Source: Streptomyces sp. SM11 (GTDB lineage Bacteria > Actinomycetota > Actinomycetes > Streptomycetales > Streptomycetaceae). From it: a stretch of DNA of 64,000 nucleotides. The stretch spans positions 2,208 through 66,207 of the forward strand of contig NZ_NEUE01000138.1 of the NCBI RefSeq assembly GCF_002910905.1, in the 5' to 3' direction. Each line of letters starts with the position of its first letter. The first letter of the stretch is position 1. Shown here piece by piece: positions 1-64,000 of this stretch. The notes under the pieces were generated by a model. It saw nothing but the letters and a program-made list of their open reading frames with translations. It had not been told where the DNA came from and did not search any database. A program made the translations under genes and the position numbers.

Positions 1-250
1 CCTGCGGCCTGGGAGTGGCTGACGGAGCCGGACGGACCGGTGGGACCTGCTGGGCCGGAGCTGCCGGCGCGACCGGACGAACCGGGGCCGGAGCCGGTGC
101 GGCGGGTGCTTTTTGTGGGGCCGAAGCCGCCGGACGGACCGGGGGCGCTGACTCGGCGGTGCGGGCGGAAGTCGTGGGGGCGGAAGCCGGGGCCGTCGGA
201 GGGGTGGTGGGGCGGGGCGGCACAGGGGCGCGCTGCGCTTCGGTACTCAT
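1..250 (-). CDS. Partial gene, Pro/Ala-rich N-terminus, function unknown
   Basis: A minus-strand frame beginning with ATG at 250 stays open to the left edge, giving at least 83 residues. It starts MSTEAQRAPVPPRPTTPP and is almost entirely Pro, Ala, Val, Ser, Thr and Arg, with PVRP-like units recurring. That composition suggests a disordered N-terminal linker in front of a domain that lies outside the window. The gene is divergent from the deaminase/aldolase, so the 190 bases between them should hold both promoters. No family can be named from this fragment. A plus-strand frame over the same bases is also open but encodes only Gly/Ala/Arg noise. Confidence 0.55.
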   Translation of the reverse strand, partial: MSTEAQRAPVPPRPTTPPTAPASAPTTSARTAESAPPVRPAASAPQKAPAAPAPAPVRPVAPAAPAQQVPPVRPAPSATPRPQ

Positions 251-439
251 CCGGCCCCCTGCTTACACGTCCTCGTACCGACCACGGATCACCGCCGCTG
301 ACAGGCCCGTTGGTGCTCGCGTGCACGTCACTCTACGGGCTGCGGGCGAACGGCGGGGAACGGGACGCCCCGGTCGGCGGAGGATCTGTCCTGATCGTCC
401 CCCTACCCAGCCGTAGCGGCTCTCTGGCAAGCTGCGGCC

Positions 440-1642
440 ATGACTGCCCGCGCCGCTGACCGGACCCGGTACAACCGGGCCACCGCCCATCTCGACGCCC
501 CGATCGCGATCGTCGATCTGGACGCGTTCGACGCAAACGCCGACGATCTGGTGCGGCGGGCGGGCGGGAAACCTGTCCGGGTGGCGAGCAAGTCGGTGCG
601 GTGCCGGGCCCTGCTGGAGCGGGTGCTCGCGCGTCCCGGGTTCGCCGGGATCATGTCGTACACGCTGGCGGAGTCGCTGTGGCTGGCGCGGGCCGGGTTC
701 GACGACGTCCTGCTGGCCTACCCGTCGGCCGACCGGGCCGCGTTCGCCGAGCTGGCCGCCGATCCGAAGCTCGCCGGGGCCGTGACCGTGATGGTCGACG
801 ACCACGCCCAGCTGGAGCTCATCGACGCCTCCCGGGCGGGCGGACAGGAGGAGATCCGGGTCTGCCTGGAGCTGGACACCTCGCTGCGGATGCTGGGCGG
901 CCGGGTCCGGATCGGGGCGCTGCGCTCCCCGCTGCGCTCCCCCGCGCAGCTCGCCGAGCTGGCCCGCTCGGTGGCCCGGCGGCCGGGCTTCCGGCTGGTG
1001 GGTCTGATGGCGTACGAGGGGCATGTCGCCGGGGTCGGCGACGCGCTGGCGGGGCGGCCGCTGCGGTCCCGGGCGATCCGGCTGATGCAGTCCGCCGCCC
1101 GCAAGGAGCTGGCGGTGCGCCGGGCCGAGGTCGTGCGGGCGGTCCGGGCGGTCGTGCCGGACCTGGAGTTCGTGAACGGCGGCGGCACGGGCAGCGTGCA
1201 GCACACGGCTGCCGAGGCCTCGGTGACGGAGATCGCGGCCGGTTCGGGGCTGTACGTGCCCCGGCTGTTCGACAACTACACGTCGTTCACCGGCCGCCCG
1301 GCGGCCCTGTTCGCACAGCCCGTGGTCCGCCGGCCCGGCGTGGGCGTCGTGACGGTGCTCGGGGGCGGCTATCCGGCGTCCGGCGCGGCCGGGGCGGACC
1401 GCTCGCCGGTGCCGTATCTGCCGGAGGGGCTGCGCTACGACGTGCAGGAGGGCGCGGGCGAGGTGCAGACGCCGCTGCTGGGCTCCCCCGCCGACGACCT
1501 GCTGATCGGCGACAAGGTCTGGTTCCGGCACGCCAAGGCCGGGGAGCTGTGCGAGCGCTTCGACGCGCTGTACCTGATCGAGGGCGACCGGGTCACGGCG
1601 AGCGTTCCGACGTACCGGGGCGAGGGGCAGACCTTCCTCTGA
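440..1642 (+). CDS. Amino acid deaminase/aldolase, alanine-racemase-like fold
   Basis: This is a 400-residue PLP enzyme of the alanine racemase N-terminal-domain/D-threonine aldolase group. The N-terminal strand IAIVDLDAFDAN is followed by VASKSVR, where Lys51 is the expected Schiff-base lysine of the barrel. The later NGGGTGS segment fits the phosphate-binding loop. The C-terminal part has the beta-domain typical of D-threonine aldolase relatives. Length matches proteins annotated in Streptomyces as amino acid deaminase/aldolase; the true substrate is not evident. It is a cytosolic, apparently single-gene unit, divergent from the upstream Pro/Ala-rich gene and convergent with the DUF2510 gene. 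The start is the first ATG of the conserved region. Confidence 0.85.
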   Translation: MTARAADRTRYNRATAHLDAPIAIVDLDAFDANADDLVRRAGGKPVRVASKSVRCRALLERVLARPGFAGIMSYTLAESLWLARAGFDDVLLAYPSADRAAFAELAADPKLAGAVTVMVDDHAQLELIDASRAGGQEEIRVCLELDTSLRMLGGRVRIGALRSPLRSPAQLAELARSVARRPGFRLVGLMAYEGHVAGVGDALAGRPLRSRAIRLMQSAARKELAVRRAEVVRAVRAVVPDLEFVNGGGTGSVQHTAAEASVTEIAAGSGLYVPRLFDNYTSFTGRPAALFAQPVVRRPGVGVVTVLGGGYPASGAAGADRSPVPYLPEGLRYDVQEGAGEVQTPLLGSPADDLLIGDKVWFRHAKAGELCERFDALYLIEGDRVTASVPTYRGEGQTFL

Positions 1643-1647
1643 CCTGA

Positions 1648-1677
1648 CCCGGCCCAGCCCGGCCCAGCCCGGCCCGA
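1648..1677. repeat. Three tandem copies of CCCGGCCCAG-like decamer
   Basis: Immediately after the deaminase stop there are three head-to-tail copies of a 10-base unit, CCCGGCCCAG, the last one diverged at its end. It lies between two convergent genes and may simply be slippage-prone GC-rich spacer. Confidence 0.5.
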
Positions 1678-1699
1678 CGGGGTCTGCGGCGTGTGGGGT

Positions 1700-2641
1700 T
1701 CAGGGGCCGATCGACGCGCCCACGCCGCTGCTCGCCCCGCTCCCGCCGAGCGGACGGATGCCCCGGGTGATCGTGTCCATCAGGGAGAGTGGCAGGTCGG
1801 GGATGTCCGCGTCGAAGGCGAAGCGGACGATCACCGGGGTCTCGGTGCCCACCGAGGACGGGAAGGCGACGGACTGCACGTACCCGCCGGGCCCCTTGCC
1901 GGTGGTGACCTGCCAGCGCACCAGATAGCCGGTGCGGCCCGCGACGGTCAGCTCCCGCGCCTCGATCACCTTGTGGGACCGGATGCCGCCGTGGGTGCGC
2001 CGGCCGAGGCTGTCCTCCTCGAAGGCCCGGTCGGCGGCGGTGACGATATCGGCCTCGGCCAGTGCCTCGGGATCGTTCTCGGCACCCCGGGCCGTGTGGG
2101 TGGTGACCGTGCCGTGGTAGCAGAACGACGCGGCGCCGGGGCAGTCGTAGGACTGCTCGGTGCGGATGGTAGGGATGTCGTCGGAGGTGTTCTCCGGCTT
2201 CTCCCAGCCCTTCGGGACGGGCAGCGTGACCCCGTTGAGCTGGTCGACCAGGACGGTGGGGTCCTCGTCCGGGTCGGGCTCGGCGGAGGCGGAGGCGGAG
2301 GCCGTCGGAGTGGTGACGGGGGCCGGGGACGAGGCGGTCGTCGGCGGAGCCGCCGGCGTCCCGCTGTCGTCGCGGCCCAGCAGCACCGCGCCGGTGACGG
2401 CCGCGCCCAGGACCAGTACGCCACAGAGCGTGATCGCCAGGACCTTCGTGCGGCTGCCGCCGCCGGAACCGTCGTGGGGGTCGCGCTGGTGCGGAAACGA
2501 CGGCGGTCCGAACCCCTCCGGTGCGGCGTGGGCGGCCGCCACTGGGCGGGTGTGCGCGGTCCAGGACGCGCCGTCCCACCAGCGCTCAAGGCCGGGTGCG
2601 CCCGTGTCCGGATACCAGCCGGGCGGCGTCGCGAAACTCAT
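1700..2641 (-). CDS. DUF2510 membrane-anchored protein
   Basis: A 313-residue protein with an N-terminal DUF2510 module (PPGWYPD near residues 6-12, then ERWWDG near 19-24), a linker rich in Pro/Gly/His, and one transmembrane segment at about residues 67-88. An acidic Ala/Ser/Pro stretch follows, then an extracytoplasmic domain of about 190 residues that contains Cys pairs but no recognisable catalytic motif. The DUF2510 end should be cytoplasmic and the rest outside. ATG at 2641 is chosen over the in-frame GTG two codons upstream because a TAGAGT -10-like hexamer sits 6 bases before it, which suggests a leaderless start. Function unknown. Confidence 0.8.
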   Translation of the reverse strand: MSFATPPGWYPDTGAPGLERWWDGASWTAHTRPVAAAHAAPEGFGPPSFPHQRDPHDGSGGGSRTKVLAITLCGVLVLGAAVTGAVLLGRDDSGTPAAPPTTASSPAPVTTPTASASASAEPDPDEDPTVLVDQLNGVTLPVPKGWEKPENTSDDIPTIRTEQSYDCPGAASFCYHGTVTTHTARGAENDPEALAEADIVTAADRAFEEDSLGRRTHGGIRSHKVIEARELTVAGRTGYLVRWQVTTGKGPGGYVQSVAFPSSVGTETPVIVRFAFDADIPDLPLSLMDTITRGIRPLGGSGASSGVGASIGP

Positions 2642-2698
2642 GCCCACACTCTAGGGTCCGGCTCCGGCACGGTCGCCGGGGCTCCGGCCTTCTCCGGG

Positions 2699-3634
2699 TC
2701 AGGCGTCCCGGCCGGTCAGGGACAGCAGGTCGCGGGCGGGACCGGTGGGGCGGTGCCCCCCGGGCCAGACGGCGCGCAGCTGGCGGCGCAGCCGTACGCC
2801 CGCGACGGGGACCTTGACCAGGCGGCGGGACGACAGCTCCTCACCCAGGGCCAGTTCGCTCAGGACGCAGGGGCCCGCGCCGCTCTCCGCCGCGCCCTTG
2901 ACCGCGGTGGTGGAGGAGAGTTCCAGCAGGGGCTGGGCCAGTCCGCCGTGCACGGAGAGCGCCGCGTCCAGGACCTGGCGGGTGCCGGAACCGTGTTCGC
3001 GCAGGATCAGCGGGGTGGCGGCGAGTTCGCCGGGCAGCAGCGGGGTGCGGCGGCGGGCCCACGCGTGGCTGGGGGCGACCACGACGACGAGGCGGTCGTG
3101 GGCGATGACGGTGCCGTCGAGGCCCTCCGGTATCGACAGGCCCTCGACGAAGCCGAGGTCGGCCTCCCCGGTGACCAGGCGGCGGGCGACGGCCGCGGAG
3201 TTGCCGACGAGGAGCGAGACCGCGGTGTCCGGCCGCTCGCCGCGCAGGGCGATCAGCCAGCCCGGCAGCAGGTATTCGGCGATCGTCATGCTGGCGACGA
3301 CCCGCAGCCGGGAGTCGCGGCGGTCGCGCAGCGCCTGGGTGCCCGCGTCGAAGGCCTCCGCCGCCTCGACGACCCGGCGTGCCCAGTCGGTGACCAGGGC
3401 GCCCGCGTCGGTGAGCCGGGAGCCGCGCGGGGAGCGGTCCAGCAGGGCGACGCCGAGCTGCCGCTCCATGGACCGGACGCGGCTGGAGGCGGCGGGCTGG
3501 GTGATGCCGACGTCCCGGGCGGCCCGCCCGAGGCTGCCGTGCCGGGCGACGGCGAGCAGCAGTTCCAGCGCCCCGAGGTCGGGGACCCGGTGGGAGAGGG
3601 GGATGTGGGGTGCGTGCGCGTCGTCGCCGGCCAT
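2699..3634 (-). CDS. LysR-family transcriptional regulator
   Basis: A 311-residue LysR-type regulator. The winged helix-turn-helix covers about residues 18-77 (LLAVARHGSLGRAARDVGITQPAAS is the usual pattern, with recognition-helix TQPAASSRV). A periplasmic-binding-protein-like effector domain fills residues 100-300. It is divergent from a TDT-family transporter 70 bases away, and the intergenic region carries two palindromes overlapping the LysR start, so it most likely controls the transporter and itself. The effector is unknown; CbbR/CysB-like members sense small anions or organic acids. Confidence 0.9.
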   Translation of the reverse strand: MAGDDAHAPHIPLSHRVPDLGALELLLAVARHGSLGRAARDVGITQPAASSRVRSMERQLGVALLDRSPRGSRLTDAGALVTDWARRVVEAAEAFDAGTQALRDRRDSRLRVVASMTIAEYLLPGWLIALRGERPDTAVSLLVGNSAAVARRLVTGEADLGFVEGLSIPEGLDGTVIAHDRLVVVVAPSHAWARRRTPLLPGELAATPLILREHGSGTRQVLDAALSVHGGLAQPLLELSSTTAVKGAAESGAGPCVLSELALGEELSSRRLVKVPVAGVRLRRQLRAVWPGGHRPTGPARDLLSLTGRDA

Positions 3635-3656
3635 AAAGCCAGCTTATGACCTCATA
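3633..3656. promoter_or_regulatory. Putative LysR operator, two overlapping palindromes
   Basis: ATAA-N7-TTAT at 3633-3647 has the T-N11-A geometry expected of a LysR recognition site and overlaps the LysR start codon. TATGA-CC-TCATA at 3645-3656 is a perfect 12-base palindrome overlapping it. Both are AT-rich islands in very GC-rich DNA, between the divergent regulator and transporter. Confidence 0.55.
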
Positions 3657-3704
3657 GGAACGGGGTCCCTGGCGGGCGGGGGCCCTACCGCCAAGGATCG
3701 TGGC

Positions 3705-4892
3705 ATGGCCATCCTTCCGCAGACCCGGACCGTTGTACCGCCCCCCGTCGCCGCTCTTCTCCCTGGTGGGGCGGACGGGCGGCCGGACACACGACGGCTG
3801 CCTTCCCTGCGGCACATCGGCCCGAACTGGTACGCGAGCGTGATGGGCACCGCGATCGTGGCGAGCGCCGGCGCGACGCTCCCGGTGGACGCTCCCGGTC
3901 TGCGCGCCGCGTGCACCGTCGTGTGGGCGCTGTCGGCCGTGCTGCTCCTGGCCGTGCTCACCGCGCGGGCCGGGCACTGGCTCTGCCACCGCGACCAGGC
4001 GCGCGCCCACCTGCTGGACCCGGCCGTCGCCCCGTTCTACGGCTGTCTGTCGATGGCGCTGATGGCCGTCGGCGGGGCCACCCTGACGGTGGGCGCGGAC
4101 GTGGTGGGCTTGCGGGCGGCACTCGCGGTGGACGTCGTGCTGTTCGTGGCGGGTACGGCGATCGGCCTGGTGGCCGCCGTCGTGGTGCCGTATCTGATGG
4201 TCGTACGCCACCGTCCCGCGCCCGGGTCCGCGTCGCCGGTCTGGCTGCTGCCGCTGGTCGCCCCGATGGTGTCGGCCTCGCAGGGCGCGCTGCTGGTGCC
4301 GCACGTCGCCGCCGGGCAGGGGCGTGAGGCGCTGCTGCTGGCCTGCTACGCGATGTTCGGCCTGTCGTTGCTGGCCACGCTGGTCGTGCTGCCGCTGGTC
4401 TTCTCCCGGCTGGTCCACCACGGTCCGCTGCCGCTCGCGCTGACCCCGACGCTGTTTCTGGTGCTGGGGCCGCTCGGGCAGTCGACGACCGCCGTCAACC
4501 AGCTGGCCGACGTGGCCCCGGGTGCGGTCGGGGCTTCCTACGCCTCCGCGTTCGGCGCGTTCGCCGTGCTGTACGGGGTGCCGGTGATGGGCTTCGCGCT
4601 GCTGTGGCTGGCCCTGGCGACCGCGATGGTGGTGCGGGCCGCGCGGAACGGGATGGGGTTCGCGATGACGTGGTGGGCGTTCACCTTCCCCGTCGGTACC
4701 TGTGTGACCGGGGCGGCCGGTCTGGCGCGGCACACCGGTCTCGACGCGCTGACCTGGCTGGCGGTGGCGCTGTACGTGCTCCTCGTGGTGGCGTGGGCGG
4801 CGGCCGGGACGCGGACGGCGCGCGGGGTGTTCAGCGGAGCGCTGACGGCAGCACCCGTGCCGCCTCGGCCAGCGACGGCCCGTACCAGGTGA
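3705..4892 (+). CDS. TDT-family (TehA/SLAC1-like) transporter
   Basis: A 395-residue integral membrane protein with about ten hydrophobic segments. It opens with the family-typical HIGPNWYASVMGTAIVA pattern at the first membrane helix. It belongs to the tellurite-resistance/dicarboxylate transporter superfamily, whose members act as anion, malate or sulfite carriers or channels. ATG at 3705 was selected because it begins the conserved region; an upstream extension would overlap the LysR gene antisense. The pairing with a divergent LysR regulator is typical. Its 3' end overlaps the convergent BtuF-like gene by 62 bases. Substrate cannot be inferred. Confidence 0.87.
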   Translation: MAILPQTRTVVPPPVAALLPGGADGRPDTRRLPSLRHIGPNWYASVMGTAIVASAGATLPVDAPGLRAACTVVWALSAVLLLAVLTARAGHWLCHRDQARAHLLDPAVAPFYGCLSMALMAVGGATLTVGADVVGLRAALAVDVVLFVAGTAIGLVAAVVVPYLMVVRHRPAPGSASPVWLLPLVAPMVSASQGALLVPHVAAGQGREALLLACYAMFGLSLLATLVVLPLVFSRLVHHGPLPLALTPTLFLVLGPLGQSTTAVNQLADVAPGAVGASYASAFGAFAVLYGVPVMGFALLWLALATAMVVRAARNGMGFAMTWWAFTFPVGTCVTGAAGLARHTGLDALTWLAVALYVLLVVAWAAAGTRTARGVFSGALTAAPVPPRPATARTR

Positions 4893-5541
4893 GCAGCCGC
4901 CCGTCGACGAGTGCGGCGGGCAGGGCGGGGAAGGCCTCGGGTCCGTCGTCCGCGGTGAAGCGGTAGGGCTCGTCGGGCAGCACGACCAGCTCGGCCCCGG
5001 AGGCGTTCAGCTCGTCGGGCGGGATGCGCGGGTAACGCTCGGCGTGGTCCGCGTACACGTTGCGGATGCCGAGGCGGGCGAGGAGGTCGCCGGCGAAGGT
5101 GTCGCGGCCGAGGACCATCCAGGGTCTGCGCCAGATCGGCACGACGGCGGGGCGCGGGCTCCCGGAGGGCGCGCGCAGGGCGGCCCAGGCGGCCTCGGCC
5201 TCGTCCAGCCAGCGGGGCCGGGCGAGCCCGCAGCCGTCGACGAGGACGCGGTGCAGTTCGGCGAAGGCCTGGTCCAGGGTGCGGACCTCGGTGACCAGGA
5301 CGTCGGTCCCGGCGGCCCGGAGCGCGTCGAGGTCGGGGGCCCGGTTCTCCTCCTCGTTGGCGATCACGAGGTCGGGGGCGAGGGCGGTGATCGCGGCCAC
5401 GTCCGGGTTCTTCGTGCCGCCGATCCGGGCGGCGGTGAGGTCCACGGGGTGCGTGCACCAGTCGGTGACGCCAGCGAGCAGCCCGGGTGCGGTGCGGGCG
5501 ACGGCCTCGGTGAGCGAGGGGACCAGGGAGACGACGCGCAC
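4831..5541 (-). CDS. Cobalamin/metal-binding BtuF-like protein, no signal peptide
   Basis: A 236-residue helical-backbone metal receptor/BtuF-type protein. The N-terminal strand MRVVSLVPSLTE is followed by LAGVTDWCTHP, GTKNPD and LAPDLVIANEEEN, the pattern of the first lobe of TroA/BtuF folds. A second lobe (RPWMVLGRDTFAGDLLARLG) follows. It begins directly with the first beta-strand, so it lacks the signal peptide and lipobox of exported binding proteins. This matches a known group annotated as cobalamin-binding proteins. No ABC permease or ATPase lies nearby. The downstream XRE-cupin gene is 30 bases away in the same direction and may be linked in expression. Confidence 0.8.
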   Translation of the reverse strand: MRVVSLVPSLTEAVARTAPGLLAGVTDWCTHPVDLTAARIGGTKNPDVAAITALAPDLVIANEEENRAPDLDALRAAGTDVLVTEVRTLDQAFAELHRVLVDGCGLARPRWLDEAEAAWAALRAPSGSPRPAVVPIWRRPWMVLGRDTFAGDLLARLGIRNVYADHAERYPRIPPDELNASGAELVVLPDEPYRFTADDGPEAFPALPAALVDGRLLTWYGPSLAEAARVLPSALR

Positions 5542-5571
5542 GGGACGCCTTTCGGGAAGGAAACGACGGGC

Positions 5572-6117
5572 TCAGCGGCGCGAGTCGAAGGTGGCGTCGA
5601 TGTGTTCGGCCACCGAGACGACCAGGAGCCGGGTGCCGGGCACGGTGGCGCGCCAGCGGTGGCGGACCCCGCCGGAGAGGAACAGGGTGTCGCCGTGCTC
5701 CAGGCGGTGGACCTGGCCCTCGGCCTCGACGTCGACGGCGCCCTCGACGACGTACATCAGTTCGTCGTTGCGGTGCTGGAACTCGCGCCCGAGGTCCGGC
5801 TCGCCGGTGAACTCCAGGGCGCTGAGCTGATGGCGGCCGCGCACCAGGCGGCGTACGCCCTCGCCCTCCTCGGCCCGGACGACGTCCACGGCGCGGGCGG
5901 AGTCGGCGGCGGCCCGCAGCCGCTCGGTGGTGGTCTCCAGCGCCTCGGCGACCCGGCCGAGGGAACGGGCGCTGGGACGGGCGCGCTCGTTCTCGATCTG
6001 GCTGAGGAAGGGCACGGAGAGGCCGCTGCGCGAGGCGACAGCGGCCAGCGTGAGCCCCAGGGTTCTGCGCCGTCGGCGGACGGCGGCACCCACTCTCGGT
6101 GTGTCCTTGTCGTCCAT
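5572..6117 (-). CDS. XRE-family regulator with C-terminal cupin domain
   Basis: A 181-residue regulator. Residues about 9-64 form an XRE helix-turn-helix (RRRRTLGLTLAAVASRSG, then SVPFLSQIENERARPS). Residues about 105-175 form a cupin barrel (ELMYVVEGAVDVE, HGDTLFLSGGVRHRW with the metal-ligand histidine). This HTH-cupin architecture usually regulates small-molecule metabolism in response to a bound ligand. ATG 6117 is preferred over upstream frames because the HTH begins right after it and GGGAGG lies upstream. It sits just upstream (same strand) of the BtuF-like gene. Target unknown. Confidence 0.87.
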   Translation of the reverse strand: MDDKDTPRVGAAVRRRRRTLGLTLAAVASRSGLSVPFLSQIENERARPSARSLGRVAEALETTTERLRAAADSARAVDVVRAEEGEGVRRLVRGRHQLSALEFTGEPDLGREFQHRNDELMYVVEGAVDVEAEGQVHRLEHGDTLFLSGGVRHRWRATVPGTRLLVVSVAEHIDATFDSRR

Positions 6118-6214
6118 GTCCCAGCTCCCTCCCGCCCCCGCCATCCTCCCGGTTGCCAGCACCTTACGCACATGGTTGTGCACGACGTCCGGCAAACGAC
6201 CCCCGGGCAGCCGG

Positions 6215-6250
6215 AAGGGGTGGCCCCGCCCGAAGGCGGAGCCACCCCTT
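6215..6250. terminator. Hairpin terminator after the betaine transporter
   Basis: Arms of about 16 bases (AAGGGGTGGC...) with one mismatch close over a CGAA tetraloop. It lies 29 bases past the stop codon of the betaine permease/binding fusion on the minus strand. Confidence 0.7.
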
Positions 6251-6278
6251 TCGACCTGTGCTTTCGTCCCCGCGGGAA

Positions 6279-8906
6279 CTACTGCTGGGGTGCCATGGTG
6301 TCCGCGATGCCCGGGTTTTCGTCCATCCAGGCCTTCACGGCTTCCTCCTCGTGCCCCACGCCGTGCCTCTGGATCTCGTTCTCCAGACCGCCGAGCTGCT
6401 TCTCGGTGAGCTTGAAGTCCTTGAACCACTTCGTCAGCTGCGGGTACTGCTCCGGGAACTCCTTGGAGGCGATGGTGTGCAGCCGGTCGCCGTCACCGAA
6501 CGTCTTCTTGGGGTCCTTGAGCTTGGTCATGCCGTACTCGTTGTACGCCCAGTGCGGGGTCCACAGCAGGACCGCGACGGGCTCCTTCTTGGCGTACGCG
6601 CGCTTCAGCTCGGCCAGCATGCCGGGCGTGGAGGAGTCGAGGACCTCGAACTCCTTGTCCAGGCCGTACTGCGGCAGGACGTTCTTCTTGAGGTTCTCCA
6701 TGGCGGCGGCGCCGGGCTCGATGCCGACGATCCGGCCCTTGAAGTCGGAGCCCTTGCCCTTGAGGTCGTCGAGGGACTTGACGTCCTTGACGTAGTCGGG
6801 GACGGCGACCTCGACGGAGGTCGGCCCGTACCAGGAGCCGATGTCGGTCAGCTTGTCGCCGTACTTGTCCCAGTAGTTCTTCTGGGTGTACGGCAGCCAG
6901 CCGTCGAACTGCACGTCGATCTGACCGCGTGACATGGCCGCGTACATGGGACCCACCTCGAACTGCTTGAGGTTGACCTTGTAGCCGCGCTCCTCCAGGA
7001 CCGCCTTCCACAGGTACGTGGCGGCGATGTCCTCCTCCCACGGGAACCAGGCGACCTCCAGGGCACGGTCGCGCTCGTCCTTGCCGTCGGCCGCCTTGGC
7101 GTCCTTCGGGACCGGGGACCACTTGTCGGCGACGCCCGGGTTGGCCTTGAGCCAGGTGCGGACGGCTTCCTGCTCCTTGCCGGAGCCGGACTTCTGGATC
7201 TGGGCTTCCAGGCTGGTGAGCTGGACCTCGGTCATCTTGAAGTTCTTCAGCCAGGTGCTGACCACGGGGTTCTCGGTGGAGAAGCCCTTGCGCGCCAGGG
7301 TGTGGACGCCGTCACCCTCGCCCCAGAGACCCTTGGGGTCCTTGAGCTTGGTGAGGTCGTACTCGTTGTACGCCCAGTGCGGCGACCAGAGCGGAACGAC
7401 GATCGGTTCCTTCTTGGCGTACGCGCGCTTCAGCTCGGCCAGCATGGACGGCGTGGAGCCGTCGATGAGCTTGTACTCCTCGTCCAGGCCGTAGCCCGGC
7501 AGCAGCTTGTCCTTGAGCAGGCCCATCTCGCCGGCGCTCGGCTCGATGCCGACGATCCGGTCCTTGAACTCGGAGGCCCGGCCCTTCAGGTCGTCCATCG
7601 ACTGGACGTCCTTCATGTACGCGGGGACGGCGAGCTCCAGGGAGGTCGGGGCGAACCACGCGCCGAGGTCCTCCAGGCTGTCCTGGTACTTCTCCCAGTA
7701 GCTGGCGTGGGTGACCGGCAGCCAGGAGTCGGTCTGGAAGTCGATCTGCCCGTTGGCCATGCCGGTGTACAGCGCGCCGGCCTCGTACTGCTTGACGTCG
7801 ACCTCGAAGCCGCGCCGCTCCAGCATCTCCTTCCAGAGGAACGTGGAGGCGATGCCCTCGTCCCACGGGATGTAGCCGATGCTGACCTTTTTACCGTCGC
7901 CGATCCGGGCGGCCTTTCCGGCGGTGTCGTCCTCGGAGCCGCTGCCGAAGATGCTCATGCTGCCCGCGACGAGCGCGAGGACGACGACGCCGACGGCCGC
8001 GATGCGGGCCTGCGGACGGTAGGTCCAGATCTTCCAGCCGTCGGCCATGGCCTGGGCCTTGGCGACCGCACGGCGGCCCAGCGGGGAGACCTCGGTGCCC
8101 AGCGCGCCGGTCATCCGGTCCAGGTACATGGCGAGGATGACGATGGAGATGCCCGCCTCGAAGCCGAGGCCGACGTCGACGTTGCCGATGGCGCGGTAGA
8201 CGGAGCCGCCGAGGCCGCCGCCGCCGACCATGCCCGCGATGACGACCATGGAGAGGCCGAGCATGATGACCTGGTTGATTCCGGCCATGATCGTGGGCAG
8301 GGCGAGCGGCAGTTGGACGCGCAGCAGGGTGTTGCGCGAGGTGGTGCCGAAGGCCTCGGCCGCCTCGACCAGTTCGCCGTCGACCTGGCGGATGCCGAGT
8401 TCAGTCATCCGGACGCCCGGGGGCAGCGCGAAGATGATGGTGGCGATGATGCCGGGGACCACGCCGACGCCGAAGAAGATGACGCCGGGGATCAGGTAGA
8501 CCATGGCGGGCATGGTCTGCATGAAGTCCAGGACCGGCCGGGTGATCGCGCTGACCGTCCTGGACCGGGAGGCCCAGATGCCCAGCGGCACGGCGATGAC
8601 CAGGGTGACGAGCGTCGCGACGAGCACCAGGGTGAGGGTGTCCATCGCCTCGTCCCACAGCTCGACGGAGTCGATGAGGGCGAACCCGACGAAGGTGAGC
8701 AGTGCGGCGGGCAGGCCGCGCAGCCACCAGGCGATGACGGCGACGATGCCCGCGAACAGCAGCGGCGCGGGGGCGGACAGAACGGCGGCTATGCCGTCGA
8801 ACATGCCGCCGACGACGGTGCTGATGGTGTCGAAGAGCCAGGCGAGGTGGGTCTGCAGCCAGTCGACCGCGGAGTCGACCCATTCGCCGAGGGGGAACCT
8901 AAACAC
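6279..8906 (-). CDS. Glycine-betaine permease fused to two tandem binding domains
   Basis: An 875-residue osmoprotectant ABC protein of the OpuA type. An N-terminal membrane part (about residues 1-290) has the permease EAA loop (ELVEAAEAFGTT). One further membrane helix (about 303-325, VGVVVLALVAGSMSIFG) precedes two extracytoplasmic OpuAC substrate-binding domains, at about 338-590 and 610-872. Each repeat has the aromatic residues that cage betaines: WDEG/WEED, DSWLP or DGWLP, and WSPHW or WTPHW followed by AYNEY. The two copies are clearly homologous but diverged. OpuA proteins known to me carry one such domain. The start overlaps the ATPase stop by 8 bases, so the pair is coupled and probably forms a complete importer. 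Confidence 0.93.
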   Translation of the reverse strand: MFRFPLGEWVDSAVDWLQTHLAWLFDTISTVVGGMFDGIAAVLSAPAPLLFAGIVAVIAWWLRGLPAALLTFVGFALIDSVELWDEAMDTLTLVLVATLVTLVIAVPLGIWASRSRTVSAITRPVLDFMQTMPAMVYLIPGVIFFGVGVVPGIIATIIFALPPGVRMTELGIRQVDGELVEAAEAFGTTSRNTLLRVQLPLALPTIMAGINQVIMLGLSMVVIAGMVGGGGLGGSVYRAIGNVDVGLGFEAGISIVILAMYLDRMTGALGTEVSPLGRRAVAKAQAMADGWKIWTYRPQARIAAVGVVVLALVAGSMSIFGSGSEDDTAGKAARIGDGKKVSIGYIPWDEGIASTFLWKEMLERRGFEVDVKQYEAGALYTGMANGQIDFQTDSWLPVTHASYWEKYQDSLEDLGAWFAPTSLELAVPAYMKDVQSMDDLKGRASEFKDRIVGIEPSAGEMGLLKDKLLPGYGLDEEYKLIDGSTPSMLAELKRAYAKKEPIVVPLWSPHWAYNEYDLTKLKDPKGLWGEGDGVHTLARKGFSTENPVVSTWLKNFKMTEVQLTSLEAQIQKSGSGKEQEAVRTWLKANPGVADKWSPVPKDAKAADGKDERDRALEVAWFPWEEDIAATYLWKAVLEERGYKVNLKQFEVGPMYAAMSRGQIDVQFDGWLPYTQKNYWDKYGDKLTDIGSWYGPTSVEVAVPDYVKDVKSLDDLKGKGSDFKGRIVGIEPGAAAMENLKKNVLPQYGLDKEFEVLDSSTPGMLAELKRAYAKKEPVAVLLWTPHWAYNEYGMTKLKDPKKTFGDGDRLHTIASKEFPEQYPQLTKWFKDFKLTEKQLGGLENEIQRHGVGHEEEAVKAWMDENPGIADTMAPQQ

Positions 8907-10035
8907 CGGCCACCTTCTTCACGCCGTCCGCGGCCGCGGACTCGGTGCCTCGGGGGGCCTCGGCCGGGGTCATCGGCTCGCCGAGGACGGCGAGCAGCCG
9001 GGAGCTGGGGACGACGCCGACGAGCTTGCCCTTGGCGTCGGTCACGGCGACCGGGTTCGAGCTCTGCGAGCAGGGCGTGAACAGGTCGATGATCGGCGTG
9101 GACTCCGGGACCGTGGCGGGGGCCGCGGCCAGCACGTCCTGCGGGGTGCGGAGTTCCTTGCCGTCCGCCGCCTTGGTGCCCATCACGGTGTGCGCCTCGG
9201 CCATGATCGCGCCCGCGGTGAGCACCCGGGAGCGGTCGACGTCCTGGGTGAAGGAGGCGACGTAGTCGTTGGCCGGGGTGACGAGGATGTCCTCGGCGGT
9301 GCCGAGCTGGACGATCTCCCCGTCACGCATCACGGCGATCCGGTCGCCCAGGCGCATGGCCTCGTTGAGGTCGTGGGTGATGAAGACGATGGTCTTCTTC
9401 AGGCGCTTCTGGAGCTCCAGGAGCTGGTCCTGCATGTCACGGCGGATCAGCGGGTCGAGCGCGCTGAAGGACTCGTCCATGAGCAGCAGGTCGGCGTCGG
9501 TGGCCAGGGCGCGGGCGAGACCCACGCGCTGCTGCATACCGCCGGACAGCTCGTCGGGCCAGGACTTCTCCCAGCCTTCGAGGCCGGTCAGCCGCAGTGC
9601 CTCGGCGGCGCGCACCTCACGCTCCTCACGCGACACGCCCTGGACCTCCAGACCGTACGCGGCGTTCTCCAGGACGCTCCGGTGGGGGAAGAGCGCGAAG
9701 TGCTGGAACACCATGCTGATCTTGGTGGAGCGGACGTGCCGCAGGTCGCGGGGGCTCAGGGCGGTGAGGTCCTGGCCGTCGAACAGCACACGGCCCGCGG
9801 TCGGCTCGAGCAGACCGTTCAGCATGCGCAGCAGGGTGGACTTGCCCGAGCCGGACAACCCCATGACGACAAAGATCTGCCCCGGCTCCACGGTGAACGA
9901 GGCGTCGATCACCGCTGCGGTCGTGCCGTCGGCGCGCAACTCGTCGCGACCGGTACCGCTCTCGAGCTTCCGCACGGCTTCGTCGGGTCGTCTGCCAAAG
10001 ACTTTGTACAAGTGTTCGGCTTGCAGCCTGGACAC
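8899..10035 (-). CDS. Glycine-betaine ABC transporter ATP-binding protein
   Basis: A 378-residue ATPase of the OpuAA/ProV group. Visible motifs are Walker A GLSGSGKST, Q-loop VFQHFALFP, signature LSGGMQQR, Walker B LLLMDESFSALD and the switch ITHD. A C-terminal extension of about 130 residues resembles the CBS regulatory region that senses ionic strength in OpuA systems. GTG at 10035 is chosen because GAGGTG lies 5 bases upstream and VSRLQAEHLYKVFG is the family N-terminus; longer frames run into intergenic DNA. It is translationally coupled to the permease fusion. A Crp-like palindrome lies about 160 bases upstream. Confidence 0.93.
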   Translation of the reverse strand: MSRLQAEHLYKVFGRRPDEAVRKLESGTGRDELRADGTTAAVIDASFTVEPGQIFVVMGLSGSGKSTLLRMLNGLLEPTAGRVLFDGQDLTALSPRDLRHVRSTKISMVFQHFALFPHRSVLENAAYGLEVQGVSREEREVRAAEALRLTGLEGWEKSWPDELSGGMQQRVGLARALATDADLLLMDESFSALDPLIRRDMQDQLLELQKRLKKTIVFITHDLNEAMRLGDRIAVMRDGEIVQLGTAEDILVTPANDYVASFTQDVDRSRVLTAGAIMAEAHTVMGTKAADGKELRTPQDVLAAAPATVPESTPIIDLFTPCSQSSNPVAVTDAKGKLVGVVPSSRLLAVLGEPMTPAEAPRGTESAAADGVKKVAGV

Positions 10036-10196
10036 ATACACCTCACGCGTTGAACCGAAGAACGGTCTGCCACCCCCCTCCGGGAGACCGTGGAGCAATG
10101 CGGGCTCTGTCCGCGTGGCACATGCACTAGTTGAAGATGCGACGTGATCCGCTCCGGTGGCGCGCATGCCCACGCTTACACGAACCAAACGCGACA

Positions 10197-10210
10197 GTGA
10201 CCCAGGTCAC
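10197..10210. promoter_or_regulatory. Crp-like palindrome GTGACC-CA-GGTCAC
   Basis: A perfect 6-base inverted repeat with a 2-base centre, between the divergent betaine transporter and exonuclease genes. It fits the GTG(N6)GNCAC motif reported for Streptomyces Crp, as I recall it. It could equally be an operator for another dimeric regulator. Confidence 0.45.
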
Positions 10211-10281
10211 CGACCTGCGACGGAGGGGCAGTAGGCGGTTACCCGGAGCGACTGTGGGTGCGGTGGGGCATCATCGGGTCT

Positions 10282-11205
10282 GTGACGCGACGCCTGATGC
10301 TCCTCGACACCGCTTCCCTGTACTTCCGCGCCTACTTCGGCGTGCCCGACTCGGTGCGCGCGCCGGACGGGACGCCCGTGAACGCCGTGCGCGGCCTCCT
10401 CGACTTCATCGGCCGCCTGGTGCACGACCACCGGCCGGACGACCTGGTCGCCTGCTGGGACAACGACTGGCGCCCGCAGTGGCGGGTCGACCTGATCCCG
10501 ACGTACAAGGCGCACCGGGTCGCCGAGGAGACGCCCGCCGGGCAGGCGGACGAGGAGGAGATCCCCGACACGCTGTCCCCGCAGGTCCCGATCATCGAGG
10601 ACGTGCTGGCGGCGCTCGGGATCGCCCGGGTCGGCGTCACGCCGTACGAGGCGGACGACGTCATCGGCACCCTCACGGGGCGGGCGACCGGTCCGGTGGA
10701 CATCGTCACCGGCGACCGCGACCTGTATCAGCTGGTCGACGACGCCCGCCAGGTGCGCGTGCTCTACCCGCTCAAGGGCGTCGGCACCCTTCAGGTGACC
10801 GACGAGGCGTGGCTGCGCGAGAAGTACGGCGTGGACGGCGCGGGGTACGTCGACCTGGCACTGCTCCGCGGCGACCCGAGCGACGGACTCCCGGGCGTCC
10901 CCGGCATCGGCGAGAAGACGGCGGCGAAGCTGCTGGACGCGTACGGCGATCTCGACGGGATCATGGCGGCGGTGGACGACCCGAAGGCGAAGCTGACCCC
11001 GTCGCAGCGCAAGCGGCTGGATGAGTCGCGCGCCTATGTGGCCGTCGCGCCGAAGGTGGTCCGGGTGGCCGGGGACGTCCCCCTGCCCGACTTCGATCCG
11101 GCACTGCCGCGCGAGCCGCACGACCCGGCCGCCCTGGAGGCGCTGGCGGAGCAGTGGGGGCTGGGCGGAGCACTTCAGCGACTGCTGACCGTCCTTCAGC
11201 ACTGA
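10282..11205 (+). CDS. 5'-3' exonuclease (FEN/Pol I N-domain family)
   Basis: A 307-residue stand-alone nuclease related to the N-terminal domain of DNA polymerase I and flap endonucleases. The first strand LMLLDTASLYFRAYFG has the metal Asp. YEADDVIG and VTGDRDLYQLV hold the acidic cluster, and the helix-hairpin-helix-like GLPGVPGIGEKTAAKLL binds DNA. GTG 10282 starts immediately before the conserved strand; an in-frame GTG at 10258 would add eight residues. It should remove RNA primers or 5' flaps during replication and repair. It is a single gene followed by the iron-box-controlled siderophore-interacting gene. Confidence 0.88.
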   Translation: MTRRLMLLDTASLYFRAYFGVPDSVRAPDGTPVNAVRGLLDFIGRLVHDHRPDDLVACWDNDWRPQWRVDLIPTYKAHRVAEETPAGQADEEEIPDTLSPQVPIIEDVLAALGIARVGVTPYEADDVIGTLTGRATGPVDIVTGDRDLYQLVDDARQVRVLYPLKGVGTLQVTDEAWLREKYGVDGAGYVDLALLRGDPSDGLPGVPGIGEKTAAKLLDAYGDLDGIMAAVDDPKAKLTPSQRKRLDESRAYVAVAPKVVRVAGDVPLPDFDPALPREPHDPAALEALAEQWGLGGALQRLLTVLQH

Positions 11206-11213
11206 GGTGCTAG

Positions 11214-11229
11214 CTTAGGTATACCTAAG
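11214..11229. promoter_or_regulatory. Iron box (DmdR/IdeR-type operator)
   Basis: CTTAGGTATACCTAAG is a perfect 16-base palindrome 30 bases before the siderophore-interacting gene start. The surrounding 19 bases match the IdeR/DmdR consensus TWAGGTWAGSCTWACCTWA at about 15 positions. This predicts repression of the downstream gene by an iron-loaded DtxR-family regulator. Confidence 0.75.
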
Positions 11230-11259
11230 TCTTCAGTGTGCGAACCAGAGGAGTACCTC

Positions 11260-12111
11260 GTGGCAGAGCGGCCGGCCCGGCAGGGACCCAAGGCCCAGGG
11301 GGCGCAGGTCGTGCGCACCGAGCAGATCACCCCGCACATGGTGCGGGTGGTCCTCGGCGGCGAGGGGCTCGCGGACTTCACCCTCTCCGGCTTCACCGAC
11401 CACTACATCAAGCTGTGCTTCGCGCCCGAGGGTGCGGACTACGCCCACCCGTTCGACATGGCCGCCATCCGCGAGAACTACCCGCGCGAGCTGTGGCCCA
11501 CCACCCGCACCTACACGGTGCGCTCGTGGGACCCGGTCGCCCGGGAGATGGCCGTCGACTTCGTCGTGCACGGCGACGCGGGCCTCGCAGGACCGTGGGC
11601 GCAGCGGGCCCGGGTAGGCGAGCAGGTGACCTTCCTCGGCCCCGGCGGCGGTTACGGCCCGGAGGCGTCGGCGGACTGGCACCTGCTGGTCGGCGACGAG
11701 AGCGCACTGCCAGCGATCGCGGCGGCGCTGGAGCAGATGCCGTCGGGTGCGCTGGTGCACGCCTTCGTGGAGGTGTCGGACGCCGCGGAGGAGCAGAAGA
11801 TCGTGACGCCCGACGGGGTGGCCGTGACCTGGCTGCACCGCGGCGACCGGCCCGTCGGCGAGCTGCTGACAGCGGCCGTGAAGGGGCTGGACTTCCCCGA
11901 GGGCGAGGTCCAGGCGTTCGTGCACGGGGAGGCGGGCTTTGTGAAGGAGATCCGCCGGCATCTGCGCGTGGAGCGGCAGATTCCGCTGGCACAGCTGTCG
12001 ATCTCGGGCTACTGGCGCGCCGGCCAGAACGACGACGCCTGGCGCGCCGTGAAGCGCGAGTGGAACGAGCAGGTGGAGCGCGAGCAGGAGAGCGGGACGA
12101 CCTCCGCGTAG
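11260..12111 (+). CDS. Siderophore-interacting FAD protein (ferric reductase)
   Basis: A 283-residue SIP-family flavoprotein that reduces ferric siderophores in the cytosol using NAD(P)H. The FAD motif RTYTVRSWDP is followed by VDFVVHGDAGLAGPWAQ and the FLGPGGGYGP loop. The NAD(P)-binding half contains GDESALPAIAAALEQMP, and the typical C-terminal GYWRAGQNDDAW closes the protein. GTG 11260 is chosen because AGAGGAG lies 6 bases upstream. The upstream iron box indicates derepression under iron limitation. No siderophore transport or synthesis genes adjoin it. Confidence 0.93.
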   Translation: MAERPARQGPKAQGAQVVRTEQITPHMVRVVLGGEGLADFTLSGFTDHYIKLCFAPEGADYAHPFDMAAIRENYPRELWPTTRTYTVRSWDPVAREMAVDFVVHGDAGLAGPWAQRARVGEQVTFLGPGGGYGPEASADWHLLVGDESALPAIAAALEQMPSGALVHAFVEVSDAAEEQKIVTPDGVAVTWLHRGDRPVGELLTAAVKGLDFPEGEVQAFVHGEAGFVKEIRRHLRVERQIPLAQLSISGYWRAGQNDDAWRAVKREWNEQVEREQESGTTSA

Positions 12112-12232
12112 CCCCACCCCGACGACGGCGCGGCCCGGAGCGGCCTCCCAGGGCCGCCGAGCCGGGCCCCGGGAGGCCGGCGACGGCCCCGCCCGGAGCA
12201 TCCCGCCCCGGGCCGCCCGGCGAGCAGACCAT

Positions 12233-12271
12233 CGGACCCCGTCCGCCGCACAGCGCGGCGGGCGGGGTCCG
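12233..12271. terminator. Bidirectional hairpin between convergent genes
   Basis: A long GC hairpin with arms beginning CGGACCCCGTCCGCCG, separating the siderophore-interacting gene (+) from the MerR gene (-). Confidence 0.75.
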
Positions 12272-12281
12272 CGCGTCGGCC

Positions 12282-13016
12282 TCAGAGCTCAGGAGCGCCG
12301 CCCGAAGCGCCTCCCGGAGCACCTTCCTCCGATGGATCCGCACGGCCGTCCACCGGCCCGCCCTTCTCCGCCGGGCCGGAGAGGCGCCCCGGGGACTCGA
12401 AGCGCCGGAAGGACACGTCGATGTGCGCCAGCCTCCGCAGCGCGCCGAACATCGCCTCGCCGAGGACGGTCCCCACGACGACACTCTCGACCAGGTCCTC
12501 CCGGGCGACCCGCCGCTGTACGTAGTCGAGGTCGGCGCGGGCGACCGGCTCGGCAGCATCCGCGTAGGCGTCCAGCAGCTCGGCGTACCCGCCGTGCCCG
12601 GCCCTGCGCAGCGCGGCCAGCACCTCCGCCAGGGATTCGGCGGCGGGGCACTGCTCGTCGGCCTGCCAGTCGCGCCGCCGCAGCAGCTCGGCCACCTCCT
12701 CGCGCGCGTCCTCCAGTTCGGGACCCGGTTCCTCCTCGCCGGTCGGCGTGATGCCGTCCGCCGCGATGCCGAGCACCTTGTGCACCGGCTGCTCGGGGTC
12801 GTCCATGACTTCCAGGACCTCGCCGATGGCGGCGAGCGACAGGCCGCCGACGTCCAGCAGCGCCCGGATGAGGCGCAGTCTGCGCTCGTGCCCGGGGCCG
12901 TAGTGCGCCTGGTTCGGGCTGGTCAACTCCCCTGCGGACAGCAGCCCTTCACGGAGGTAGTACTTGATCGTCGGTACCGAAACCCCGGACCTGCGACTCA
13001 ATTCACCGATGCGCAC
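12282..13016 (-). CDS. MerR-family transcriptional regulator
   Basis: A 244-residue MerR regulator. The N-terminal 70 residues form the winged HTH: MRIGELSRRSGVSVPTIKYY, then LLSAGELTSPNQAHYGP, ending with the helix ERRLRLIRALLDVGG. A helical C-terminal region of about 170 residues lacks the paired cysteines of metal-sensing MerR proteins, so the inducer is likely organic. It starts with GTG and is divergent from a two-gene membrane-protein operon. A palindromic site lies between them, so it probably controls that operon. Confidence 0.88.
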   Translation of the reverse strand: MRIGELSRRSGVSVPTIKYYLREGLLSAGELTSPNQAHYGPGHERRLRLIRALLDVGGLSLAAIGEVLEVMDDPEQPVHKVLGIAADGITPTGEEEPGPELEDAREEVAELLRRRDWQADEQCPAAESLAEVLAALRRAGHGGYAELLDAYADAAEPVARADLDYVQRRVAREDLVESVVVGTVLGEAMFGALRRLAHIDVSFRRFESPGRLSGPAEKGGPVDGRADPSEEGAPGGASGGAPEL

Positions 13017-13061
13017 CGCGCGTTCGCCCTTCTGCCCTTGCCAGAAACCACACCCATCATA

Positions 13062-13076
13062 GATAGTCCCTCTATC
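13062..13076. promoter_or_regulatory. Putative MerR operator GATAG-N5-CTATC
   Basis: A perfect inverted repeat in an AT-rich patch midway between the divergent MerR gene and the membrane-protein gene. Related GATAG/CTATC half-sites recur a few bases downstream. Confidence 0.5.
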
Positions 13077-13132
13077 AGATAGCGGGTAGTGTGGCTATCC
13101 ATACTTCTCCACCGTCGTCACAGGGGGTCCCC

Positions 13133-14101
13133 ATGTCGTCATGGCGTTCCTGGCATCGCCCACTAGTCGTCTTCTCCGCCGCGATGGCCGCATTCGCCGT
13201 CGTCTCCGCCGTCGGCCTCGTGATCGACGACCGGGTCCTGGTGGGCGCGCCGATCTGGGCGAAGCCGTTCAAGTTCTCCGTGTCCTTCGCCGCGTACTGC
13301 CTGACGCTGGCCTGGATGCTGACGCTCCTCACGCGCGGGCGGCGGACCGGCCGGTGGGCCGGACACCTCGTCGTGCTGACGAGTCTGGCCGAGATGGTGA
13401 TCATCACCGTGCAGGTCGTCCGCGGGAAACGCAGCCACTTCAACACCGCGACCGCCTTCGACTCGGCACTCTGGGACGCGATGGGGATGACCATCGTCGC
13501 CCTGTGGACGGCCACCCTGGTGATAGCCGTCCTGCTGCTGCGCACCCGCATCGCCGACCGCGCGACGGCCCTGGCCGTCCGGGGCAGCCTGCTGATCGCC
13601 ATGGCCGGTGCGGCCCTCGGCTTCCTGATGACCCTGCCGAGCGAGGGCCAGCGGGCGGCCGGGAACCTCGACACCGCCGACATCATCGGCGCGCACTCCG
13701 TGGGTGTACCCGACGGCGGCCCGTCCATGGCCCTGACCGGCTGGTCGACGACCGGCGGTGATCTGCGTGCCCCGCACTTCGTGGGCATGCACGCCCTCCA
13801 GCTGATACCGCTCCTGCTGATCGCGCTGGTCGCACTCGCACCCCGCCTCGCCCCGCTGCGCGACGCCGGGACACGTCTGCGCCTCGTACGGGTCGCCGTC
13901 GGCGGCTACGCGGCACTCGTCGTACTCATCACCTGGCAGGCGCTCCGGGGCCAGCCGCTGATCCATCCGGACGGGGCCACGCTGCTCGCCGCCGGAGCGA
14001 TCCTCGCGGCGGTGGCCAGCGGCATACGGACCGCCCTGCGCCCGACGGCGACCGCACACCGGATCCGTACCGCTCCCGAGGACAAGGAACCCGTGGCATG
14101 A
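13133..14101 (+). CDS. Multi-pass integral membrane protein, unknown function
   Basis: A 322-residue protein with about seven to eight hydrophobic helices (for example PLVVFSAAMAAFAVVSAVGLV and LTSLAEMVIITVQVV). A loop carries AGNLDTADIIGAHSVGVPDGGP between the fifth and sixth helices. No catalytic or transport signature that I recognise is present; Streptomyces genomes have many such conserved membrane proteins. ATG 13133 is preferred to an upstream GTG because AGGGGG lies 5 bases before it. It is coupled by an ATGA overlap to the ABA4-like gene. It is likely regulated by the divergent MerR protein. Confidence 0.8.
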   Translation: MSSWRSWHRPLVVFSAAMAAFAVVSAVGLVIDDRVLVGAPIWAKPFKFSVSFAAYCLTLAWMLTLLTRGRRTGRWAGHLVVLTSLAEMVIITVQVVRGKRSHFNTATAFDSALWDAMGMTIVALWTATLVIAVLLLRTRIADRATALAVRGSLLIAMAGAALGFLMTLPSEGQRAAGNLDTADIIGAHSVGVPDGGPSMALTGWSTTGGDLRAPHFVGMHALQLIPLLLIALVALAPRLAPLRDAGTRLRLVRVAVGGYAALVVLITWQALRGQPLIHPDGATLLAAGAILAAVASGIRTALRPTATAHRIRTAPEDKEPVA

Positions 14102-14559
14102 CCGGCGCACTCTTCGAGGTCACGTTCTATCTGGCCGCCCCGTTCTGGCTGCTGATGATCTTCGCCCCCACCTGGTCCGGCACCGCCCGCGTCGTCGCCT
14201 CGCCGCTGACCGTGCTGCCGGTGCTCGCCGTCTACGCCGTCATGGCCGTGCCGGTGTTCCCGGAGCTCTGGACGGCGGTGAGCAGCCCTGACATCGACAC
14301 CTTCCGTGAGCTGACGGCGCTGGCCGGCGGAGCGGGCGCGATCTGGGCGCAGGTGATCGCCTGGGATCTCCTGCTCGGGCAGTGGATGTACCTCCAGAGC
14401 CGGAAGCTGGGGCTCCCGCCGTGGCTGATGGGGCCGCTGCTGGTCCTGACGATCCTGCTGTCGCCGTTCGGGCTGCTGATCTTCCTCGCCGTCCGCGCCG
14501 TCCGGCCGCGGCGGCGCGAAGCGCCCGCCGACCGAGGCGCGCGTCCTTCCGGGACCTGA
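14098..14559 (+). CDS. ABA4-like (DUF4281) membrane protein
   Basis: A 153-residue protein with four hydrophobic helices and the ABA4-like pattern: FYLAAPFWLLMIFAP near the N-terminus, then WAQVIAWDLLLGQWMYLQS and a final helix LSPFGLLIFLAVRAV. Plant ABA4 is needed for neoxanthin formation; bacterial homologues are uncharacterised membrane proteins. It overlaps the preceding gene by 4 bases, so the two are probably made together. The sigK promoter begins just beyond its stop codon. Confidence 0.8.
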   Translation: MTGALFEVTFYLAAPFWLLMIFAPTWSGTARVVASPLTVLPVLAVYAVMAVPVFPELWTAVSSPDIDTFRELTALAGGAGAIWAQVIAWDLLLGQWMYLQSRKLGLPPWLMGPLLVLTILLSPFGLLIFLAVRAVRPRRREAPADRGARPSGT

Positions 14560-14583
14560 TCTGGAAAGATCGCCAACACCTGA

Positions 14584-14611
14584 CCAATCCGCACGGCCGT
14601 CCGCTCCGAAT
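14584..14611 (+). promoter_or_regulatory. SigK-type promoter of sigK (CCAATCC-N15-CCGAAT)
   Basis: A -35 element CCAATCC and -10 element CCGAAT, 15 bases apart, lie 38 bases before the sigK GTG. The same pair with the same spacing precedes the lipid operon and the fasciclin gene, and the elements resemble the mycobacterial SigK consensus (CCATCC/CCGAAT). Autoregulation is inferred. Confidence 0.75.
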
Positions 14612-14649
14612 CACTCCCGGAATCGACGATCGTCCCGGGAGGAACCCGC

Positions 14650-15234
14650 GTGAAGGAAGCCGTACACATCAGTGGGGTGCCCTCGCCCGGTCCCGATCTC
14701 CAGGAGCTCCTGGTGCGGGTCGCGCGGGGCGACCAGGACGCGTTCGCCACGGTGTACGACGCGGTGAGCGGGCCCGTGCTCGGCCTGGTGCGCAGCGTGC
14801 TCCGCGATCCGGCGCAGTCTGAGGAGGTGGCGCAGGAGGTGCTGGTGGAGGTCTGGCGGACCGCGCCCCGCTTCCAGGCCTCCCGGGGCAGCGCGATGAA
14901 CTGGGTGCTGACCCTGGCCCACCACCGGGCCGTCGACCGGGTCCGCTCGGCCGAGGCCGCGGCAGCCCGGGAGCACAAGGCGGCGCTGCTGGACCGGACG
15001 CCCGCTTTCGACGAGGTGTCCGAACAGGTCGAGACCCGGTTGGAGAGAGAACAGGTACGGCGCTGTATGCGCACCCTGTCCACGCTGCAACGGGAGTCGG
15101 TGACGCTGGCCTACTACCGGGGCCTGACCTACCGTGAGGTTTCCGAACTCCTCGCCGTGCCGCTGGGCACCATCAAGACACGACTCCGCGACGGCCTGAT
15201 CCGCCTTCGCGACTGCCTGGGGGTGAGCGCATGA
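14650..15234 (+). CDS. sigK: ECF RNA polymerase sigma factor SigK
   Basis: A 194-residue group-4 sigma factor of the SigK (ECF19) type. Region 2 is near residues 25-95 (FATVYDAVSGPVLGLV, SEEVAQEVLVEVWRTAPRF). Region 4 is near 135-190 (LAYYRGLTYREVSELLAVP, then GTIKTRLRDGLIRLR). GTG 14650 follows GGGAGG. It overlaps rskA by an ATGA junction, the usual arrangement for a sigma factor and its membrane anti-sigma factor. It should direct transcription from the three CCAATCC-N15-NCGAAY promoters found in this window. Mycobacterial SigK controls MPT70/MPT83 fasciclin proteins and the same lipid genes. Confidence 0.93.
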   Translation: MKEAVHISGVPSPGPDLQELLVRVARGDQDAFATVYDAVSGPVLGLVRSVLRDPAQSEEVAQEVLVEVWRTAPRFQASRGSAMNWVLTLAHHRAVDRVRSAEAAAAREHKAALLDRTPAFDEVSEQVETRLEREQVRRCMRTLSTLQRESVTLAYYRGLTYREVSELLAVPLGTIKTRLRDGLIRLRDCLGVSA

Positions 15235-15983
15235 GTACGGCCGAGCTGCACACGCTGACCGGGGCCTACGCCCTGCATGCGCTGCCGGAGTCCGAACGGC
15301 AGGCGTTCGAGCGGCACCTGGCGGACTGCGAGGCCTGCGCCCAGGAGGTGCGGGAGCTGTCGGCCACCGCCGCCCGGCTCGGCCTCGCCGTCGCCGAGCC
15401 CCCTCCGCGCGAGCTGCGCGAGAGGGTGTTGCGGGAGATCACGACCGTACGCCAGGAGACTCCGGCGCCCGGCAGACGGGAGCGGACCGGCGGGGGCGGA
15501 CGCACCGGCCGGCGGTGGGCCTACGCGCTCGCCGCCTGCATCGCCGCGGCCGCCGCGTTCGGCGGGGTCGCGGTCTGGCAGAACCAGGTGGCGCAGGACG
15601 CCCGGCAGGAGGCCGATCAGGCACAGCGGCAGAACGAGCAGCTGGCACAGGTGCTCTCCGCCCCGGACGCCAGGACCGCATCGGGCGAGCTGACCGGCGG
15701 CGCGCACGGCACCGTTGTCGTCTCGCAGAGCCGGAACCGTGCGGTGTTCCTGGCCTCGGGCATGGAACGGCCGCCGAGCGGCAAGGTCTACCAGCTCTGG
15801 TTCAACGACGAGGGCACGATGCGTTCGGCCGGTCTGATGGACCCGACGGCGAGCGACGACACGGTCCTGCTGGACGGTCCGGTGGACCGGGCGTCCGGGA
15901 TGGGCATCACGGTCGAGCCCGCCGGCGGGTCCGCCGAACCGACCTCGTCGCCGGTGGCGCTGATGGACTTCCCCGCCGCCTGA
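15231..15983 (+). CDS. rskA: Membrane anti-sigma factor RskA
   Basis: A 250-residue anti-sigma-K protein. The cytoplasmic zinc-containing anti-sigma motif is visible as His29, Cys33 and Cys36 (HLADCEAC). One transmembrane helix lies at about residues 96-116, and the extracytoplasmic RskA domain follows (GKVYQLWFNDEGTMRSAGLM). In mycobacteria RskA is cleaved in steps ending with a site-2 protease, which frees SigK. The ATGA overlap with sigK ensures balanced synthesis. The photolyase gene follows after 38 bases without a visible terminator and is probably co-transcribed. Confidence 0.93.
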   Translation: MSTAELHTLTGAYALHALPESERQAFERHLADCEACAQEVRELSATAARLGLAVAEPPPRELRERVLREITTVRQETPAPGRRERTGGGGRTGRRWAYALAACIAAAAAFGGVAVWQNQVAQDARQEADQAQRQNEQLAQVLSAPDARTASGELTGGAHGTVVVSQSRNRAVFLASGMERPPSGKVYQLWFNDEGTMRSAGLMDPTASDDTVLLDGPVDRASGMGITVEPAGGSAEPTSSPVALMDFPAA

Positions 15984-16021
15984 CCGCTCGCCCACGATTA
16001 CCGCAAGGGAGCACCCGTTCC

Positions 16022-17374
16022 ATGAGTGTCGCGGTGGTGCTGTTCACCTCCGACCTGCGAGTCCACGACAACCCGGTGCTGCGTGCCGCCCTGCGGGACG
16101 CGGACGAGGTCGTCCCACTGTTCGTGCGGGACGACGCCGTCCACCGGGCCGGGTTCGACGCGCCCAACCGGCTGGCGTTCCTCGCCGACTGTCTGGGCGC
16201 TCTGGACGCCGGACTCCGCCACCGGGGCGGCCGGCTGGTCGTCCGCCGGGGAGAGGCGGCCACCGCGGTGAAGCGGGTGGCCGAGGAGACCGGGGCGGCC
16301 TCCGTGCACGTCGCCGCCGGGGTCAGCCGGTACGCGGCGCGGCGCGAGGAGCGGATCCGGGAGGCCCTGGCGGGCACCGGGTGCGAACTGCGCGTCCATG
16401 ACGCGGTGGTCACCGCGGTGGCTCCGGGCCGGGTGGTCCCGACCGGCGGCAAGGACCACTTCGCGGTGTTCACCCCGTACTTCCGCCGTTGGGAGGCGGA
16501 GGGAGTACGGGGCACGCTGACGGCTCCGCGGACGGTCCGGGTGCCGGACCGCGTGGCGAGCGACCCGCTCCCGGACCGGGACACGGTCGGGAACCTCTCT
16601 CCCGGTCTCGCCCGGGGCGGCGAGGACGTGGCCCGCAAGCTGGTCACGTCCTGGCTGAACGGACCGATGGCCGGCTACGAGGATGGCCACGACGATCTGG
16701 CCGGGGACGCGACGTCCCGGCTCTCCCCCCATCTGCACTTCGGTACGGTCTCCGCCGCCGAACTGGTCCACCGCGCGCGGGAGAAGGGCGGGCCCGGCGG
16801 CGAGGCGTTCGTGCGACAGCTGGCCTGGCGCGACTTCCACCACCAGGTCCTCGCGGCCCGCCCCGACGCCTCCTGGTCCGACTACCGGCCGCGCCGGGAC
16901 CGCTGGCGCTCCGACGAGGACGAGATCGACGCCTGGCGGACCGGGCGGACGGGCTATCCGCTGGTGGACGCGGCGATGCGGCAGCTCGCGCACGAGGGCT
17001 GGATGCACAACCGGGGCCGGATGCTGGCCGCGAGCTTCCTCACCAAGACGCTGTACGTGGACTGGCGGGTGGGTGCCCGGCACTTTCTGGACCTTCTGGT
17101 CGACGGCGACCTGGCGAACAATCAGCTGAACTGGCAGTGGGTGGCGGGAACCGGCACGGACACCCGGCCCAACCGGGTGCTCAACCCGGTGATCCAGGGC
17201 AAACGCTTCGATCCGCGGGGCGCCTACGTACGGCGTTGGGTGCCGGAGCTGGCGGAGCTGACGGGGGCCGCGATCCACGAGCCCTGGAAGCTGGCGGGCC
17301 TGGACTACCCGGACCCGGTGGTGGACCTGGCCGAGGCCCGGTCCCGGTTCGAGCGCGCCCGCGGCCTGGACTGA
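16022..17374 (+). CDS. phr: Deoxyribodipyrimidine photolyase
   Basis: A 450-residue class I CPD photolyase that splits UV-induced pyrimidine dimers with blue light. The N-terminal antenna-binding domain starts AVVLFTSDLRVHDNPVL. The FAD domain carries RLSPHLHFGTVSAAEL, QLAWRDFHHQVLAARP, the diagnostic GWMHNRGRMLAASFLTK, and DGDLANNQLNWQWVAGTGTD, with the tryptophans expected for electron transfer. It follows sigK-rskA in the same direction. Its inclusion in a SigK operon differs from the mycobacterial locus and suggests a light or photo-oxidative stress role. A strong hairpin ends the transcript. Confidence 0.95.
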   Translation: MSVAVVLFTSDLRVHDNPVLRAALRDADEVVPLFVRDDAVHRAGFDAPNRLAFLADCLGALDAGLRHRGGRLVVRRGEAATAVKRVAEETGAASVHVAAGVSRYAARREERIREALAGTGCELRVHDAVVTAVAPGRVVPTGGKDHFAVFTPYFRRWEAEGVRGTLTAPRTVRVPDRVASDPLPDRDTVGNLSPGLARGGEDVARKLVTSWLNGPMAGYEDGHDDLAGDATSRLSPHLHFGTVSAAELVHRAREKGGPGGEAFVRQLAWRDFHHQVLAARPDASWSDYRPRRDRWRSDEDEIDAWRTGRTGYPLVDAAMRQLAHEGWMHNRGRMLAASFLTKTLYVDWRVGARHFLDLLVDGDLANNQLNWQWVAGTGTDTRPNRVLNPVIQGKRFDPRGAYVRRWVPELAELTGAAIHEPWKLAGLDYPDPVVDLAEARSRFERARGLD

Positions 17375-17392
17375 CCGGACGACGGTACGCGA

Positions 17393-17427
17393 AGGGGCCC
17401 GTACCGCTGGACGCGGAACGGGCCCCT
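17393..17427. terminator. Bidirectional hairpin between phr and DUF1295 gene
   Basis: Arms AGGGGCCCGT and ACGGGCCCCT enclose a further paired CCGC/GCGG core. It sits between the convergent photolyase and DUF1295 genes. Confidence 0.8.
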
Positions 17428-17437
17428 GTCAATGTGC

Positions 17438-18241
17438 TCAGGTGCTTCGCGGCGGCCGGGGGAAGAAGCCGCTGGTCCGCGCGACGTACGCGTCGAACCC
17501 GGGCCGGCCGGCCATATGACGCTCCAGCAGGGCCGCACCGCTGCCCTTCGTCAGCAGGAAGGTCATCACCAGCGGGGCGACGACGGTGGCGGCCGCGGCC
17601 GCCGGGGACTGGCAGACCAGAAGGAACAGGCCCCACCAGACGCAGAAGTCGCCGAAGTAGTTCGGATGGCGGGTCCAGGACCACAGCCCCCGGTCCATGA
17701 TCTTCCCCTGGTTGGCGGGGTCGGCCTTGAACCGGGCCAGCTGTGCGTCGCCGATCGCCTCGAAGGCGAGCCCGACCGCCCACAGGAGCACCCCGGCCCA
17801 GGCCCACCAGGCCAGGGGCGCGGTGAGGTACTGCGCGGCCTGCACCGGCAGCGAGACGAGCCAGACCAGCGCGCCCTGGAGCAGATACACCTTGCGCAGG
17901 GCGTACAGGTCAGGGTTACCGGGGGCCTTGGCCAGCATCTTCGCGTAGCGCGGGTCCTCCCCGTGGCCCCGGCCGCGCCGCCCGATGTGGACGGCGAGGC
18001 GCAGCCCCCAGATCACGGTCAGCGCGGTCACCAGGAGCCTGCGGCCGTCGTCGCCCGCGCCCGCCGAGAGGCCGTAGGAGACCAGGGCGACGGCGGCGAA
18101 CCCGACGCCCCAGGCGATGTCGACGATCCGGTGCACCCCCTTGTTCAGGGCGACGGCGAAGGTGACGAGCATGACACCGAGGGCGGCGACGGCCGCGCCC
18201 GCGAGCCCGTTCGCGAACGCTTCCCAGGCGAAGCCGCTCAC
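17438..18241 (-). CDS. DUF1295 (steroid 5-alpha-reductase-like) membrane protein
   Basis: A 267-residue polytopic membrane protein of the DUF1295/isoprenylcysteine methyltransferase-like fold. The C-terminal signature GLWSWTRHPNYFGDFCVWWG is diagnostic. Earlier KGVHRIVDIAWGVGF and LRLAVHIGRRGRGHGEDPRY are also typical. Homologues sit with CFA-type methyltransferases and are thought to act on modified fatty acids or lipids. It starts with GTG behind GGGAG, 147 bases after the methyltransferase stop. In Mycobacterium the equivalent gene is, from memory, Rv0446c next to sigK. It is the last gene of the lipid operon. Confidence 0.88.
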   Translation of the reverse strand: MSGFAWEAFANGLAGAAVAALGVMLVTFAVALNKGVHRIVDIAWGVGFAAVALVSYGLSAGAGDDGRRLLVTALTVIWGLRLAVHIGRRGRGHGEDPRYAKMLAKAPGNPDLYALRKVYLLQGALVWLVSLPVQAAQYLTAPLAWWAWAGVLLWAVGLAFEAIGDAQLARFKADPANQGKIMDRGLWSWTRHPNYFGDFCVWWGLFLLVCQSPAAAAATVVAPLVMTFLLTKGSGAALLERHMAGRPGFDAYVARTSGFFPRPPRST

Positions 18242-18388
18242 CGGTCCGCTCCCGGGTCCCCCGGTGCGTACCGGTCCCGCCGGGTGGCCGGCATCGGCGG
18301 CCGGGGCCGGCCAGCGCTCTGCGGGTTCGCGCAGGGACGGTGGGCGCGTCGGGAGGTCCGGTCTCGCTGGGCCTGGTGGCGACGGTGG

Positions 18389-19654
18389 TCACTCGGTCTC
18401 CTCGCGGGTCAGCAGCAGTTGCTGCACATCGAGATAGCCGGAGCGGAAACCCGCTTCGGAGTAGGCGAGATAGAAGGTCCACATCCGGCGGAAGACGGCG
18501 TCGAAGCCGAGGGCGTCGGCCTCGGCGGCCCGTTCGGTGAACCTCTCCCGCCACAGCCGGAGCGTCTCGGCGTAGTGCGCGCCGAAGCCGATGCGCTGGG
18601 TGGTGCGCAGGCGGGTGTGGCCGGTGGTGATCCGCTCCACCGCCTCGGTGGAGGGCAGCAGTCCGCCGGGGAAGATGTACTTCTGGATCCAGGTGTACGT
18701 GGAACGGCTGGCGCGCAGCCGGTCGTCGGGCATGGTGATGGCCTGGAGGGCGATCCGGCCGCCAGGGGCCAGCACGCGGTCCAGGGTCCCGAAGTAGACC
18801 GGCCAGAACTCCTCGCCGACCGCCTCGACCATCTCGACGTTGACGATGGCGTCGTAGTCGCCGGTGACCCGGCGGTAGTCGCTCAGCCGCACCTCGACGC
18901 GGTCCTCGTACCCGGCCGCGCGGATGCGGGCACGGGCCAGTTCGCGCTGTTCGGCGGAGAGGGTGACGGTGACGACCCGGGCGCCGCGGGCGGCCGCGCG
19001 GATGGCCAGTTCGCCCCAGCCGGTGCCGATCTCCAGAAGGCGGGTGCCCTCGCCGACCCCGGCCGCGTCCAGCAGCCGGTCGATCTTGCGGTGCTGGGCG
19101 GCGGGCAGCAGGTCGTACTCGGCGGGGAAACCGCGGAAGACGGCGGAGGAGTAGGAGAGCGTCTCGTCGAGAAAGAGGGCGAAGAGCTCGTTGGACAGGT
19201 CGTAGTGGTGACTGATGTTGTCCCGGGAGCCTTCGGGGGTGTTCATCTGCGCGGCGGGCCTGCGCAGCGCCCAGACCCCGCGCAGGCGTTGCAGCGGCCG
19301 GGGGACGAGGGCGGCGGCGTTGTCGGCGAACACGGTCAGCACGCCGACGAGGTCCGGCGCGTCCCACTCCCCCGCCATGTAGGACTCGCCGAAGCCGATG
19401 AGCCCGCTCGCGCCGATCCGGCGGAAGAAGGCGTCGGGGTCGTGGATGGCCATGAGCGGCCCGCCGAGGCCTGTGTCCTGCGTGCCCGCGAGGCGGGCGC
19501 GCAGGGGGAGCCGGCTCAGCGTCCGGCGGACGACACGTTCGGCGACGGCGGTCCGGGCGCGGGAGACCCGGGGGAGGGTGACGACGTCGGGCCAGCGTTC
19601 CGGGTCGGTCCCGGGGGTGTGTTCTGCCGGCGGCGCAGAGGTGGGCGCGGTCAC
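18389..19654 (-). CDS. Cyclopropane-fatty-acid-synthase-type methyltransferase
   Basis: A 421-residue SAM-dependent methyltransferase of the CFA/UfaA1 group. Motif I is LLEIGTGWGELA near residue 208. NISHHYDLSNELFALFLDETLSYSS is the conserved substrate-region stretch, and IQKYIFPGGLLPS and RMWTFYLAYSEAGFRSGYLDV complete the family pattern. Such enzymes add a methylene or methyl group to unsaturated fatty acyl chains; mycobacterial UfaA1 has been linked to 10-methylstearate. GTG 19654 overlaps the DUF1365 stop in a GTGA junction, which fixes the start. It is part of the four-gene SigK-type operon. Confidence 0.92.
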   Translation of the reverse strand: MTAPTSAPPAEHTPGTDPERWPDVVTLPRVSRARTAVAERVVRRTLSRLPLRARLAGTQDTGLGGPLMAIHDPDAFFRRIGASGLIGFGESYMAGEWDAPDLVGVLTVFADNAAALVPRPLQRLRGVWALRRPAAQMNTPEGSRDNISHHYDLSNELFALFLDETLSYSSAVFRGFPAEYDLLPAAQHRKIDRLLDAAGVGEGTRLLEIGTGWGELAIRAAARGARVVTVTLSAEQRELARARIRAAGYEDRVEVRLSDYRRVTGDYDAIVNVEMVEAVGEEFWPVYFGTLDRVLAPGGRIALQAITMPDDRLRASRSTYTWIQKYIFPGGLLPSTEAVERITTGHTRLRTTQRIGFGAHYAETLRLWRERFTERAAEADALGFDAVFRRMWTFYLAYSEAGFRSGYLDVQQLLLTREETE

Positions 19655-20373
19655 TGCATGCCTTCCTGCGGGCGGTGCGGGGGACGGGGCTGCACGGGGA
19701 GCCCGCGCAGGTGGAGACGGATGCCGTGCAGGCGGATCGCGGCGGAGACGAGGACGGTGGAGAGGGGGTGCCGCAGGGCGAGGCGCACCAGCTCGCGAGG
19801 GGTGGCCGGGCGGCGGCGGCCCCGTACGGTCGCGGTGAACGGGCGCGGACCTTCCCGCTCCAGACAGACACTCAGGTCGAGACGGGACCCGGGTTCGGGC
19901 AGCCGCATCCGGTAGCCGCCGTCCACGGGGAAGAACGGCGAGACGTAGAACTCCTTGCCGGTCGCGGCTCGGTGGTCCCCGTCGGGACGCAGCAGGTAGC
20001 CGTGCCGTCCGCCGTACGTGTTGTGCACCTCGGCGACGACGCAGAGGGGGCTGCCGTCGGCGCGGTGGCACCAGTAGACGGTGATCGGGTTGAAGACGTA
20101 CCCGAACACCCGGGCGTGGGTGAGCATGGTGACGGTCCCGTCGCCGAGCTCCACCCCCCGCGCACGCAGGAAGCGTTCGAGCCCGGCCCGGATGGTGGGC
20201 GCGGTACCGCCGAAGTGGTCACGGGCATCGAACCGGGCCAGCGGCCGCAGGGCGCGCGGCAGCCGGGGCGGCCGGTCGGGGTCGATCAGCCACAGATACG
20301 TACGGTGCCGGAACGCGTACTTCGTGGGCCGGTTCCGTACGTGCGTGATGGTGCACGGATAAAGGGCGTTCAC
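19651..20373 (-). CDS. DUF1365 family protein
   Basis: A 240-residue DUF1365 protein. It begins ALYPCTITHVRNRP and continues with FRHRTYLWLIDPD, VTMLTHARVFGYVFNPITVY and EVHNTYGGRHGYLL, all characteristic of the family. Its biochemical role is unknown, but it is almost always next to an FAD amine-oxidase-like protein and a CFA-type methyltransferase, so it is presumed to help in lipid modification. GTG 20373 overlaps the oxidoreductase stop (GTGA) and its own stop overlaps the methyltransferase start. Both couplings support a single operon. Confidence 0.88.
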   Translation of the reverse strand: MNALYPCTITHVRNRPTKYAFRHRTYLWLIDPDRPPRLPRALRPLARFDARDHFGGTAPTIRAGLERFLRARGVELGDGTVTMLTHARVFGYVFNPITVYWCHRADGSPLCVVAEVHNTYGGRHGYLLRPDGDHRAATGKEFYVSPFFPVDGGYRMRLPEPGSRLDLSVCLEREGPRPFTATVRGRRRPATPRELVRLALRHPLSTVLVSAAIRLHGIRLHLRGLPVQPRPPHRPQEGMQ

Positions 20374-21643
20374 CACCTCACCCCCAGGGCGGCGGCGGCC
20401 TCGGCCCCCGAACGGCAGCCGTCCTCGTGGAACCCCCAGCCGTGGTACGCCCCCGCGTAGGCGGTGACGGGACCGGACAGGGCGGGCAGCCGGGCCTGGG
20501 CGGCTACCGACTCCGGGGTGTAGACGGGGTGCTCGTAGACCATGCGGGCGCGTACGGAGGCGGGGTCGACCCGGTCGGAGCCGTTCAGCGTGACCACGAA
20601 GGTCTCGGGCGCGTCGAGCCGTTGGAGCCGGTTCATGTCGTAGCTGACGGTCACGTGGTCGGCGTCGGCGGCGCACGAGAGCATCAGGTAGTTCCAGGAG
20701 GCCCGGGCCCCCGGGCACGGGGCAGCAGGGCGGTGTCCGTGTGCAGCAGGGTCGGGTTGCGGGAGTACCGGAACGCGCCGAGCGTGCCGCGCTCGGCGTC
20801 GGTCGGGTCGGCGAGCAGCCGCAGCGCCTGGTCGGGGTGGGTGGCGATGACGACGGAGTCGTACGGGGTGGTCGTGCCGTCCTCGGTGGTGACGTCGACG
20901 CCGTCCGTGTGCCGGGTGATCGCGCGCACCGGGGCCGCGCTGTGCACGGCGGTGAGCTGCTTGACGACCCGGTCGACGTAATCGCGTGACCCGCCGGTGA
21001 CGGTGCGCCAGACCGGGGAGCCGCCGACGGCGAGCATGCCGTGGTGGGCGAGGAACCGGAAGAGGTAGCGGGCCGGGTAGCGCAGGGCGGTGACCGGGTC
21101 GCAGGACCAGACGGCGGAGACCATGGGGGTGAGGAAGTGGGCGTGGAAGTACGGCGAGAAGCGCCCTCGCCGGGCGAACTCCCCCAGCGTCATCTCGCCC
21201 GCACCGCTCTCCGGCAGCGCCTGCAGGGCCCGTGCGGCGCGGTGGAACCGAGGCACCTCGGCGAGCATCCGCAGATAGCGGCCGCGCACGACGGAACCCG
21301 GCTGCGCGAAGAGCCCGGCCGGGCCGCGCGCCCCCGCGTACTCGAGGCCGCATCCCTCGCACCGTACGGACATCGACATCTCGGACTCCTGCGTGGCGAC
21401 GCCGAGTTCGTCGAAGAGCCGCAGCAGATGGGGGTACGTCCGCCGGTTGTGCACGATGAACCCGGAGTCGACGCGGTGCACCCGGCCGTCGGAAGCGCCC
21501 AGATCATGAGTGTGGGCGTGGCCTCCGGCACGGCCGTCCGCTTCGTACAGCGTCACCTCGTGGGCGCCCCGGAGAACGTGGGCGGCGGTGAGTCCCGCCA
21601 CTCCGGCTCCCACCACGGCCGTCCGCCGCCTTTGCCCTGCCAT
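20370..21643 (-). pseudogene. FAD-dependent oxidoreductase (COG2907-like), frameshifted
   Basis: Two frames together encode one flavoprotein related to amine oxidases. The N-terminal frame starts at ATG 21643 behind GGAGGGAG. It has the FAD dinucleotide fold (VVGAGVAGLTAAHVL, then VTLYEADGRAGGHAHT) and runs to ALLPRARG. Homologous sequence then resumes in another frame as ARASWNYLMLSCAADAD and continues to the expected C-terminus. The break falls in a C5 run at 20708-20712 (G5 on the coding strand). One extra G would restore a 424-residue reading frame. This may be a sequencing error or a genuine recent mutation. It is the first gene of the lipid operon. Confidence 0.85.
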
Positions 21644-21704
21644 TCCGGCTCCCTCCGGTCCTTCCACGCTGGTCGGAGCGCTGATGGAGTGCTCCTTACC
21701 GTCC

Positions 21705-21732
21705 ATTCGTGGCCGACGCCCGGAAGGATTGG
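21705..21732 (-). promoter_or_regulatory. SigK-type promoter of the lipid-modification operon
   Basis: On the minus strand CCAATCC, 15 bases and ACGAAT reproduce the sigK promoter with identical spacing. It lies about 60 bases before the oxidoreductase start and should drive the four-gene operon. Confidence 0.72.
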
Positions 21733-21777
21733 TCGGGTCGCCGAATCCGATCCGATCGGGTGAAGGGGAGCCCGGGA

Positions 21778-21805
21778 CCAATCCGCCGGCCGACCGGCGT
21801 CGAAC
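21778..21805 (+). promoter_or_regulatory. SigK-type promoter of the fasciclin gene
   Basis: CCAATCC, 15 bases and TCGAAC on the plus strand form a third copy of the motif, divergent from the lipid-operon promoter and 45 bases from it. The implied leader to the fasciclin ATG is about 230 bases, which contains nothing else I can identify. Confidence 0.65.
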
Positions 21806-22045
21806 CCCCTGTGTGAGAGCGGACCGGAACGACGCGCGGATGGAGGTCGCTGCTGCCCCGGCGGTCCCGCTCGGCGCGTGCCGTGGTCACCGCGCCCGGC
21901 GGCCCCGCCGCCGGATGCGGAGTGCGCCGCCGCGTCGCCCCGGTACGCCGTACGGATCCGGCCGGCGCCCGGCAGGCGGCAGTCCCCCGCCCCTCGCCCC
22001 ACCCTCCGCTCTTCGCACCACAACCTTCGATCCAGGAGAAACTCC

Positions 22046-22693
22046 ATGAACACGCTCCTCTTCCGCCGCGCGGCCGTCGCCGTTTCCGCAGCCGCTGTGC
22101 TGCCTCTGACGCTGACCGCCTGCTCGTCGGACGATTCCTCCAAGGACTCGGCGGCAGGCTCGACGCCCAGCGCGTCCGCGCCGGCGAGCCCCTCGGCCGA
22201 TGACTCGATGCCCGTGGACGAGCCGTTCGGCCCGGCCTGTGCGTCGGTGCCGAAGGAGGGCGCGGGCTCGTTCGACGGCATGGCGCAGGACCCGGTCGCC
22301 ACGGCCGCCTCGAACAACGAGGAGCTGTCGACGCTGGTGGCCGCCGCGCAGCAGGCCGGCCTGGTCGACACGCTCAACAACGCCGAGAACATCACGGTGT
22401 TCGCCCCGACCAACGATGCGTTCGCGAAGATCCCGAAGGCCGACCTGGACGCGCTGCTGGCGGACAAGGCCGAGCTCACCAAGGTCCTCACCTACCACGT
22501 GGTGGGCGAGAAGCTGACCCCGCGGCAGCTGGAGAAGGGGTCCTTCGACACGCTGGAGAAGAGCAAGCTGACGACGACCGGCTCCGGCGTCGAGTACACC
22601 GTGAACGACTCCTCGAAGGTCGTCTGCGGCAACGTCCCGACCGCCAACGCGACGGTCTACATCGTCGACACGGTCCTGATGCCCCCGAAGTAG
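22046..22693 (+). CDS. Fasciclin-domain lipoprotein (MPT70/MPT83-like)
   Basis: A 215-residue exported lipoprotein. A signal peptide ends in the lipobox LTAC with Cys26 as the lipidated residue, followed by a Ser/Asp/Pro-rich linker. A single fasciclin (FAS1) domain spans about residues 74-215: ENITVFAPTNDAFAKIP, VLTYHVVGEKL, and the C-terminal NATVYIVDTVLMPP. AGGAGA precedes ATG 22046. Mycobacterial MPT83 and MPT70, the main SigK targets, have this architecture. Together with the upstream SigK-type promoter this supports membership of the regulon. Its role at the cell surface is not known. Confidence 0.93.
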   Translation: MNTLLFRRAAVAVSAAAVLPLTLTACSSDDSSKDSAAGSTPSASAPASPSADDSMPVDEPFGPACASVPKEGAGSFDGMAQDPVATAASNNEELSTLVAAAQQAGLVDTLNNAENITVFAPTNDAFAKIPKADLDALLADKAELTKVLTYHVVGEKLTPRQLEKGSFDTLEKSKLTTTGSGVEYTVNDSSKVVCGNVPTANATVYIVDTVLMPPK

Positions 22694-22716
22694 CCCCACG
22701 GGAATCCCCACGGACG

Positions 22717-22754
22717 GGGGCGGGAAGCCGCATCGCGAAGCGGCTCCCCGCCCC
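22717..22754. terminator. Hairpin terminator after the fasciclin gene
   Basis: Arms GGGGCGGGAAGCCGC and GCGGCTCCCCGCCCC pair with one mismatch, 23 bases after the fasciclin stop codon. Confidence 0.75.
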
Positions 22755-22776
22755 TCGTCGTGCGCGGGCGCTGCTC

Positions 22777-22782
22777 TAGCCT
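22777..22782 (+). promoter_or_regulatory. -10 element of a probable leaderless transcript
   Basis: TAGCCT lies 6 bases before the ADP-ribosylglycohydrolase ATG. There is no ribosome-binding site in between, so translation probably starts at the first base of the mRNA. Confidence 0.45.
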
Positions 22783-22788
22783 GACCGG

Positions 22789-23748
22789 ATGACGCACCGT
22801 GAATCCGTGGGCCGTGGCGACCGCGTGGCCGGATCCGTGGTCGGGTCCGCCGCCGGGGACGCACTCGGAGCCCCGTTCGAGTTCGGCCCCGCCGGGGTGT
22901 TCGCCGCCCGCTTCCCGGACGGCGTCGGGACGCTGTGCGGGGGCGGCGGCTGGGATCCGGGCGAGGCGACGGACGACACGCAGATGGCCGTGCTGGTCGG
23001 GGAGTCGCTGCTGGAGCGGGGCGGCCCGGACCTGCCGGACATGTTCGACCGGTTCCGGCGGTGGGCGGCGGGCGGACCCAAGGACATCGGCCTGCAGACC
23101 GAGGACGTCCTGACCAACGGCGAACCGTGGTACCTGGCCGCGGCCCTGCACTTCCAGCTCAACGGGCGGGCCGCGGGCAACGGTTCACTGATGCGGGCGG
23201 CCACGTCGGCGGTGTACTTCGCGCACACCGGGCGCCCGGCGACGATGGAGGCGGCCCGCCGGATCGCGGCGTTGACCCACGGCGACCGGGCGGCCTGGGA
23301 GGGCACCGCGGTCCTCCACGAACTGATCCGGGTGGCGCTCACGGGCCACAACCCGCTCGCAGCCGTCCCCGGGGCGCTCGCCGAGGTGCACACGGATCAC
23401 CGGTCCCGCTGGGCGGCGGTGCTGGCACCCGACTGGCACCCGGGCCTGGCGACCGAGTTCAACGGTGCGGTGTGGCCCTGCCTGGGCACCGCGCTCTGGG
23501 CCCTGCGCACGACGGACACCTTCGAACGCGCCTTGGCGGCCGCCGTCGACGTGGGCGGGGACACCGACACGGTGGCGGCCGTGACGGGCGGCCTGGCGGG
23601 AGCGGTGTACGGCATCGAGGCAGTCCCGGACCGCTGGACCAGAACCCTGCACGTACCGCTGCCCGGCTACGGGGACCGCCGCCTGGCCACGGGGGACCTG
23701 ATCACCCTGGCCGCCCGGCTGGACGCCGAGGGCCCCCGAGCCACCTGA
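22789..23748 (+). CDS. ADP-ribosylglycohydrolase family protein
   Basis: A 319-residue enzyme of the DraG/ARH family, which removes ADP-ribose from proteins or hydrolyses ADP-ribosyl compounds. Dinuclear-metal motifs are visible: GSAAGDALGAPFEF near the N-terminus, EATDDTQMAVLV, and VGGDTDTVAAVTGGLAGAVYG near the C-terminus. These Asp/Thr residues are the expected ligands. Length is normal. It stands alone between two terminator-like regions and appears to be leaderless. The physiological substrate is not indicated by neighbours. Confidence 0.92.
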   Translation: MTHRESVGRGDRVAGSVVGSAAGDALGAPFEFGPAGVFAARFPDGVGTLCGGGGWDPGEATDDTQMAVLVGESLLERGGPDLPDMFDRFRRWAAGGPKDIGLQTEDVLTNGEPWYLAAALHFQLNGRAAGNGSLMRAATSAVYFAHTGRPATMEAARRIAALTHGDRAAWEGTAVLHELIRVALTGHNPLAAVPGALAEVHTDHRSRWAAVLAPDWHPGLATEFNGAVWPCLGTALWALRTTDTFERALAAAVDVGGDTDTVAAVTGGLAGAVYGIEAVPDRWTRTLHVPLPGYGDRRLATGDLITLAARLDAEGPRAT

Positions 23749-23763
23749 GAATTCCCTCCAGCA

Positions 23764-23777
23764 ATACCGGCCGGTAT
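23764..23777. promoter_or_regulatory. Perfect 14-base palindrome before the SPW gene
   Basis: ATACCGGCCGGTAT is followed by an AT-rich stretch (TATACACATAAG) that could form a promoter. It lies about 100 bases before the SPW-repeat gene and is a candidate operator. Confidence 0.45.
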
Positions 23778-23878
23778 ATACACATAAGCGCCAGATAAGA
23801 GCACTATGGAGGAAAGGGCGCCCGCCGCATCCAGCCGCACGGTGACGGGGCCCGCAGGAACGAAGGAGACGAAATCTC

Positions 23879-24316
23879 ATGAGCAACGTCTCACACGCGA
23901 GGAGCGACATATCGGGCCACCCCGATGCCTCCGAGATGCGTGCGCGGTACGACCGCGTGATGGGCGGTCGTGATGTGGCGCTGGTGGACGCGCCGGTGTT
24001 CCTCGTCGGCCTCTACTGCGCCGTTTCCCCGTGGGTGCTCCACTTCACGGCCAGCCAGCCGGCCCTGGTGACACACAACCTGGTGATGGGTATCGCCATC
24101 GCGGTACTGGCCCTCGGCTTCACCGTGATGCCCGAGCGCATGGCAGGCCTGAGCTGGGCGCTCTGCGCCATCGGTGCGTGGATGATCGTGTCGACCTGGG
24201 TGGTGGGCAGCAGCCCCGACACCGGGATCGTGATCAACAACATCATCGTCGGCGGACTGGTGTTCCTGCTGGGCATGGTCTGCGCGGGAGCCGCGGCCAA
24301 GAGCCGCAGCACCTGA
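23879..24316 (+). CDS. SPW-repeat membrane protein
   Basis: A 145-residue membrane protein with four hydrophobic helices. The SPW motif is visible as LYCAVSPWVLHF in the first helix, with a degenerate second copy (ALCAIGAWMIVSTWV) in the third. The N-terminal 40 residues are hydrophilic and include EMRARYDRVMGGRD, also typical of the family. AAGGAG precedes ATG 23879. These proteins are common in actinobacteria and have no established function. Confidence 0.88.
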   Translation: MSNVSHARSDISGHPDASEMRARYDRVMGGRDVALVDAPVFLVGLYCAVSPWVLHFTASQPALVTHNLVMGIAIAVLALGFTVMPERMAGLSWALCAIGAWMIVSTWVVGSSPDTGIVINNIIVGGLVFLLGMVCAGAAAKSRST

Positions 24317-24360
24317 CCACGACGCACAGCCGCGACCCCCGAAAAGCCCCGCCCCTCCCC

Positions 24361-24480
24361 AACCCTCCGGAGGCCGTTCCCCAGCCCATCCGGCGTTCGA
24401 GGAGCGGGGTCCGGGGCGGAGCCCCGGTTTCGGGAAGAGTGGGGTCTCCCCCGCTCGAACGAAGTCGAGAGCTTGGGGAC
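24361..24480. repeat. Streptomyces-type intergenic repeat with two hairpins
   Basis: This 120-base stretch looks like a repeat scattered between genes in many Streptomyces chromosomes: a CCCAGCCCATCCGGCGTTCG core, a perfect hairpin CCGGGGC-GGA-GCCCCGG at 24411-24427, and a second imperfect hairpin around CCCCGCTCGAACGAAGTCGAG at 24447-24479. It separates the SPW gene from helY and may also end both convergent transcripts. Recognition is from memory. Confidence 0.6.
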
Positions 24481-24547
24481 GGGCAGGGGAACAAGCCCGC
24501 CGCAGGCGCCAGGGCACAGCCCCACCCCGCCACGGTCCACCGCCCGG

Positions 24548-27388
24548 TCACCCCACCGAGCTGTACGCCACCACTCCCCGCAACACCGCGTCCACGGCCT
24601 TACGCGCGTTCTTCGCCACGCCGGAGGCACCCGTCCCCGTATCCCGAGGAGCCGCCGCGGCCACCTGCCCCAGCACATCGATCACCTGCTTGCACCACCG
24701 TACGAAGTCCCCCGCTGGCATCTCCGCCTCGCGCAGCACCTCGTCCAGCGTCCGGCCGGAGGCCCACATGTAGACCGCCCAGGCGAAGCCGAGATCGGGC
24801 TCGCGCTGCCCGACCCCCTCCGCCTGGTTGATCTTGAAGTCCTCCTCCAGGGCATCCAGCCGCCCCCAGATCCGCACCATCTCGCCCATGGCGAGCTTCG
24901 CGGGACCGGACGGCAGTTTGGGCGCGACCGCGTCATCGGCCTGCCGCGCCTCGTACACCAGCGCCGAGACACACGCGGCGAGTTCTGCGGGGTTGAGCCC
25001 CTCCCACACGCCCTCCCGCAGGCATTCACTGGCGAGCAGATCCAGCTCCCCGTACAGCCGGGCCAGCCGCCGCCCGTTCGCGGTGACCTCGTTGCCCCGG
25101 AGGTAGTCCAGCTCGGTGAGGAGCGCGACGATCCGGTCGAAGGTCCGGGCGATCGTGTTCGTCCGCCCCTCGATCCGCTTCTCCAGCTGCCAGGTGTCCC
25201 GCTGAAGCCGGTGGTAGCGCTCGGCCCACCGCGCGTGGTCCTCCCGCTCGTCGCACCCGTGGCACGGGTGGGCGCGCAGCTCGGTCCGCAGCCGGCCGAT
25301 CTCGCGGTCGTCGGCGGCCGGCGCCCGCCCCTTGCGGTGCCGGTCGGGCACGATGTGTCCGGCCTTGGTCCGCAGCGCGGAGGCCAGATCGCGCCGGGAC
25401 TGCGGCGAGCGCGGGTTGAACGACTTCGGGACCCGCATCCGGTCCAGCGCCTCCACGGGCACCGGGAAGTCCATCGAGGCCAGCCGCTTGACCTGCCGTT
25501 CGGCGGTCAGCACCAGCGGACGGGGCCCGTCGTGGTGGTCGAATCCGCGGTGGCCGTTGGCCCGCCCGGCAGGCAGACCGGGATCCAACACGAGTGCCAG
25601 ACCCGCGAACTTCCCGGTGGGCACATGGATGACGTCCCCCGGCTTCAGCTTCTCCAGTGAGGAGGCCGCCGCCGCCCGGCGCTGCGCCGCGCCCTGCTTG
25701 GCCAGCTCCGTCTCGCGGTCCTTGAGGTCGCGCCGCAGCCGCGCGTACTCCTCGAAGTCGCCGAGGTGGCAGGTCATGCCCTCCTGGTAGCCCTCCAGGC
25801 CCTCCTCGTTGCGCTGGACCTGCCGGGAGATCCCGACGACGGACTTGTCCGCCTGGAACTGGGCGAACGAGGTCTCCAGCAGCTCCCGCGAGCGGTGCCG
25901 CCCGAACTGCTGCACAAGGTTGACCGCCATGTTGTACGAGGGGCGGAAGCTGGAGCGCAGCGGATACGTGCGCGTCCCGGCGAGGCCGGCCAGCGCCGTC
26001 GGGTCCATGCCGCGCTGCCACAGGACCACCGCATGGCCCTCGACATCGATGCCGCGGCGTCCTGCCCGGCCGGTGAGCTGGGTGTACTCGCCGGGGGTGA
26101 TGTCGGCGTGCTGCTCGCCGTTCCACTTGACGAGCTTCTCCAGCACCACGGAGCGCGCGGGCATGTTGATGCCGAGCGCCAGGGTCTCGGTCGCGAAGAC
26201 CGCCTTCACCAGACCTCGCACGAACAGCTCCTCGACGACCTCCTTGAAGGTCGGGAGCATGCCCGCGTGGTGCGCGGCGATGCCGCGCTCCAGGCCTTCG
26301 AGCCACTCGTAGTAGCCCAGGACGTGCAGGTCCTCGCCGGGGATGGACGCGGTCCGCTCCTCGACGATCTCCCGGACCAGCCGTCGCTTGTCCTCGTCAT
26401 TGAGCCGGAGTCCGGCGTACAGGCACTGCTGGACGGCGGCCTCGCAGCCGGCCCTGCTGAAGATGAAGGTGATGGCGGGCAGCAGGCCCTCGTTGTCCAG
26501 CCGGTCGATGACCTCGGGCCTGCCGGGCGTCCAGATCCGGCCGCGCTGACGCCTCTCGCGCTCACGGTCGGCCTCGCGCACCATCTTGCCCCGGCGGCGG
26601 TCACGCGGGTTGTAGACGTTCTGGCTCTCCTGCCGGGCGAGCCGGACCAGGTCCGGGTTGACCTCACGCCGTCCGGCGCCGCGCCCCCCGTGGTCGGTCG
26701 CCTCCTCGAAGAGGTCGTACATCTTGCGGCCGGCCATCACGTGCTGCCAGAGCGGCACCGGGCGGTGCTCGGAGACGATCACCTCGGTGTCGCCGCGCAC
26801 GGTGTCCAGCCAGTCGCCGAACTCCTCCGCGTTGGAGACGGTCGCCGACAGGGAGACCAGCGTCACCGACTCCGGGAGGTGAATGATCACTTCCTCCCAC
26901 ACCGCGCCCCGGAAGCGGTCGGAGAGGTAGTGCACCTCGTCCATGACCACGTAGCCGAGGCCGGAGAGCGACTGGGAGCCCGCGTACAGCATGTTCCGCA
27001 GGACCTCGGTGGTCATCACGACCACCGGCGCCTCGGAGTTGACGCTGTTGTCGCCGGTCAGCAGGCCGACCTTGTCCGCGCCGTACCGCTTGACCAGATC
27101 GGCGAACTTCTGGTTGGAGAGCGCCTTGATCGGTGTGGTGTAGAAGCACTTGCGGCCCTGCTCCAGGGCCAGATGCACGGCGAACTCGCCGACGATCGTC
27201 TTGCCCGACCCGGTGGGGGCCGCGACCAGCACCCCCTTGCCCGCCTCCAGTGCCCGGCAGGCCTCGATCTGGAACGGGTCGAGCCCGAACTCGTACATCT
27301 CTCGGAAGGGCCCGAGGGCCGTCGCCATCTCGGCCGCACGGACCTGAGAAGCCTGGTATCGCTCAGCTGGTGAGAGGTCCTCTGTCAT
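24548..27388 (-). CDS. helY: DEVH-box SKI2-like helicase HelY
   Basis: A 946-residue superfamily-2 helicase. Walker A APTGSGKT lies near residue 57, the DEVH box (VVMDEVHYLS) near 150, and SLSATVSN and LTGRAGRRG mark motifs III and VI. A long insertion and the C-terminal DSHCT-type domain follow. It resembles the Ski2/Mtr4 RNA helicases and mycobacterial HelY; RNA or DNA unwinding is expected in the cytosol. ATG 27388 is the family start. A GTG 11 codons upstream (27421) is also possible, with TATTTA about 14 bases before it. It is downstream of dagK-like and tat genes on the same strand, a conserved neighbourhood in actinobacteria. Confidence 0.93.
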   Translation of the reverse strand: MTEDLSPAERYQASQVRAAEMATALGPFREMYEFGLDPFQIEACRALEAGKGVLVAAPTGSGKTIVGEFAVHLALEQGRKCFYTTPIKALSNQKFADLVKRYGADKVGLLTGDNSVNSEAPVVVMTTEVLRNMLYAGSQSLSGLGYVVMDEVHYLSDRFRGAVWEEVIIHLPESVTLVSLSATVSNAEEFGDWLDTVRGDTEVIVSEHRPVPLWQHVMAGRKMYDLFEEATDHGGRGAGRREVNPDLVRLARQESQNVYNPRDRRRGKMVREADRERERRQRGRIWTPGRPEVIDRLDNEGLLPAITFIFSRAGCEAAVQQCLYAGLRLNDEDKRRLVREIVEERTASIPGEDLHVLGYYEWLEGLERGIAAHHAGMLPTFKEVVEELFVRGLVKAVFATETLALGINMPARSVVLEKLVKWNGEQHADITPGEYTQLTGRAGRRGIDVEGHAVVLWQRGMDPTALAGLAGTRTYPLRSSFRPSYNMAVNLVQQFGRHRSRELLETSFAQFQADKSVVGISRQVQRNEEGLEGYQEGMTCHLGDFEEYARLRRDLKDRETELAKQGAAQRRAAAASSLEKLKPGDVIHVPTGKFAGLALVLDPGLPAGRANGHRGFDHHDGPRPLVLTAERQVKRLASMDFPVPVEALDRMRVPKSFNPRSPQSRRDLASALRTKAGHIVPDRHRKGRAPAADDREIGRLRTELRAHPCHGCDEREDHARWAERYHRLQRDTWQLEKRIEGRTNTIARTFDRIVALLTELDYLRGNEVTANGRRLARLYGELDLLASECLREGVWEGLNPAELAACVSALVYEARQADDAVAPKLPSGPAKLAMGEMVRIWGRLDALEEDFKINQAEGVGQREPDLGFAWAVYMWASGRTLDEVLREAEMPAGDFVRWCKQVIDVLGQVAAAAPRDTGTGASGVAKNARKAVDAVLRGVVAYSSVG

Positions 27389-27481
27389 CTTGCGTACGAG
27401 CCTACCCGTCGCCTCCGACACTCGGCGCGACCTTTAAATACCCTTGGCCCTTCCCCCGCTCGACGCCGGCTCAGCGACCCG

Positions 27482-28375
27482 TCAGCGCTCGGTGAGCACC
27501 CGCACGGCACCCGGTACACAGGTGGCGGTGAGCGGGAGCGCGCCCAGCGGTTCACCGTCCGCGTACGCCGTGACCCCGGCCGCCGCCAGCTCGATCGAGG
27601 AGACCCGGTGCACGGTGACGGCGGGGTGGCCCAGGTGCGTGCCCCGGTAGACCTTCGGGAAGACCTTGAGGAGCGTGGTGCGGGTGCACTCCCCCACCAC
27701 GGTCACGTCGAAGAGCCCGTCGTCCATCTCCGCGTCGGCACAGATCCGCATGCCCCCGCCGTACGTGGTTCCGTTTCCCACCGCGATGAGCGTGGCCTCG
27801 ATCTCGCGGACCTCTCCCCCGTCGAGCCGGATCCGGTACGGGATCGGCTCGAAGGCGGCCAGTTCGGCGAGGATCGCGAGGTCGTACTTGAACCGTCCGC
27901 CGACGAAGCGCATCCGGTTGCCCCGGTCGTTGACCCGGGAGTCGAACCCGGAGGCGAGGACGGAGCCGAACCAGCGGTCACCGACCCGTCCCAGGTCGAC
28001 GTCGCGGTGGCCGCCCTCCTTGAGCGCCCGAGCGGCCAGCCGTCCGGCGGCGGCCGGGTCGCGGATCGGCAGGCCCAGCGCGCGGGCGAAGTCGTTGCCG
28101 GTGCCGACGGCGACGACCCCGAGCGGGGTGGCGGTCCCGGCGACGGCCTGGAGGGCGAGGGACATCAGCCCGTCCCCGCCCACGGCTATCAACGCCCCGG
28201 TCCCCGCCGCGACGGCCTCGCGGGCCCGGCGCAGGGCGTCGTCGGCATCCTCGCCCAGCACCGTACGGACGGAGAATCCGGCGCCCCGCAAAGCGGAAGC
28301 GGCCGGCTGCGCGGCGTGCGCGCCCCGGCCGCGTCCTGCGGTGGGATTGACGAAGAGGGTGATCTCGCTGGTCAC
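27482..28375 (-). CDS. Diacylglycerol/sphingosine-kinase-like lipid kinase
   Basis: A 297-residue DagK-family kinase. The N-terminal FVNPTAGRGRG, the catalytic-loop AVGGDGLMSLAL and the VVAVGTGNDFARALG segment are diagnostic of the diacylglycerol-kinase catalytic domain. The C-terminal half has CDAD-like ADAEMDDGLFDV and YADGEPLG, also typical. It would phosphorylate diacylglycerol or another lipid alcohol at the membrane. The GTG start is 8 bases after a TAGGGT -10-like hexamer, suggesting a very short or absent leader. It sits between tatC and helY, all on the minus strand. Confidence 0.9.
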   Translation of the reverse strand: MTSEITLFVNPTAGRGRGAHAAQPAASALRGAGFSVRTVLGEDADDALRRAREAVAAGTGALIAVGGDGLMSLALQAVAGTATPLGVVAVGTGNDFARALGLPIRDPAAAGRLAARALKEGGHRDVDLGRVGDRWFGSVLASGFDSRVNDRGNRMRFVGGRFKYDLAILAELAAFEPIPYRIRLDGGEVREIEATLIAVGNGTTYGGGMRICADAEMDDGLFDVTVVGECTRTTLLKVFPKVYRGTHLGHPAVTVHRVSSIELAAAGVTAYADGEPLGALPLTATCVPGAVRVLTER

Positions 28376-28394
28376 CCTTCCGGACCCTACAAGG

Positions 28395-29360
28395 TCAGGT
28401 AACGTCGTCGTAACCGTTCAGCCGGTGCGATCCGGGACCGTCCGCCTCGCCGGACGCCTGCCCCGGAAGTGCGGGGCGCGAACCGGAGTCCCGTTCGACG
28501 CTCCCGACGGGTTCGGGTGTCAGATCGAGATCCGATGCCTCGTCGTCGCTGAGCTCGGCGTCGGGATTGCCGCGGTTGCGCCGCTTGTCGTTCAGCAGGG
28601 AGAAACCGACGGCGATGAAGTAGAGGACAGCGAGCGGGCCGGCGAGGAGCAGCATGGAGATGGGTTCGCCGCCGGGGGTGGCGATGGCCGCGAAGGCGGT
28701 GAGGCCCACGATCATCCCGCGCCACCAGCCGAGCATCCGCTTGCCGGAGACGACACCGGTCATGTTGAGCGCGATGAGCAGCAGCGGCAGTTCGAAGGCG
28801 ATGCCGAAGACGATCACCATACGGACCAGCAGATCCAGATAGCTGTCGAGCTCGATCTGGTTCTGCACGTTCTCGGGGCTGAACCCGAGCATGATCTCGG
28901 CGGTCTGCGGCAGGATCGCGTACGCGAGGTAGCCGCCGGAGACGAAGAGGGGCGCGCCCACGATGGCGAAGGCGTAGGCGTAGCGCTTCTCACCCTTGTG
29001 CAGCCCGGGGGCCACGAAGGCCCACAGCTGGTACAGCCAGACCGGGGTGGCCAGCAGGACGCCGGACATCAGGGCGACCTTGAGGGCGTTGGTGAACGGC
29101 GCCAGCAGGGTGTTGGTCTTCAGCAGCGCGCAGGGCTTGCCGTTGACGGCGACGACCACGCCGTCCTTGCACCCGACGGATTCGAGAAGGGGGCGCAGAA
29201 GGAATTCGTAGATCTCCTTCTGGAAGAACGCTGCCGCGATCGTCACCACGACGATCGCCAGCACGGCCTTCAGCAGCCGGTTTCGCAGCTCACGCAGGTG
29301 ATCGAGGAGAGGCATCCGCCCCTCGTCGTCCTTCTCCTGCTTGCGGGCAGACTTGAGCAA
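28395..29360 (-). CDS. tatC: Sec-independent translocase subunit TatC
   Basis: A 321-residue TatC with six transmembrane helices and the cytoplasmic N-terminal signature EGRMPLLDHLRELRNRL that recognises twin-arginine signal peptides. The FSPENVQNQIELDSYL periplasmic loop and the later FGIAFELPLLL helix with its buried Glu are typical. The C-terminal tail is about 70 hydrophilic residues, longer than in E. coli but usual in Streptomyces. The start is TTG, supported by GAGGGAAG just upstream and by the family N-terminus LKSARKQEKD. It lies 49 bases downstream of tatA. Confidence 0.95.
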   Translation of the reverse strand: MLKSARKQEKDDEGRMPLLDHLRELRNRLLKAVLAIVVVTIAAAFFQKEIYEFLLRPLLESVGCKDGVVVAVNGKPCALLKTNTLLAPFTNALKVALMSGVLLATPVWLYQLWAFVAPGLHKGEKRYAYAFAIVGAPLFVSGGYLAYAILPQTAEIMLGFSPENVQNQIELDSYLDLLVRMVIVFGIAFELPLLLIALNMTGVVSGKRMLGWWRGMIVGLTAFAAIATPGGEPISMLLLAGPLAVLYFIAVGFSLLNDKRRNRGNPDAELSDDEASDLDLTPEPVGSVERDSGSRPALPGQASGEADGPGSHRLNGYDDVT

Positions 29361-29409
29361 CCCACTTCCCTCGTCTCGTGCGGCGGCTGTCGGCGGAGCG
29401 CGTCAGCTG

Positions 29410-29706
29410 TCAGCTCTGGGTGGTGGGCTTGGCCTCGCTGACCGGGCGGGAGCTGGTGACGTCTCCCGGAGCGGCCTGGATGGTGCGCGCGGTGGTGGAC
29501 TGGGGAGGCGTCGGGTCCTCGACGGTCTCCGTCGTGGGCGTCGCGGCCGCGGTGTCGTCCTTCTTCATCGCCTTGGCCTCGCTCTTGAGGATACGGGCCG
29601 ACTTGCCGAGCGAGCGCGCCATGTCAGGAAGCTTCTTGGCACCGAAGAGCAGCAGGATGACAGCGATGATCAGAACGATCTCGAGGGGCTTCAGATTGCC
29701 GATCAT
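29410..29706 (-). CDS. tatA: Twin-arginine translocase subunit TatA
   Basis: A 98-residue TatA: a single membrane helix ([20 protein letters not shown]), the conserved FGAKKLP hinge, an amphipathic helix ([18 protein letters not shown]) and a Thr/Pro-rich tail. TatA oligomers form the passage for folded proteins recruited by TatC. ATG 29706 is chosen because [10 protein letters not shown] is the family start and AGAAGGAAG lies upstream. It is in an operon with tatC, as in other actinobacteria. Confidence 0.95.
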
Positions 29707-29923
29707 GTGCGACTTCCTTCTCACTGAGGCGGCTGGAGGGTGGGCTCGCTACCCGTTCGACCGGGCATACGTCCGATCGTTGCGCTTGGCAGCGATCGTA
29801 ACCCGCGGGAGTAAACGCGAGGCAATGCCCGCGCGTACTCCGGCTTGCGGCCCGCACCTCCCTGCCTGGGCCGACCCATGCAGCGTACCCCCCGGTGCTG
29901 TCGAACATCAGGCCCCGGAACCG

Positions 29924-30121
29924 TTATCGCAGGCCGTCACCGGTGGCCGCGAGGCGGGTCCCGGCCCGTTCCAGGTCCTCCGACGCCCGGTTGATCCGCT
30001 CGGTGGTGACCGTGACCTGCCGGCCCAGACGCTGGGCCTCGATGAAGACCTTGACGCCGAGCACACCGAGCACGGCGATGCCCAGGAATCCGAGGGCGAT
30101 GGCGAGCATGGGCCAGAACAT
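29924..30121 (-). CDS. Small single-helix membrane protein
   Basis: A 65-residue protein: one N-terminal transmembrane helix (MLAIALGFLGIAVLGVLGVKVF) followed by a charged helical tail with heptad-like leucines (RLGRQVTVTTERINRASEDLERAG). Genes of this kind recur between pafC and tatA in Streptomyces but have no known function. The tail could form a coiled coil. ATG 30121 is chosen because it opens the hydrophobic helix; the longer frame upstream is Arg-rich and non-natural. Confidence 0.65.
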   Translation of the reverse strand: MFWPMLAIALGFLGIAVLGVLGVKVFIEAQRLGRQVTVTTERINRASEDLERAGTRLAATGDGLR

Positions 30122-30189
30122 ACGGCGGGTGCCTCTTCCTACGGGCTTCCAGTTCCTACGGGCTTCCAGCGAGCGCTGTGATCGGGGCG

Positions 30190-30501
30190 CTACAGGGCGG
30201 TGTGCAGGCGCAGAGTCCGTACGCCGCCGCCGGTGAGCAGTTCGATGATGCGCTCCCCGGCGGGCTTGCGGACCGAGGCGCAGCACTCGGGGCAGGTGAA
30301 GGTGTAGAAGGTGGTGCGGCTGGTGGCGCCGATCGCCAGACGCAGTGCCGCGGCGGCCAGCTCGAAGCGCCCCCGGCAGTCGGGGCAGGCGGCCCGGAAG
30401 CGCACGGCGGCGGGTACCGGCACGGGGACGGGACCGGGACCGGGCAGGGGCGCGGGGCGGATCCCGGTGGCGGCGGCCGGAAACAGGGTCGTCCGGTTCA
30501 T
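30190..30501 (-). CDS. Zinc-ribbon protein, unknown function
   Basis: A 103-residue protein with a Pro/Val-rich N-terminal third and two CxxC knuckles (CPDC near residue 39 and CPEC near 71) that should bind one zinc ion. The region between is amphipathic (GRFELAAAALRLAIGA). It sits 22 bases downstream of pafC on the same strand, so it is probably in the pafBC transcript. The motif arrangement resembles small rubredoxin-like regulatory or adaptor proteins, but no family name is secure. Confidence 0.7.
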   Translation of the reverse strand: MNRTTLFPAAATGIRPAPLPGPGPVPVPVPAAVRFRAACPDCRGRFELAAAALRLAIGATSRTTFYTFTCPECCASVRKPAGERIIELLTGGGVRTLRLHTAL

Positions 30502-30523
30502 CGTGTTCTCCCCTCCCCGGGCC

Positions 30524-31480
30524 TCAGACCGCGTCCTCGTAGGCGGCGAGCGCCTCGCGGGCAGCCGTGCGGGCGCTGTCCGCGAGCTCCGGCGGGGTGA
30601 CGATGCGGCCGTCGCCGCCGAGGCGCAGGGCGAGCCGGCGCAGCGAGGCCGGGTCCGGGGTGCGCAGGGTGATCCGCAGACCGCCGTCGGGGAGTTCCTC
30701 GGCGGAGTCGTGCGGGTAGTACTCGGCGACCCAGCGGCCGCCGGTGCCGACCTCGATCACGACTTCCGGGTCCTCGACGGCGGGCTGGACCAGCCCCGCG
30801 GACAGATCGCGCAGCTCCAGCTCGGGCGGGGCGGCGGGAGCATCGAGGAGGCGGATCTCGGCGACCCGGTCCAGCCGGAAGGTCCGGCGGGCCTCGGAGA
30901 GCCGGCACCAGCCCTCCATGTAGGTGTGTCCGACGGCGAAGAGCCGGATCGGGTCGACCTCGCGCTCGGTGAGTTCGTCGCGGGCCGGCGAGTAGTAGCG
31001 CAGCCAGAGCCGGCGGCGTTCGGAGATGGCCCGGTCGACGTCGGCGAAGACGCCGCCCTCGGCCTCGAAGGTCACCGAGAGCCGGGAGCTGGCCGCCCCG
31101 GACTCGCCGGCGGCCGTCTCCAGCTTGGCGGTCGCTCGGACGAGGGCGAGCCGGTCGCTCTCGCGCAGGCCGGGCAGGGTGGCGACGGCGCGGGCGGCGA
31201 CGAGCAGCGCGGTGGCCTCGTCGGCGGCGAGCCGGAGCGGCTCGGCGACGTCGTCCGGGTTGTGCCACCAGATGCGGTCGCCGTCGGTGTCGATGTCGAG
31301 GAGGTCGCCGCCGCGGAAGCTGGTGCCGCACATGGGCAGGACGTCGAGGTCCGAGATCAGCTCGTCCTCGGTGATCCCGAAGGCCCGTGCCACGTCCTGG
31401 ACGTGGGCGCCGGGGCGCTCCCGCAGATACGTCACGAGGGACAGCATCCGGCGGGTCTGGTCGATCGCGTTCGTGGCCAT
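30524..31480 (-). CDS. pafC: WYL-domain transcription activator PafC
   Basis: A 318-residue PafC. The N-terminal winged HTH (RMLSLVTYLRERPGAHVQDVARAFG) is followed by a WYL domain (about residues 140-230, RRLWLRYYSPARDE, FAVGHTYMEGWCRLSEARRTFRLDRV) and a C-terminal WCX domain. PafB and PafC act together in mycobacteria as activators of the RecA-independent DNA-damage response, binding RecA-NDp promoters. ATG 31480 is chosen because it precedes the HTH; 14 bases separate it from pafB. A RecA-NDp-like promoter is present elsewhere in this window, upstream of a RecB-family gene. Confidence 0.93.
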   Translation of the reverse strand: MATNAIDQTRRMLSLVTYLRERPGAHVQDVARAFGITEDELISDLDVLPMCGTSFRGGDLLDIDTDGDRIWWHNPDDVAEPLRLAADEATALLVAARAVATLPGLRESDRLALVRATAKLETAAGESGAASSRLSVTFEAEGGVFADVDRAISERRRLWLRYYSPARDELTEREVDPIRLFAVGHTYMEGWCRLSEARRTFRLDRVAEIRLLDAPAAPPELELRDLSAGLVQPAVEDPEVVIEVGTGGRWVAEYYPHDSAEELPDGGLRITLRTPDPASLRRLALRLGGDGRIVTPPELADSARTAAREALAAYEDAV

Positions 31481-31494
31481 CGTTTCCCTAGTCC

Positions 31495-32448
31495 CTAGTC
31501 CTTGGCCACGGCGCGGAGCCGGTCCACCACATCGGCCCGCAGATCGGCGGGTTCCTCCACGACGACGTCCGGGCCGAACTCGACGAGCCAGGCATCGAGG
31601 CCGTGTCCGTACGGGATCTCCAGCTCGTCCCAGCCGTCTCCGCGTTCCCGCACGGCGGTCGCGCGCGACCGCAGCGGGTAGCCGGCTCCGGCGCGCAGCC
31701 TGATCCGGGCGGTACGGGTCGCGGTCTCGCCGGCCCAGCTCTCGACGGTCTCGCGGACGGTGACCACGTCGGGCACCTCGGCGCTGAAGGCTCCGGCGCG
31801 GGAGCGGACCTTGCCGGTGATGCGGGAGAGCCGGAAGACGCGTTCGGCGCCCCGCTCGCGGTCCCAGCCAGCCAGATACCAGTGGCCGCGCCAGCATTCG
31901 AGGGTCCAGGGTTCGACCTGGCGCTGCTCGGGACGGGCGGAGTTGGCCTTGCGGTAGTCGAAGGTGACGGGGCGTCGGTCGCGACAGGCCAGCATGAGCG
32001 GCTCGAAGGCGGCCTCGTGGACGGGGATACGGGGTTCGAGGGCACTGTGGACCTCGTAGGCGTCCTCGGCCTCGGGCATTCCGGCGGCCCGCAGCTTCTG
32101 CAGGGCGCCGCTGGCGGCTCCGGCGAGGCGGGCCTGCTGCCAGACCTTGGCGGCGAGGCCGAGGGCGGCGGCCTCCTCGGCGTCCAGGGTGATGGGGGGC
32201 AGCCGGTTGCTGTCGCGGCGGGCCAGGTATCCGGTGTCGCCGTCGAGGTTCTCGACGGTCTCGATGACGAGGCCGAGCTCGCGCAGATCGTCCTTGTCGC
32301 GCTCGAACATCCGGTTGAAGGAGTCGTCGGAGCCCGCTTCGAGGTAGGCCTCGATGGATCCGCGGAGTTCGCGCTTGCTGAGCGGGCGCCGGGTCCCCAG
32401 CAGGCACAGCGCGAGGTTCATCAACCGCTCGGCCTTGGCAATCGCCAT
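31495..32448 (-). CDS. pafB: WYL-domain transcription activator PafB
   Basis: A 317-residue PafB, paralogous to PafC. The winged HTH covers residues 1-70 (AERLMNLALCLLGTRRPLSKRELRGSI, with MFERDKDDLRELG). The WYL domain at about 145-215 contains RPVTFDYRKA and WYLAGWDRERGAERVFRLSRI. Together with PafC it forms a heterodimeric activator of DNA-repair genes. The gene name comes from its link to pafA in actinobacteria. The pair is followed by zinc-ribbon, small membrane and tat genes and preceded by a hairpin terminator of the FKBP gene. Confidence 0.93.
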   Translation of the reverse strand: MAIAKAERLMNLALCLLGTRRPLSKRELRGSIEAYLEAGSDDSFNRMFERDKDDLRELGLVIETVENLDGDTGYLARRDSNRLPPITLDAEEAAALGLAAKVWQQARLAGAASGALQKLRAAGMPEAEDAYEVHSALEPRIPVHEAAFEPLMLACRDRRPVTFDYRKANSARPEQRQVEPWTLECWRGHWYLAGWDRERGAERVFRLSRITGKVRSRAGAFSAEVPDVVTVRETVESWAGETATRTARIRLRAGAGYPLRSRATAVRERGDGWDELEIPYGHGLDAWLVEFGPDVVVEEPADLRADVVDRLRAVAKD

Positions 32449-32585
32449 CGGCGCCCTTTCTCTTGTTGCTCTACGACCGCCGACCGTACCGCCCCCGGGG
32501 TGTGGGGATCAAAGCCGGGCCGCGGACCGGAGAGCGGTGAAGTCCCCTTCCGGGCCGCGGTGAAGGCCGCCGCCGGCGAACGGGT

Positions 32586-32615
32586 GAGGGCCCCCGCCGT
32601 GTGGCGGGGGCCCTC
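32586..32615. terminator. Hairpin terminator after the small FKBP gene
   Basis: A perfect 13-base stem (GAGGGCCCCCGCC) with a GTGT loop, 21 bases past the FKBP stop on the minus strand. It separates the FKBP genes from pafB. Confidence 0.8.
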
Positions 32616-32635
32616 ATTCGCACAACCGGAACGGA

Positions 32636-33007
32636 TCAGACCGCGACGAGGTCGCAGACGAAGATCAGCGTCTCGCCGGGGGCGATCTTGCCGCCGGCGC
32701 CGCGCTCGCCGTAGGCGAGGTGCGCGGGGATGGTCAGCTGGCGACGGCCGCCGACCTTCATGCCCTGCACACCCTTGTCCCAGCCGGAGATGACCTGGCC
32801 GGCACCGAGCTGGAACTGCAGCGGGGTGCCGCGGTTCCAGGAGGCGTCGAACTCCTCGCCGGTGGAGAAGGACACGCCCACGTAGTGGACGGAGACGGTC
32901 TGGCCGGCCTGGGCCACCGCGCCGTCGCCCTCCCAGATGTCCTTGATCTCCAGATCGGCCGGCGGCTCACCGCCCGGGAAGTCGACCTCGGGCTTCTCGA
33001 TGCTCAC
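32636..33007 (-). CDS. Cytosolic FKBP-type peptidyl-prolyl isomerase
   Basis: A 123-residue single-domain FKBP. The core VSVHYVGVSFSTGEEFDASW, QVISGWDKGVQGMKVGGRRQLTIP, AYGERGAGGKIAPGETLIFVCDLV contains the conserved Tyr, Phe, Asp, Trp and final Phe of the active site. GTG 33007 is fixed by AGGAGCAG upstream and by the family N-terminus. It is 64 bases downstream of the lipoprotein FKBP gene on the same strand and probably co-transcribed. It catalyses prolyl cis-trans isomerisation and assists folding. Confidence 0.93.
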   Translation of the reverse strand: MSIEKPEVDFPGGEPPADLEIKDIWEGDGAVAQAGQTVSVHYVGVSFSTGEEFDASWNRGTPLQFQLGAGQVISGWDKGVQGMKVGGRRQLTIPAHLAYGERGAGGKIAPGETLIFVCDLVAV

Positions 33008-33071
33008 TGAACTGCTCCTAAAAGAATCTTGGGGGCAAACCCCACAAGTCTCGCACGGGTCGCCCCGTCGC

Positions 33072-34052
33072 TCAGACAGTACCGAGGATGTCGACGACGA
33101 AGACCAGATTGTTCTTGGCCAGCTGGCTGGAGGGGTCGGCACCGTAGGCCTGGTTGGGCGGGATGGCCAGCAGGACACGGTCGCCGACGTGCTTGCCGAC
33201 CAGCCCCTTGTCCCAGCCGGAGATGACACCGCCGACGCCGATCGGGAAGGCGCTCGCGCCACCGTGGTCCCAGGAGGAGTCGAACTTCTTGCCGTCCTCC
33301 CACTTCACACCGGTGTACTGGACGACCAGGCCCTCACCGGCCTTGACCGTGGCTCCGTCGCCCTTGATCAGCACCTGCTCCCGCAGGTCCTTCGGGGCCT
33401 TCTCGCCCTTGGGAATGGTGATCGTCGCGGCCTTCTGCGAGGCGGCCTTCACCTCGGGCATCCCGGCCTCACTCGCGGCCTGGGCGCCCTTGGCCTCGCC
33501 CTTCTTGTCGACCTTCTTGGCGTTGACGATGTCGACGACCCAGACCAGCGGGTCGGTGGGCTTGATCCCGGACTGCGGGTTCAGCTGCTCGCCGACGATC
33601 GCCTCGGCGGTGCCCTCGACCTGGACCCGGCTGCCGACCTTGCGGCCGGCCAGCGCGTCCGCGACCTTGGTCGGCAGCATCTGTCCCTGCTGGCCGACCT
33701 CCTGCACGACCTGGGCGCGGGGGGCCTTCGGGTCGGCGCCCTGCCGCTGGGCCCAGGTGGAGCCGAGCGCCTCGATGTTGCCGGCGAAGTCCAGGCGGAC
33801 GATGTCGCCCTTCTTCACCTCGGCGCCGTCACCGGTCGAGACGTCGCCCACGACGACGTCGCCGGCCACCTTTGCGTCCTTGGGAACCTCGATCTCGGGC
33901 TCGGCACCGAACTTCCCGGAGACCTCGGCGACAGGCCCCGACTTCTTCGGCGCGGCGTCGTCCTTGGAATCGGAGCCGCAGGCGGCGGTGAACAGCAGGG
34001 CGGGCACAACCAGTACGGCGGCGGCACGCCGGGCAGTTTTCGTGGGGATCAT
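33072..34052 (-). CDS. FKBP lipoprotein with two FKBP-like domains
   Basis: A 326-residue exported isomerase. The signal peptide ends in the lipobox FTAAC with Cys25. An acidic linker leads to two FKBP-fold domains. The first (about residues 60-165) is degenerate, lacking the aromatic active-site residues. The second (about 235-326) is canonical: VQYTGVKWEDGKKFDSSWD, GVISGWDKGLVGKHVGDRVLLAIP, and final FVVDIL. It should act at the outer face of the membrane on exported proteins. It lies downstream of pafA on the same strand. Confidence 0.92.
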   Translation of the reverse strand: MIPTKTARRAAAVLVVPALLFTAACGSDSKDDAAPKKSGPVAEVSGKFGAEPEIEVPKDAKVAGDVVVGDVSTGDGAEVKKGDIVRLDFAGNIEALGSTWAQRQGADPKAPRAQVVQEVGQQGQMLPTKVADALAGRKVGSRVQVEGTAEAIVGEQLNPQSGIKPTDPLVWVVDIVNAKKVDKKGEAKGAQAASEAGMPEVKAASQKAATITIPKGEKAPKDLREQVLIKGDGATVKAGEGLVVQYTGVKWEDGKKFDSSWDHGGASAFPIGVGGVISGWDKGLVGKHVGDRVLLAIPPNQAYGADPSSQLAKNNLVFVVDILGTV

Positions 34053-34232
34053 CAGTCCAACTCGCGTAGGGGGGCTCCGGGCACTCCCGCCACTCTACGA
34101 CTTCGCCCCAGTGGCACCACGGGTACCGACACGGCTGTACGCCGGGGCTGGTCCGCACCGGCGTACAATGTGCCCCTTCTCCCGTGGGCCGGTTGTCCAC
34201 GGGCCTGGCCGGCTGCCCACAAGCCGAACCGA

Positions 34233-35594
34233 TCACATGCCCGCGATGAGCTTTTCCACCCTCTCGTCCACGGAGCGGAACGGGTCCTTGCACAGCACCG
34301 TGCGCTGCGCCTGGTCGTTGAGCTTGAGGTGGACCCAGTCGACGGTGAAGTCCCTCCGCTGTTCCTGGGCCCTGCGGATGAAGTCGCCGCGCAGCCGCGC
34401 CCGGGTGGTCTGCGGGGGCACCGACTTGCCCTCGAAGATCTTCAGGTCGTTGCAGATGCGGGCGGTCTGCCCCTTGCGTTCCAGGAGGTAGAAGAGGCCT
34501 CGGCGGCGGTGGATGTCGTGGTAGGCGAGGTCTATCTGGGCGACCCGCGGGTTCGACATGGTCATGTTGTGCTTGGCCCGGTACCGCTCGATGAGCTTGT
34601 ACTTCATGACCCAGTCGATCTCGGTGTCGATCCGGTCGAGGTCCTCGGCCTCGACCGCGTCCAGGGTGCGGCCCCACAGCTCCAGTACCTGGTCGACGGT
34701 GCCGGTGCGGATGCCCCGGCGCTCGACGAAGTCCACGGCCTTCTCGTAGTACTCCCGCTGGACCTCGATGGCCGAGGCCTCCCGGCCGCTGGCCAGGCGC
34801 ACCTTGCGCTGTCCGGTGAGGTCGTGGCTGACCTCGCGGATCGCCCGGATCGGGTTCTCCAGGGTCAGATCGCGCATCACCGTGCCCGCCTCGATCATGC
34901 GGAGCACCAGGTCGGTGGCCCCGACCTTGAGCAGCATGGTCGTCTCGGACATGTTCGAGTCACCGACGATGACGTGGAGGCGGCGGTACCGCTCGGCGTC
35001 GGCGTGGGGTTCGTCGCGGGTGTTGATGATCGGCCGGGAGCGGGTGGTCGCGGAGCTGACGCCCTCCCAGATGTGCTCGGCACGCTGGCTGACGCAGTAG
35101 ACCGCGCCACGCGGGGTCTGGAGCACCTTGCCCGCACCGCAGATCAGCTGCCTGGTGACGAGGAACGGAATGAGGATGTCCGCGAGCCGGGAGAATTCCC
35201 CGTGCCGGGCCACAAGGTAGTTCTCGTGGCAGCCGTAGGAGTTTCCCGCCGAGTCGGTGTTGTTCTTGAAGAGATAGACGTCGCCCGCGATTCCCTCCTC
35301 GTGCAGGCGGCGTTCGGCGTCGACGAGCAGGCCTTCGAGAATGCGCTCGCCCGCCTTGTCGTGCGTGACCAGTTCGGTCACGTTGTCGCATTCGGGGGTT
35401 GCATATTCCGGATGCGATCCCACGTCGAGGTAGAGGCGGGCGCCGTTCCGCAGAAAGACGTTGCTGCTGCGGCCCCATGACACAACACGGCGGAAGAGGT
35501 AGCGCGCCACTTCGTCAGGTGACAGTCGGCGCTGTCCCCTGAACGTGCACGTGACGCCGTACTCGTTCTCCAGCCCGAAAATGCGGCGGTCCAT
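34233..35594 (-). CDS. pafA: Pup-protein ligase PafA
   Basis: A 453-residue ligase that attaches the C-terminal glutamate of Pup to substrate lysines. It opens [14 protein letters not shown], whose Glu8 region binds ATP/Mg. [25 protein letters not shown] and [18 protein letters not shown] are shared with Dop and glutamine synthetases, but the Dop-specific loop is absent. ATG 35594 is the only sensible start. An MFS transporter gene ends 9 bases upstream on the same strand, which is unusual. The FKBP genes follow. Confidence 0.96.
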
Positions 35595-35603
35595 GACTGA
35601 ACA

Positions 35604-36863
35604 TTACGCCTTATGGCCTGAGCTGAAACCGGGTTCGACGGCACCGTTTCGATCATTTTCCGATCCCGTCACCACGGCGGGCGTACGGACGGGAGCGGCG
35701 AGGACCCTTCCGGTGGCCAGCAGGACGATCAGAGCCGCCACTCCCCCGACCCCCGCGACGGCGAAGCTCCAGGCGGTCGAGCCGAGTTCGACGGCCGGTC
35801 CCGCGGCGGCCGTTCCCACCGCCGCGCCCACGCCGAACGTAGTGACGAGCCAGGAGAACGCCTCCGTCACCGTGCCGCGCGGGGCGTGCCGGTCGACCAC
35901 GATGAAGGAGCAGGCGATGGCCGGCGCGAGGAACACTCCGGCAAGGGCGGCGAGGGCGGTCATGACGGGCACCGAGGGGGTGAGCGTCAACGGCAGATAC
36001 CCCAGCGCCAGCAGTCCGACGATGACCCGCAGCCGCTTCTCGGGCACACCGGCCCACTGCCGGGCCCCGTAGGCCAGCCCGCCGATCAGCGCGCCGAGAC
36101 CGAGTGCGGCCATCAGCCAGCCGTACACCGACTCCCGGCCGTGGTCGTCCGCGTAGGCCACTCCGGCCACCGTGATGGAGCCGAGGGCGAGCCCGACGAA
36201 GAAGAACGCGCCGAGCAGGGCGAGGAGTCCGGGCGAGCGCAGGGCGCCGAGCCAGTGCGCCTCCCGCGGTGCGGAGCGCCAGGTCCGCGAGGGCTCGGAC
36301 AGGACGACCGACAGTGCGCCGAGGACGCCGATGGCGTTGACGACGAGCAGGGCGGCGGCCGGGGACCAGAGCGAGACGAGCAGCGTCACCAGGAGCGGTC
36401 CGACGGTGAACATGATCTCCTGCGCCACGGCGTCCAGAGCGTAGGCCCGGTGCACCTGCCCCTCACCCTTGAGGACGCTGGGCCACAGGGCCCGCAGGCC
36501 GCCCTCCAGCGGTGGTGTGGCGACTCCGGCGACGATGACGGCGAGGTAGGCCAGCGGGAGCGATCCGAGGCCGGTGAAGGCCAGCAGGGCCATGCCGAGC
36601 GCGGAGAGCACGGCGGCCGGGAGCTGGACGCGCGGCTGCCCGTACAGGTCCACCGCCCGGCCGAGCAGCGGCTGCCCGACGGCGGTGGCCAGCCCGTAGG
36701 CGGCGGCGAGCGCGCCGGCCAGCGTGTAGCTGCCGCCCTCGGCCCGGGTGAACAGCACGATCGCGATGTGCGCGGTGCCGTTGGGCAGCCGCCCCACCAG
36801 GGTGCCCGCCAGCAGCCGGGCGGCATGCCGCGCCCGGAGGATGTCCAGATATCCTGCGGCCAT
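35604..36863 (-). CDS. MFS transporter
   Basis: A 419-residue major facilitator with about twelve helices and a central cytosolic loop. It begins RHAARLLAGTLVGRLPNGT, and the A-motif-like loop between helices 2 and 3 is GRAVDLYGQPRV. It resembles YbjJ/Bcr-type exporters, but the substrate is unknown. It is divergent from a LacI regulator with palindromic sequence between them, so it is likely the regulator's target. Its stop is 9 bases before pafA, so both may share a transcript, linking pupylation to a transporter promoter. Confidence 0.9.
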   Translation of the reverse strand: MAAGYLDILRARHAARLLAGTLVGRLPNGTAHIAIVLFTRAEGGSYTLAGALAAAYGLATAVGQPLLGRAVDLYGQPRVQLPAAVLSALGMALLAFTGLGSLPLAYLAVIVAGVATPPLEGGLRALWPSVLKGEGQVHRAYALDAVAQEIMFTVGPLLVTLLVSLWSPAAALLVVNAIGVLGALSVVLSEPSRTWRSAPREAHWLGALRSPGLLALLGAFFFVGLALGSITVAGVAYADDHGRESVYGWLMAALGLGALIGGLAYGARQWAGVPEKRLRVIVGLLALGYLPLTLTPSVPVMTALAALAGVFLAPAIACSFIVVDRHAPRGTVTEAFSWLVTTFGVGAAVGTAAAGPAVELGSTAWSFAVAGVGGVAALIVLLATGRVLAAPVRTPAVVTGSENDRNGAVEPGFSSGHKA

Positions 36864-36909
36864 TCCCGCCCCTCTCCGCCCCCGGCCGACCGTGCCGCCG
36901 CCGAGGTGT

Positions 36910-36936
36910 TACGTATAACGTCGAGGTTCATACGTA
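36910..36936. promoter_or_regulatory. Putative LacI-family operator (TACGTAT-N13-ATACGTA)
   Basis: A 7-base inverted repeat spaced by 13 bases in the 135-base gap between the divergent MFS and LacI-type genes. TACGTA is itself palindromic and the region is unusually AT-rich. It would suit a dimeric LacI/GalR regulator. Confidence 0.5.
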
Positions 36937-36998
36937 CCATGTGCGCAGTTCGCGGGTCCACCTCGCGGCGTTACGAGACATCTCGCACGGAGGCACGA

Positions 36999-38033
36999 GT
37001 GACCAGCGCGCAGCAGCCCGTCCCCGCCCGGCCCACGAGCCGCGACGTGGCCCGTGCGGCGGGCGTCTCCCAGGCGACGGTCTCCCTGGTGCTCGGCGGG
37101 AAGTGGCCGGGCAGGGTGTCGGAGGCCACCGCGCAGCGGGTCCGGGACACCGCGGCGGAGATCGGCTACCGGCCCAATCTGGCGGCCCGGAGTCTGCGCC
37201 TCGGCCGTACCAGGACCGCGCTGCTGGTGGTGCCCGCGCTCACCAACGAGTTCTTCGCCCGGGTGTACGCCGGGGCGGCGGCCCTCGCCGCCGAGCACGA
37301 CTTCGGCGTGGTGCTCTATCCCTCACCGGACGGCACGGGGCCGGCCCGGGACCCGTTCGCCTCGGCCCGTGCGGCACTCGACGGGGTCATCGCGTCCTCG
37401 ATGGCCGCCGACGCGCTGGGGGCGCTGCACGGGGCGGATCTGCCGCTGGTGATGCTGGACAGCGATCCCTCGGACACCGGGCCCGCCGCCCATGTGAACC
37501 TCGACATCGCCGACGGTATGCGGCAGGTGACGGACCATCTGCTGGGGCTCGGCCACCGGCGCCTCCTGCATCTGGCGTCCGCCGTGGACACCTGGACGTT
37601 CGCGGTGCGGGCCGGGGCGCTGCACGACGCGCTGGGCGCCGCGGGGGACGCGACGGTGCGCACGGTGCGGGCCCCGCTGGACGTACGGGCGGGGCGCGAG
37701 GCGGCCCAACAGGCCCTGGCGGTCACCGCCGACCGGCCCACCGCGATCGTCTGCGACGACGACATCCTGGCCGCCGGCGCGTGCAAGGCCGCCCGCAGGC
37801 TCGGGCTGCGGGTGCCGGACGAGCTGTCGGTCACCGGATTCGACGACCTGGCGCTGGCCACCGCGCTGGAGCCGGAGCTGACCACGGTGCGGCTGCCGGC
37901 GGAGCAGGTCGGGGAGCGGGGCATGGAGGCGCTGCTCGCGGTACTGGACGGCCGCCCCGCCGAGCCGGGCGGCCTGCCGGTGGAGCTCGTCGTACGCGGC
38001 TCGACAGCGCCGCCGCCCGCCGGCCTGACATGA
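36999..38033 (+). CDS. LacI-family transcriptional regulator
   Basis: A 344-residue LacI/GalR regulator. The N-terminal HTH (TSRDVARAAGVSQATVSLVLGG, then ATAQRVRDTAAEIGYRPNLAARSLR) includes the hinge-helix NLAARSL. The effector domain follows (TALLVVPALTNEFFARVYAGA, TAIVCDDDILAAGACKAARRLG, SVTGFDDLALATALEPELTTVR). GTG 36999 follows GGAGG. It is divergent from the MFS gene and presumably represses it in the absence of an unknown sugar or nucleoside-like ligand. It is convergent with prcA and ends in a shared hairpin. Confidence 0.92.
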   Translation: MTSAQQPVPARPTSRDVARAAGVSQATVSLVLGGKWPGRVSEATAQRVRDTAAEIGYRPNLAARSLRLGRTRTALLVVPALTNEFFARVYAGAAALAAEHDFGVVLYPSPDGTGPARDPFASARAALDGVIASSMAADALGALHGADLPLVMLDSDPSDTGPAAHVNLDIADGMRQVTDHLLGLGHRRLLHLASAVDTWTFAVRAGALHDALGAAGDATVRTVRAPLDVRAGREAAQQALAVTADRPTAIVCDDDILAAGACKAARRLGLRVPDELSVTGFDDLALATALEPELTTVRLPAEQVGERGMEALLAVLDGRPAEPGGLPVELVVRGSTAPPPAGLT

Positions 38034-38034
38034 C

Positions 38035-38064
38035 GGTGCCCCGGGCCGAAAGGTCCGGGGCACC
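38035..38064. terminator. Bidirectional hairpin between LacI gene and prcA
   Basis: Arms GGTGCCCCGG and CCGGGGCACC form a perfect 10-base stem around a GCCGAAAGGT loop, between convergent genes. Confidence 0.82.
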
Positions 38065-38078
38065 GGAGCACTGCTCGC

Positions 38079-38876
38079 CTACTTGTCCGTCTCCTCCGTG
38101 GAGTCGGGGGTGCTGCTGTCGGTGCTGTCGTTGTCCTCGGTGTCGGACGGGGCGTCCGTCGGCGTGCTGCCGGCGGCCTCCGTGTCCAGCAACCGGGCCA
38201 GCTGGCGGCCGACGATCCGCTTGAACTTGCGCTGCTGGGGGCGTGTGCGGTCCAGGACCGCGACCTCAAGCCGCTCCGCGGGGATCTCCCGCTCGCCGCC
38301 GCCCGGCTCCCGCGAGAGCGCCTGGACGGCCAGCTTGAGCGCCTCGGCGAGGGTCATGCCGTCGCGGTGGCGCTGATCCAGGAAGCTGCTGATCTGTTCG
38401 GCGTTGCCGCCGACCGCGACCGAGCCGTGCTCGTCCACGATCGAACCGTCGTGCGGCAGCCGGTAGATCTGGTCGCCCTCGGCCTCGCTGCCGACCTCGG
38501 CGACCACCAGCTCCACCTCGTACGGCTTCTCGGCCGCACTGGAGAAGATGGTACCGAGCGTCTGGGCGTAGACGTTGGCCAGCCCACGGGCCGTCACATC
38601 GTCCCGGTCGTAGGTGTATCCGCGCAGATCGGCGTAGCGAACGCCGCCGATGCGGAGGTTCTCGTACTCGTTGTACTTGCCGGCGGCGGCGAAGCCGATC
38701 CGGTCATAGATCTCGCTGAACTTGTGCAGGGCACGGGACGGGTTCTCGCCGACGAACACAATGCCGTCGGCGTACTGCAGCACAACGAGGCTGCGACCAC
38801 GGGCGATGCCCTTGCGGGCGTATTCCGCCCGGTCGGCCATGGCCTGCTGGGGTGAGACATAGAACGGCGTCGACAC
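38079..38876 (-). CDS. prcA: Proteasome subunit alpha
   Basis: A 265-residue alpha subunit of the 20S core particle. It starts [26 protein letters not shown], the gating N-terminus and H0 helix. The core includes IVFVGENPS and [21 protein letters not shown]. The acidic Ser/Thr/Asp-rich tail is typical of Streptomyces. Seven copies form each outer ring and dock ARC through its C-terminal motif. It follows prcB by 58 bases; GTG is the start codon. Confidence 0.96.
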
Positions 38877-38934
38877 CGGCTATCCGTCCCTTTCTGTCAG
38901 TGACGAGTGCGTCTGGGGAGGCTCGGGGTCCGGG

Positions 38935-39780
38935 TCAGAGCAGCGCGGCGCGCGGGCCGTCGGGCTGCTCGAGTCGGCGTTCCAGGATGGAGCGCGCGAT
39001 CTCGGAGGACTCCTGGTCGGTCAGCCTCCGGAAGCCTTCGTCGGTGATGACGGTGACGATCGGGAAGATGCGGCGGGCCACGTCCGGGCCGCCGGTCGCC
39101 GAATCGTCGTCCGCTGCGTCGTACAGCGCCTGCACGACCAGGGTGAGGGCCTGCTCCTCCGTCAGGTCCTCGCGGTAGAGCTTCTTCATCGCGTTGCGGG
39201 CGAAGATCGACCCGGAGCCGGTGGCGGCGTAGCCGTTCTCCTCGGTGCGGCCGCCGGTGACGTCGTAGGAGAAGATGCGGCCCTTCTCGCGGTCGACGTC
39301 GTACCCGGCGAAGAGAGGCACCACGGCGAGGCCCTGCATGGCCATCGCCAGGTTGCTGCGGATCATGGTGGAGAGGCGGTTGGCCTTGCCCTCCAGGGAG
39401 AGCTGGGCGCCCTCGACCTTCTCGAAGTGCTCCAGCTCCAGCTGGAACAGCTTGACCATCTCCACGGCCAGTCCGGCGGTGCCGGCGATGCCCACCGCGG
39501 AGTACTCGTCGGCCGGGAAGACCTTCTGCATGTCGCGCGACGCGATCATGTTGCCCATGGTGGCGCGCCGGTCGCCGGCCAGGACGACACCACCGGGGAA
39601 GGACGCCGAGACGATGGTCGTCCCGTGCGGTGCCTCGATGGCCCCCTGGAGCGGCGGCAGGCTCCGGTTGCCCGGGAGCATCTCGGGCGACTGGTCGGAC
39701 AGGAAGTCCATGAACGAGGACGAACCCGGCGTCAGGAAGGCAGCTGGTAGACGCCCGGTGCTACGAGTGTTGGCTTCCAC
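38935..39780 (-). CDS. prcB: Proteasome subunit beta (catalytic)
   Basis: A 281-residue beta subunit made as a precursor. A 53-residue propeptide ends at PHG, and autocleavage exposes Thr54 ([10 protein letters not shown]) as the catalytic nucleophile. Lys/Asp partners lie in [17 protein letters not shown] and the SGTAGL-like [14 protein letters not shown] 39780 is preceded by GGAGGG. It forms the two inner rings of the chamber. The order dop-pup-prcB-prcA is the standard actinobacterial arrangement. Confidence 0.97.
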
Positions 39781-40045
39781 GCGTTTCCCTCCAGGTATGC
39801 GATGGCCCTGCGCAAGGAGTCAGGATCATCCCCCAACTTGCCGATGGCCGAATTGCAGTTGAGCAAGTACGTACGCCCCGGACCCTACCCGCCCGGCGGG
39901 AGTGATCCACATGTTCGGCGAGTTTGTCCGCACCGATCCGGCGGGACCGGGAACCGGCCCCCGGTCGGCGGCGGGGTGACGGCGCACGCCGTGGCGGGCG
40001 CCGTCACCCCCTTCTCCCCATCGTTCATGCGTTCACGCTGGTGGA

Positions 40046-40264
40046 CTACTGCCCACCCTTTTGAACAAATGACCTCACGAAATCCTCGGCGTTCTCTTCG
40101 AGGACATCGTCGATCTCGTCCAGAACCGAGTCGACGTCGTCGCTCAGCTTCTCCTGGCGTTCCGCGAGGTCCTCGGACGCCTGCGCGTCCTGCGCCTGCT
40201 CCTCGGCCTCCTCGGTGGAACGCGTCGCCTTCTGCTGTCCGCCGCCGGTGTCCTTGGTCGCCAT
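40046..40264 (-). CDS. pup: Prokaryotic ubiquitin-like protein Pup
   Basis: A 72-residue, largely disordered protein tag. It begins MATKDTGGGQQ, has the acidic coiled-coil region DDVDSVLDEIDDVLEENAEDFVRSF that binds ARC, and ends in GGQ. The terminal Gln must be deamidated by Dop before PafA can use it. ATG 40264 is chosen over an ATG three codons upstream because MATKD is the conserved start and GGTGAG precedes it. A TGTCGGAC-N8-TAGGGT element lies about 50 bases upstream. Confidence 0.97.
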   Translation of the reverse strand: MATKDTGGGQQKATRSTEEAEEQAQDAQASEDLAERQEKLSDDVDSVLDEIDDVLEENAEDFVRSFVQKGGQ

Positions 40265-40309
40265 GTAGCTCACCCCGCTCGGTTCGAAGCAATCGAAGCT
40301 CTTGATCAG

Positions 40310-40331
40310 ACCCTACCCACGGGGTCCGACA
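40310..40331 (-). promoter_or_regulatory. RecA-NDp-like promoter upstream of pup
   Basis: Reading the minus strand, TGTCGGAC, 8 bases, then TAGGGT approaches the RecA-NDp/PafBC consensus TGTCRGTG-N8-TAnnnT. It would start transcription about 40 bases before pup. The last two bases of the -35-side box deviate. Confidence 0.45.
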
Positions 40332-40393
40332 TTTGGCCCGGTAGTTGTTCAACGTCCGGGCCTCGGGTGATTGATTCCCACCCCGGAGGCCTT

Positions 40394-41905
40394 TCAGCCG
40401 CCCGACAGCGTCCGGACCAGTTCCTCCGCCGTACGGCAGCGGTCCAGCAGATCCTTCACGTGCTCCTTCGTCCCGCGCAGCGGCTCCAGGGTGGGCACCC
40501 GCTGCAGGGAGTCGCGGTCCGGCAGGTCGAAGATCACCGAGTCCCAGGAGGCCGCCGCCACGTCGTCGGCGTACTGCTCCAGGCAGCGGCCCCGGAAGTA
40601 GGCCCTGGTGTCCTCCGGCGGCTTCGTGCGGGCCCTGGTGACCTCGTCCTCGTCCAGGAGTCGCTTCATCTTCCCGCGGGCCGCCAGGCGGTTGTAGAGG
40701 CCCTTGTCGGGCCGTACGTCCGCGTACTGGAGGTCCACCAGATGCAGCCGGGGGGCGTCCCAGTCCAGCGCGTCGCGGCGGCGGTAGCCCTCCATGAGCT
40801 CCCGCTTGGCGATCCAGTCCAGCTCGCCCGACAGGCTCATCGGGTCCGTCTCCAGCCGGTTGAGGGTGTCCTCCCAGCGGGTCAGGACGTCCTTGGTCTG
40901 CTCGTCGGCGTCCGCGCCGTACCGCTCGTCGACGTACTTGCGGGCCAGTTCGAAGTACTCCATCTGCAACTGGACCGCGGTGAGTGTCCGGCCGCTGCGG
41001 AGCGTGATCAGCTGCCGCAGGTCCGGGTCGTGCGAGACCTGGTGCAGGGTGCGTACGGGCTGGTCGACCGCGAGGTCGACGTTGATGAAGGTGTCCTCGA
41101 TCATGGACAGCACCAGGGACGTGGTGCCGAGCTTGAGATAGGTGGAGATCTCCGAGAGGTTGGCATCGCCGATGATCACATGCAGCCGGCGGTACTTCTC
41201 GGCGTCGGAGTGGGGCTCGTCCCGGGTGTTGATGATGGGGCGCTTGAGCGTGGTCTCCAGGCCGACCTCGACCTCGAAGTAGTCGGCGCGCTGGCTGATC
41301 TGGAAGCCGTGCTCGTGGCCGTCCTGGCCGATGCCGACCCGGCCCGCGCCCGTGAAGACCTGGCGTGAGACGAAGAACGGCGTCAGATGGCGCACGATGT
41401 CCGAGAACGACGTCTCCCGCTGCATGAGGTAGTTCTCGTGCGTGCCGTAGGAGGCGCCCTTGTTGTCGGTGTTGTTCTTGTAGAGGTGGATCGGCTGCGC
41501 GCCCGGAATGGCGGCCGCCCGCTCGGCGGCCTCCGCCATGATCCGTTCGCCGGCCTTGTCCCAGAGCACCGCGTCGCGCGGATTGGTGATCTCCGGGGAG
41601 CTGTATTCGGGGTGCGCGTGGTCGACGTACAGCCGGGCACCGTTGGTGAGGATGACATTGGCCAGGCCGATGTCCTCGTCGGTGAGCTGGCTGGAGTCGG
41701 CGGTCTCACGGGCGAGGTCGAAGCCTCGCGCGTCACGCAGCGGGTTCTCCTCCTCGAAGTCCCAGCGGGCGCGTCGCGCCCGGTGCATCGCCGCCGCGTA
41801 GGCGTTCACGATCTGGGACGAGGTGAGCATGGCATTGGCGTTGGGGTGGCCGGGGACGGAGATCCCGTACTCCGTCTCGATGCCCATTACTCGCCGTACG
41901 GTCAT
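40394..41905 (-). CDS. dop: Pup deamidase/depupylase Dop
   Basis: A 503-residue enzyme that converts the Pup C-terminal Gln to Glu and removes Pup from substrates. It starts [22 protein letters not shown] and carries the Dop-specific loop region ([20 protein letters not shown]) that distinguishes it from Paf[19 protein letters not shown] and [19 protein letters not shown] are the catalytic fold signatures. ATG 41905 follows AAGGAGGG with good spacing. It is upstream of pup by 129 bases on the same strand. Confidence 0.96.
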
Positions 41906-42096
41906 GCGGCCCTCCTTGCCCGGCGTCGGTCCCCTCCGGGAGCGACGCTCAAGTACCGCTGCTGTGTCCGGTGCATGTGCGGTGCCCGTCACCGCACTGC
42001 GCGACTCGGCGGTACCGCAGAGCCTAGAGCGCCTCTGCGCCGGCGGGGAGATCAATTACGACATTGCTCCGACATGGCCGGAACGGGGGAATGCAA

Positions 42097-42132
42097 CCGG
42101 CTGCGGAGGCCCCTGGGGGCTTCCGCAGCCGG
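42097..42132. terminator. Hairpin terminator after arc
   Basis: Arms beginning CCGGCTGCGGA and ending TCCGCAGCCGG with a G/C-rich inner stem, just past the arc stop on the minus strand. Confidence 0.8.
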
Positions 42133-42140
42133 TCCGCGTA

Positions 42141-43907
42141 TTACAGGTACTGGCCGGTATTGGCCACCGTGTCGATGGAGCGTCCGGTGTCCGCGCCCTG
42201 CTTTCCGGTGACGAGTGTGCGGATGAAGACGATCCGCTCACCCTTCTTGCCGGAAATCCTGGCCCAGTCGTCCGGGTTGGTGGTGTTCGGCAGGTCCTCG
42301 TTCTCCTTGAACTCGTCCACGCAGGCCTGCAGGAGGTGAGCGACCCGCAGTCCCTTCTGGCCCTGCTCCAGGAATGCCTTGATGGCCATTTTCTTTGCCC
42401 GGTCGACGATGTTCTGAATCATCGCGCCGGAGTTGAAGTCCTTGAAGTACAGGACTTCCTTGTCGCCGTTGGCGTACGTGACCTCGAGGAAGCGGTTCTC
42501 CTCGGACTCCGTGTACATCCGCTCCACGACGGACTGGATCATGGCGTGGGCGGCGGCCGGCCGGGAGCCGGTGTGCTCGGCCAGATCGTCCGCGTGCAGC
42601 GGGAGCGACGGGGTCAGGTACTTCGCGAAGATGTCCTTCGCCGCCTCGGCGTCCGGACGCTCGATCTTGATCTTCACATCGAGACGGCCGGGTCGCAGGA
42701 TGGCGGGGTCGATCATGTCCTCGCGGTTGGAGGCGCCGATGACGATGACGTTCTCCAGGCCTTCCACCCCGTCGATCTCGGCGAGCAGCTGCGGGACGAT
42801 GGTGTTCTCCACGTCCGAGCTGACGCCACTGCCGCGGGTGCGGAAGAGGGACTCCATCTCGTCGAAGAAGACGATGACGGGGGTACCCTCGCTCGCCTTC
42901 TCCCTCGCACGCTGGAAGACCAGGCGGATGTGCCGCTCGGTCTCGCCGACGTACTTGTTGAGGAGCTCGGGGCCCTTGATATTGAGGAAGTAGCTCTTCC
43001 CCGTGGGCTGCCCGGTGACCTCGGCGACCTTCTTGGCCAGCGAATTGGCGACGGCCTTGGCGATGAGGGTCTTGCCACAGCCGGGCGGACCGTAGAGCAG
43101 GATGCCCTTCGGCGGCCGCAGCTCGTGCTCCTTGAAGAGGTCGGGGTGCAGATACGGAAGCTCGACCGCGTCGCGGATCAGCTCGATCTGGTCGCCCAGG
43201 CCGCCGATCTTGTCGTAGTCGATGTCCGGGACCTCTTCGAGGACGAGCTCCTCGACCTCGCTCTTGGGGACCACCTCGTAGACGTAACCCGACCTGGAGT
43301 CCAGGAGCAGGGCGTCGCCGGCGCGGATGGTGATGTCCAGCAGCGGCTCGGCGAGCCGCACCACCCTCTCCTCGTCGGTGTGCCCGACCACCAGGGCGCG
43401 CTCGCCGTCCTCAAGGATCTCCTTGAGGGTGACGATGTCCCCGGCCCGCTCGTACTCCATGGCCTCGACCACGTTGAGCGCTTCGTTCAGCATGACCTCC
43501 TGGCCACGCCGGAGGTCGTCGAGCTCGACGCTGGGGCTGACGTTCACCCGGAGCTTGCGGCCCCCGGTGAAGATGTCGCAGGTGCCGCCCTCGTTGGCCT
43601 GCAGGAAGACACCGAAGCCGGCCGGTGGCTGTGCGAGCCGGTCGACCTCCTCCTTGAGGGCCACGATCTGGTCACGCGCCTCACGGAGCGTGTTGGCGAG
43701 CCGCTCGTTCTGCGCGGACACTCCTGCCAGGTTCGTCTGCAACTCGACGATCCGCTCTTCGAGAATCCTCGTATGACGCGGCGAGTCGGCGAGCTTACGT
43801 CGCAGGACGGCGATTTCCTGCTCGAGATAGGCAACCTGGCCGGCTGGGTCCTCTGACCCTCGCGCGGGCCGGATGCCGCGGTTGATGTCGTCGTCGTGGG
43901 CTGCCAC
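42141..43907 (-). CDS. arc: Proteasome-associated AAA ATPase ARC (Mpa)
   Basis: A 588-residue unfoldase that feeds pupylated proteins to the proteasome. An N-terminal coiled coil (about residues 20-75, [17 protein letters not shown]...RIVELQTNL) captures Pup. Two OB-type interdomain regions follow, then the AAA module with Walker A GPPGCGKT, Walker [13 protein letters not shown] and [17 protein letters not shown]. The C-terminus GQYL has the penultimate Tyr used to open the core gate. GTG 43907 is chosen because AGGAGGTGAG lies just upstream; ATG 43925 would overlap that site. Confidence 0.96.
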
Positions 43908-44147
43908 GGTCCTCACCTCCTCCATGGGGAGCTGGACGCTTCCTGACCCTACCTGGGTGGGTGGTGATTGAAACCCCTAGATCACAAAGACTGCGGGGTG
44001 TGTCCGATCTTCACCCTTGCGCTCTCCCTCACGTCAAGGGAATACCCACCCTGCGGCACCGGAAAGCCGCCGGTTGTATCGTCGAACTGTTCAACACCCG
44101 TCAGGGCTGGCTCCAATTGGTTCAGATACGCAGGAACGGCAGGACAC

Positions 44148-44459
44148 ATGACCGTGCAGCAGGACTCGCCGGGCGACAGTGACACCCAGGACCTGGAGGT
44201 CTGGATCGACCAGGACCTCTGTACGGGCGACGGCATCTGTGTGCAGTACGCCCCCGACGTCTTCGAGCTGGACATCGACGGCCTGGCTTATGTGAAGAGC
44301 GGCGACGACGAGCTCCTGCAGAACCCGGGGGCGACCACTCCGGTGCCGCTGCCGCTCCTCCAGGACGTCGTGGATTCGGCCAAGGAGTGCCCCGGGGACT
44401 GCATCCATGTGCGGCGCGTCAAGGACAACGTCGAGGTGTACGGGCCGGACGCCGCCTAG
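44148..44459 (+). CDS. 3Fe-4S-type ferredoxin
   Basis: A 103-residue single-cluster ferredoxin. DQDLCTGDGICVQYAP provides two cysteines with Asp in place of the second ligand of a 4Fe-4S motif, and KECPGDCIHV provides the last cysteine plus an extra one. This pattern suits a 3Fe-4S cluster. Such ferredoxins often supply electrons to cytochromes P450, but no P450 is nearby. It is divergent from arc across 240 bases. A cytosolic, acidic protein. Confidence 0.9.
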   Translation: MTVQQDSPGDSDTQDLEVWIDQDLCTGDGICVQYAPDVFELDIDGLAYVKSGDDELLQNPGATTPVPLPLLQDVVDSAKECPGDCIHVRRVKDNVEVYGPDAA

Positions 44460-44467
44460 CCGGTCGG

Positions 44468-44498
44468 GCCCGTCGCCCGGACTCGGCGGGCGATGGGC
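44468..44498. terminator. Bidirectional hairpin after the ferredoxin gene
   Basis: A stem of about 12 pairs including TCGCCCG/CGGGCGA, between the convergent ferredoxin and anchored-protein genes. Confidence 0.65.
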
Positions 44499-44509
44499 AC
44501 GAGGGGCGC

Positions 44510-45085
44510 TCAGACGCTTCGGGCGAGGTCTCCGGAGGTGCGGACGAACGCCTGCCCCTTCCACCGCCAGGAGGCTTGTTCCTCCTGGTCGGGGCAGCAG
44601 CGGGGGACGTCGAGCGAGGAGTAGCCGAACAGGGTCGCCGAGACGACGCCGTCGCGTACGGCGAAGTCCCCGACCGTCTTCCGGTCAGCGGGGTCCACCA
44701 GGGTCGCCACGACCCGGGGTGCGGCCCCGCTGCTCCGTGTCAGGACGTAGATGCCGCCGGGCGGGGTCCCCGATCCGGCGGCGCAGTGCACCACGGCGAC
44801 GGTTTCCGGCCGCCCGTCGCCGTCGAGGTCCCCAGGCGCCTGTTTCGCGACGGTCGTCCCGGCGCCGCCGCACTCCAGCGGAAAGTCCACGCCGGCCGGG
44901 TCCGGGGCGGGCGCGCCGTGCCGCGTGGTGGTCCGCTGCTCGGGGGCCGTGGCGGTCGCGGTGGCCGTACGGGGCTGGAGCAGCCCTGCCAGCGCGACGA
45001 CTCCCGCCATCGCCGCGGCCGTGGCGAGCCAGTGCACCGGCTTGGCGGCGGTGTGGGCGAGATCCGGGAGCGCGGGGGTCTGCAC
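44510..45085 (-). CDS. Membrane-anchored secreted protein with FG-GAP-like motif
   Basis: A 191-residue protein. An N-terminal transmembrane or uncleaved signal helix lies at about residues 20-42 (LATAAAMAGVVALAGLL), followed by a Thr/Ala/Pro linker. The extracytoplasmic domain contains GDLDGDGRPETVAVVHC, an FG-GAP/VCBS-like calcium loop, and a CC pair near DVPRCCPDQEE. GTG 45085 is chosen because AGGAGAC lies 9 bases upstream. Function unknown; it may bind ions or ligands at the cell surface. Confidence 0.75.
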   Translation of the reverse strand: MQTPALPDLAHTAAKPVHWLATAAAMAGVVALAGLLQPRTATATATAPEQRTTTRHGAPAPDPAGVDFPLECGGAGTTVAKQAPGDLDGDGRPETVAVVHCAAGSGTPPGGIYVLTRSSGAAPRVVATLVDPADRKTVGDFAVRDGVVSATLFGYSSLDVPRCCPDQEEQASWRWKGQAFVRTSGDLARSV

Positions 45086-45209
45086 GCGGTATGTCTCCTG
45101 ATGGTTCCTGGAAGCCCGGTGAAGGGTGGGGAACACCCCCCGAGGGGTGGCCAGCATCGTGCCACACCTCACACCGGGGCGGAACGGCGGCGCCGGTGCG
45201 TTGTACGGA

Positions 45210-46121
45210 TCAGCTACGGGAGGCGGCGGAGCCGCTCTGGCTGCCGGGTCCGTCGTAGTCGTCGCCGTAGGCGCCCTTGGACGGGCGGCGGCGGCGCAGC
45301 GGCGGCTCGACGCCGTCCGCAAGCCGGCGGGCGGTGACCAGGAAGCCGGTGTGGCCGATCATCCGGTGGTCGGGGCGGACGGCGAGGCCCTCCACGTGCC
45401 AGTTGCGGATCATCGACTCCCAGGGCTGCGGTTCGGCGAAGCAGCCGATCTCGCGGATGGACTCGACGGTGCGCGAGAGCTGGGTGGTGGTGGCGACGTA
45501 GGCGCAGAGGATGCCGCCGGGCACCAGGGCCTTGGAGACGGCCTCCAGGCACTCCCAGGGGGCGAGCATGTCCAGCACGACGCGGTCGACGTCGGTGTCG
45601 GAGAGGTTGTCCTGGAGGTCGCCGACGGTCAGCTGCCAGGCGGGGTGCGGCGAGCCGAAGTAGCGCTCGACGTTCTGCTGGGCGATCTCGGCGAAGTCCT
45701 CGCGGCGCTCGTAGGAGTGCAGCATGCCCTGCTCACCGATGGCGCGCAGCAGGAAGGTGCTGAGCGAGCCGGATCCGACGCCGGCCTCCACGACGCGGGC
45801 GCCGGGGAAGATGTCGGCGAAGGCCAGGATCTGGCCGGCGTCCTTGGGGTAGACCACGGCGGCGCCGCGGGGCATGGACAGGACGTAGTCGGGGAGCAGG
45901 GGGCGCAGCGCGAGATAGGCGACGTTTCCCGTGGTTCGGACAACACTGCCCTCGGGAGCACTGATCAGCTCGTCGTGCGGGAAAGAACCCTTGTGGGTGT
46001 GGAAGTTCTTTCCGGCTTCGAGCGTGAAGGTGTAGTGGCGTCCCTTGGGGTCGGTGAGCTGGACCTGGTCCCCGACCTTGAAGGGCCCACGTCGGCGGGC
46101 GGCACCGGTCGGTTCAGACAT
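45210..46121 (-). CDS. trmI: tRNA (adenine-N1)-methyltransferase TrmI
   Basis: A 303-residue class I methyltransferase that makes m1A58 in the T-loop of tRNA. The N-terminal beta domain (FKVGDQVQLTDPKGRHYTF) is followed by PKDAGQILAFADIFPGARVVEAGVGSGSLS (SAM motif I) and DRVVLDMLAPWECLE. The basic C-terminal tail is rich in Arg/Gly/Ser. TAGGCT lies 6 bases before ATG 46121, so the mRNA is probably leaderless. It is also syntenic with the proteasome locus in mycobacteria, where the orthologue is Rv2118c. Confidence 0.93.
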   Translation of the reverse strand: MSEPTGAARRRGPFKVGDQVQLTDPKGRHYTFTLEAGKNFHTHKGSFPHDELISAPEGSVVRTTGNVAYLALRPLLPDYVLSMPRGAAVVYPKDAGQILAFADIFPGARVVEAGVGSGSLSTFLLRAIGEQGMLHSYERREDFAEIAQQNVERYFGSPHPAWQLTVGDLQDNLSDTDVDRVVLDMLAPWECLEAVSKALVPGGILCAYVATTTQLSRTVESIREIGCFAEPQPWESMIRNWHVEGLAVRPDHRMIGHTGFLVTARRLADGVEPPLRRRRPSKGAYGDDYDGPGSQSGSAASRS

Positions 46122-46193
46122 GTGACCAGCCTACCGGTGATTCCCGGGCCGCCGACCGCCCGGCCGGTGCGGTGACGCCTCCGTGGCCGGGGC

Positions 46194-47444
46194 TCAGGTT
46201 TCGGGGCGGGCCATGGCCTTGACGAAGGCGCGCTCCACGTCGGCGGTGGAGAGGACCCCGTAGATCTCACCGGTCTCCTCGACGACAAGGTATTCGGTGG
46301 CGGGGGTGGCCTTGAGCCGGTCCAGGAGGGCTTCGCCGGCCAGTTCCGCGGGGACCTTCATACCGTCGGTGAGGTCCTGGGCAAGGCCGCTGACGGCGAC
46401 CCAGGGGCGGCGGTGTTCGGGGACGCCGACGATGGCGGCCTCACGGACGACGCCCTTGGGCCGGCCCTGCCCGTCGACGACGACCAGGGCGCGGGCACCC
46501 GCCTCGTTGGCCCGGCGCAGCGCTTCGGAGAGCGGGGTGGCGGACTCGACGGGGACGGCGCGGCGGGTCAGAGTGCGGGCCCGGAGGTCGGGCAGGTGCT
46601 CACGGAGGCGGGCCATGCGCAGGCTGTTCCCTGCGCCGGTCCAGATGATGCCGGCGAGAATCGCGGCGAGCAGCGCGTCCATGACGGTCTCGACGCCGCC
46701 GATGTCCTGGGCGGAGCCGCCGAGCGTTCCGGTGTGGGTGAGCAGCGGCAGTCCGACGAGGACGACGACGGCGAGGCCGCGGCCGACCCAGGCGGCGGCG
46801 ATCGTGCCGCTCATGGGCTTGCCGGTGATCTTCCAGACGACGGCGCGGAGCATCCGGCCGCCGTCCAGGGGCAGGCCGGGCAGCAGGTTGAAGGCGGCCA
46901 CGATGAGGTTGGAGATCATCAGGCCCGCGAGCAGGACGCCGGGGACCGTGCCGGGCTCGACGAACTGCATCGCGCCGTAGAAGACGCCGCCGAGGACCAG
47001 CGACAGGAGCGGTCCGACGAAGGCGAGGACGAACTCGCGGCCGGGCGTCTCGCTCTCCTTCTCGATCTCCGAGACGCCGCCGAAGAACTGGAGCTGGATA
47101 CGGCGGACCGGAAGCTTGTAGTGCAGGGCGGCGACCGTGTGGGCCAGCTCGTGGACGAGCACGGAGGCGTAGAAGGCCATGGCGAAGAACAGGGCGACGA
47201 GGTAACGGGCGCCGCCCAGCTCGGGCAGCACGCGGTCGAGCTGGCCACCGAACACCCAGGTGATCAGCGCGGCGACGACGAACCAGCTGGGGGCCACGTA
47301 GACGGGCACGCCGAAGGGCCGCCCCATGAGCAGGCCGCCGCCCGGCTCCGCGGGGCGTTTCGGCCGGCCGTTGCCGGGGTCGGTGCCGGGGGCTGTTCCC
47401 CCTGCGCCGGGCTGCGGCCGCCCGCTGTCGCCGCTCTCGTCCAC
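46194..47444 (-). CDS. Site-2 zinc metalloprotease with two CBS domains
   Basis: A 416-residue intramembrane protease of the S2P family (Rip3-like). Six helices carry the HExxH motif (VHELAHTVAALHY) and the second metal site NLLPGLPLDGGRMLRA. A cytoplasmic pair of CBS domains occupies residues about 280-410 (ALVVVDGQGRPKGVV, EYLVVEETGEIYGVLS). Such enzymes cut transmembrane helices of regulators such as anti-sigma factors. GTG 47444 follows AAGGGAC. It is divergent from the RecB-family gene. CBS domains suggest control by nucleotides. Confidence 0.9.
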   Translation of the reverse strand: MDESGDSGRPQPGAGGTAPGTDPGNGRPKRPAEPGGGLLMGRPFGVPVYVAPSWFVVAALITWVFGGQLDRVLPELGGARYLVALFFAMAFYASVLVHELAHTVAALHYKLPVRRIQLQFFGGVSEIEKESETPGREFVLAFVGPLLSLVLGGVFYGAMQFVEPGTVPGVLLAGLMISNLIVAAFNLLPGLPLDGGRMLRAVVWKITGKPMSGTIAAAWVGRGLAVVVLVGLPLLTHTGTLGGSAQDIGGVETVMDALLAAILAGIIWTGAGNSLRMARLREHLPDLRARTLTRRAVPVESATPLSEALRRANEAGARALVVVDGQGRPKGVVREAAIVGVPEHRRPWVAVSGLAQDLTDGMKVPAELAGEALLDRLKATPATEYLVVEETGEIYGVLSTADVERAFVKAMARPET

Positions 47445-47524
47445 GGGGTCCCTTCGGTTCGGTGAGTGGCCTTTGCCACGATCATGCAGTGTGCGAGGGT
47501 CTGCCGTCGATGGTATGCCGCTGG

Positions 47525-47547
47525 CTGTCAGTGGCGGGCCGTAGGGT
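47525..47547 (+). promoter_or_regulatory. RecA-NDp/PafBC-type promoter of the RecB-family gene
   Basis: CTGTCAGTG, 8 bases, then TAGGGT matches the RecA-NDp consensus (TTGTCRGTG-N8-TAnnnT) at all but the first base. The -10 hexamer ends 8 bases before the ATG, so the transcript is essentially leaderless. PafB and PafC, the known activators of such promoters in mycobacteria, are encoded in this window. Confidence 0.75.
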
Positions 47548-47555
47548 CTGGAGAC

Positions 47556-48467
47556 ATGACTTCCGTGCCGCGGCCGCCTCAGCCGCCTTCGTCCCTGTCG
47601 CCGTCGCGGGCGAGCGATTTCATGCAGTGCCCCTTGCTCTACCGCTTCCGGGTCATCGACAAGCTGCCGGAGAAGCCCAGCGAGGCGGCTACCCGCGGCA
47701 CGCTGGTCCATGCGGTGCTGGAGCGGCTCTTCGACGCCCCGGCGGCCGACCGTACGGCGCCGCGGGCGCGGGCGTTGATTCCCGGCCAGTGGGACCGGCT
47801 GCTGGAGTCGAAGCCGGAGCTGACCGAGCTGTTCGCGGGGGAAGCCGGGGGCGAGCGCCTGACGCGCTGGCTGGGCGAGGCGGAGCGGTTGGTGGAGCGG
47901 TGGTTCTCGTTGGAGGACCCGACGCGTCTTGAGCCGGCGGAGCGCGAGCTGTTCGTCGAGACGGAGCTGGATTCGGGGCTGCGGCTGCGCGGGGTGATCG
48001 ACCGGGTGGACGTCGCGCCGAGCGGCGAGGTCCGGATCGTCGACTACAAGACGGGGAAGGCTCCGCGGCCGGAGTATTCCGAGGGGCCACTGTTCCAGAT
48101 GACGTTCTACGCGCTGGTGATCTGGCGGCTGAAGGGCGTCGTGCCGCGCCGCCTCCAGCTGGTCTATCTGGGCAGCGGGGACGTGCTGACGTACGACCCG
48201 GTGGTGGCGGACCTGGAGCGAGTGGAGCGCAAGCTGCTGGCGCTGTGGGACGCGATCGCGCTGGCGACGGAGACCGGGGACTGGCGGCCCCGGCCGACGA
48301 AGCTGTGCGGCTGGTGCGACCACCAGTCGGTGTGTCCGGAATTCGGCGGTACTCCCCCGGTCTATCCGCTGTCGGTCCGCCCGGCGGGTTCGGGTGTGGA
48401 TGGTCAGGGCAGAATGGGACCGGTCCAGGCCGAGGCTGGCCGAGCCGTGGCCCTTGAGGGCCCTTAA
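47556..48467 (+). CDS. RecB-family (Cas4-like) nuclease with Fe-S cysteines
   Basis: A 303-residue PD-(D/E)XK nuclease. SLSPSRASDFMQCPLLYRFR opens the fold, GTLVHAVLERLF carries the conserved His, and GVIDRVDV plus IVDYKTGK are the catalytic Asp/Asp-x-Lys core. CGWCDHQSVCPEF at the C-terminus, with the early Cys of MQCPLLYRF, gives the four cysteines of an AddB/Cas4-type 4Fe-4S cluster. ATG 47556 directly follows the damage-type promoter. It should process single- or double-stranded DNA ends during repair. The response-regulator gene starts 9 bases after its stop. Confidence 0.9.
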   Translation: MTSVPRPPQPPSSLSPSRASDFMQCPLLYRFRVIDKLPEKPSEAATRGTLVHAVLERLFDAPAADRTAPRARALIPGQWDRLLESKPELTELFAGEAGGERLTRWLGEAERLVERWFSLEDPTRLEPAERELFVETELDSGLRLRGVIDRVDVAPSGEVRIVDYKTGKAPRPEYSEGPLFQMTFYALVIWRLKGVVPRRLQLVYLGSGDVLTYDPVVADLERVERKLLALWDAIALATETGDWRPRPTKLCGWCDHQSVCPEFGGTPPVYPLSVRPAGSGVDGQGRMGPVQAEAGRAVALEGP

Positions 48468-48476
48468 GGAGTTCCT

Positions 48477-49148
48477 GTGGCGATCCGCGTCCTTCTGGTC
48501 GATGACCAGCCTCTGCTGCGCACCGGTTTTCGGATGATTCTGGAGGCCGAAGGCGATCTGGCGGTGGTCGGTGAGGCCGGTGACGGTCTGCAGGCCATCG
48601 ATCAGGTGCGGGCGCTGCAGCCCGATGTGGTGCTGATGGACATCCGGATGCCGCGGATGGACGGGGTGGAGGCGACCCGTCAGATCACCGGCCCCGGGAA
48701 GGACGGCCCGGCGAAGGTGCTGGTCCTGACCACCTTCGATCTCGACGAGTACGTGGTGGAGGCGCTGCGTGCGGGGGCGAGCGGCTTCCTGCTGAAGGAC
48801 GCTCCGGCGGCGGAGCTGGTGCAGGCGATCCGGGTGGTGGCGGCGGGCGAGGCGATGCTCGCGCCGAGCATCACGCGCCGGCTGCTGGACAAGTACGCGG
48901 ATCACCTGCCGTCCGGTGAGGATCCGGTGCCGGACGCCCTGCACACGCTGACGGACCGTGAGGTCGAGGTGCTGAAGCTGGTGGCGCGGGGGCTGTCCAA
49001 CGCGGAGATCGCGGCGGATCTGTTCGTCAGCGAGACGACGGTCAAGACGCATGTGGGCCATGTGCTCACGAAGTTGGGCCTGCGCGACCGGGTACAGGCC
49101 GCGGTGTACGCGTACGAGAGCGGGCTGGTGCGCCCCGGCGCCCAGTAG
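48477..49148 (+). CDS. NarL/FixJ-family response regulator, orphan
   Basis: A 223-residue two-component regulator. The receiver domain has the acidic pair Asp9-Asp10 (LLVDDQPLLRTGF), phospho-acceptor Asp55 (VVLMDIRMP) and Lys in FLLKDAP. The LuxR-type HTH covers about residues 150-215 (LTDREVEVLKLVARGLSNAEIAADL, SETTVKTHVGHVLTKLGL). GTG follows AAGGAG, whose bases overlap the RecB-family stop codon, so the two are probably co-expressed. No histidine kinase gene is adjacent. Confidence 0.93.
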   Translation: MAIRVLLVDDQPLLRTGFRMILEAEGDLAVVGEAGDGLQAIDQVRALQPDVVLMDIRMPRMDGVEATRQITGPGKDGPAKVLVLTTFDLDEYVVEALRAGASGFLLKDAPAAELVQAIRVVAAGEAMLAPSITRRLLDKYADHLPSGEDPVPDALHTLTDREVEVLKLVARGLSNAEIAADLFVSETTVKTHVGHVLTKLGLRDRVQAAVYAYESGLVRPGAQ

Positions 49149-49184
49149 CGGCCCCGGCGGCGGCTCTCCGTCCTCCGTATACGA

Positions 49185-49244
49185 CGAAGCCGTCCGGCCC
49201 GTCCCCTCCTGGACCAACAGGAGGGGACGGGCCGGACGGCTTCG
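49185..49244. terminator. 27-bp perfect hairpin between convergent genes
   Basis: An uninterrupted 27-base-pair stem (CGAAGCCGTCCGGCCCG...) closes over the loop GACCAA. It lies between the response regulator (+) and the peptide-binding lipoprotein (-). It is exceptionally long and perfect for a terminator. Confidence 0.85.
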
Positions 49245-49246
49245 GT

Positions 49247-49284
49247 GGTCCGTAGTCGGTCCGTAGTCGGTCCGTAGTCGGTCC
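49247..49284. repeat. Tandem 11-base repeat (GGTCCGTAGTC x3.5)
   Basis: Three exact copies and a further GGTCC of an 11-base unit directly follow the long hairpin, just downstream of the peptide-binding lipoprotein stop. The repeats are identical, which points to recent slippage or amplification. Confidence 0.85.
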
Positions 49285-49300
49285 TGAGGCGGTACGGCGG

Positions 49301-50899
49301 TCAGACGCCGGGCCGGCTGAGCTCCCAGAGCTGGAGCTCGGAGGTGGCGCTGACGGACCGCTCCACTCCGGCGATCCCGTCGCGGGAGGCGACGTACTGC
49401 TTGCCCTGCCAGATCGGGAGCACCGGCACATCGGTGGCGACGATGTCCTGGAGCTTCTCGTAGGTGGCGGCGGCGGCGGCGCGGTCGGCCTGGCGGCGGG
49501 ACTGCGGGATGAGGACCTTCTGCGCCTCGCGCGACCGGTAGGGCGAGTTGAGGAAGTTGTTCTCGTCCAGGAAGGGCGCGGTGTAGTTGTCCGGGTCCGG
49601 GAAGTCGGGGAACCAGCCCATGCCGTAGGCCGCGTAGTCGCCGCGCTTCTGCTCGGGGCGGTACTTCGACCACTCCTTGCCCTCGACGGAGACCTCGAAG
49701 AGGCCGGAGCTGTTCAGCTGCTGCTGGATCGCCTTGAACTCCTCGGCGGTGGCCGAGCCGTAGTGGTCGTTGGTGTAGTGCAGGGTGAACTTCACCGGCG
49801 TCTCGGTCCCGGCGTCACGGAGGATCTCCCGGGCCTTGGCGGTGCTGGGCTCGCCGTACTTGTTGAAGAAGGCGTTGGTGTGCCCGGCGATGCTGGTCGG
49901 GATCAGCGAGTAGAGCGGTTCGGCGGTGGTGCCGTACACCTTGCCCGCGATCTCGCCCCGGTCGATGATCTGCGCCATGGCCTGCCGGACGGGCTTGTCG
50001 ACCACGGGGTCCTTGGTGTCGAACCCGAGGTAGCTGATGGCCAGGCCGGGCATCTCGGTGAGCTCGATGCCCTCCTTCGGCTCCACGAGCATGTCGTGGG
50101 CCTGCTCGGGCGACATCGCCCGGGTCATCATGTGGATCTTCTTCTCGTCGAGCGCCTTGCCCATGGCCTCGGCGTCGGGGAAGAGGTCCATCTCGACCTT
50201 GTCGTTGAGCACCTTCAGCTCGCCCTTGTACGAGGGGTTCCTGGTGAAGGCGATCCTGACGACCCGGCCGTCCTCGACCTGCGGATTCATGGTGTAGGGG
50301 CCGGAGCCGTTCACCTGGAAGCCGGTGCGGGCCTCCTTCGCCGGGTACTGCGCCTTCGGGACGATGCCGGCGGCGGGAGTGGCGAGCTTGTACGGGAAGG
50401 TCGCGTCGGGCGCGTTCAGGTGGAAGATCACCTGGTCGTCGCCCTTGGTCTCGACCATGTCGATGTTGGCGAGCAGGCCGACCGGCCCGCTGTCCGAGTC
50501 GATGTCGATGACGCGCTGGATGGAGTGCTTCACGTCCTCGGCGGTGACGGGTGTCCCGTCGGCGAACGTGAGGCCGGCCCGCAGGGTGCAGCGGTAGCTC
50601 TCGTTCGCGGTGTCGGTGAAGGTGCAGCTGCGGGCGGCCTCGGGCACCGGCTCGCCACCGCCGTTGGGCACCGCGGTCAGCGTCTGCACGGTCTGCCGCA
50701 GGATGTTCCAGACGCCCGCTTCGTAGCCGATGGCCGGGTCGAGCGGCGCGGGGTTCTCCTCGGAGGCCACGATCTGATCCGTGGTGCCGACGACGATGGC
50801 TCCCTCGCCACCGGCGCCGCCGGCCGTGCTGCCGCAGGCGGCGAGCACGGGGGCGAGCAGGCCGACGACGGCCGGCAGCACCAGGGTCTTGCGGTTCAT
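49301..50899 (-). CDS. Peptide/oligopeptide-binding lipoprotein (SBP family 5)
   Basis: A 532-residue extracytoplasmic solute-binding protein of the OppA/DppA type. The signal peptide ends in the lipobox LAAC. The mature part has GVWNILRQTVQTLTAV, the family signature LTFADGTPVTAEDVKHSI, and GMGWFPDFPDPDNYTAPF near the C-terminus. ATG 50899 is chosen because MNRKTLVLPAVVG is a proper signal peptide and GAGGGAGAA lies upstream. No permease or ATPase genes flank it, so it must serve a transporter elsewhere or act as a sensor. Confidence 0.92.
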   Translation of the reverse strand: MNRKTLVLPAVVGLLAPVLAACGSTAGGAGGEGAIVVGTTDQIVASEENPAPLDPAIGYEAGVWNILRQTVQTLTAVPNGGGEPVPEAARSCTFTDTANESYRCTLRAGLTFADGTPVTAEDVKHSIQRVIDIDSDSGPVGLLANIDMVETKGDDQVIFHLNAPDATFPYKLATPAAGIVPKAQYPAKEARTGFQVNGSGPYTMNPQVEDGRVVRIAFTRNPSYKGELKVLNDKVEMDLFPDAEAMGKALDEKKIHMMTRAMSPEQAHDMLVEPKEGIELTEMPGLAISYLGFDTKDPVVDKPVRQAMAQIIDRGEIAGKVYGTTAEPLYSLIPTSIAGHTNAFFNKYGEPSTAKAREILRDAGTETPVKFTLHYTNDHYGSATAEEFKAIQQQLNSSGLFEVSVEGKEWSKYRPEQKRGDYAAYGMGWFPDFPDPDNYTAPFLDENNFLNSPYRSREAQKVLIPQSRRQADRAAAAATYEKLQDIVATDVPVLPIWQGKQYVASRDGIAGVERSVSATSELQLWELSRPGV

Positions 50900-51222
50900 C
50901 TGGACGTTCTCCCTCATCCCGGCAGGTGAGGAATCAAAGTTAGTAGCCGCGGATGGCCCTTCCGACCGTCCGGAGGGCGGCTCACGCTCCCCCGGCGACC
51001 GGAGGGGGCGACATACGATCATCATTACGGACAGCTCACCCGATCCCGGCGGGCCACCGGAGGCTCCAAGGTGAGGAAGGTCACCTGTTCGACCTCTTCA
51101 CATTTAGGCCCCACGACTGATTCACGCCTACGGAACGTTGCCGGGACGCACACGGAAGGGAGCAGAGAATCCGCTGTTCGCTCACCAACGGACCATCGGT
51201 GCGTGTGCCCGTCCGACGCGGG
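50900..51222. other. Intergenic region, 323 bases, no gene seen
   Basis: The gap between the peptide-binding lipoprotein start and the end of the HAD gene holds no credible reading frame. A relatively AT-rich patch around 51095-51140 probably contains the lipoprotein promoter on the minus strand. I see no strong hairpin or repeat. Confidence 0.5.
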
Positions 51223-51933
51223 TCAGCCCGTTCCGCCCGCTCCGGTGATGAGCTTGCGCAGGAAGGCGAGGTCGACCTCTTCGAGGGAGCCGACGACCAC
51301 GCGTCCGGCCGCGGGTGCGATGGGGGCGACGGACGGCACGGCGACGACCCGGCATCCGGCGGCCTCGGCGGCGGCCACGCCGGTCGCGGTGTCCTCGATG
51401 ACGGCGCAGCGCCAGGGGTCGGCGCCGAAGCCCGCGGCGGCGGTGAGGTAGGGCTCGGGGTGGGGCTTGGTGCGGACGACCTCGTCCCCGGCGACCGTGA
51501 GCGCGAAGTGGTGGCGGCCCACCGATTCCAGCACCCGGTCGATGATCCGGCGGTGGGAGGCCGAGACGAGGGCGGTGGGCACCTCGTAGGCGGCCAGTTC
51601 GGCGAGCAGCCGCTCGGCCCCCGGCATCAGTGGGACGCCGCGCACGATGCGCTTCTCGAATCCGTCGTTGAGCAGCACGGTCAGCTCGTCCAGCCGGATG
51701 TCGGCGCCGGTGACGTCGATGAGGTAGCCGGCGCTGCGGGTCATCGGACCGCCGACGACCACGTCCCGCCAGGACTCGTCCAGCCGGTGCCCGAGGCCGG
51801 CGAAGACCTCCTTCTCGACGTCCCACCAGAAGCCCTCGGTATCGACCAGGGTTCCGTCCATGTCGAGAAGGACCGCCTGCAGGGCGGCGCCTTCGGCCGT
51901 GCGGGTCAAGGACGCGGGGACCGTACTGGTCAT
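51223..51933 (-). CDS. HAD-superfamily phosphatase
   Basis: A 236-residue HAD hydrolase of the beta-phosphoglucomutase-like subfamily I. Motif I is LLDMDGTLVDTEGFWW with nucleophile and acid Asp residues. VSASHRRIIDRVL provides the motif II Ser, KPHPEPYLTAA the motif III Lys, and VIEDTATGVAAAEAAG the motif IV acids. ATG 51933 follows AAGGTGTG. It lies downstream of metH on the same strand but beyond a hairpin. Substrate unknown; family members dephosphorylate small sugar phosphates or nucleotides. Confidence 0.92.
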   Translation of the reverse strand: MTSTVPASLTRTAEGAALQAVLLDMDGTLVDTEGFWWDVEKEVFAGLGHRLDESWRDVVVGGPMTRSAGYLIDVTGADIRLDELTVLLNDGFEKRIVRGVPLMPGAERLLAELAAYEVPTALVSASHRRIIDRVLESVGRHHFALTVAGDEVVRTKPHPEPYLTAAAGFGADPWRCAVIEDTATGVAAAEAAGCRVVAVPSVAPIAPAAGRVVVGSLEEVDLAFLRKLITGAGGTG

Positions 51934-51960
51934 CCGGCACACCTTCCGTAAGGGACGAGA

Positions 51961-52001
51961 AGGCCGGCCGCCATTCCCGAAAGCGGGAGGGCGACCGGCC
52001 T
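51961..52001. terminator. Hairpin terminator after metH
   Basis: Outer arms AGGCCGG/CCGGCCT and inner TCCCG/CGGGA around AAAG form a two-part stem between metH and the HAD gene. Confidence 0.65.
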
Positions 52002-52076
52002 GCACTGGACCGACCAGTGTACGACGTGTCCGGCCACGATGCGCGAAGGGCACGTGACCGCGGGGCGAAGTCCGTC

Positions 52077-55000
52077 CTACCGGGCGTTGAAGTACTTCGC
52101 CTCGGGGTGGTGGATGACGATGGCGTCGGTGGACTGCTCCGGGTGGAGCTGGAACTCCTCAGAGAGGTGCACGCCGATCCGCTCCGGCCGCAGGAGATCG
52201 GCGATCTTCGCCCGGTCCTCCAGATCCGGGCACGCTCCGTAACCGAGCGAGAACCGCGCGCCGCGGTACTTCAGTGCGAACATGTCCTCGACGTCCGCCG
52301 GGTCCTCCCCCGCGAAGCCGAGCTCGCTGCGGACCCGGGCGTGCCAGTACTCGGCGAGCGCCTCGGCGAGCTGGACGGACAGGCCGTGCAGCTCCAGGTA
52401 GTCGCGGTAGGAGTTGGCGGCGAACAGCTCGGCGGTGGCTTCGCCGATCCGGGAGCCGACGGTGACGATCTGGAGGCCGATGACATCCCTTTCGCCGGAC
52501 TCCTCGGGGCGGAAGAAGTCGGCGAGGCAGAGGCGGCGGCCACGGCGCTGGCGCGGGAAGGTGAAGCGGGTGCGCTCGGAGCCGTCGTCGTGCAGGAGGA
52601 CCAGGTCGTCACCCTTGGCGACGCAGGGGAAGTAGCCGTAGACGACGGCGGCTTCCAGGAGGTTGTTGGACTGGAGGTGGTCGAGCCAGCCGCGCAGGTG
52701 CGGGCGTCCCTCGGTCTCCACCAGCTCCTCGTACGTCGGTCCGTCGCCGGTACGGTTCTGCTTGAGGCCCCACTGGCCCTTGAACAGGGCGCCCTCGTCG
52801 AGCCAGGAGGCGTAGTCCTTGAGCGGGATGCCCTTGATGACGCGGGTGCCCCAGAAGGGCGGCTCGGGGACCGGGTTGGTGGTGGAGACGTCCGAGCGCG
52901 CCGAGCCCTCGGGCTCCTCGGCCTCCAGCACGGGGGCGTCCCTCTTGGGGACCCTGCGTTGCTTGAGCTCGGGCAGGACCGCGCCCGGCACGCCGCGCTT
53001 GACGCCGATGAGTGCGTCCATGAGGCGCAGGCCCTCGAAGGCGTCGCGGGCGTAGCGGACTTCGCCCTCGTAGATCTCGTGGAGGTCCTGCTCGACGTAG
53101 GCGCGGGTCAGGGCGGCGCCGCCGAGGATGACGGGGAAGTCTGCGGCCATCTTGCGCTGGTTGAGCTCCTGGAGGTTCTCCTTCATGATCACGGTGGATT
53201 TCACCAGGAGGCCGGACATGCCGATGACGTCGGCGCGGTGCTCCTCGGCGGCTTCCAGGATCGCGGAGACGGGCTGCTTGATGCCGAGGTTGACGACGTT
53301 GTAGCCGTTGTTGGAGAGGATGATGTCGACGAGGTTCTTGCCGATGTCGTGGACGTCGCCGCGGACGGTGGCGAGCACGATGGTGCCCTTGCCGTCGTCG
53401 TCGGTCTTCTCCATGTGCGGCTCCAGATGGGCCACCGCGCTCTTCATGACCTCGGCGGACTGGAGGACGAACGGCAGCTGCATCTGGCCGGAGCCGAACA
53501 GCTCGCCGACCACCTTCATGCCTTCCAGCAGCGTGTTGTTGACGATGTCCAGGGCCGGGGTGTCCTGGAGCGCCTCGTCGAGGTCGGCCTCCAGGCCGTT
53601 CTTCTCGCCGTCGATGATGCGGCGCTGGAGACGCTCGTCCAGCGGCAGGGCCATCAGCTCCTCGGCCTTGCCCGCCTTCATCGACTTCATGTTGACGCCC
53701 TCGAAGAGCTCCATGAGCTTCTGGAGGGGGTCGTAGCCCTCGCTGCGGCGGTCGTGGATCAGGTCGAGGGCGACCTTGACCTGATCCTCCTCCAGCCGGG
53801 CGATCGGCAGGATCTTGGAGGCGTGCACGATCGCGGAGTCCAGGCCCGCCTTGACGCACTCGTCCAGGAAGACGGAGTTCAGCACGACCCGGGCGGCCGG
53901 GTTCAGGCCGAAGGAGATGTTCGACAGGCCCAGCGTGGTCTGGACGTCGGGGTGGCGCTTCTTCAGCTCGCGGATCGCCCCGATGGTGGCGATGCCGTCG
54001 CCGCGGGACTCCTCCTGGCCGGTGCAGATGGTGAAGGTCAGGGTGTCGATGAGGATGTCGGACTCGTGGATGCCCCAGTTGGTGGTGAGGTCCTCGATCA
54101 GCCGCTCCGCGATGGCGACCTTGTGCTCGACCGTGCGGGCCTGCCCCTCCTCGTCGATCGTCAGCGCGATCAGGGCGGCGCCGTGCTCCGAGGCCAGGGC
54201 GCTGACCTGCGCGAATCGGGACTCGGGGCCGTCACCGTCCTCGTAGTTCACCGAGTTCAGCACGGCCCGGCCGCCGAGCTTCTCCAGGCCGGCGCGCAGG
54301 ACGGGCAGCTCGGTGGAGTCCAGCACGATCGGGAGGGTGGAGGCGGTCGCGAACCGTCCGGCCAGCTCCGCCATGTCGGCGGCGCCGTCGCGGCCCACGT
54401 AGTCGACGCAGAGGTCGAGCATGTGCGCGCCCTCGCGGATCTGGTCGCGGGCCATCTCCACGCAGTCGTCCCAGCGGGCCTCCAGCATCGCCTCGCGGAA
54501 CTTCTTGGAGCCGTTGGCGTTGGTGCGCTCCCCGATCGCCAGATAGGCGGTGTCCTGACGGAAGGGGATCGTCTGGTACAGGGAGGCCGCGCCGGGCTCG
54601 GGGCGCGGGTTCCGCTCGGCCGGCGTCAGGCCGCGGGCCCGCTCGACGACGGCCCGCAGGTGCTCGGGGGTCGTGCCGCAGCAGCCGCCGATGAGGGACA
54701 GGCCGTAGTCCCGGACGAAGTTCTCCTGGGAGTCGGCGAGACCGTCGGGGCCGAGCGGGAAGTGCGCGCCGTCCTTGGTGAGGACGGGCAGTCCGGCGTT
54801 GGGCATGCACATCAGGGGCGTACGGGAGTGGCGGGCGAGATAGCGCAGGTGCTCGCTCATCTCGTCCGGGCCGGTCGAGCAGTTCAGGCCGATCAGGTCG
54901 ATGCCCAGCGGCTCCAGGGCGGTCAGGGCGGCGCCGATCTCGGAGCCCAGCAGCATGACACCGGTCGTCTCGAAGGCGAGGGAGCAGATCAGGGGTACGT

Positions 55001-55589
55001 GGACGCCGAGGGCGTCCATCGCCCGGCGCGCGCCGATGATGCTGGACTTGGTCTGCAGCAGGTCCTGGGTGGTCTCGACGATCAGGGCGTCCGAGCCGCC
55101 CGCGAGGAGGCCCTCGGCGTTCTTCTGATAACCGTCGCGCAGGACGTCGTACGTGATGTGGCCCAGTGAGGGCAGCTTGGTGCCGGGGCCGATCGACCCG
55201 AGGACCCAGCGCTGGCGGCCGTCCTTGGCGCCGAACTCGTCCGCGACCTCGCGGGCGATCCGGGCACCCGACTCGGAGAGCTCGAAGATCCGGTCGGCGA
55301 TCTCGTACTCGTTGGCGGCGGAGTGGTTCGCGCCGAAGGTGTTGGTCTCGACGCAGTCGACGCCGACCGCGAAGTACTCCTCGTGGACGGAGCGCACGAT
55401 GTCGGGCCGGGTGATGTTCAGGATCTCGTTGCAGCCTTCGAGGTTCTCGAAGTCCTCCAGCGTGGGGTCCTGGGCCTGGAGCATGGTTCCCATCGCCCCG
55501 TCGGCCACCACCACACGGGTGGCTAGTGCCTCTCGGAGCGCGTCTGCGCGGGTCCGGCTGTCGGCGGCGGATGTCGGCAACGAGGCCAT
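52077..55589 (-). CDS. metH: Cobalamin-dependent methionine synthase MetH
   Basis: A 1170-residue four-module enzyme that methylates homocysteine from methyltetrahydrofolate. The homocysteine module (about residues 20-320) has zinc ligands in LNCSTGP and GGCCGTTPEH. The folate module follows (GERTNANGSKKF). The B12 module has DVHDIGKN with the lower-ligand His and the later IGMSGLLVKST. The reactivation module binds SAM (RFSLGYGACPDLEDR). ATG 55589 follows GGGAG. It is divergent from gylR. I saw no cobalamin riboswitch in the 239-base upstream gap. Confidence 0.97.
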   Translation of the reverse strand: MASLPTSAADSRTRADALREALATRVVVADGAMGTMLQAQDPTLEDFENLEGCNEILNITRPDIVRSVHEEYFAVGVDCVETNTFGANHSAANEYEIADRIFELSESGARIAREVADEFGAKDGRQRWVLGSIGPGTKLPSLGHITYDVLRDGYQKNAEGLLAGGSDALIVETTQDLLQTKSSIIGARRAMDALGVHVPLICSLAFETTGVMLLGSEIGAALTALEPLGIDLIGLNCSTGPDEMSEHLRYLARHSRTPLMCMPNAGLPVLTKDGAHFPLGPDGLADSQENFVRDYGLSLIGGCCGTTPEHLRAVVERARGLTPAERNPRPEPGAASLYQTIPFRQDTAYLAIGERTNANGSKKFREAMLEARWDDCVEMARDQIREGAHMLDLCVDYVGRDGAADMAELAGRFATASTLPIVLDSTELPVLRAGLEKLGGRAVLNSVNYEDGDGPESRFAQVSALASEHGAALIALTIDEEGQARTVEHKVAIAERLIEDLTTNWGIHESDILIDTLTFTICTGQEESRGDGIATIGAIRELKKRHPDVQTTLGLSNISFGLNPAARVVLNSVFLDECVKAGLDSAIVHASKILPIARLEEDQVKVALDLIHDRRSEGYDPLQKLMELFEGVNMKSMKAGKAEELMALPLDERLQRRIIDGEKNGLEADLDEALQDTPALDIVNNTLLEGMKVVGELFGSGQMQLPFVLQSAEVMKSAVAHLEPHMEKTDDDGKGTIVLATVRGDVHDIGKNLVDIILSNNGYNVVNLGIKQPVSAILEAAEEHRADVIGMSGLLVKSTVIMKENLQELNQRKMAADFPVILGGAALTRAYVEQDLHEIYEGEVRYARDAFEGLRLMDALIGVKRGVPGAVLPELKQRRVPKRDAPVLEAEEPEGSARSDVSTTNPVPEPPFWGTRVIKGIPLKDYASWLDEGALFKGQWGLKQNRTGDGPTYEELVETEGRPHLRGWLDHLQSNNLLEAAVVYGYFPCVAKGDDLVLLHDDGSERTRFTFPRQRRGRRLCLADFFRPEESGERDVIGLQIVTVGSRIGEATAELFAANSYRDYLELHGLSVQLAEALAEYWHARVRSELGFAGEDPADVEDMFALKYRGARFSLGYGACPDLEDRAKIADLLRPERIGVHLSEEFQLHPEQSTDAIVIHHPEAKYFNAR

Positions 55590-55789
55590 GGATGATCTCC
55601 CAGGGATGCGACGGCTGTCGGCTTTGCGTCCTTCTTGGGGAAGGCGCACCACGCCAGCGTAGCCGGACGGCGCCCGGGGCCGTAGGAGCGTCCATGGGAC
55701 GGACTGCATGCTGTGCGTGGTGCGGCGTGTGCGGCCCGGTGACGGACACTTTCCCCGGAGTCCGGCGAAGGTCGGCATCGACCGATAGT

Positions 55790-55806
55790 GTTCAGCATTG
55801 TCGAAC
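55790..55806. promoter_or_regulatory. GylR-like operator upstream of gylR
   Basis: GTTCAGCATTGTCGAAC is an imperfect palindrome just before the gylR ribosome-binding site. Its right 12 bases, GCATTGTCGAAC, recur exactly upstream of glpF, supporting autoregulation plus operon control by GylR. Confidence 0.65.
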
Positions 55807-55828
55807 CGAGGTGGAGGAGTACGGCGCG

Positions 55829-56593
55829 ATGGCCAAGAACATCCAGTCGCTGGAGCGGGCGGCCGCGATGCTGCGTCTGCTGGCGGGCGGCGAGCGCCGG
55901 CTCGGGCTCTCCGACATCGCCTCCTCGCTGGGCCTGGCCAAGGGCACCGCGCACGGCATTCTGCGCACCCTCCAGCTGGAGGGCTTCGTCGAGCAGGACA
56001 CGGCGTCCGGGCGCTACCAGCTGGGCGCGGAGCTGCTGCGGCTGGGCAACAGCTATCTGGACGTCCACGAGCTGCGGGCACGCGCCCTGGTATGGACGGA
56101 CGACCTGGCCCGCTCCAGCGGCGAGAGCGTCCACCTCGGGGTGCTGCACCAGCACGGCGTACTGATCGTCCACCACGTCTTCCGGCCCGACGACAGCCGC
56201 CAGGTGCTGGAGGTCGGGGCCATGCAGCCGCTGCACTCCACGGCGCTGGGCAAGGTGCTGTCCGCGTACGACCCGGTGGCCCACAGCGAGGCCATGGAGG
56301 CCGAGCGCCGCTCCTTCACCGGGCGCACCGTCACCGCCGCCGACGAGTTCGAGGCGATGCTCGACCTGATCCGGGCCCAGGGCTGGGCCGCCGACGCCGA
56401 GGAGACGTGGGAGGGCGTCGCCGCCGTGGCCGCCCCGATCCACGACCGGCGCGGGATGCCCGTGGGCGCGGTGGCCGTGACGGGTGCGGTGGAGCGGGTG
56501 GCCCCGGGCGGCGCGCTGCGCCCCGAGCTGATCGCGGCCGTACGGGACTGCGCCCGCGCGGTCTCCCGGGACCTGGGCGCGGGCCGCTTCTGA
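55829..56593 (+). CDS. gylR: IclR-family glycerol operon repressor GylR
   Basis: A 254-residue IclR regulator, the same length as S. coelicolor GylR as I recall it. The winged HTH covers about residues 5-65 (SLERAAAMLRLLAGGERRLGLSDIA, GLAKGTAHGILRTLQLEGFV). The GAF-like effector domain follows (LHSTALGKVLSAY, VAAPIHDRRGMPVGAVAVTG) and is expected to sense glycerol-3-phosphate. ATG 55829 follows GGTGGAGGAG. It precedes glpF-glpK-glpD in the same direction, with its own operator-like palindrome. Confidence 0.95.
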   Translation: MAKNIQSLERAAAMLRLLAGGERRLGLSDIASSLGLAKGTAHGILRTLQLEGFVEQDTASGRYQLGAELLRLGNSYLDVHELRARALVWTDDLARSSGESVHLGVLHQHGVLIVHHVFRPDDSRQVLEVGAMQPLHSTALGKVLSAYDPVAHSEAMEAERRSFTGRTVTAADEFEAMLDLIRAQGWAADAEETWEGVAAVAAPIHDRRGMPVGAVAVTGAVERVAPGGALRPELIAAVRDCARAVSRDLGAGRF

Positions 56594-56717
56594 CGGTCCG
56601 CACGACCGGCCCTTCCCCTCTCGCACGCCCCGCCGGTAACGATCGCGTCGCGCAGCGAGTCGTGGACCACAGAACCCTTGACGCTTCCTTCACTCGGGGG
56701 AAACACTGCCGTTCAAC

Positions 56718-56757
56718 GGTCGGCATTGTCGAACGCCTAACGGCAATACGCGTTAGG
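56718..56757. promoter_or_regulatory. GylR-like operator and glpF promoter region
   Basis: GGTCGGCATTGTCGAAC at 56718-56734 shares GCATTGTCGAAC with the gylR site. A second inverted repeat, CCTAACG-N8-CGTTAGG, follows at 56736-56757. Its right arm overlaps a TAGGGT hexamer at 56754 that could be the -10 element of the glpFKD transcript. Confidence 0.6.
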
Positions 56758-56892
56758 GTGTGACAGTGCCAAGGGCCGGTCAAGCCCTCACAGGTGGGCT
56801 GCCCACGCTTCGTGGATACCCATCTCGGGCGCGGAACACCGGCGGGACCGGTGCTCCGCTCTCCCCCTGGACGAAGGACAAAGGAGTCGCGG

Positions 56893-57684
56893 GTGTCCAG
56901 CTCCGACATTTTCATCGGCGAGACCATAGGTACCGCCGTACTCATCCTGCTCGGCGGCGGTGTCTGTGCCGCCGTCACGCTGAAGAGCTCGAAGGCCCGG
57001 GACGCGGGCTGGCTGGCCATCACCTTCGGGTGGGGCTTCGCCGTGCTGACCGGCGCGTATCTCGCCGGTGGTGTATCGGGCGCCCACCTCAATCCCGCGG
57101 TCACGGTCGGCCTCGCCATCGAGGGCGGCACCGCGTGGGGCGACGTGCCCCTCTACCTCTTCTCGCAGCTGTGCGGCGCGATGATCGGCGCCCTGCTGGT
57201 CTGGGCGGTGTACTACGGGCAGTTCCACGCCCACCTCACCGATCCGGAGATCGTCGACCTGCAGCCCGTCGAGGACGGCATGGTCGACCAGAAGGCGGCC
57301 CCGAAGGCGGGCCCGGTGCTCGGGATCTTCTCCACCGGTCCGGAGATCCGCAACGGCGTGCAGAACGTCATCACCGAGATCATCGCGACCGCCGTGCTGG
57401 TCCTGGCGATCCTGACTCAGGGCCTCAACAACGAGGGCACCGGTCTCGGCACCCTCGGCGCGCTGATCACCGCCCTGGTCGTCGTCGGCATCGGCCTCTC
57501 GCTCGGCGGCCCGACCGGCTACGCGATCAACCCGGTCCGCGACCTCGGTCCGCGCATCGTGCACTCCCTGCTGCCGCTGCCGAACAAAGGTGGTTCGGAC
57601 TGGGGCTACGCGTGGGTACCCATCGTGGGTCCGCTCATCGGCGGCGCGCTCGCCGGCGGGCTCTACAACCTCGCCTTCGCCTAG
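56893..57684 (+). CDS. glpF: Glycerol facilitator GlpF (aquaglyceroporin)
   Basis: A 263-residue MIP-family channel for glycerol entry. The first half-helix motif is HLNPAVTV (near residue 67). The second (near 214) reads [13 protein letters not shown], so the usual NPA is NPV; the Arg of the selectivity filter is retained. The periplasmic insert ([20 protein letters not shown]) is longer than in E. coli GlpF. GTG 56893 follows AAGGAG. It is the first gene of the glycerol catabolic operon, 45 bases before glpK. Confidence 0.95.
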
Positions 57685-57729
57685 CCCGAGCCGCACCTCC
57701 ACCACTTCACAGACTTCCGGGAGCACACC

Positions 57730-59274
57730 GTGACCGACGCACACACCACCGGCACCCACGGCACCGGGCCGTTCATCGCGGCCATCGACCAGGGCACCAC
57801 CTCCAGCCGCTGCATCGTCTTCGACAAGGACGGCCGGATCGTCTCCGTCGACCAGAAGGAGCACGAGCAGATCTTCCCGAAGCCGGGCTGGGTCGAGCAC
57901 GACGCGACCGAGATCTGGGAGAACGTCCAGGAGGTCGTCGCCGGCGCCGTCGTCAAGGCCGGCATCACCTCCGCCGACGTCAAGGCGATCGGCATCACCA
58001 ACCAGCGCGAGACCACGCTGATGTGGGACAAGAACACCGGTGAGCCGGTGCACAACGCCCTCGTCTGGCAGGACACCCGTACCGACGCGCTCTGCAAGGA
58101 GCTCGGCCGCAACGTGGGCCAGGACCGGTTCCGCCGCGAGACCGGGCTGCCGCTCGCCTCGTACTTCGCCGGACCCAAGGTCCGCTGGCTGCTCGACAAC
58201 GTCGAGGGGCTGCGCGAGCGCGCCGAGGCCGGCGACATCCTCTTCGGCACCATGGACTCCTGGGTCATCTGGAACCTGACCGGCGGCACCGACGGCGGTG
58301 TGCACGTCACCGACGTCACCAACGCCTCGCGCACCCTTCTGATGAACCTGCACACGATGGCGTGGGACGAGAAGATCCTCGCCTCCATCGGCATCCCGGC
58401 CGCGGTCCTCCCCGAGATCCGCTCCTCCGCCGAGGTGTACGGGCACGCCAAGGGCGGCATCCTCGACGGCATCCCGGTCGCCTCCGCGCTCGGCGACCAG
58501 CAGGCGGCGCTGTTCGGCCAGACCTGTTTCGCCGAAGGCGAGGCCAAGTCCACGTACGGCACCGGCACCTTCATGCTGATGAACACCGGTGGCACCCCGG
58601 TGAACTCGTACAACGGGCTGCTCACCACCGTCGGCTACCAGATCGGCGACAAGCCCCCGGTGTACGCCCTGGAGGGCTCCATCGCGGTCACCGGTTCGCT
58701 GGTGCAGTGGATGCGCGACCAGATGGGCCTGATCAAGTCGGCCGCCGAGATCGAGACGCTGGCCTCCTCGGTCGAGGACAACGGCGGCGCGTACTTCGTG
58801 CCCGCCTTCTCCGGTCTGTTCGCCCCCTACTGGCGTCCCGACGCCCGCGGTGTGATCGCCGGTCTCACCCGTTACGTCACCAAGGCGCACATCGCCCGTG
58901 CCGTCCTGGAGGCCACCGCCTGGCAGACCCGCGAGATCAGCGACGCCATGACGAAGGACTCCGGAGTCGAGCTGGCCGCGCTCAAGGTCGACGGCGGCAT
59001 GACGTCCAACAACCTGCTGATGCAGACGCTCGCCGACTTCCTGGACGCGCCCGTGGTGCGCCCCATGGTCGCCGAGACCACCTGCCTCGGCGCCGCCTAC
59101 GCCGCCGGTCTCGCCGTCGGCTTCTGGCCGGACACCGACGCGCTGCGCGCCAACTGGCGCCGGGCCGCCGAGTGGACACCCCGCATGGACGCGGACACGC
59201 GTGCCCGCGAGTACAAGAGCTGGCTCAAGGCCGTCGAACGGACCATGGGCTGGATCGAGGACGAAGAAAGCTGA
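57730..59274 (+). CDS. glpK: Glycerol kinase
   Basis: A 514-residue FGGY-family kinase that converts glycerol to glycerol-3-phosphate. The N-terminal ATP/phosphate loop is [19 protein letters not shown]. The substrate loop [10 protein letters not shown], the FGGY signature region [10 protein letters not shown], and [13 protein letters not shown] are all present. The GTG start is preceded by GGGAG. It lies between glpF and glpD with short gaps, so the three are one transcript. Normal family length. Confidence 0.97.
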
Positions 59275-59288
59275 CGAGGAGCATCACC

Positions 59289-60899
59289 ATGACCACCCTG
59301 CAGAGCGTTCCCGCCCTCGGAACGCACCCGGCCTCCGGCTCGCTGCCGAGCCGCGCCGAGACCCGGGAGCAGCTGTCCCGGGCCACGTACGACCTCCTGG
59401 TCATCGGCGGCGGCATCCTGGGCATCTCCACCGCCTGGCATGCCGCGCAGTCCGGGCTGCGGGTGGCGCTGGTGGACGCCGGCGACTTCGCCGGCGCCAC
59501 CTCCTCCGCCTCCTCCAAGCTCCTCCACGGCGGTCTGCGCTACCTCCAGACCGGCGCGGTCAAGCTGGTCGCGGAGAACCACTTCGAGCGCCGCGCGGTC
59601 TCCCGCGAGGTGGCCCCGCACCTGGCCAACCCGCTCACCTTCTACCTGCCGGTCTACAAGGGCGGCCCGCACGGCGCGGCCAAGCTCGGCGCGGGCGTCT
59701 TCGCCTACTCCGCGCTCTCCGCGTTCGGCGACGGCGTCGGCCATGTGATCAGCCCGGCCAAGGCGCAGCGCGACGTCCCCGAGCTGCGTACCGACAACCT
59801 GAAGGCCGTCGCGGTCTACGGTGACGACCAGATGAACGACGCCCGCATGGCGCTGATGACGGTCCGCGCGGCCGTCGACGCGGGCGCGGTCGTCCTCAAC
59901 CACGCGGCCGTCACCGGGCTGCGCTTCACCCGGGGCCGGGTCACGGGCGCCGACCTGAAGGACAGCACGGACGGCACCGAGTTCGGCGTCACCGCCCGGC
60001 TCGTGCTGAACGCCACCGGCCCGTGGGTCGACCACCTGCGGAAGATGGAGGACCCGAACGCGGCCCCCTCCATCCGTCTCTCCAAGGGCGCGCACCTGGT
60101 ACTGAAGCGGACCCGGCCGTGGCGGGCGGCGCTGGCCACCCCGATCGACAAGTACCGGATCACGTTCGCGCTGCCGTGGGAGGACATGCTGCTTCTCGGC
60201 ACGACGGACGAGGAGTACGAGGGCGATCCGGCCGATGTCGCGGTGACCGAGGCCGACACCGCGCAGATCCTCGACGAGGCGGCGTTCTCGATCAAGGACC
60301 AGCAGCTGTCGCGCGATCTGATCACGTACTCCTTCGCGGGTCTGCGGGTGCTGCCGGGCGGGCCCGGCGACACGTCCAAGGCCAAGCGCGAGACGGTCGT
60401 CACGGAGGGCCGCGGCGGGATGCTGTCGGTCGCCGGCGGCAAGTGGACGACGTTCCGCCACATCGGCCGCACCGTCATGAACAAGCTGGCCGCCCTGCCC
60501 GGGCACCCGCTGGCCGAGGACATGGAGCCGATGAACCGGCTGCCGAGGAAGCTGCCGCTGCCCGGCATCGCCAACCCGAACGCGGTGGCGCACCGGCTGC
60601 TGATCGACGGCGGGACGCCCGGCCCCCGGATGGCGCCGGACACCGCCCGGCACCTGGCCACGCACTACGGCTCGCTCGCCTTCGACATCGCCCGCCTGGC
60701 GAACGAGAACCCGGAACTGGCCGAGCGCGTCCACCCGGACGCCCCGGAGATCTGGGCCCAGGTCGCCTACGCCCGCGACCACGAGTGGGCCGAGACGGCG
60801 GACGACGTGCTCCGCCGCCGGACCACGCTGACGATCCGGGGCCTGGCGACGGACGACGTCCGTGACGGCGTCCAGAAGATGCTGGGCGACCGGGGCTGA
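59289..60899 (+). CDS. glpD: Glycerol-3-phosphate dehydrogenase (FAD)
   Basis: A 536-residue flavoprotein oxidising glycerol-3-phosphate to dihydroxyacetone phosphate at the membrane. The FAD fold is LLVIGGGILGISTAWHAAQSG, followed by SSKLLHGGLRYLQTGAVKLV, which is diagnostic of GlpD. The C-terminal helical domain (ARHLATHYGSLAFDIARLA) is present. ATG 59289 follows AGGAG, 14 bases after glpK. A strong hairpin 20 bases past the stop ends the operon. Confidence 0.96.
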   Translation: MTTLQSVPALGTHPASGSLPSRAETREQLSRATYDLLVIGGGILGISTAWHAAQSGLRVALVDAGDFAGATSSASSKLLHGGLRYLQTGAVKLVAENHFERRAVSREVAPHLANPLTFYLPVYKGGPHGAAKLGAGVFAYSALSAFGDGVGHVISPAKAQRDVPELRTDNLKAVAVYGDDQMNDARMALMTVRAAVDAGAVVLNHAAVTGLRFTRGRVTGADLKDSTDGTEFGVTARLVLNATGPWVDHLRKMEDPNAAPSIRLSKGAHLVLKRTRPWRAALATPIDKYRITFALPWEDMLLLGTTDEEYEGDPADVAVTEADTAQILDEAAFSIKDQQLSRDLITYSFAGLRVLPGGPGDTSKAKRETVVTEGRGGMLSVAGGKWTTFRHIGRTVMNKLAALPGHPLAEDMEPMNRLPRKLPLPGIANPNAVAHRLLIDGGTPGPRMAPDTARHLATHYGSLAFDIARLANENPELAERVHPDAPEIWAQVAYARDHEWAETADDVLRRRTTLTIRGLATDDVRDGVQKMLGDRG

Positions 60900-60919
60900 C
60901 CACCCCCCACGGGTACGCG

Positions 60920-60955
60920 GACGGGGGCGGCTTCCACGCGGGAGCCGCCCCCGTC
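60920..60955 (+). terminator. Hairpin terminator of the glycerol operon
   Basis: A perfect 13-base stem (GACGGGGGCGGCT) with a 10-base loop directly after glpD. Confidence 0.82.
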
Positions 60956-61286
60956 GGCGTGAGGGCGAAACCGGCTACAGCACGCCGTTCCGTACGTCCG
61001 AGGAGACGGTCGAGGGCGGCCCGCAGGCGATCGGCGGTCCGCCGCAGATCGTCGCCGGGATCCTCGGCCGGAACGAGGTCCACCGCCGCGGCCTCCGGCC
61101 GATCACCGTGGACGGCTTCGGGCTGGGCCGCCCGGCCGCCGTGACGCGGGGCCATGATGCACTGATCCAGCCGATGATCCACTCCTGGTGGCAGGGTTCA
61201 CCCGGCCGTGCAAGAGGGCTGCGGCGGGGGGCCCCTGAAGCCGTAAGGTTGCTCCGTACGCATGGAGACATCGGAAGGAGGCCCGG
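60956..61286. other. Intergenic region, no confident gene
   Basis: Between the glycerol-operon terminator and the PAC2 gene there are short open frames on both strands. A minus-strand frame from ATG 61155 encodes an acidic helix-like segment (VDLVPAEDPGDDLRRTADRL), but it has no clear ribosome-binding site and runs on into the terminator. I do not call it as a gene. The PAC2 promoter should be near 61190-61260. Confidence 0.4.
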
Positions 61287-62339
61287 GTGATCGAGCTCGA
61301 GTCGGTACCCGAGCTGATCGACCCGGTCATGGTGGCCGCGTTCGAAGGCTGGAACGACGCCGGGGACGCCGCCTCCACAGCGGTCGGTCATCTGGACCGG
61401 GAGTGGAAGGGCGAGGTGTTCGCGGCGCTGGACGCCGAGGACTACTACGACTTCCAGGTCAACCGTCCCACGGTGTGGCTGGACGGCAACACGCGGAAGA
61501 TCACCTGGCCCACGACGCGGCTGTCCGTGGTGCGGGTGGGCGGGGACAAGCCCCGGGACCTGGTCCTGGTGCGCGGGATCGAACCGTCCATGCGCTGGCG
61601 GTCGTTCTGCAACGAGATCCTCGGCTTCGCCCATGAGCTGGGCGTCGAGATGGTCGTCATCCTGGGCGCGTTGCTCGGCGACACCCCGCACACCCGGCCG
61701 GTGCCGGTGAGCGGGGTCACCTCCGACGCGGATCTGGCGCGGACGATGGACCTGGAGGAGACGCGGTACGAGGGCCCCACCGGCATCGTCGGAGTCCTCC
61801 AGGAGGCGTGCACGCATGCCGGTGTGCCCGCGGTCAGCCTGTGGGCGGCGGTCCCGCACTATGTGTCGCAGCCGCCGAACCCCAAGGCGACGCTGGCCCT
61901 GCTGAACCGGCTGGAGGACCTGATAGGGCTGCGCATCCCGCTGGGTGAGCTGCCCGAGGACGCGCGGGCCTGGCAGCTCGGTGTGGACCAGCTGGCCTCG
62001 GAGGACAGCGAGGTCGCCGAGTACGTGCAGACGCTGGAGGAGGCGCGGGACACCGCGGAGCTTCCCGAGGCGTCCGGCGAGGCCATCGCCCGGGAGTTCG
62101 AGCGCTATCTGCGGCGGCGGGACGGCGGTCCCGGACAGGGGCCGGGCGGGCATGCGACGGAGACCGGGGACGTGTCGTATCTGCGCGACCCCTCCAGTGG
62201 CCGCACCCGCCCGCCGAGGCCGCCGCGTCCGGAGACGGGGCGGGGGAAGGCCGCCGACGACAAGGGCGGCAAGGGTCCTGACGAGACGTCTGAGGACAAC
62301 CCCGGCGAAGAGGCCGGGGACACTTCCGACGAGGACTGA
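61287..62339 (+). CDS. PAC2-family protein
   Basis: A 350-residue actinobacterial PAC2 protein. The fold is visible in VMVAAFEGWNDAGDAASTAV near the N-terminus, RWRSFCNEILGFAHELGVEMVVILGAL, and SLWAAVPHYVSQPPNPKATLALLNRLEDL. PAC2 is named after a eukaryotic proteasome assembly chaperone, but bacterial members such as mycobacterial Rv2125 have no proven role in proteasome assembly. The C-terminal 70 residues are disordered, rich in Gly, Pro, Asp and Glu. GTG 61287 follows GGAAGGAGG. It is a single gene, convergent with the GH31 gene. Confidence 0.9.
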   Translation: MIELESVPELIDPVMVAAFEGWNDAGDAASTAVGHLDREWKGEVFAALDAEDYYDFQVNRPTVWLDGNTRKITWPTTRLSVVRVGGDKPRDLVLVRGIEPSMRWRSFCNEILGFAHELGVEMVVILGALLGDTPHTRPVPVSGVTSDADLARTMDLEETRYEGPTGIVGVLQEACTHAGVPAVSLWAAVPHYVSQPPNPKATLALLNRLEDLIGLRIPLGELPEDARAWQLGVDQLASEDSEVAEYVQTLEEARDTAELPEASGEAIAREFERYLRRRDGGPGQGPGGHATETGDVSYLRDPSSGRTRPPRPPRPETGRGKAADDKGGKGPDETSEDNPGEEAGDTSDED

Positions 62340-62416
62340 CCGCACGGCGGTGGCGAACCGCGGAGCACCGCACGGGAGACGATCCCGTGCGGCGCTCCGT
62401 TCATGGTCCGGGCGGC

Positions 62417-64000
62417 TCAGGCGCAGTGGAACTTCGCCGCCGCCCAGTCGGCGTGGTCGCCGGTCTTGGACCCGTTGGTGTCGGTGACCTTCAGCCGCAC
62501 CTGGCGTACGCCGTCGAGCTTCACGTCCACCGGCAGGGTCGCCGACGCCCCGGTCAGCTTCGGCGAGGTCCACAGCACCTCGCCGTCGCCCTCCACCGAG
62601 AACGCGACCTCCCCGTAGCCGTTGATCTCGTCGTCGATCCCGACGTCGGCGGTGAACGCGGTGCACCGGCCGCCGAGGTGGAGCGCGATGTCGGAGTCGG
62701 CGTGGGTGCCGATCCCCTTCTCGTACGTCGTTCCCGCGAGCGTCAGTGTCTTCCCGTCGCTCGCACCCGACTCCCCGTTGGACCGGTCGCGTTCGGCCGG
62801 ACCGTAGCCGTTGGTCTCGGAGAGCCAGCCGAGGTCGCTCGCCCAGGCCTCCCCCTCGGGCGGCGGCGGCAGGACGGAGACGGCGAGCCGCTGCTGACTC
62901 GTGCGGTCGTCGCCGCCGGCCCGGTAGCGGGCCAGGGCCGTCAGCGTGGTCTCGCGCACATCGGCGTCCTTCGCCGGGGTGAGAGCCACCTCGACCCGCC
63001 GGGTGGCGCCCGCCGGGATCCGGCCGGGGACCTTCGCCGTGGCGGTCCTCCAGCCCTCGGGGACCTGGAGGGAGACCGTGGTGTCGGTGAGCCCGGAGCT
63101 GCCCGCGGTCACGTCGACCAGGACCGTGCCGGGCGTCCCCGCTCCGGCCTCCTGGCCCGCGGGGACGGTGAGGGCGGCGGCGGCCGACGCTTTCTTGCCG
63201 CCGACCGCGCTGGTGCCGAGCAGCTTCACGGTGAACTTCTTCGCGGTGCTCAGGGGCGCGGTCTTCACGTGCACCACGCCGCCCCGGTCGTCGCGGTCGT
63301 ACCACCAGCCCTGCCGGGCCTTCTCGTACGCGCTCTTCGAGGTCAGTTCGGGCAGCGTCCGGTCCAGCTTCACCTTGCGGGGCGCGGAGCCGGTGTGGAC
63401 GGTGAACTCGTAGGGGCGCTCGACCTGCTTGCCGGTGAAGCTGCCCCGGCTCTCGTTGATGGTGACGGAGACGTTGCCGGCGCCGCGCTCGGGGGCACGG
63501 ACGTCGGCGCGCTGGGTGGCGTATTCGCCGTCGCGGTGCTCGCGGGTGACGCCGTCGTCCTCGTACAGGGTGAAGGAGGTGTCGCCCTGCGGGTAGACGT
63601 CCCAGGCCAGCGGGGAGTCGGCGGTGCGGTCGCGGTAGGAGCGGATGCCCGGCCACATCGGGACGGCCGCGCCCGCCTTCACGAAGAGCGGCAGGGTGTC
63701 GAGCGGAGCGCCGTAGGTGTCGATGGTGGTGGGGCCCTCGTAGGTGCGGCCGCTCCAGTAGTCGATCCAGGTGCCCTCGGGGAGGTAGATGTCCTTGCGC
63801 TCGGTGGTGTCCTGGTAGACGGGCGCGACGAGGAAGTGCTCGCCGGAGAGGAACTGGTACTTCGCGGCCTCCGTCGACGCCTTGGGGTCGTCGGGGTATT
63901 CGAGGACCAGCGGACGGACCATGCCGACACCGGACTTGGTCGCCTCGTGGGCGTAGGAGTACTGGTAGGGCAGCAGCGACTCCTTGAGCTTGAGGTAGTC
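62417..64000 (-). CDS. GH31 glycoside hydrolase, C-terminal part (runs off edge)
   Basis: The frame stays open to the right edge, giving 527 residues of the C-terminal part. At the edge it reads LLPYQYSYAHEATKSG, followed by MVRPLVLEYP and GEHFLVAPVY, the end of a family-31 alpha-glucosidase/xylosidase barrel. A beta-sandwich (YLPEGTWIDYWSG, YEDDGVTREHRDGE), a NEW3-like domain (VTAGSSGLTDTTVSLQVPEGW) and a terminal NPCBM-type carbohydrate-binding domain follow (DLGWLSETNGYGPAERDRSN, KGIGTHADSDI). The added binding modules suggest a secreted enzyme. The catalytic residues and start lie outside the window. Confidence 0.92.
   Translation of the reverse strand, partial: DYLKLKESLLPYQYSYAHEATKSGVGMVRPLVLEYPDDPKASTEAAKYQFLSGEHFLVAPVYQDTTERKDIYLPEGTWIDYWSGRTYEGPTTIDTYGAPLDTLPLFVKAGAAVPMWPGIRSYRDRTADSPLAWDVYPQGDTSFTLYEDDGVTREHRDGEYATQRADVRAPERGAGNVSVTINESRGSFTGKQVERPYEFTVHTGSAPRKVKLDRTLPELTSKSAYEKARQGWWYDRDDRGGVVHVKTAPLSTAKKFTVKLLGTSAVGGKKASAAAALTVPAGQEAGAGTPGTVLVDVTAGSSGLTDTTVSLQVPEGWRTATAKVPGRIPAGATRRVEVALTPAKDADVRETTLTALARYRAGGDDRTSQQRLAVSVLPPPPEGEAWASDLGWLSETNGYGPAERDRSNGESGASDGKTLTLAGTTYEKGIGTHADSDIALHLGGRCTAFTADVGIDDEINGYGEVAFSVEGDGEVLWTSPKLTGASATLPVDVKLDGVRQVRLKVTDTNGSKTGDHADWAAAKFHCA

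Follow-up and report, generated by a model that had tools for sequence, protein, structure and literature searches.

The nuclease gene and its probable promoter element

The window (the whole stretch of DNA that was analysed, 64,000 nt), which its closest matches place in the S. anulatus/S. griseus group of Streptomyces, carries a Pup-proteasome locus in the order HelY-like helicase, TatC, pafC, pafB, pafA, prcA, prcB, pup, dop and ARC/Mpa, beyond which lie genes for a TrmI-like methyltransferase, a site-2-protease-like protein and, next, a nuclease; names in this order that lack a family match are readings of the translations. The nuclease ATG at 47556 is preceded by CTGGAGAC (8 nt) and, at 47525-47547 (+), by CTGTCAGTG GCGGGCCG TAGGGT, which deviates from the pattern tTGTCRGTG-N8-TAnnnT solely at its weak first base (C for T). 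The features of the putative transcription unit are as follows:

47526 to 47533, plus strand: PafBC-specific upstream (-26) element TGTCAGTG of a RecA-NDp promoter, assigned by motif match; the -26 role is taken from PMC11804915
47542 to 47547, plus strand: -10 element TAGGGT (TAnnnT), separated from the upstream element by an 8-nt spacer
47554 to 47556, plus strand: predicted transcription start, placed from the position of the -10 element, 0-2 nt before the nuclease ATG
47556 to 48467, plus strand: 303-aa stand-alone PD-(D/E)XK (PDDEXK_1) nuclease with an Fe-S Cys quartet, RecB/AdnAB/Cas4/Dna2-like by Pfam, structure and residues
48477 to 49148, plus strand: NarL/FixJ-type response regulator, possibly the second gene of the transcription unit, starting 9 nt after the nuclease stop

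A preliminary description of this DNA had proposed a near-perfect RecA-NDp element upstream of the nuclease, with its -10 at 8 bases from the start codon; sequence and spacing are indeed exact, and TAGGGT ends at 47547. Orientation and distance to the start codon fit a RecA-NDp/PafBC promoter, and the distance is similar in Streptomyces and in most of 59 other genomes. How much weight can the match bear within the window? A scan for the TGTCRGTG-type pattern with 3 mismatches allowed gives 2 matches where 0.96 are expected, which is weak evidence alone. The mycobacterial PafBC consensus, by contrast, finds exactly three sites (0.12 expected), a number reached by 0/100 shuffles; besides the nuclease site, these are:

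40310 to 40331, minus strand: second PafBC-type site, TGTCGGACCCCGTGGGTAGGGT, before pup (start at 40273 or 40264), found by the mycobacterial consensus scan
27399 to 27420, minus strand: third PafBC-type site, TGTCGGAGGCGACGGGTAGGCT, before the HelY-like DEAD/DEAH helicase gene, 10 nt ahead of its ATG (27388)

The encoded nuclease matches PDDEXK_1 with an E-value of 5.7e-41. Among 22 orthologues H52, D149, D163-x-K165, Q181 and Y185 are invariant and reproduce the catalytic H, D, (D/E)xK, QxxxY pattern; equally invariant are C25, C251, C254 and C260, which fit the C-(n)-CxxC-x5-C arrangement of predicted cluster ligands. The AlphaFold model (pLDDT 86) has its best structural match in the nuclease domains of AdnAB (E 1.6e-10), followed by Cas4-family proteins, RecE, AddB, Dna2 and EXO5, and the best sequence match in the PDB is 6ppu (E 2.5e-5). 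Judged by its sequence, the protein is a catalytically intact stand-alone Fe-S enzyme; the earlier label "RecB-family Fe-S nuclease" is sound because the PDDEXK_1 match, the Cys quartet and the intact active site all speak for it. With the nuclease domains of AdnA and AdnB it has in common the H, D, DxK and Q/Y residues and the four Cys, Cas4, Dna2 and EXO5 being further fold relatives; unlike AdnA, it stands alone, without a helicase domain, and identity is ~25%. A literature search found no characterisation of this nuclease.

Conservation and genome-wide distribution of the element

The exact element precedes the nuclease in 76 of 80 Streptomyces orthologues, and the other four differ by single changes in the upstream element. 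Mean column conservation is 1.74 bits within the element vs 0.76 in the 60 bases upstream, and in TGTCAGTG most columns approach 2 bits (76 distinct Streptomyces sequences). Outside the genus, TGTC(AG|GG|AC)-N10-TANNNT lies a few bases ahead of a start codon in frame in 45/59 Actinomycetes genomes, against a shuffled null of 0.0004 (0.04%); the strict match is missing in the remaining 14, several of which show a near match in the corresponding position. The same test applied at helY succeeds in 7/7 Streptomyces and in 0/23 other genomes; the test thus does not fire everywhere, which makes helY a built-in negative control, and the helY element itself is, from this distribution, probably a lineage-specific gain. 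The nuclease, by contrast, retains its PafBC-type promoter over most of the class Actinomycetes and is therefore probably a core repair enzyme of this class and part of a second damage response.

Adjacent to the element, at 47501-47524 and immediately 5' of it, lies another conserved block, GTCGATGGTATGCCG, whose minus-strand reading contains TACCAT. This hexamer may serve the divergent site-2-protease-like gene as its -10, in which case the two promoters may interfere.

Is the element peculiar to the nuclease? Across the whole 8.0-Mb genome of the strain, all of which was searched, NTGTCRGTG-N8-TANNNT has 34 exact sites vs 0 for the reversed pattern used as the control, and when the spacer is allowed to vary from 4 to 12, 34 of 36 matches have exactly 8; the element is therefore not a product of chance. 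About 15 of the 34 sites precede genes of DNA repair or replication, recA among them. Those identified by Pfam encode RecA, UvrB, two UvrD-family helicases (one of which belongs to an AdnAB-like pair), RuvC, uracil glycosylase (ung), DnaN, an HhH-GPD glycosylase, an exonuclease III-type protein (xthA), the large subunit of exonuclease VII, an AlkZ-like glycosylase, an O6-methylguanine methyltransferase and MgsA/RarA, besides the nuclease itself; a DinG-like helicase, a macrodomain-like protein and an ECF sigma factor resembling SigG (labels partly read from sequence) also follow the motif, and some motif-bearing genes are unrelated to repair. In this genome the motif picks out a coherent repair regulon: the genome-wide comparison with known damage genes that the preliminary description had called for yields the 34 sites, with recA, uvrB, uvrD, ruvC, ung, xthA and dnaN among the genes behind them.

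The exact element is also present ~26 kb downstream of the nuclease (loci L010, at G000:C73:75533-75554, and L206), before an 800-aa gene that reads as a RecD-like ATPase; Streptomyces genome G023 has the same element.

The position of the motif also bears on the kind of message it would produce. A set of 41 Streptomyces genomes contains 1369 exact motifs, and an RTG follows the -10 by 5-9 nt in 62% of them, vs 13% at 20-24 nt. At the nuclease, the distance from the -10 to the start codon would put the transcript start 0-2 nt before the ATG. From position, PafBC-type promoters in Streptomyces may often give leaderless messages; a literature search found no paper stating that they commonly do.

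PafB, PafC and rival regulators

Which activator would use such a site? The preliminary description had placed PafB and PafC about 15 kb away, and the two genes, for WYL/WCX proteins of which PafC has the HTH_PafC domain, are found with their nearest edge 15.1 kb from the promoter element:

31495 to 32448, minus strand: PafB (WYL/WCX regulator), with a conserved recognition-helix Arg pair in RMFERDK
30524 to 31498, minus strand: PafC (HTH_PafC, WYL, WCX), assigned by domain matches

This PafB matches the solved mycobacterial PafB (E 1e-56), and the best PafB/PafC pair of the genome is the one in the proteasome locus. PafC was found in every Streptomyces genome checked for it. Motif counts were compared with HTH_PafC matches in a phylum sample of 119 genomes, in which the motif is enriched only where a strong PafC match is present: 240 motifs vs 8 for the control in genomes of the same class (n=10), 110 vs 17 in strong-PafC genomes from other classes (n=53), and 38 vs 36, hence no enrichment, in those lacking one (n=56). 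A class sample of 78 genomes gives 1115 vs 41, and in the 41 Streptomyces genomes TGTCAGTG-N8-TANNNT occurs 1369 times vs 12, an enrichment of ~110-fold; the counts across phylum, class and genus ignore kinship, and since the genomes are related they are not independent events.

These results bear directly on whether the nuclease might simply be transcribed from a constitutive HrdB promoter, with TAnnnT present by chance and TGTCAGTG either a coincidence or the site of an unrelated regulator. TAnnnT -10 boxes are generic, as such a promoter would need; however, the fixed 8-nt spacing, the genus-wide enrichment, the repair-gene targets and the PafC dependence of the motif make this reading highly improbable. 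A consensus scan, which is a poor test in Streptomyces, found no sigma-70-type pair around the nuclease and response regulator genes.

Could another WYL-domain activator, SiwR- or DriD-like, take the place of PafBC? HTH_PafC-like matches beyond this pair are present in the strain's genome (6 in G000), and two genomes of family f64 (G138 and G170, loci L153 and L170) keep the nuclease and a TGTCGG-N10-TACGGT element before it, yet have no detectable HTH_PafC; their PafC may have diverged, or another activator may have taken over. Against such a substitution in general stand the location of the best PafB/PafC pair in the proteasome locus, the close match of its PafB to the mycobacterial protein and a motif equal to the mycobacterial PafBC consensus, and we regard it as very unlikely.

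Finally, damage could induce the promoter through LexA and RecA (SOS) rather than PafBC. A LexA regulon exists in Streptomyces, with recA and ruvC as LexA targets in S. venezuelae (PMC9380542), and since these same two genes bear the PafBC-type motif in the genome studied here, dual control exists. However, a search of 45671-47718 that allowed up to 3 mismatches found no TCGAAC-N4-GTTCGA-like box, the conserved block before the nuclease coincides exactly with the RecA-NDp element, and M. tuberculosis rv2119 goes up upon recA deletion (PMC8151990); SOS control of the nuclease promoter is thus hardly to be expected. By the same box search, the nuclease was not assigned to the LexA/SOS gene class.

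The segment 47525-47547 is very probably a PafBC-dependent promoter of the RecA-NDp type, independent of RecA/LexA, which drives the nuclease and probably reads onward into the response regulator. PafBC works through sigma adaptation: PafB sits on the -26 element, and ssDNA is the trigger (PMC11804915). On the scheme drawn from the mycobacterial literature, DNA damage would produce single-stranded DNA that binds to the WYL domains of the PafB-PafC heterodimer; PafB would read TGTCAGTG, PafC would bridge to the housekeeping sigma factor, and RNA polymerase would initiate from TAGGGT with no need of a -35 box. In Streptomyces, PafBC would act in this manner at the nuclease promoter; the mRNA would be leaderless or nearly so, beginning no more than 2 nt before the ATG, and the Fe-S nuclease would trim DNA ends or overhangs, its presumed substrates, in recombinational repair. 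The link between the nuclease and the RecA/LexA-independent damage response, as originally suggested, is borne out by the repair regulon, PafC co-occurrence, conservation among orthologues and the mycobacterial literature, evidence that is comparative, not experimental; a literature search found no induction, start-site or binding report for the nuclease gene in any Streptomyces.

Known promoters of this type and other genes of the locus

The RecA-NDp promoter was found in 2002 at recA of S. rimosus (Ahel et al., as cited in PMC2375139 and PMC5087735), and the type was generalised in 2004 in M. tuberculosis (a reference in PMC5087735). As given there, the S. rimosus sequence, TTGTCAGTGGC-N6-TAGggT, is almost identical, base by base, to the element before the nuclease; it drives recA, whereas here a stand-alone nuclease follows, and, as far as the citing papers convey that work, PafBC was not known to Ahel et al. 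(2002). A motif scan (SIGffRid, Studholme set) found 67 S. coelicolor genes preceded by a TGTCAGT-type motif, with DNA repair enriched among them (PMC2375139); the source's account of the motif makes no link to PafBC, and its 67-gene list may already include the nuclease. S. coelicolor SCO6735, which has a RecA-NDp promoter, rises 5-fold after UV (PMC5087735). The promoter type is thus already known, and the nuclease promoter would be an added case, apparently a target conserved class-wide.

In its M. tuberculosis form, the mycobacterial PafBC consensus reads TGTCGG-N10-TA-N3-T and tolerates TGTCAG or TGTCAC as its first six bases (PMC8151990); the nuclease element satisfies it. Shared with the Mycobacterium regulon are the core TGTC(GG/AG/AC)-N10-TA-N3-T, the repair genes and the position of the activator genes in the Pup-proteasome locus. 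When M. tuberculosis with recA deleted is exposed to mitomycin C, rv2119, a recB-like exonuclease gene, is over-expressed (PMC8151990); in our judgement, rv2119 is the orthologue of the nuclease. The variable base of the motif differs: A is preferred in the Streptomyces genome (28/34 sites), and G in mycobacteria. The PafB recognition helix was examined for substitutions that follow this base, and no clean covariation emerged: the residue before RMFERDK is N in most Streptomyces, S in family f3, K in f54 and E, D or R elsewhere, and the pattern is broken because genome G128 uses A (4/4) with the same K as its G-using relatives and one Streptomyces has S.

If the motif is so common in Streptomyces, how is a published negative to be explained? 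An initial search by Stratton et al. (2022) suggested that S. venezuelae does not conserve the PafBC motif known from M. smegmatis, and the same study stated that a RecA/LexA-independent response in Streptomyces had yet to be demonstrated (PMC9380542). The negative likely came from one base, the genome studied here having mostly TGTCAG and mycobacteria mostly TGTCGG. The enrichment across 41 Streptomyces genomes contradicts the published S. venezuelae negative, and the open question of a PafBC response in Streptomyces becomes testable.

The element before pup occurs in 6/7 Streptomyces, 4/4 genomes of family f56 and 0/2 of f3, with TGTCAC versions in 2/4 of f57; in 6/7 Streptomyces (window included), 4/4 f56 genomes and one f57 genome, the interval from the nuclease to pafC holds exactly two elements, those of the nuclease and pup. 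Before pup, positions 7-8 do not show the TG of the longer element, and this site carries less weight as evidence than the one before the nuclease. It points to the Pup tag itself being under damage control; that the PafBC response in Streptomyces also drives the protein-tagging arm through the pup promoter is a tentative proposal, somewhat doubtful as matters stand. If true, damage would induce the repair genes, the nuclease and the Pup tag, the later remover of repair proteins, in one locus.

The response regulator lies downstream of the nuclease in 80/80 Streptomyces, mostly across a gap of 9-15 nt (9 nt in 39), and a scan found no terminator-like site between the two genes. Co-transcription is likely from this arrangement, and the tight conserved gene order makes PafBC-type damage control of the response regulator plausible. 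In five loci of other genera (L131, L136, L138, L140 and L141), a regulator closely related to this one stands ~1.3 kb beyond the nuclease, not directly behind it.
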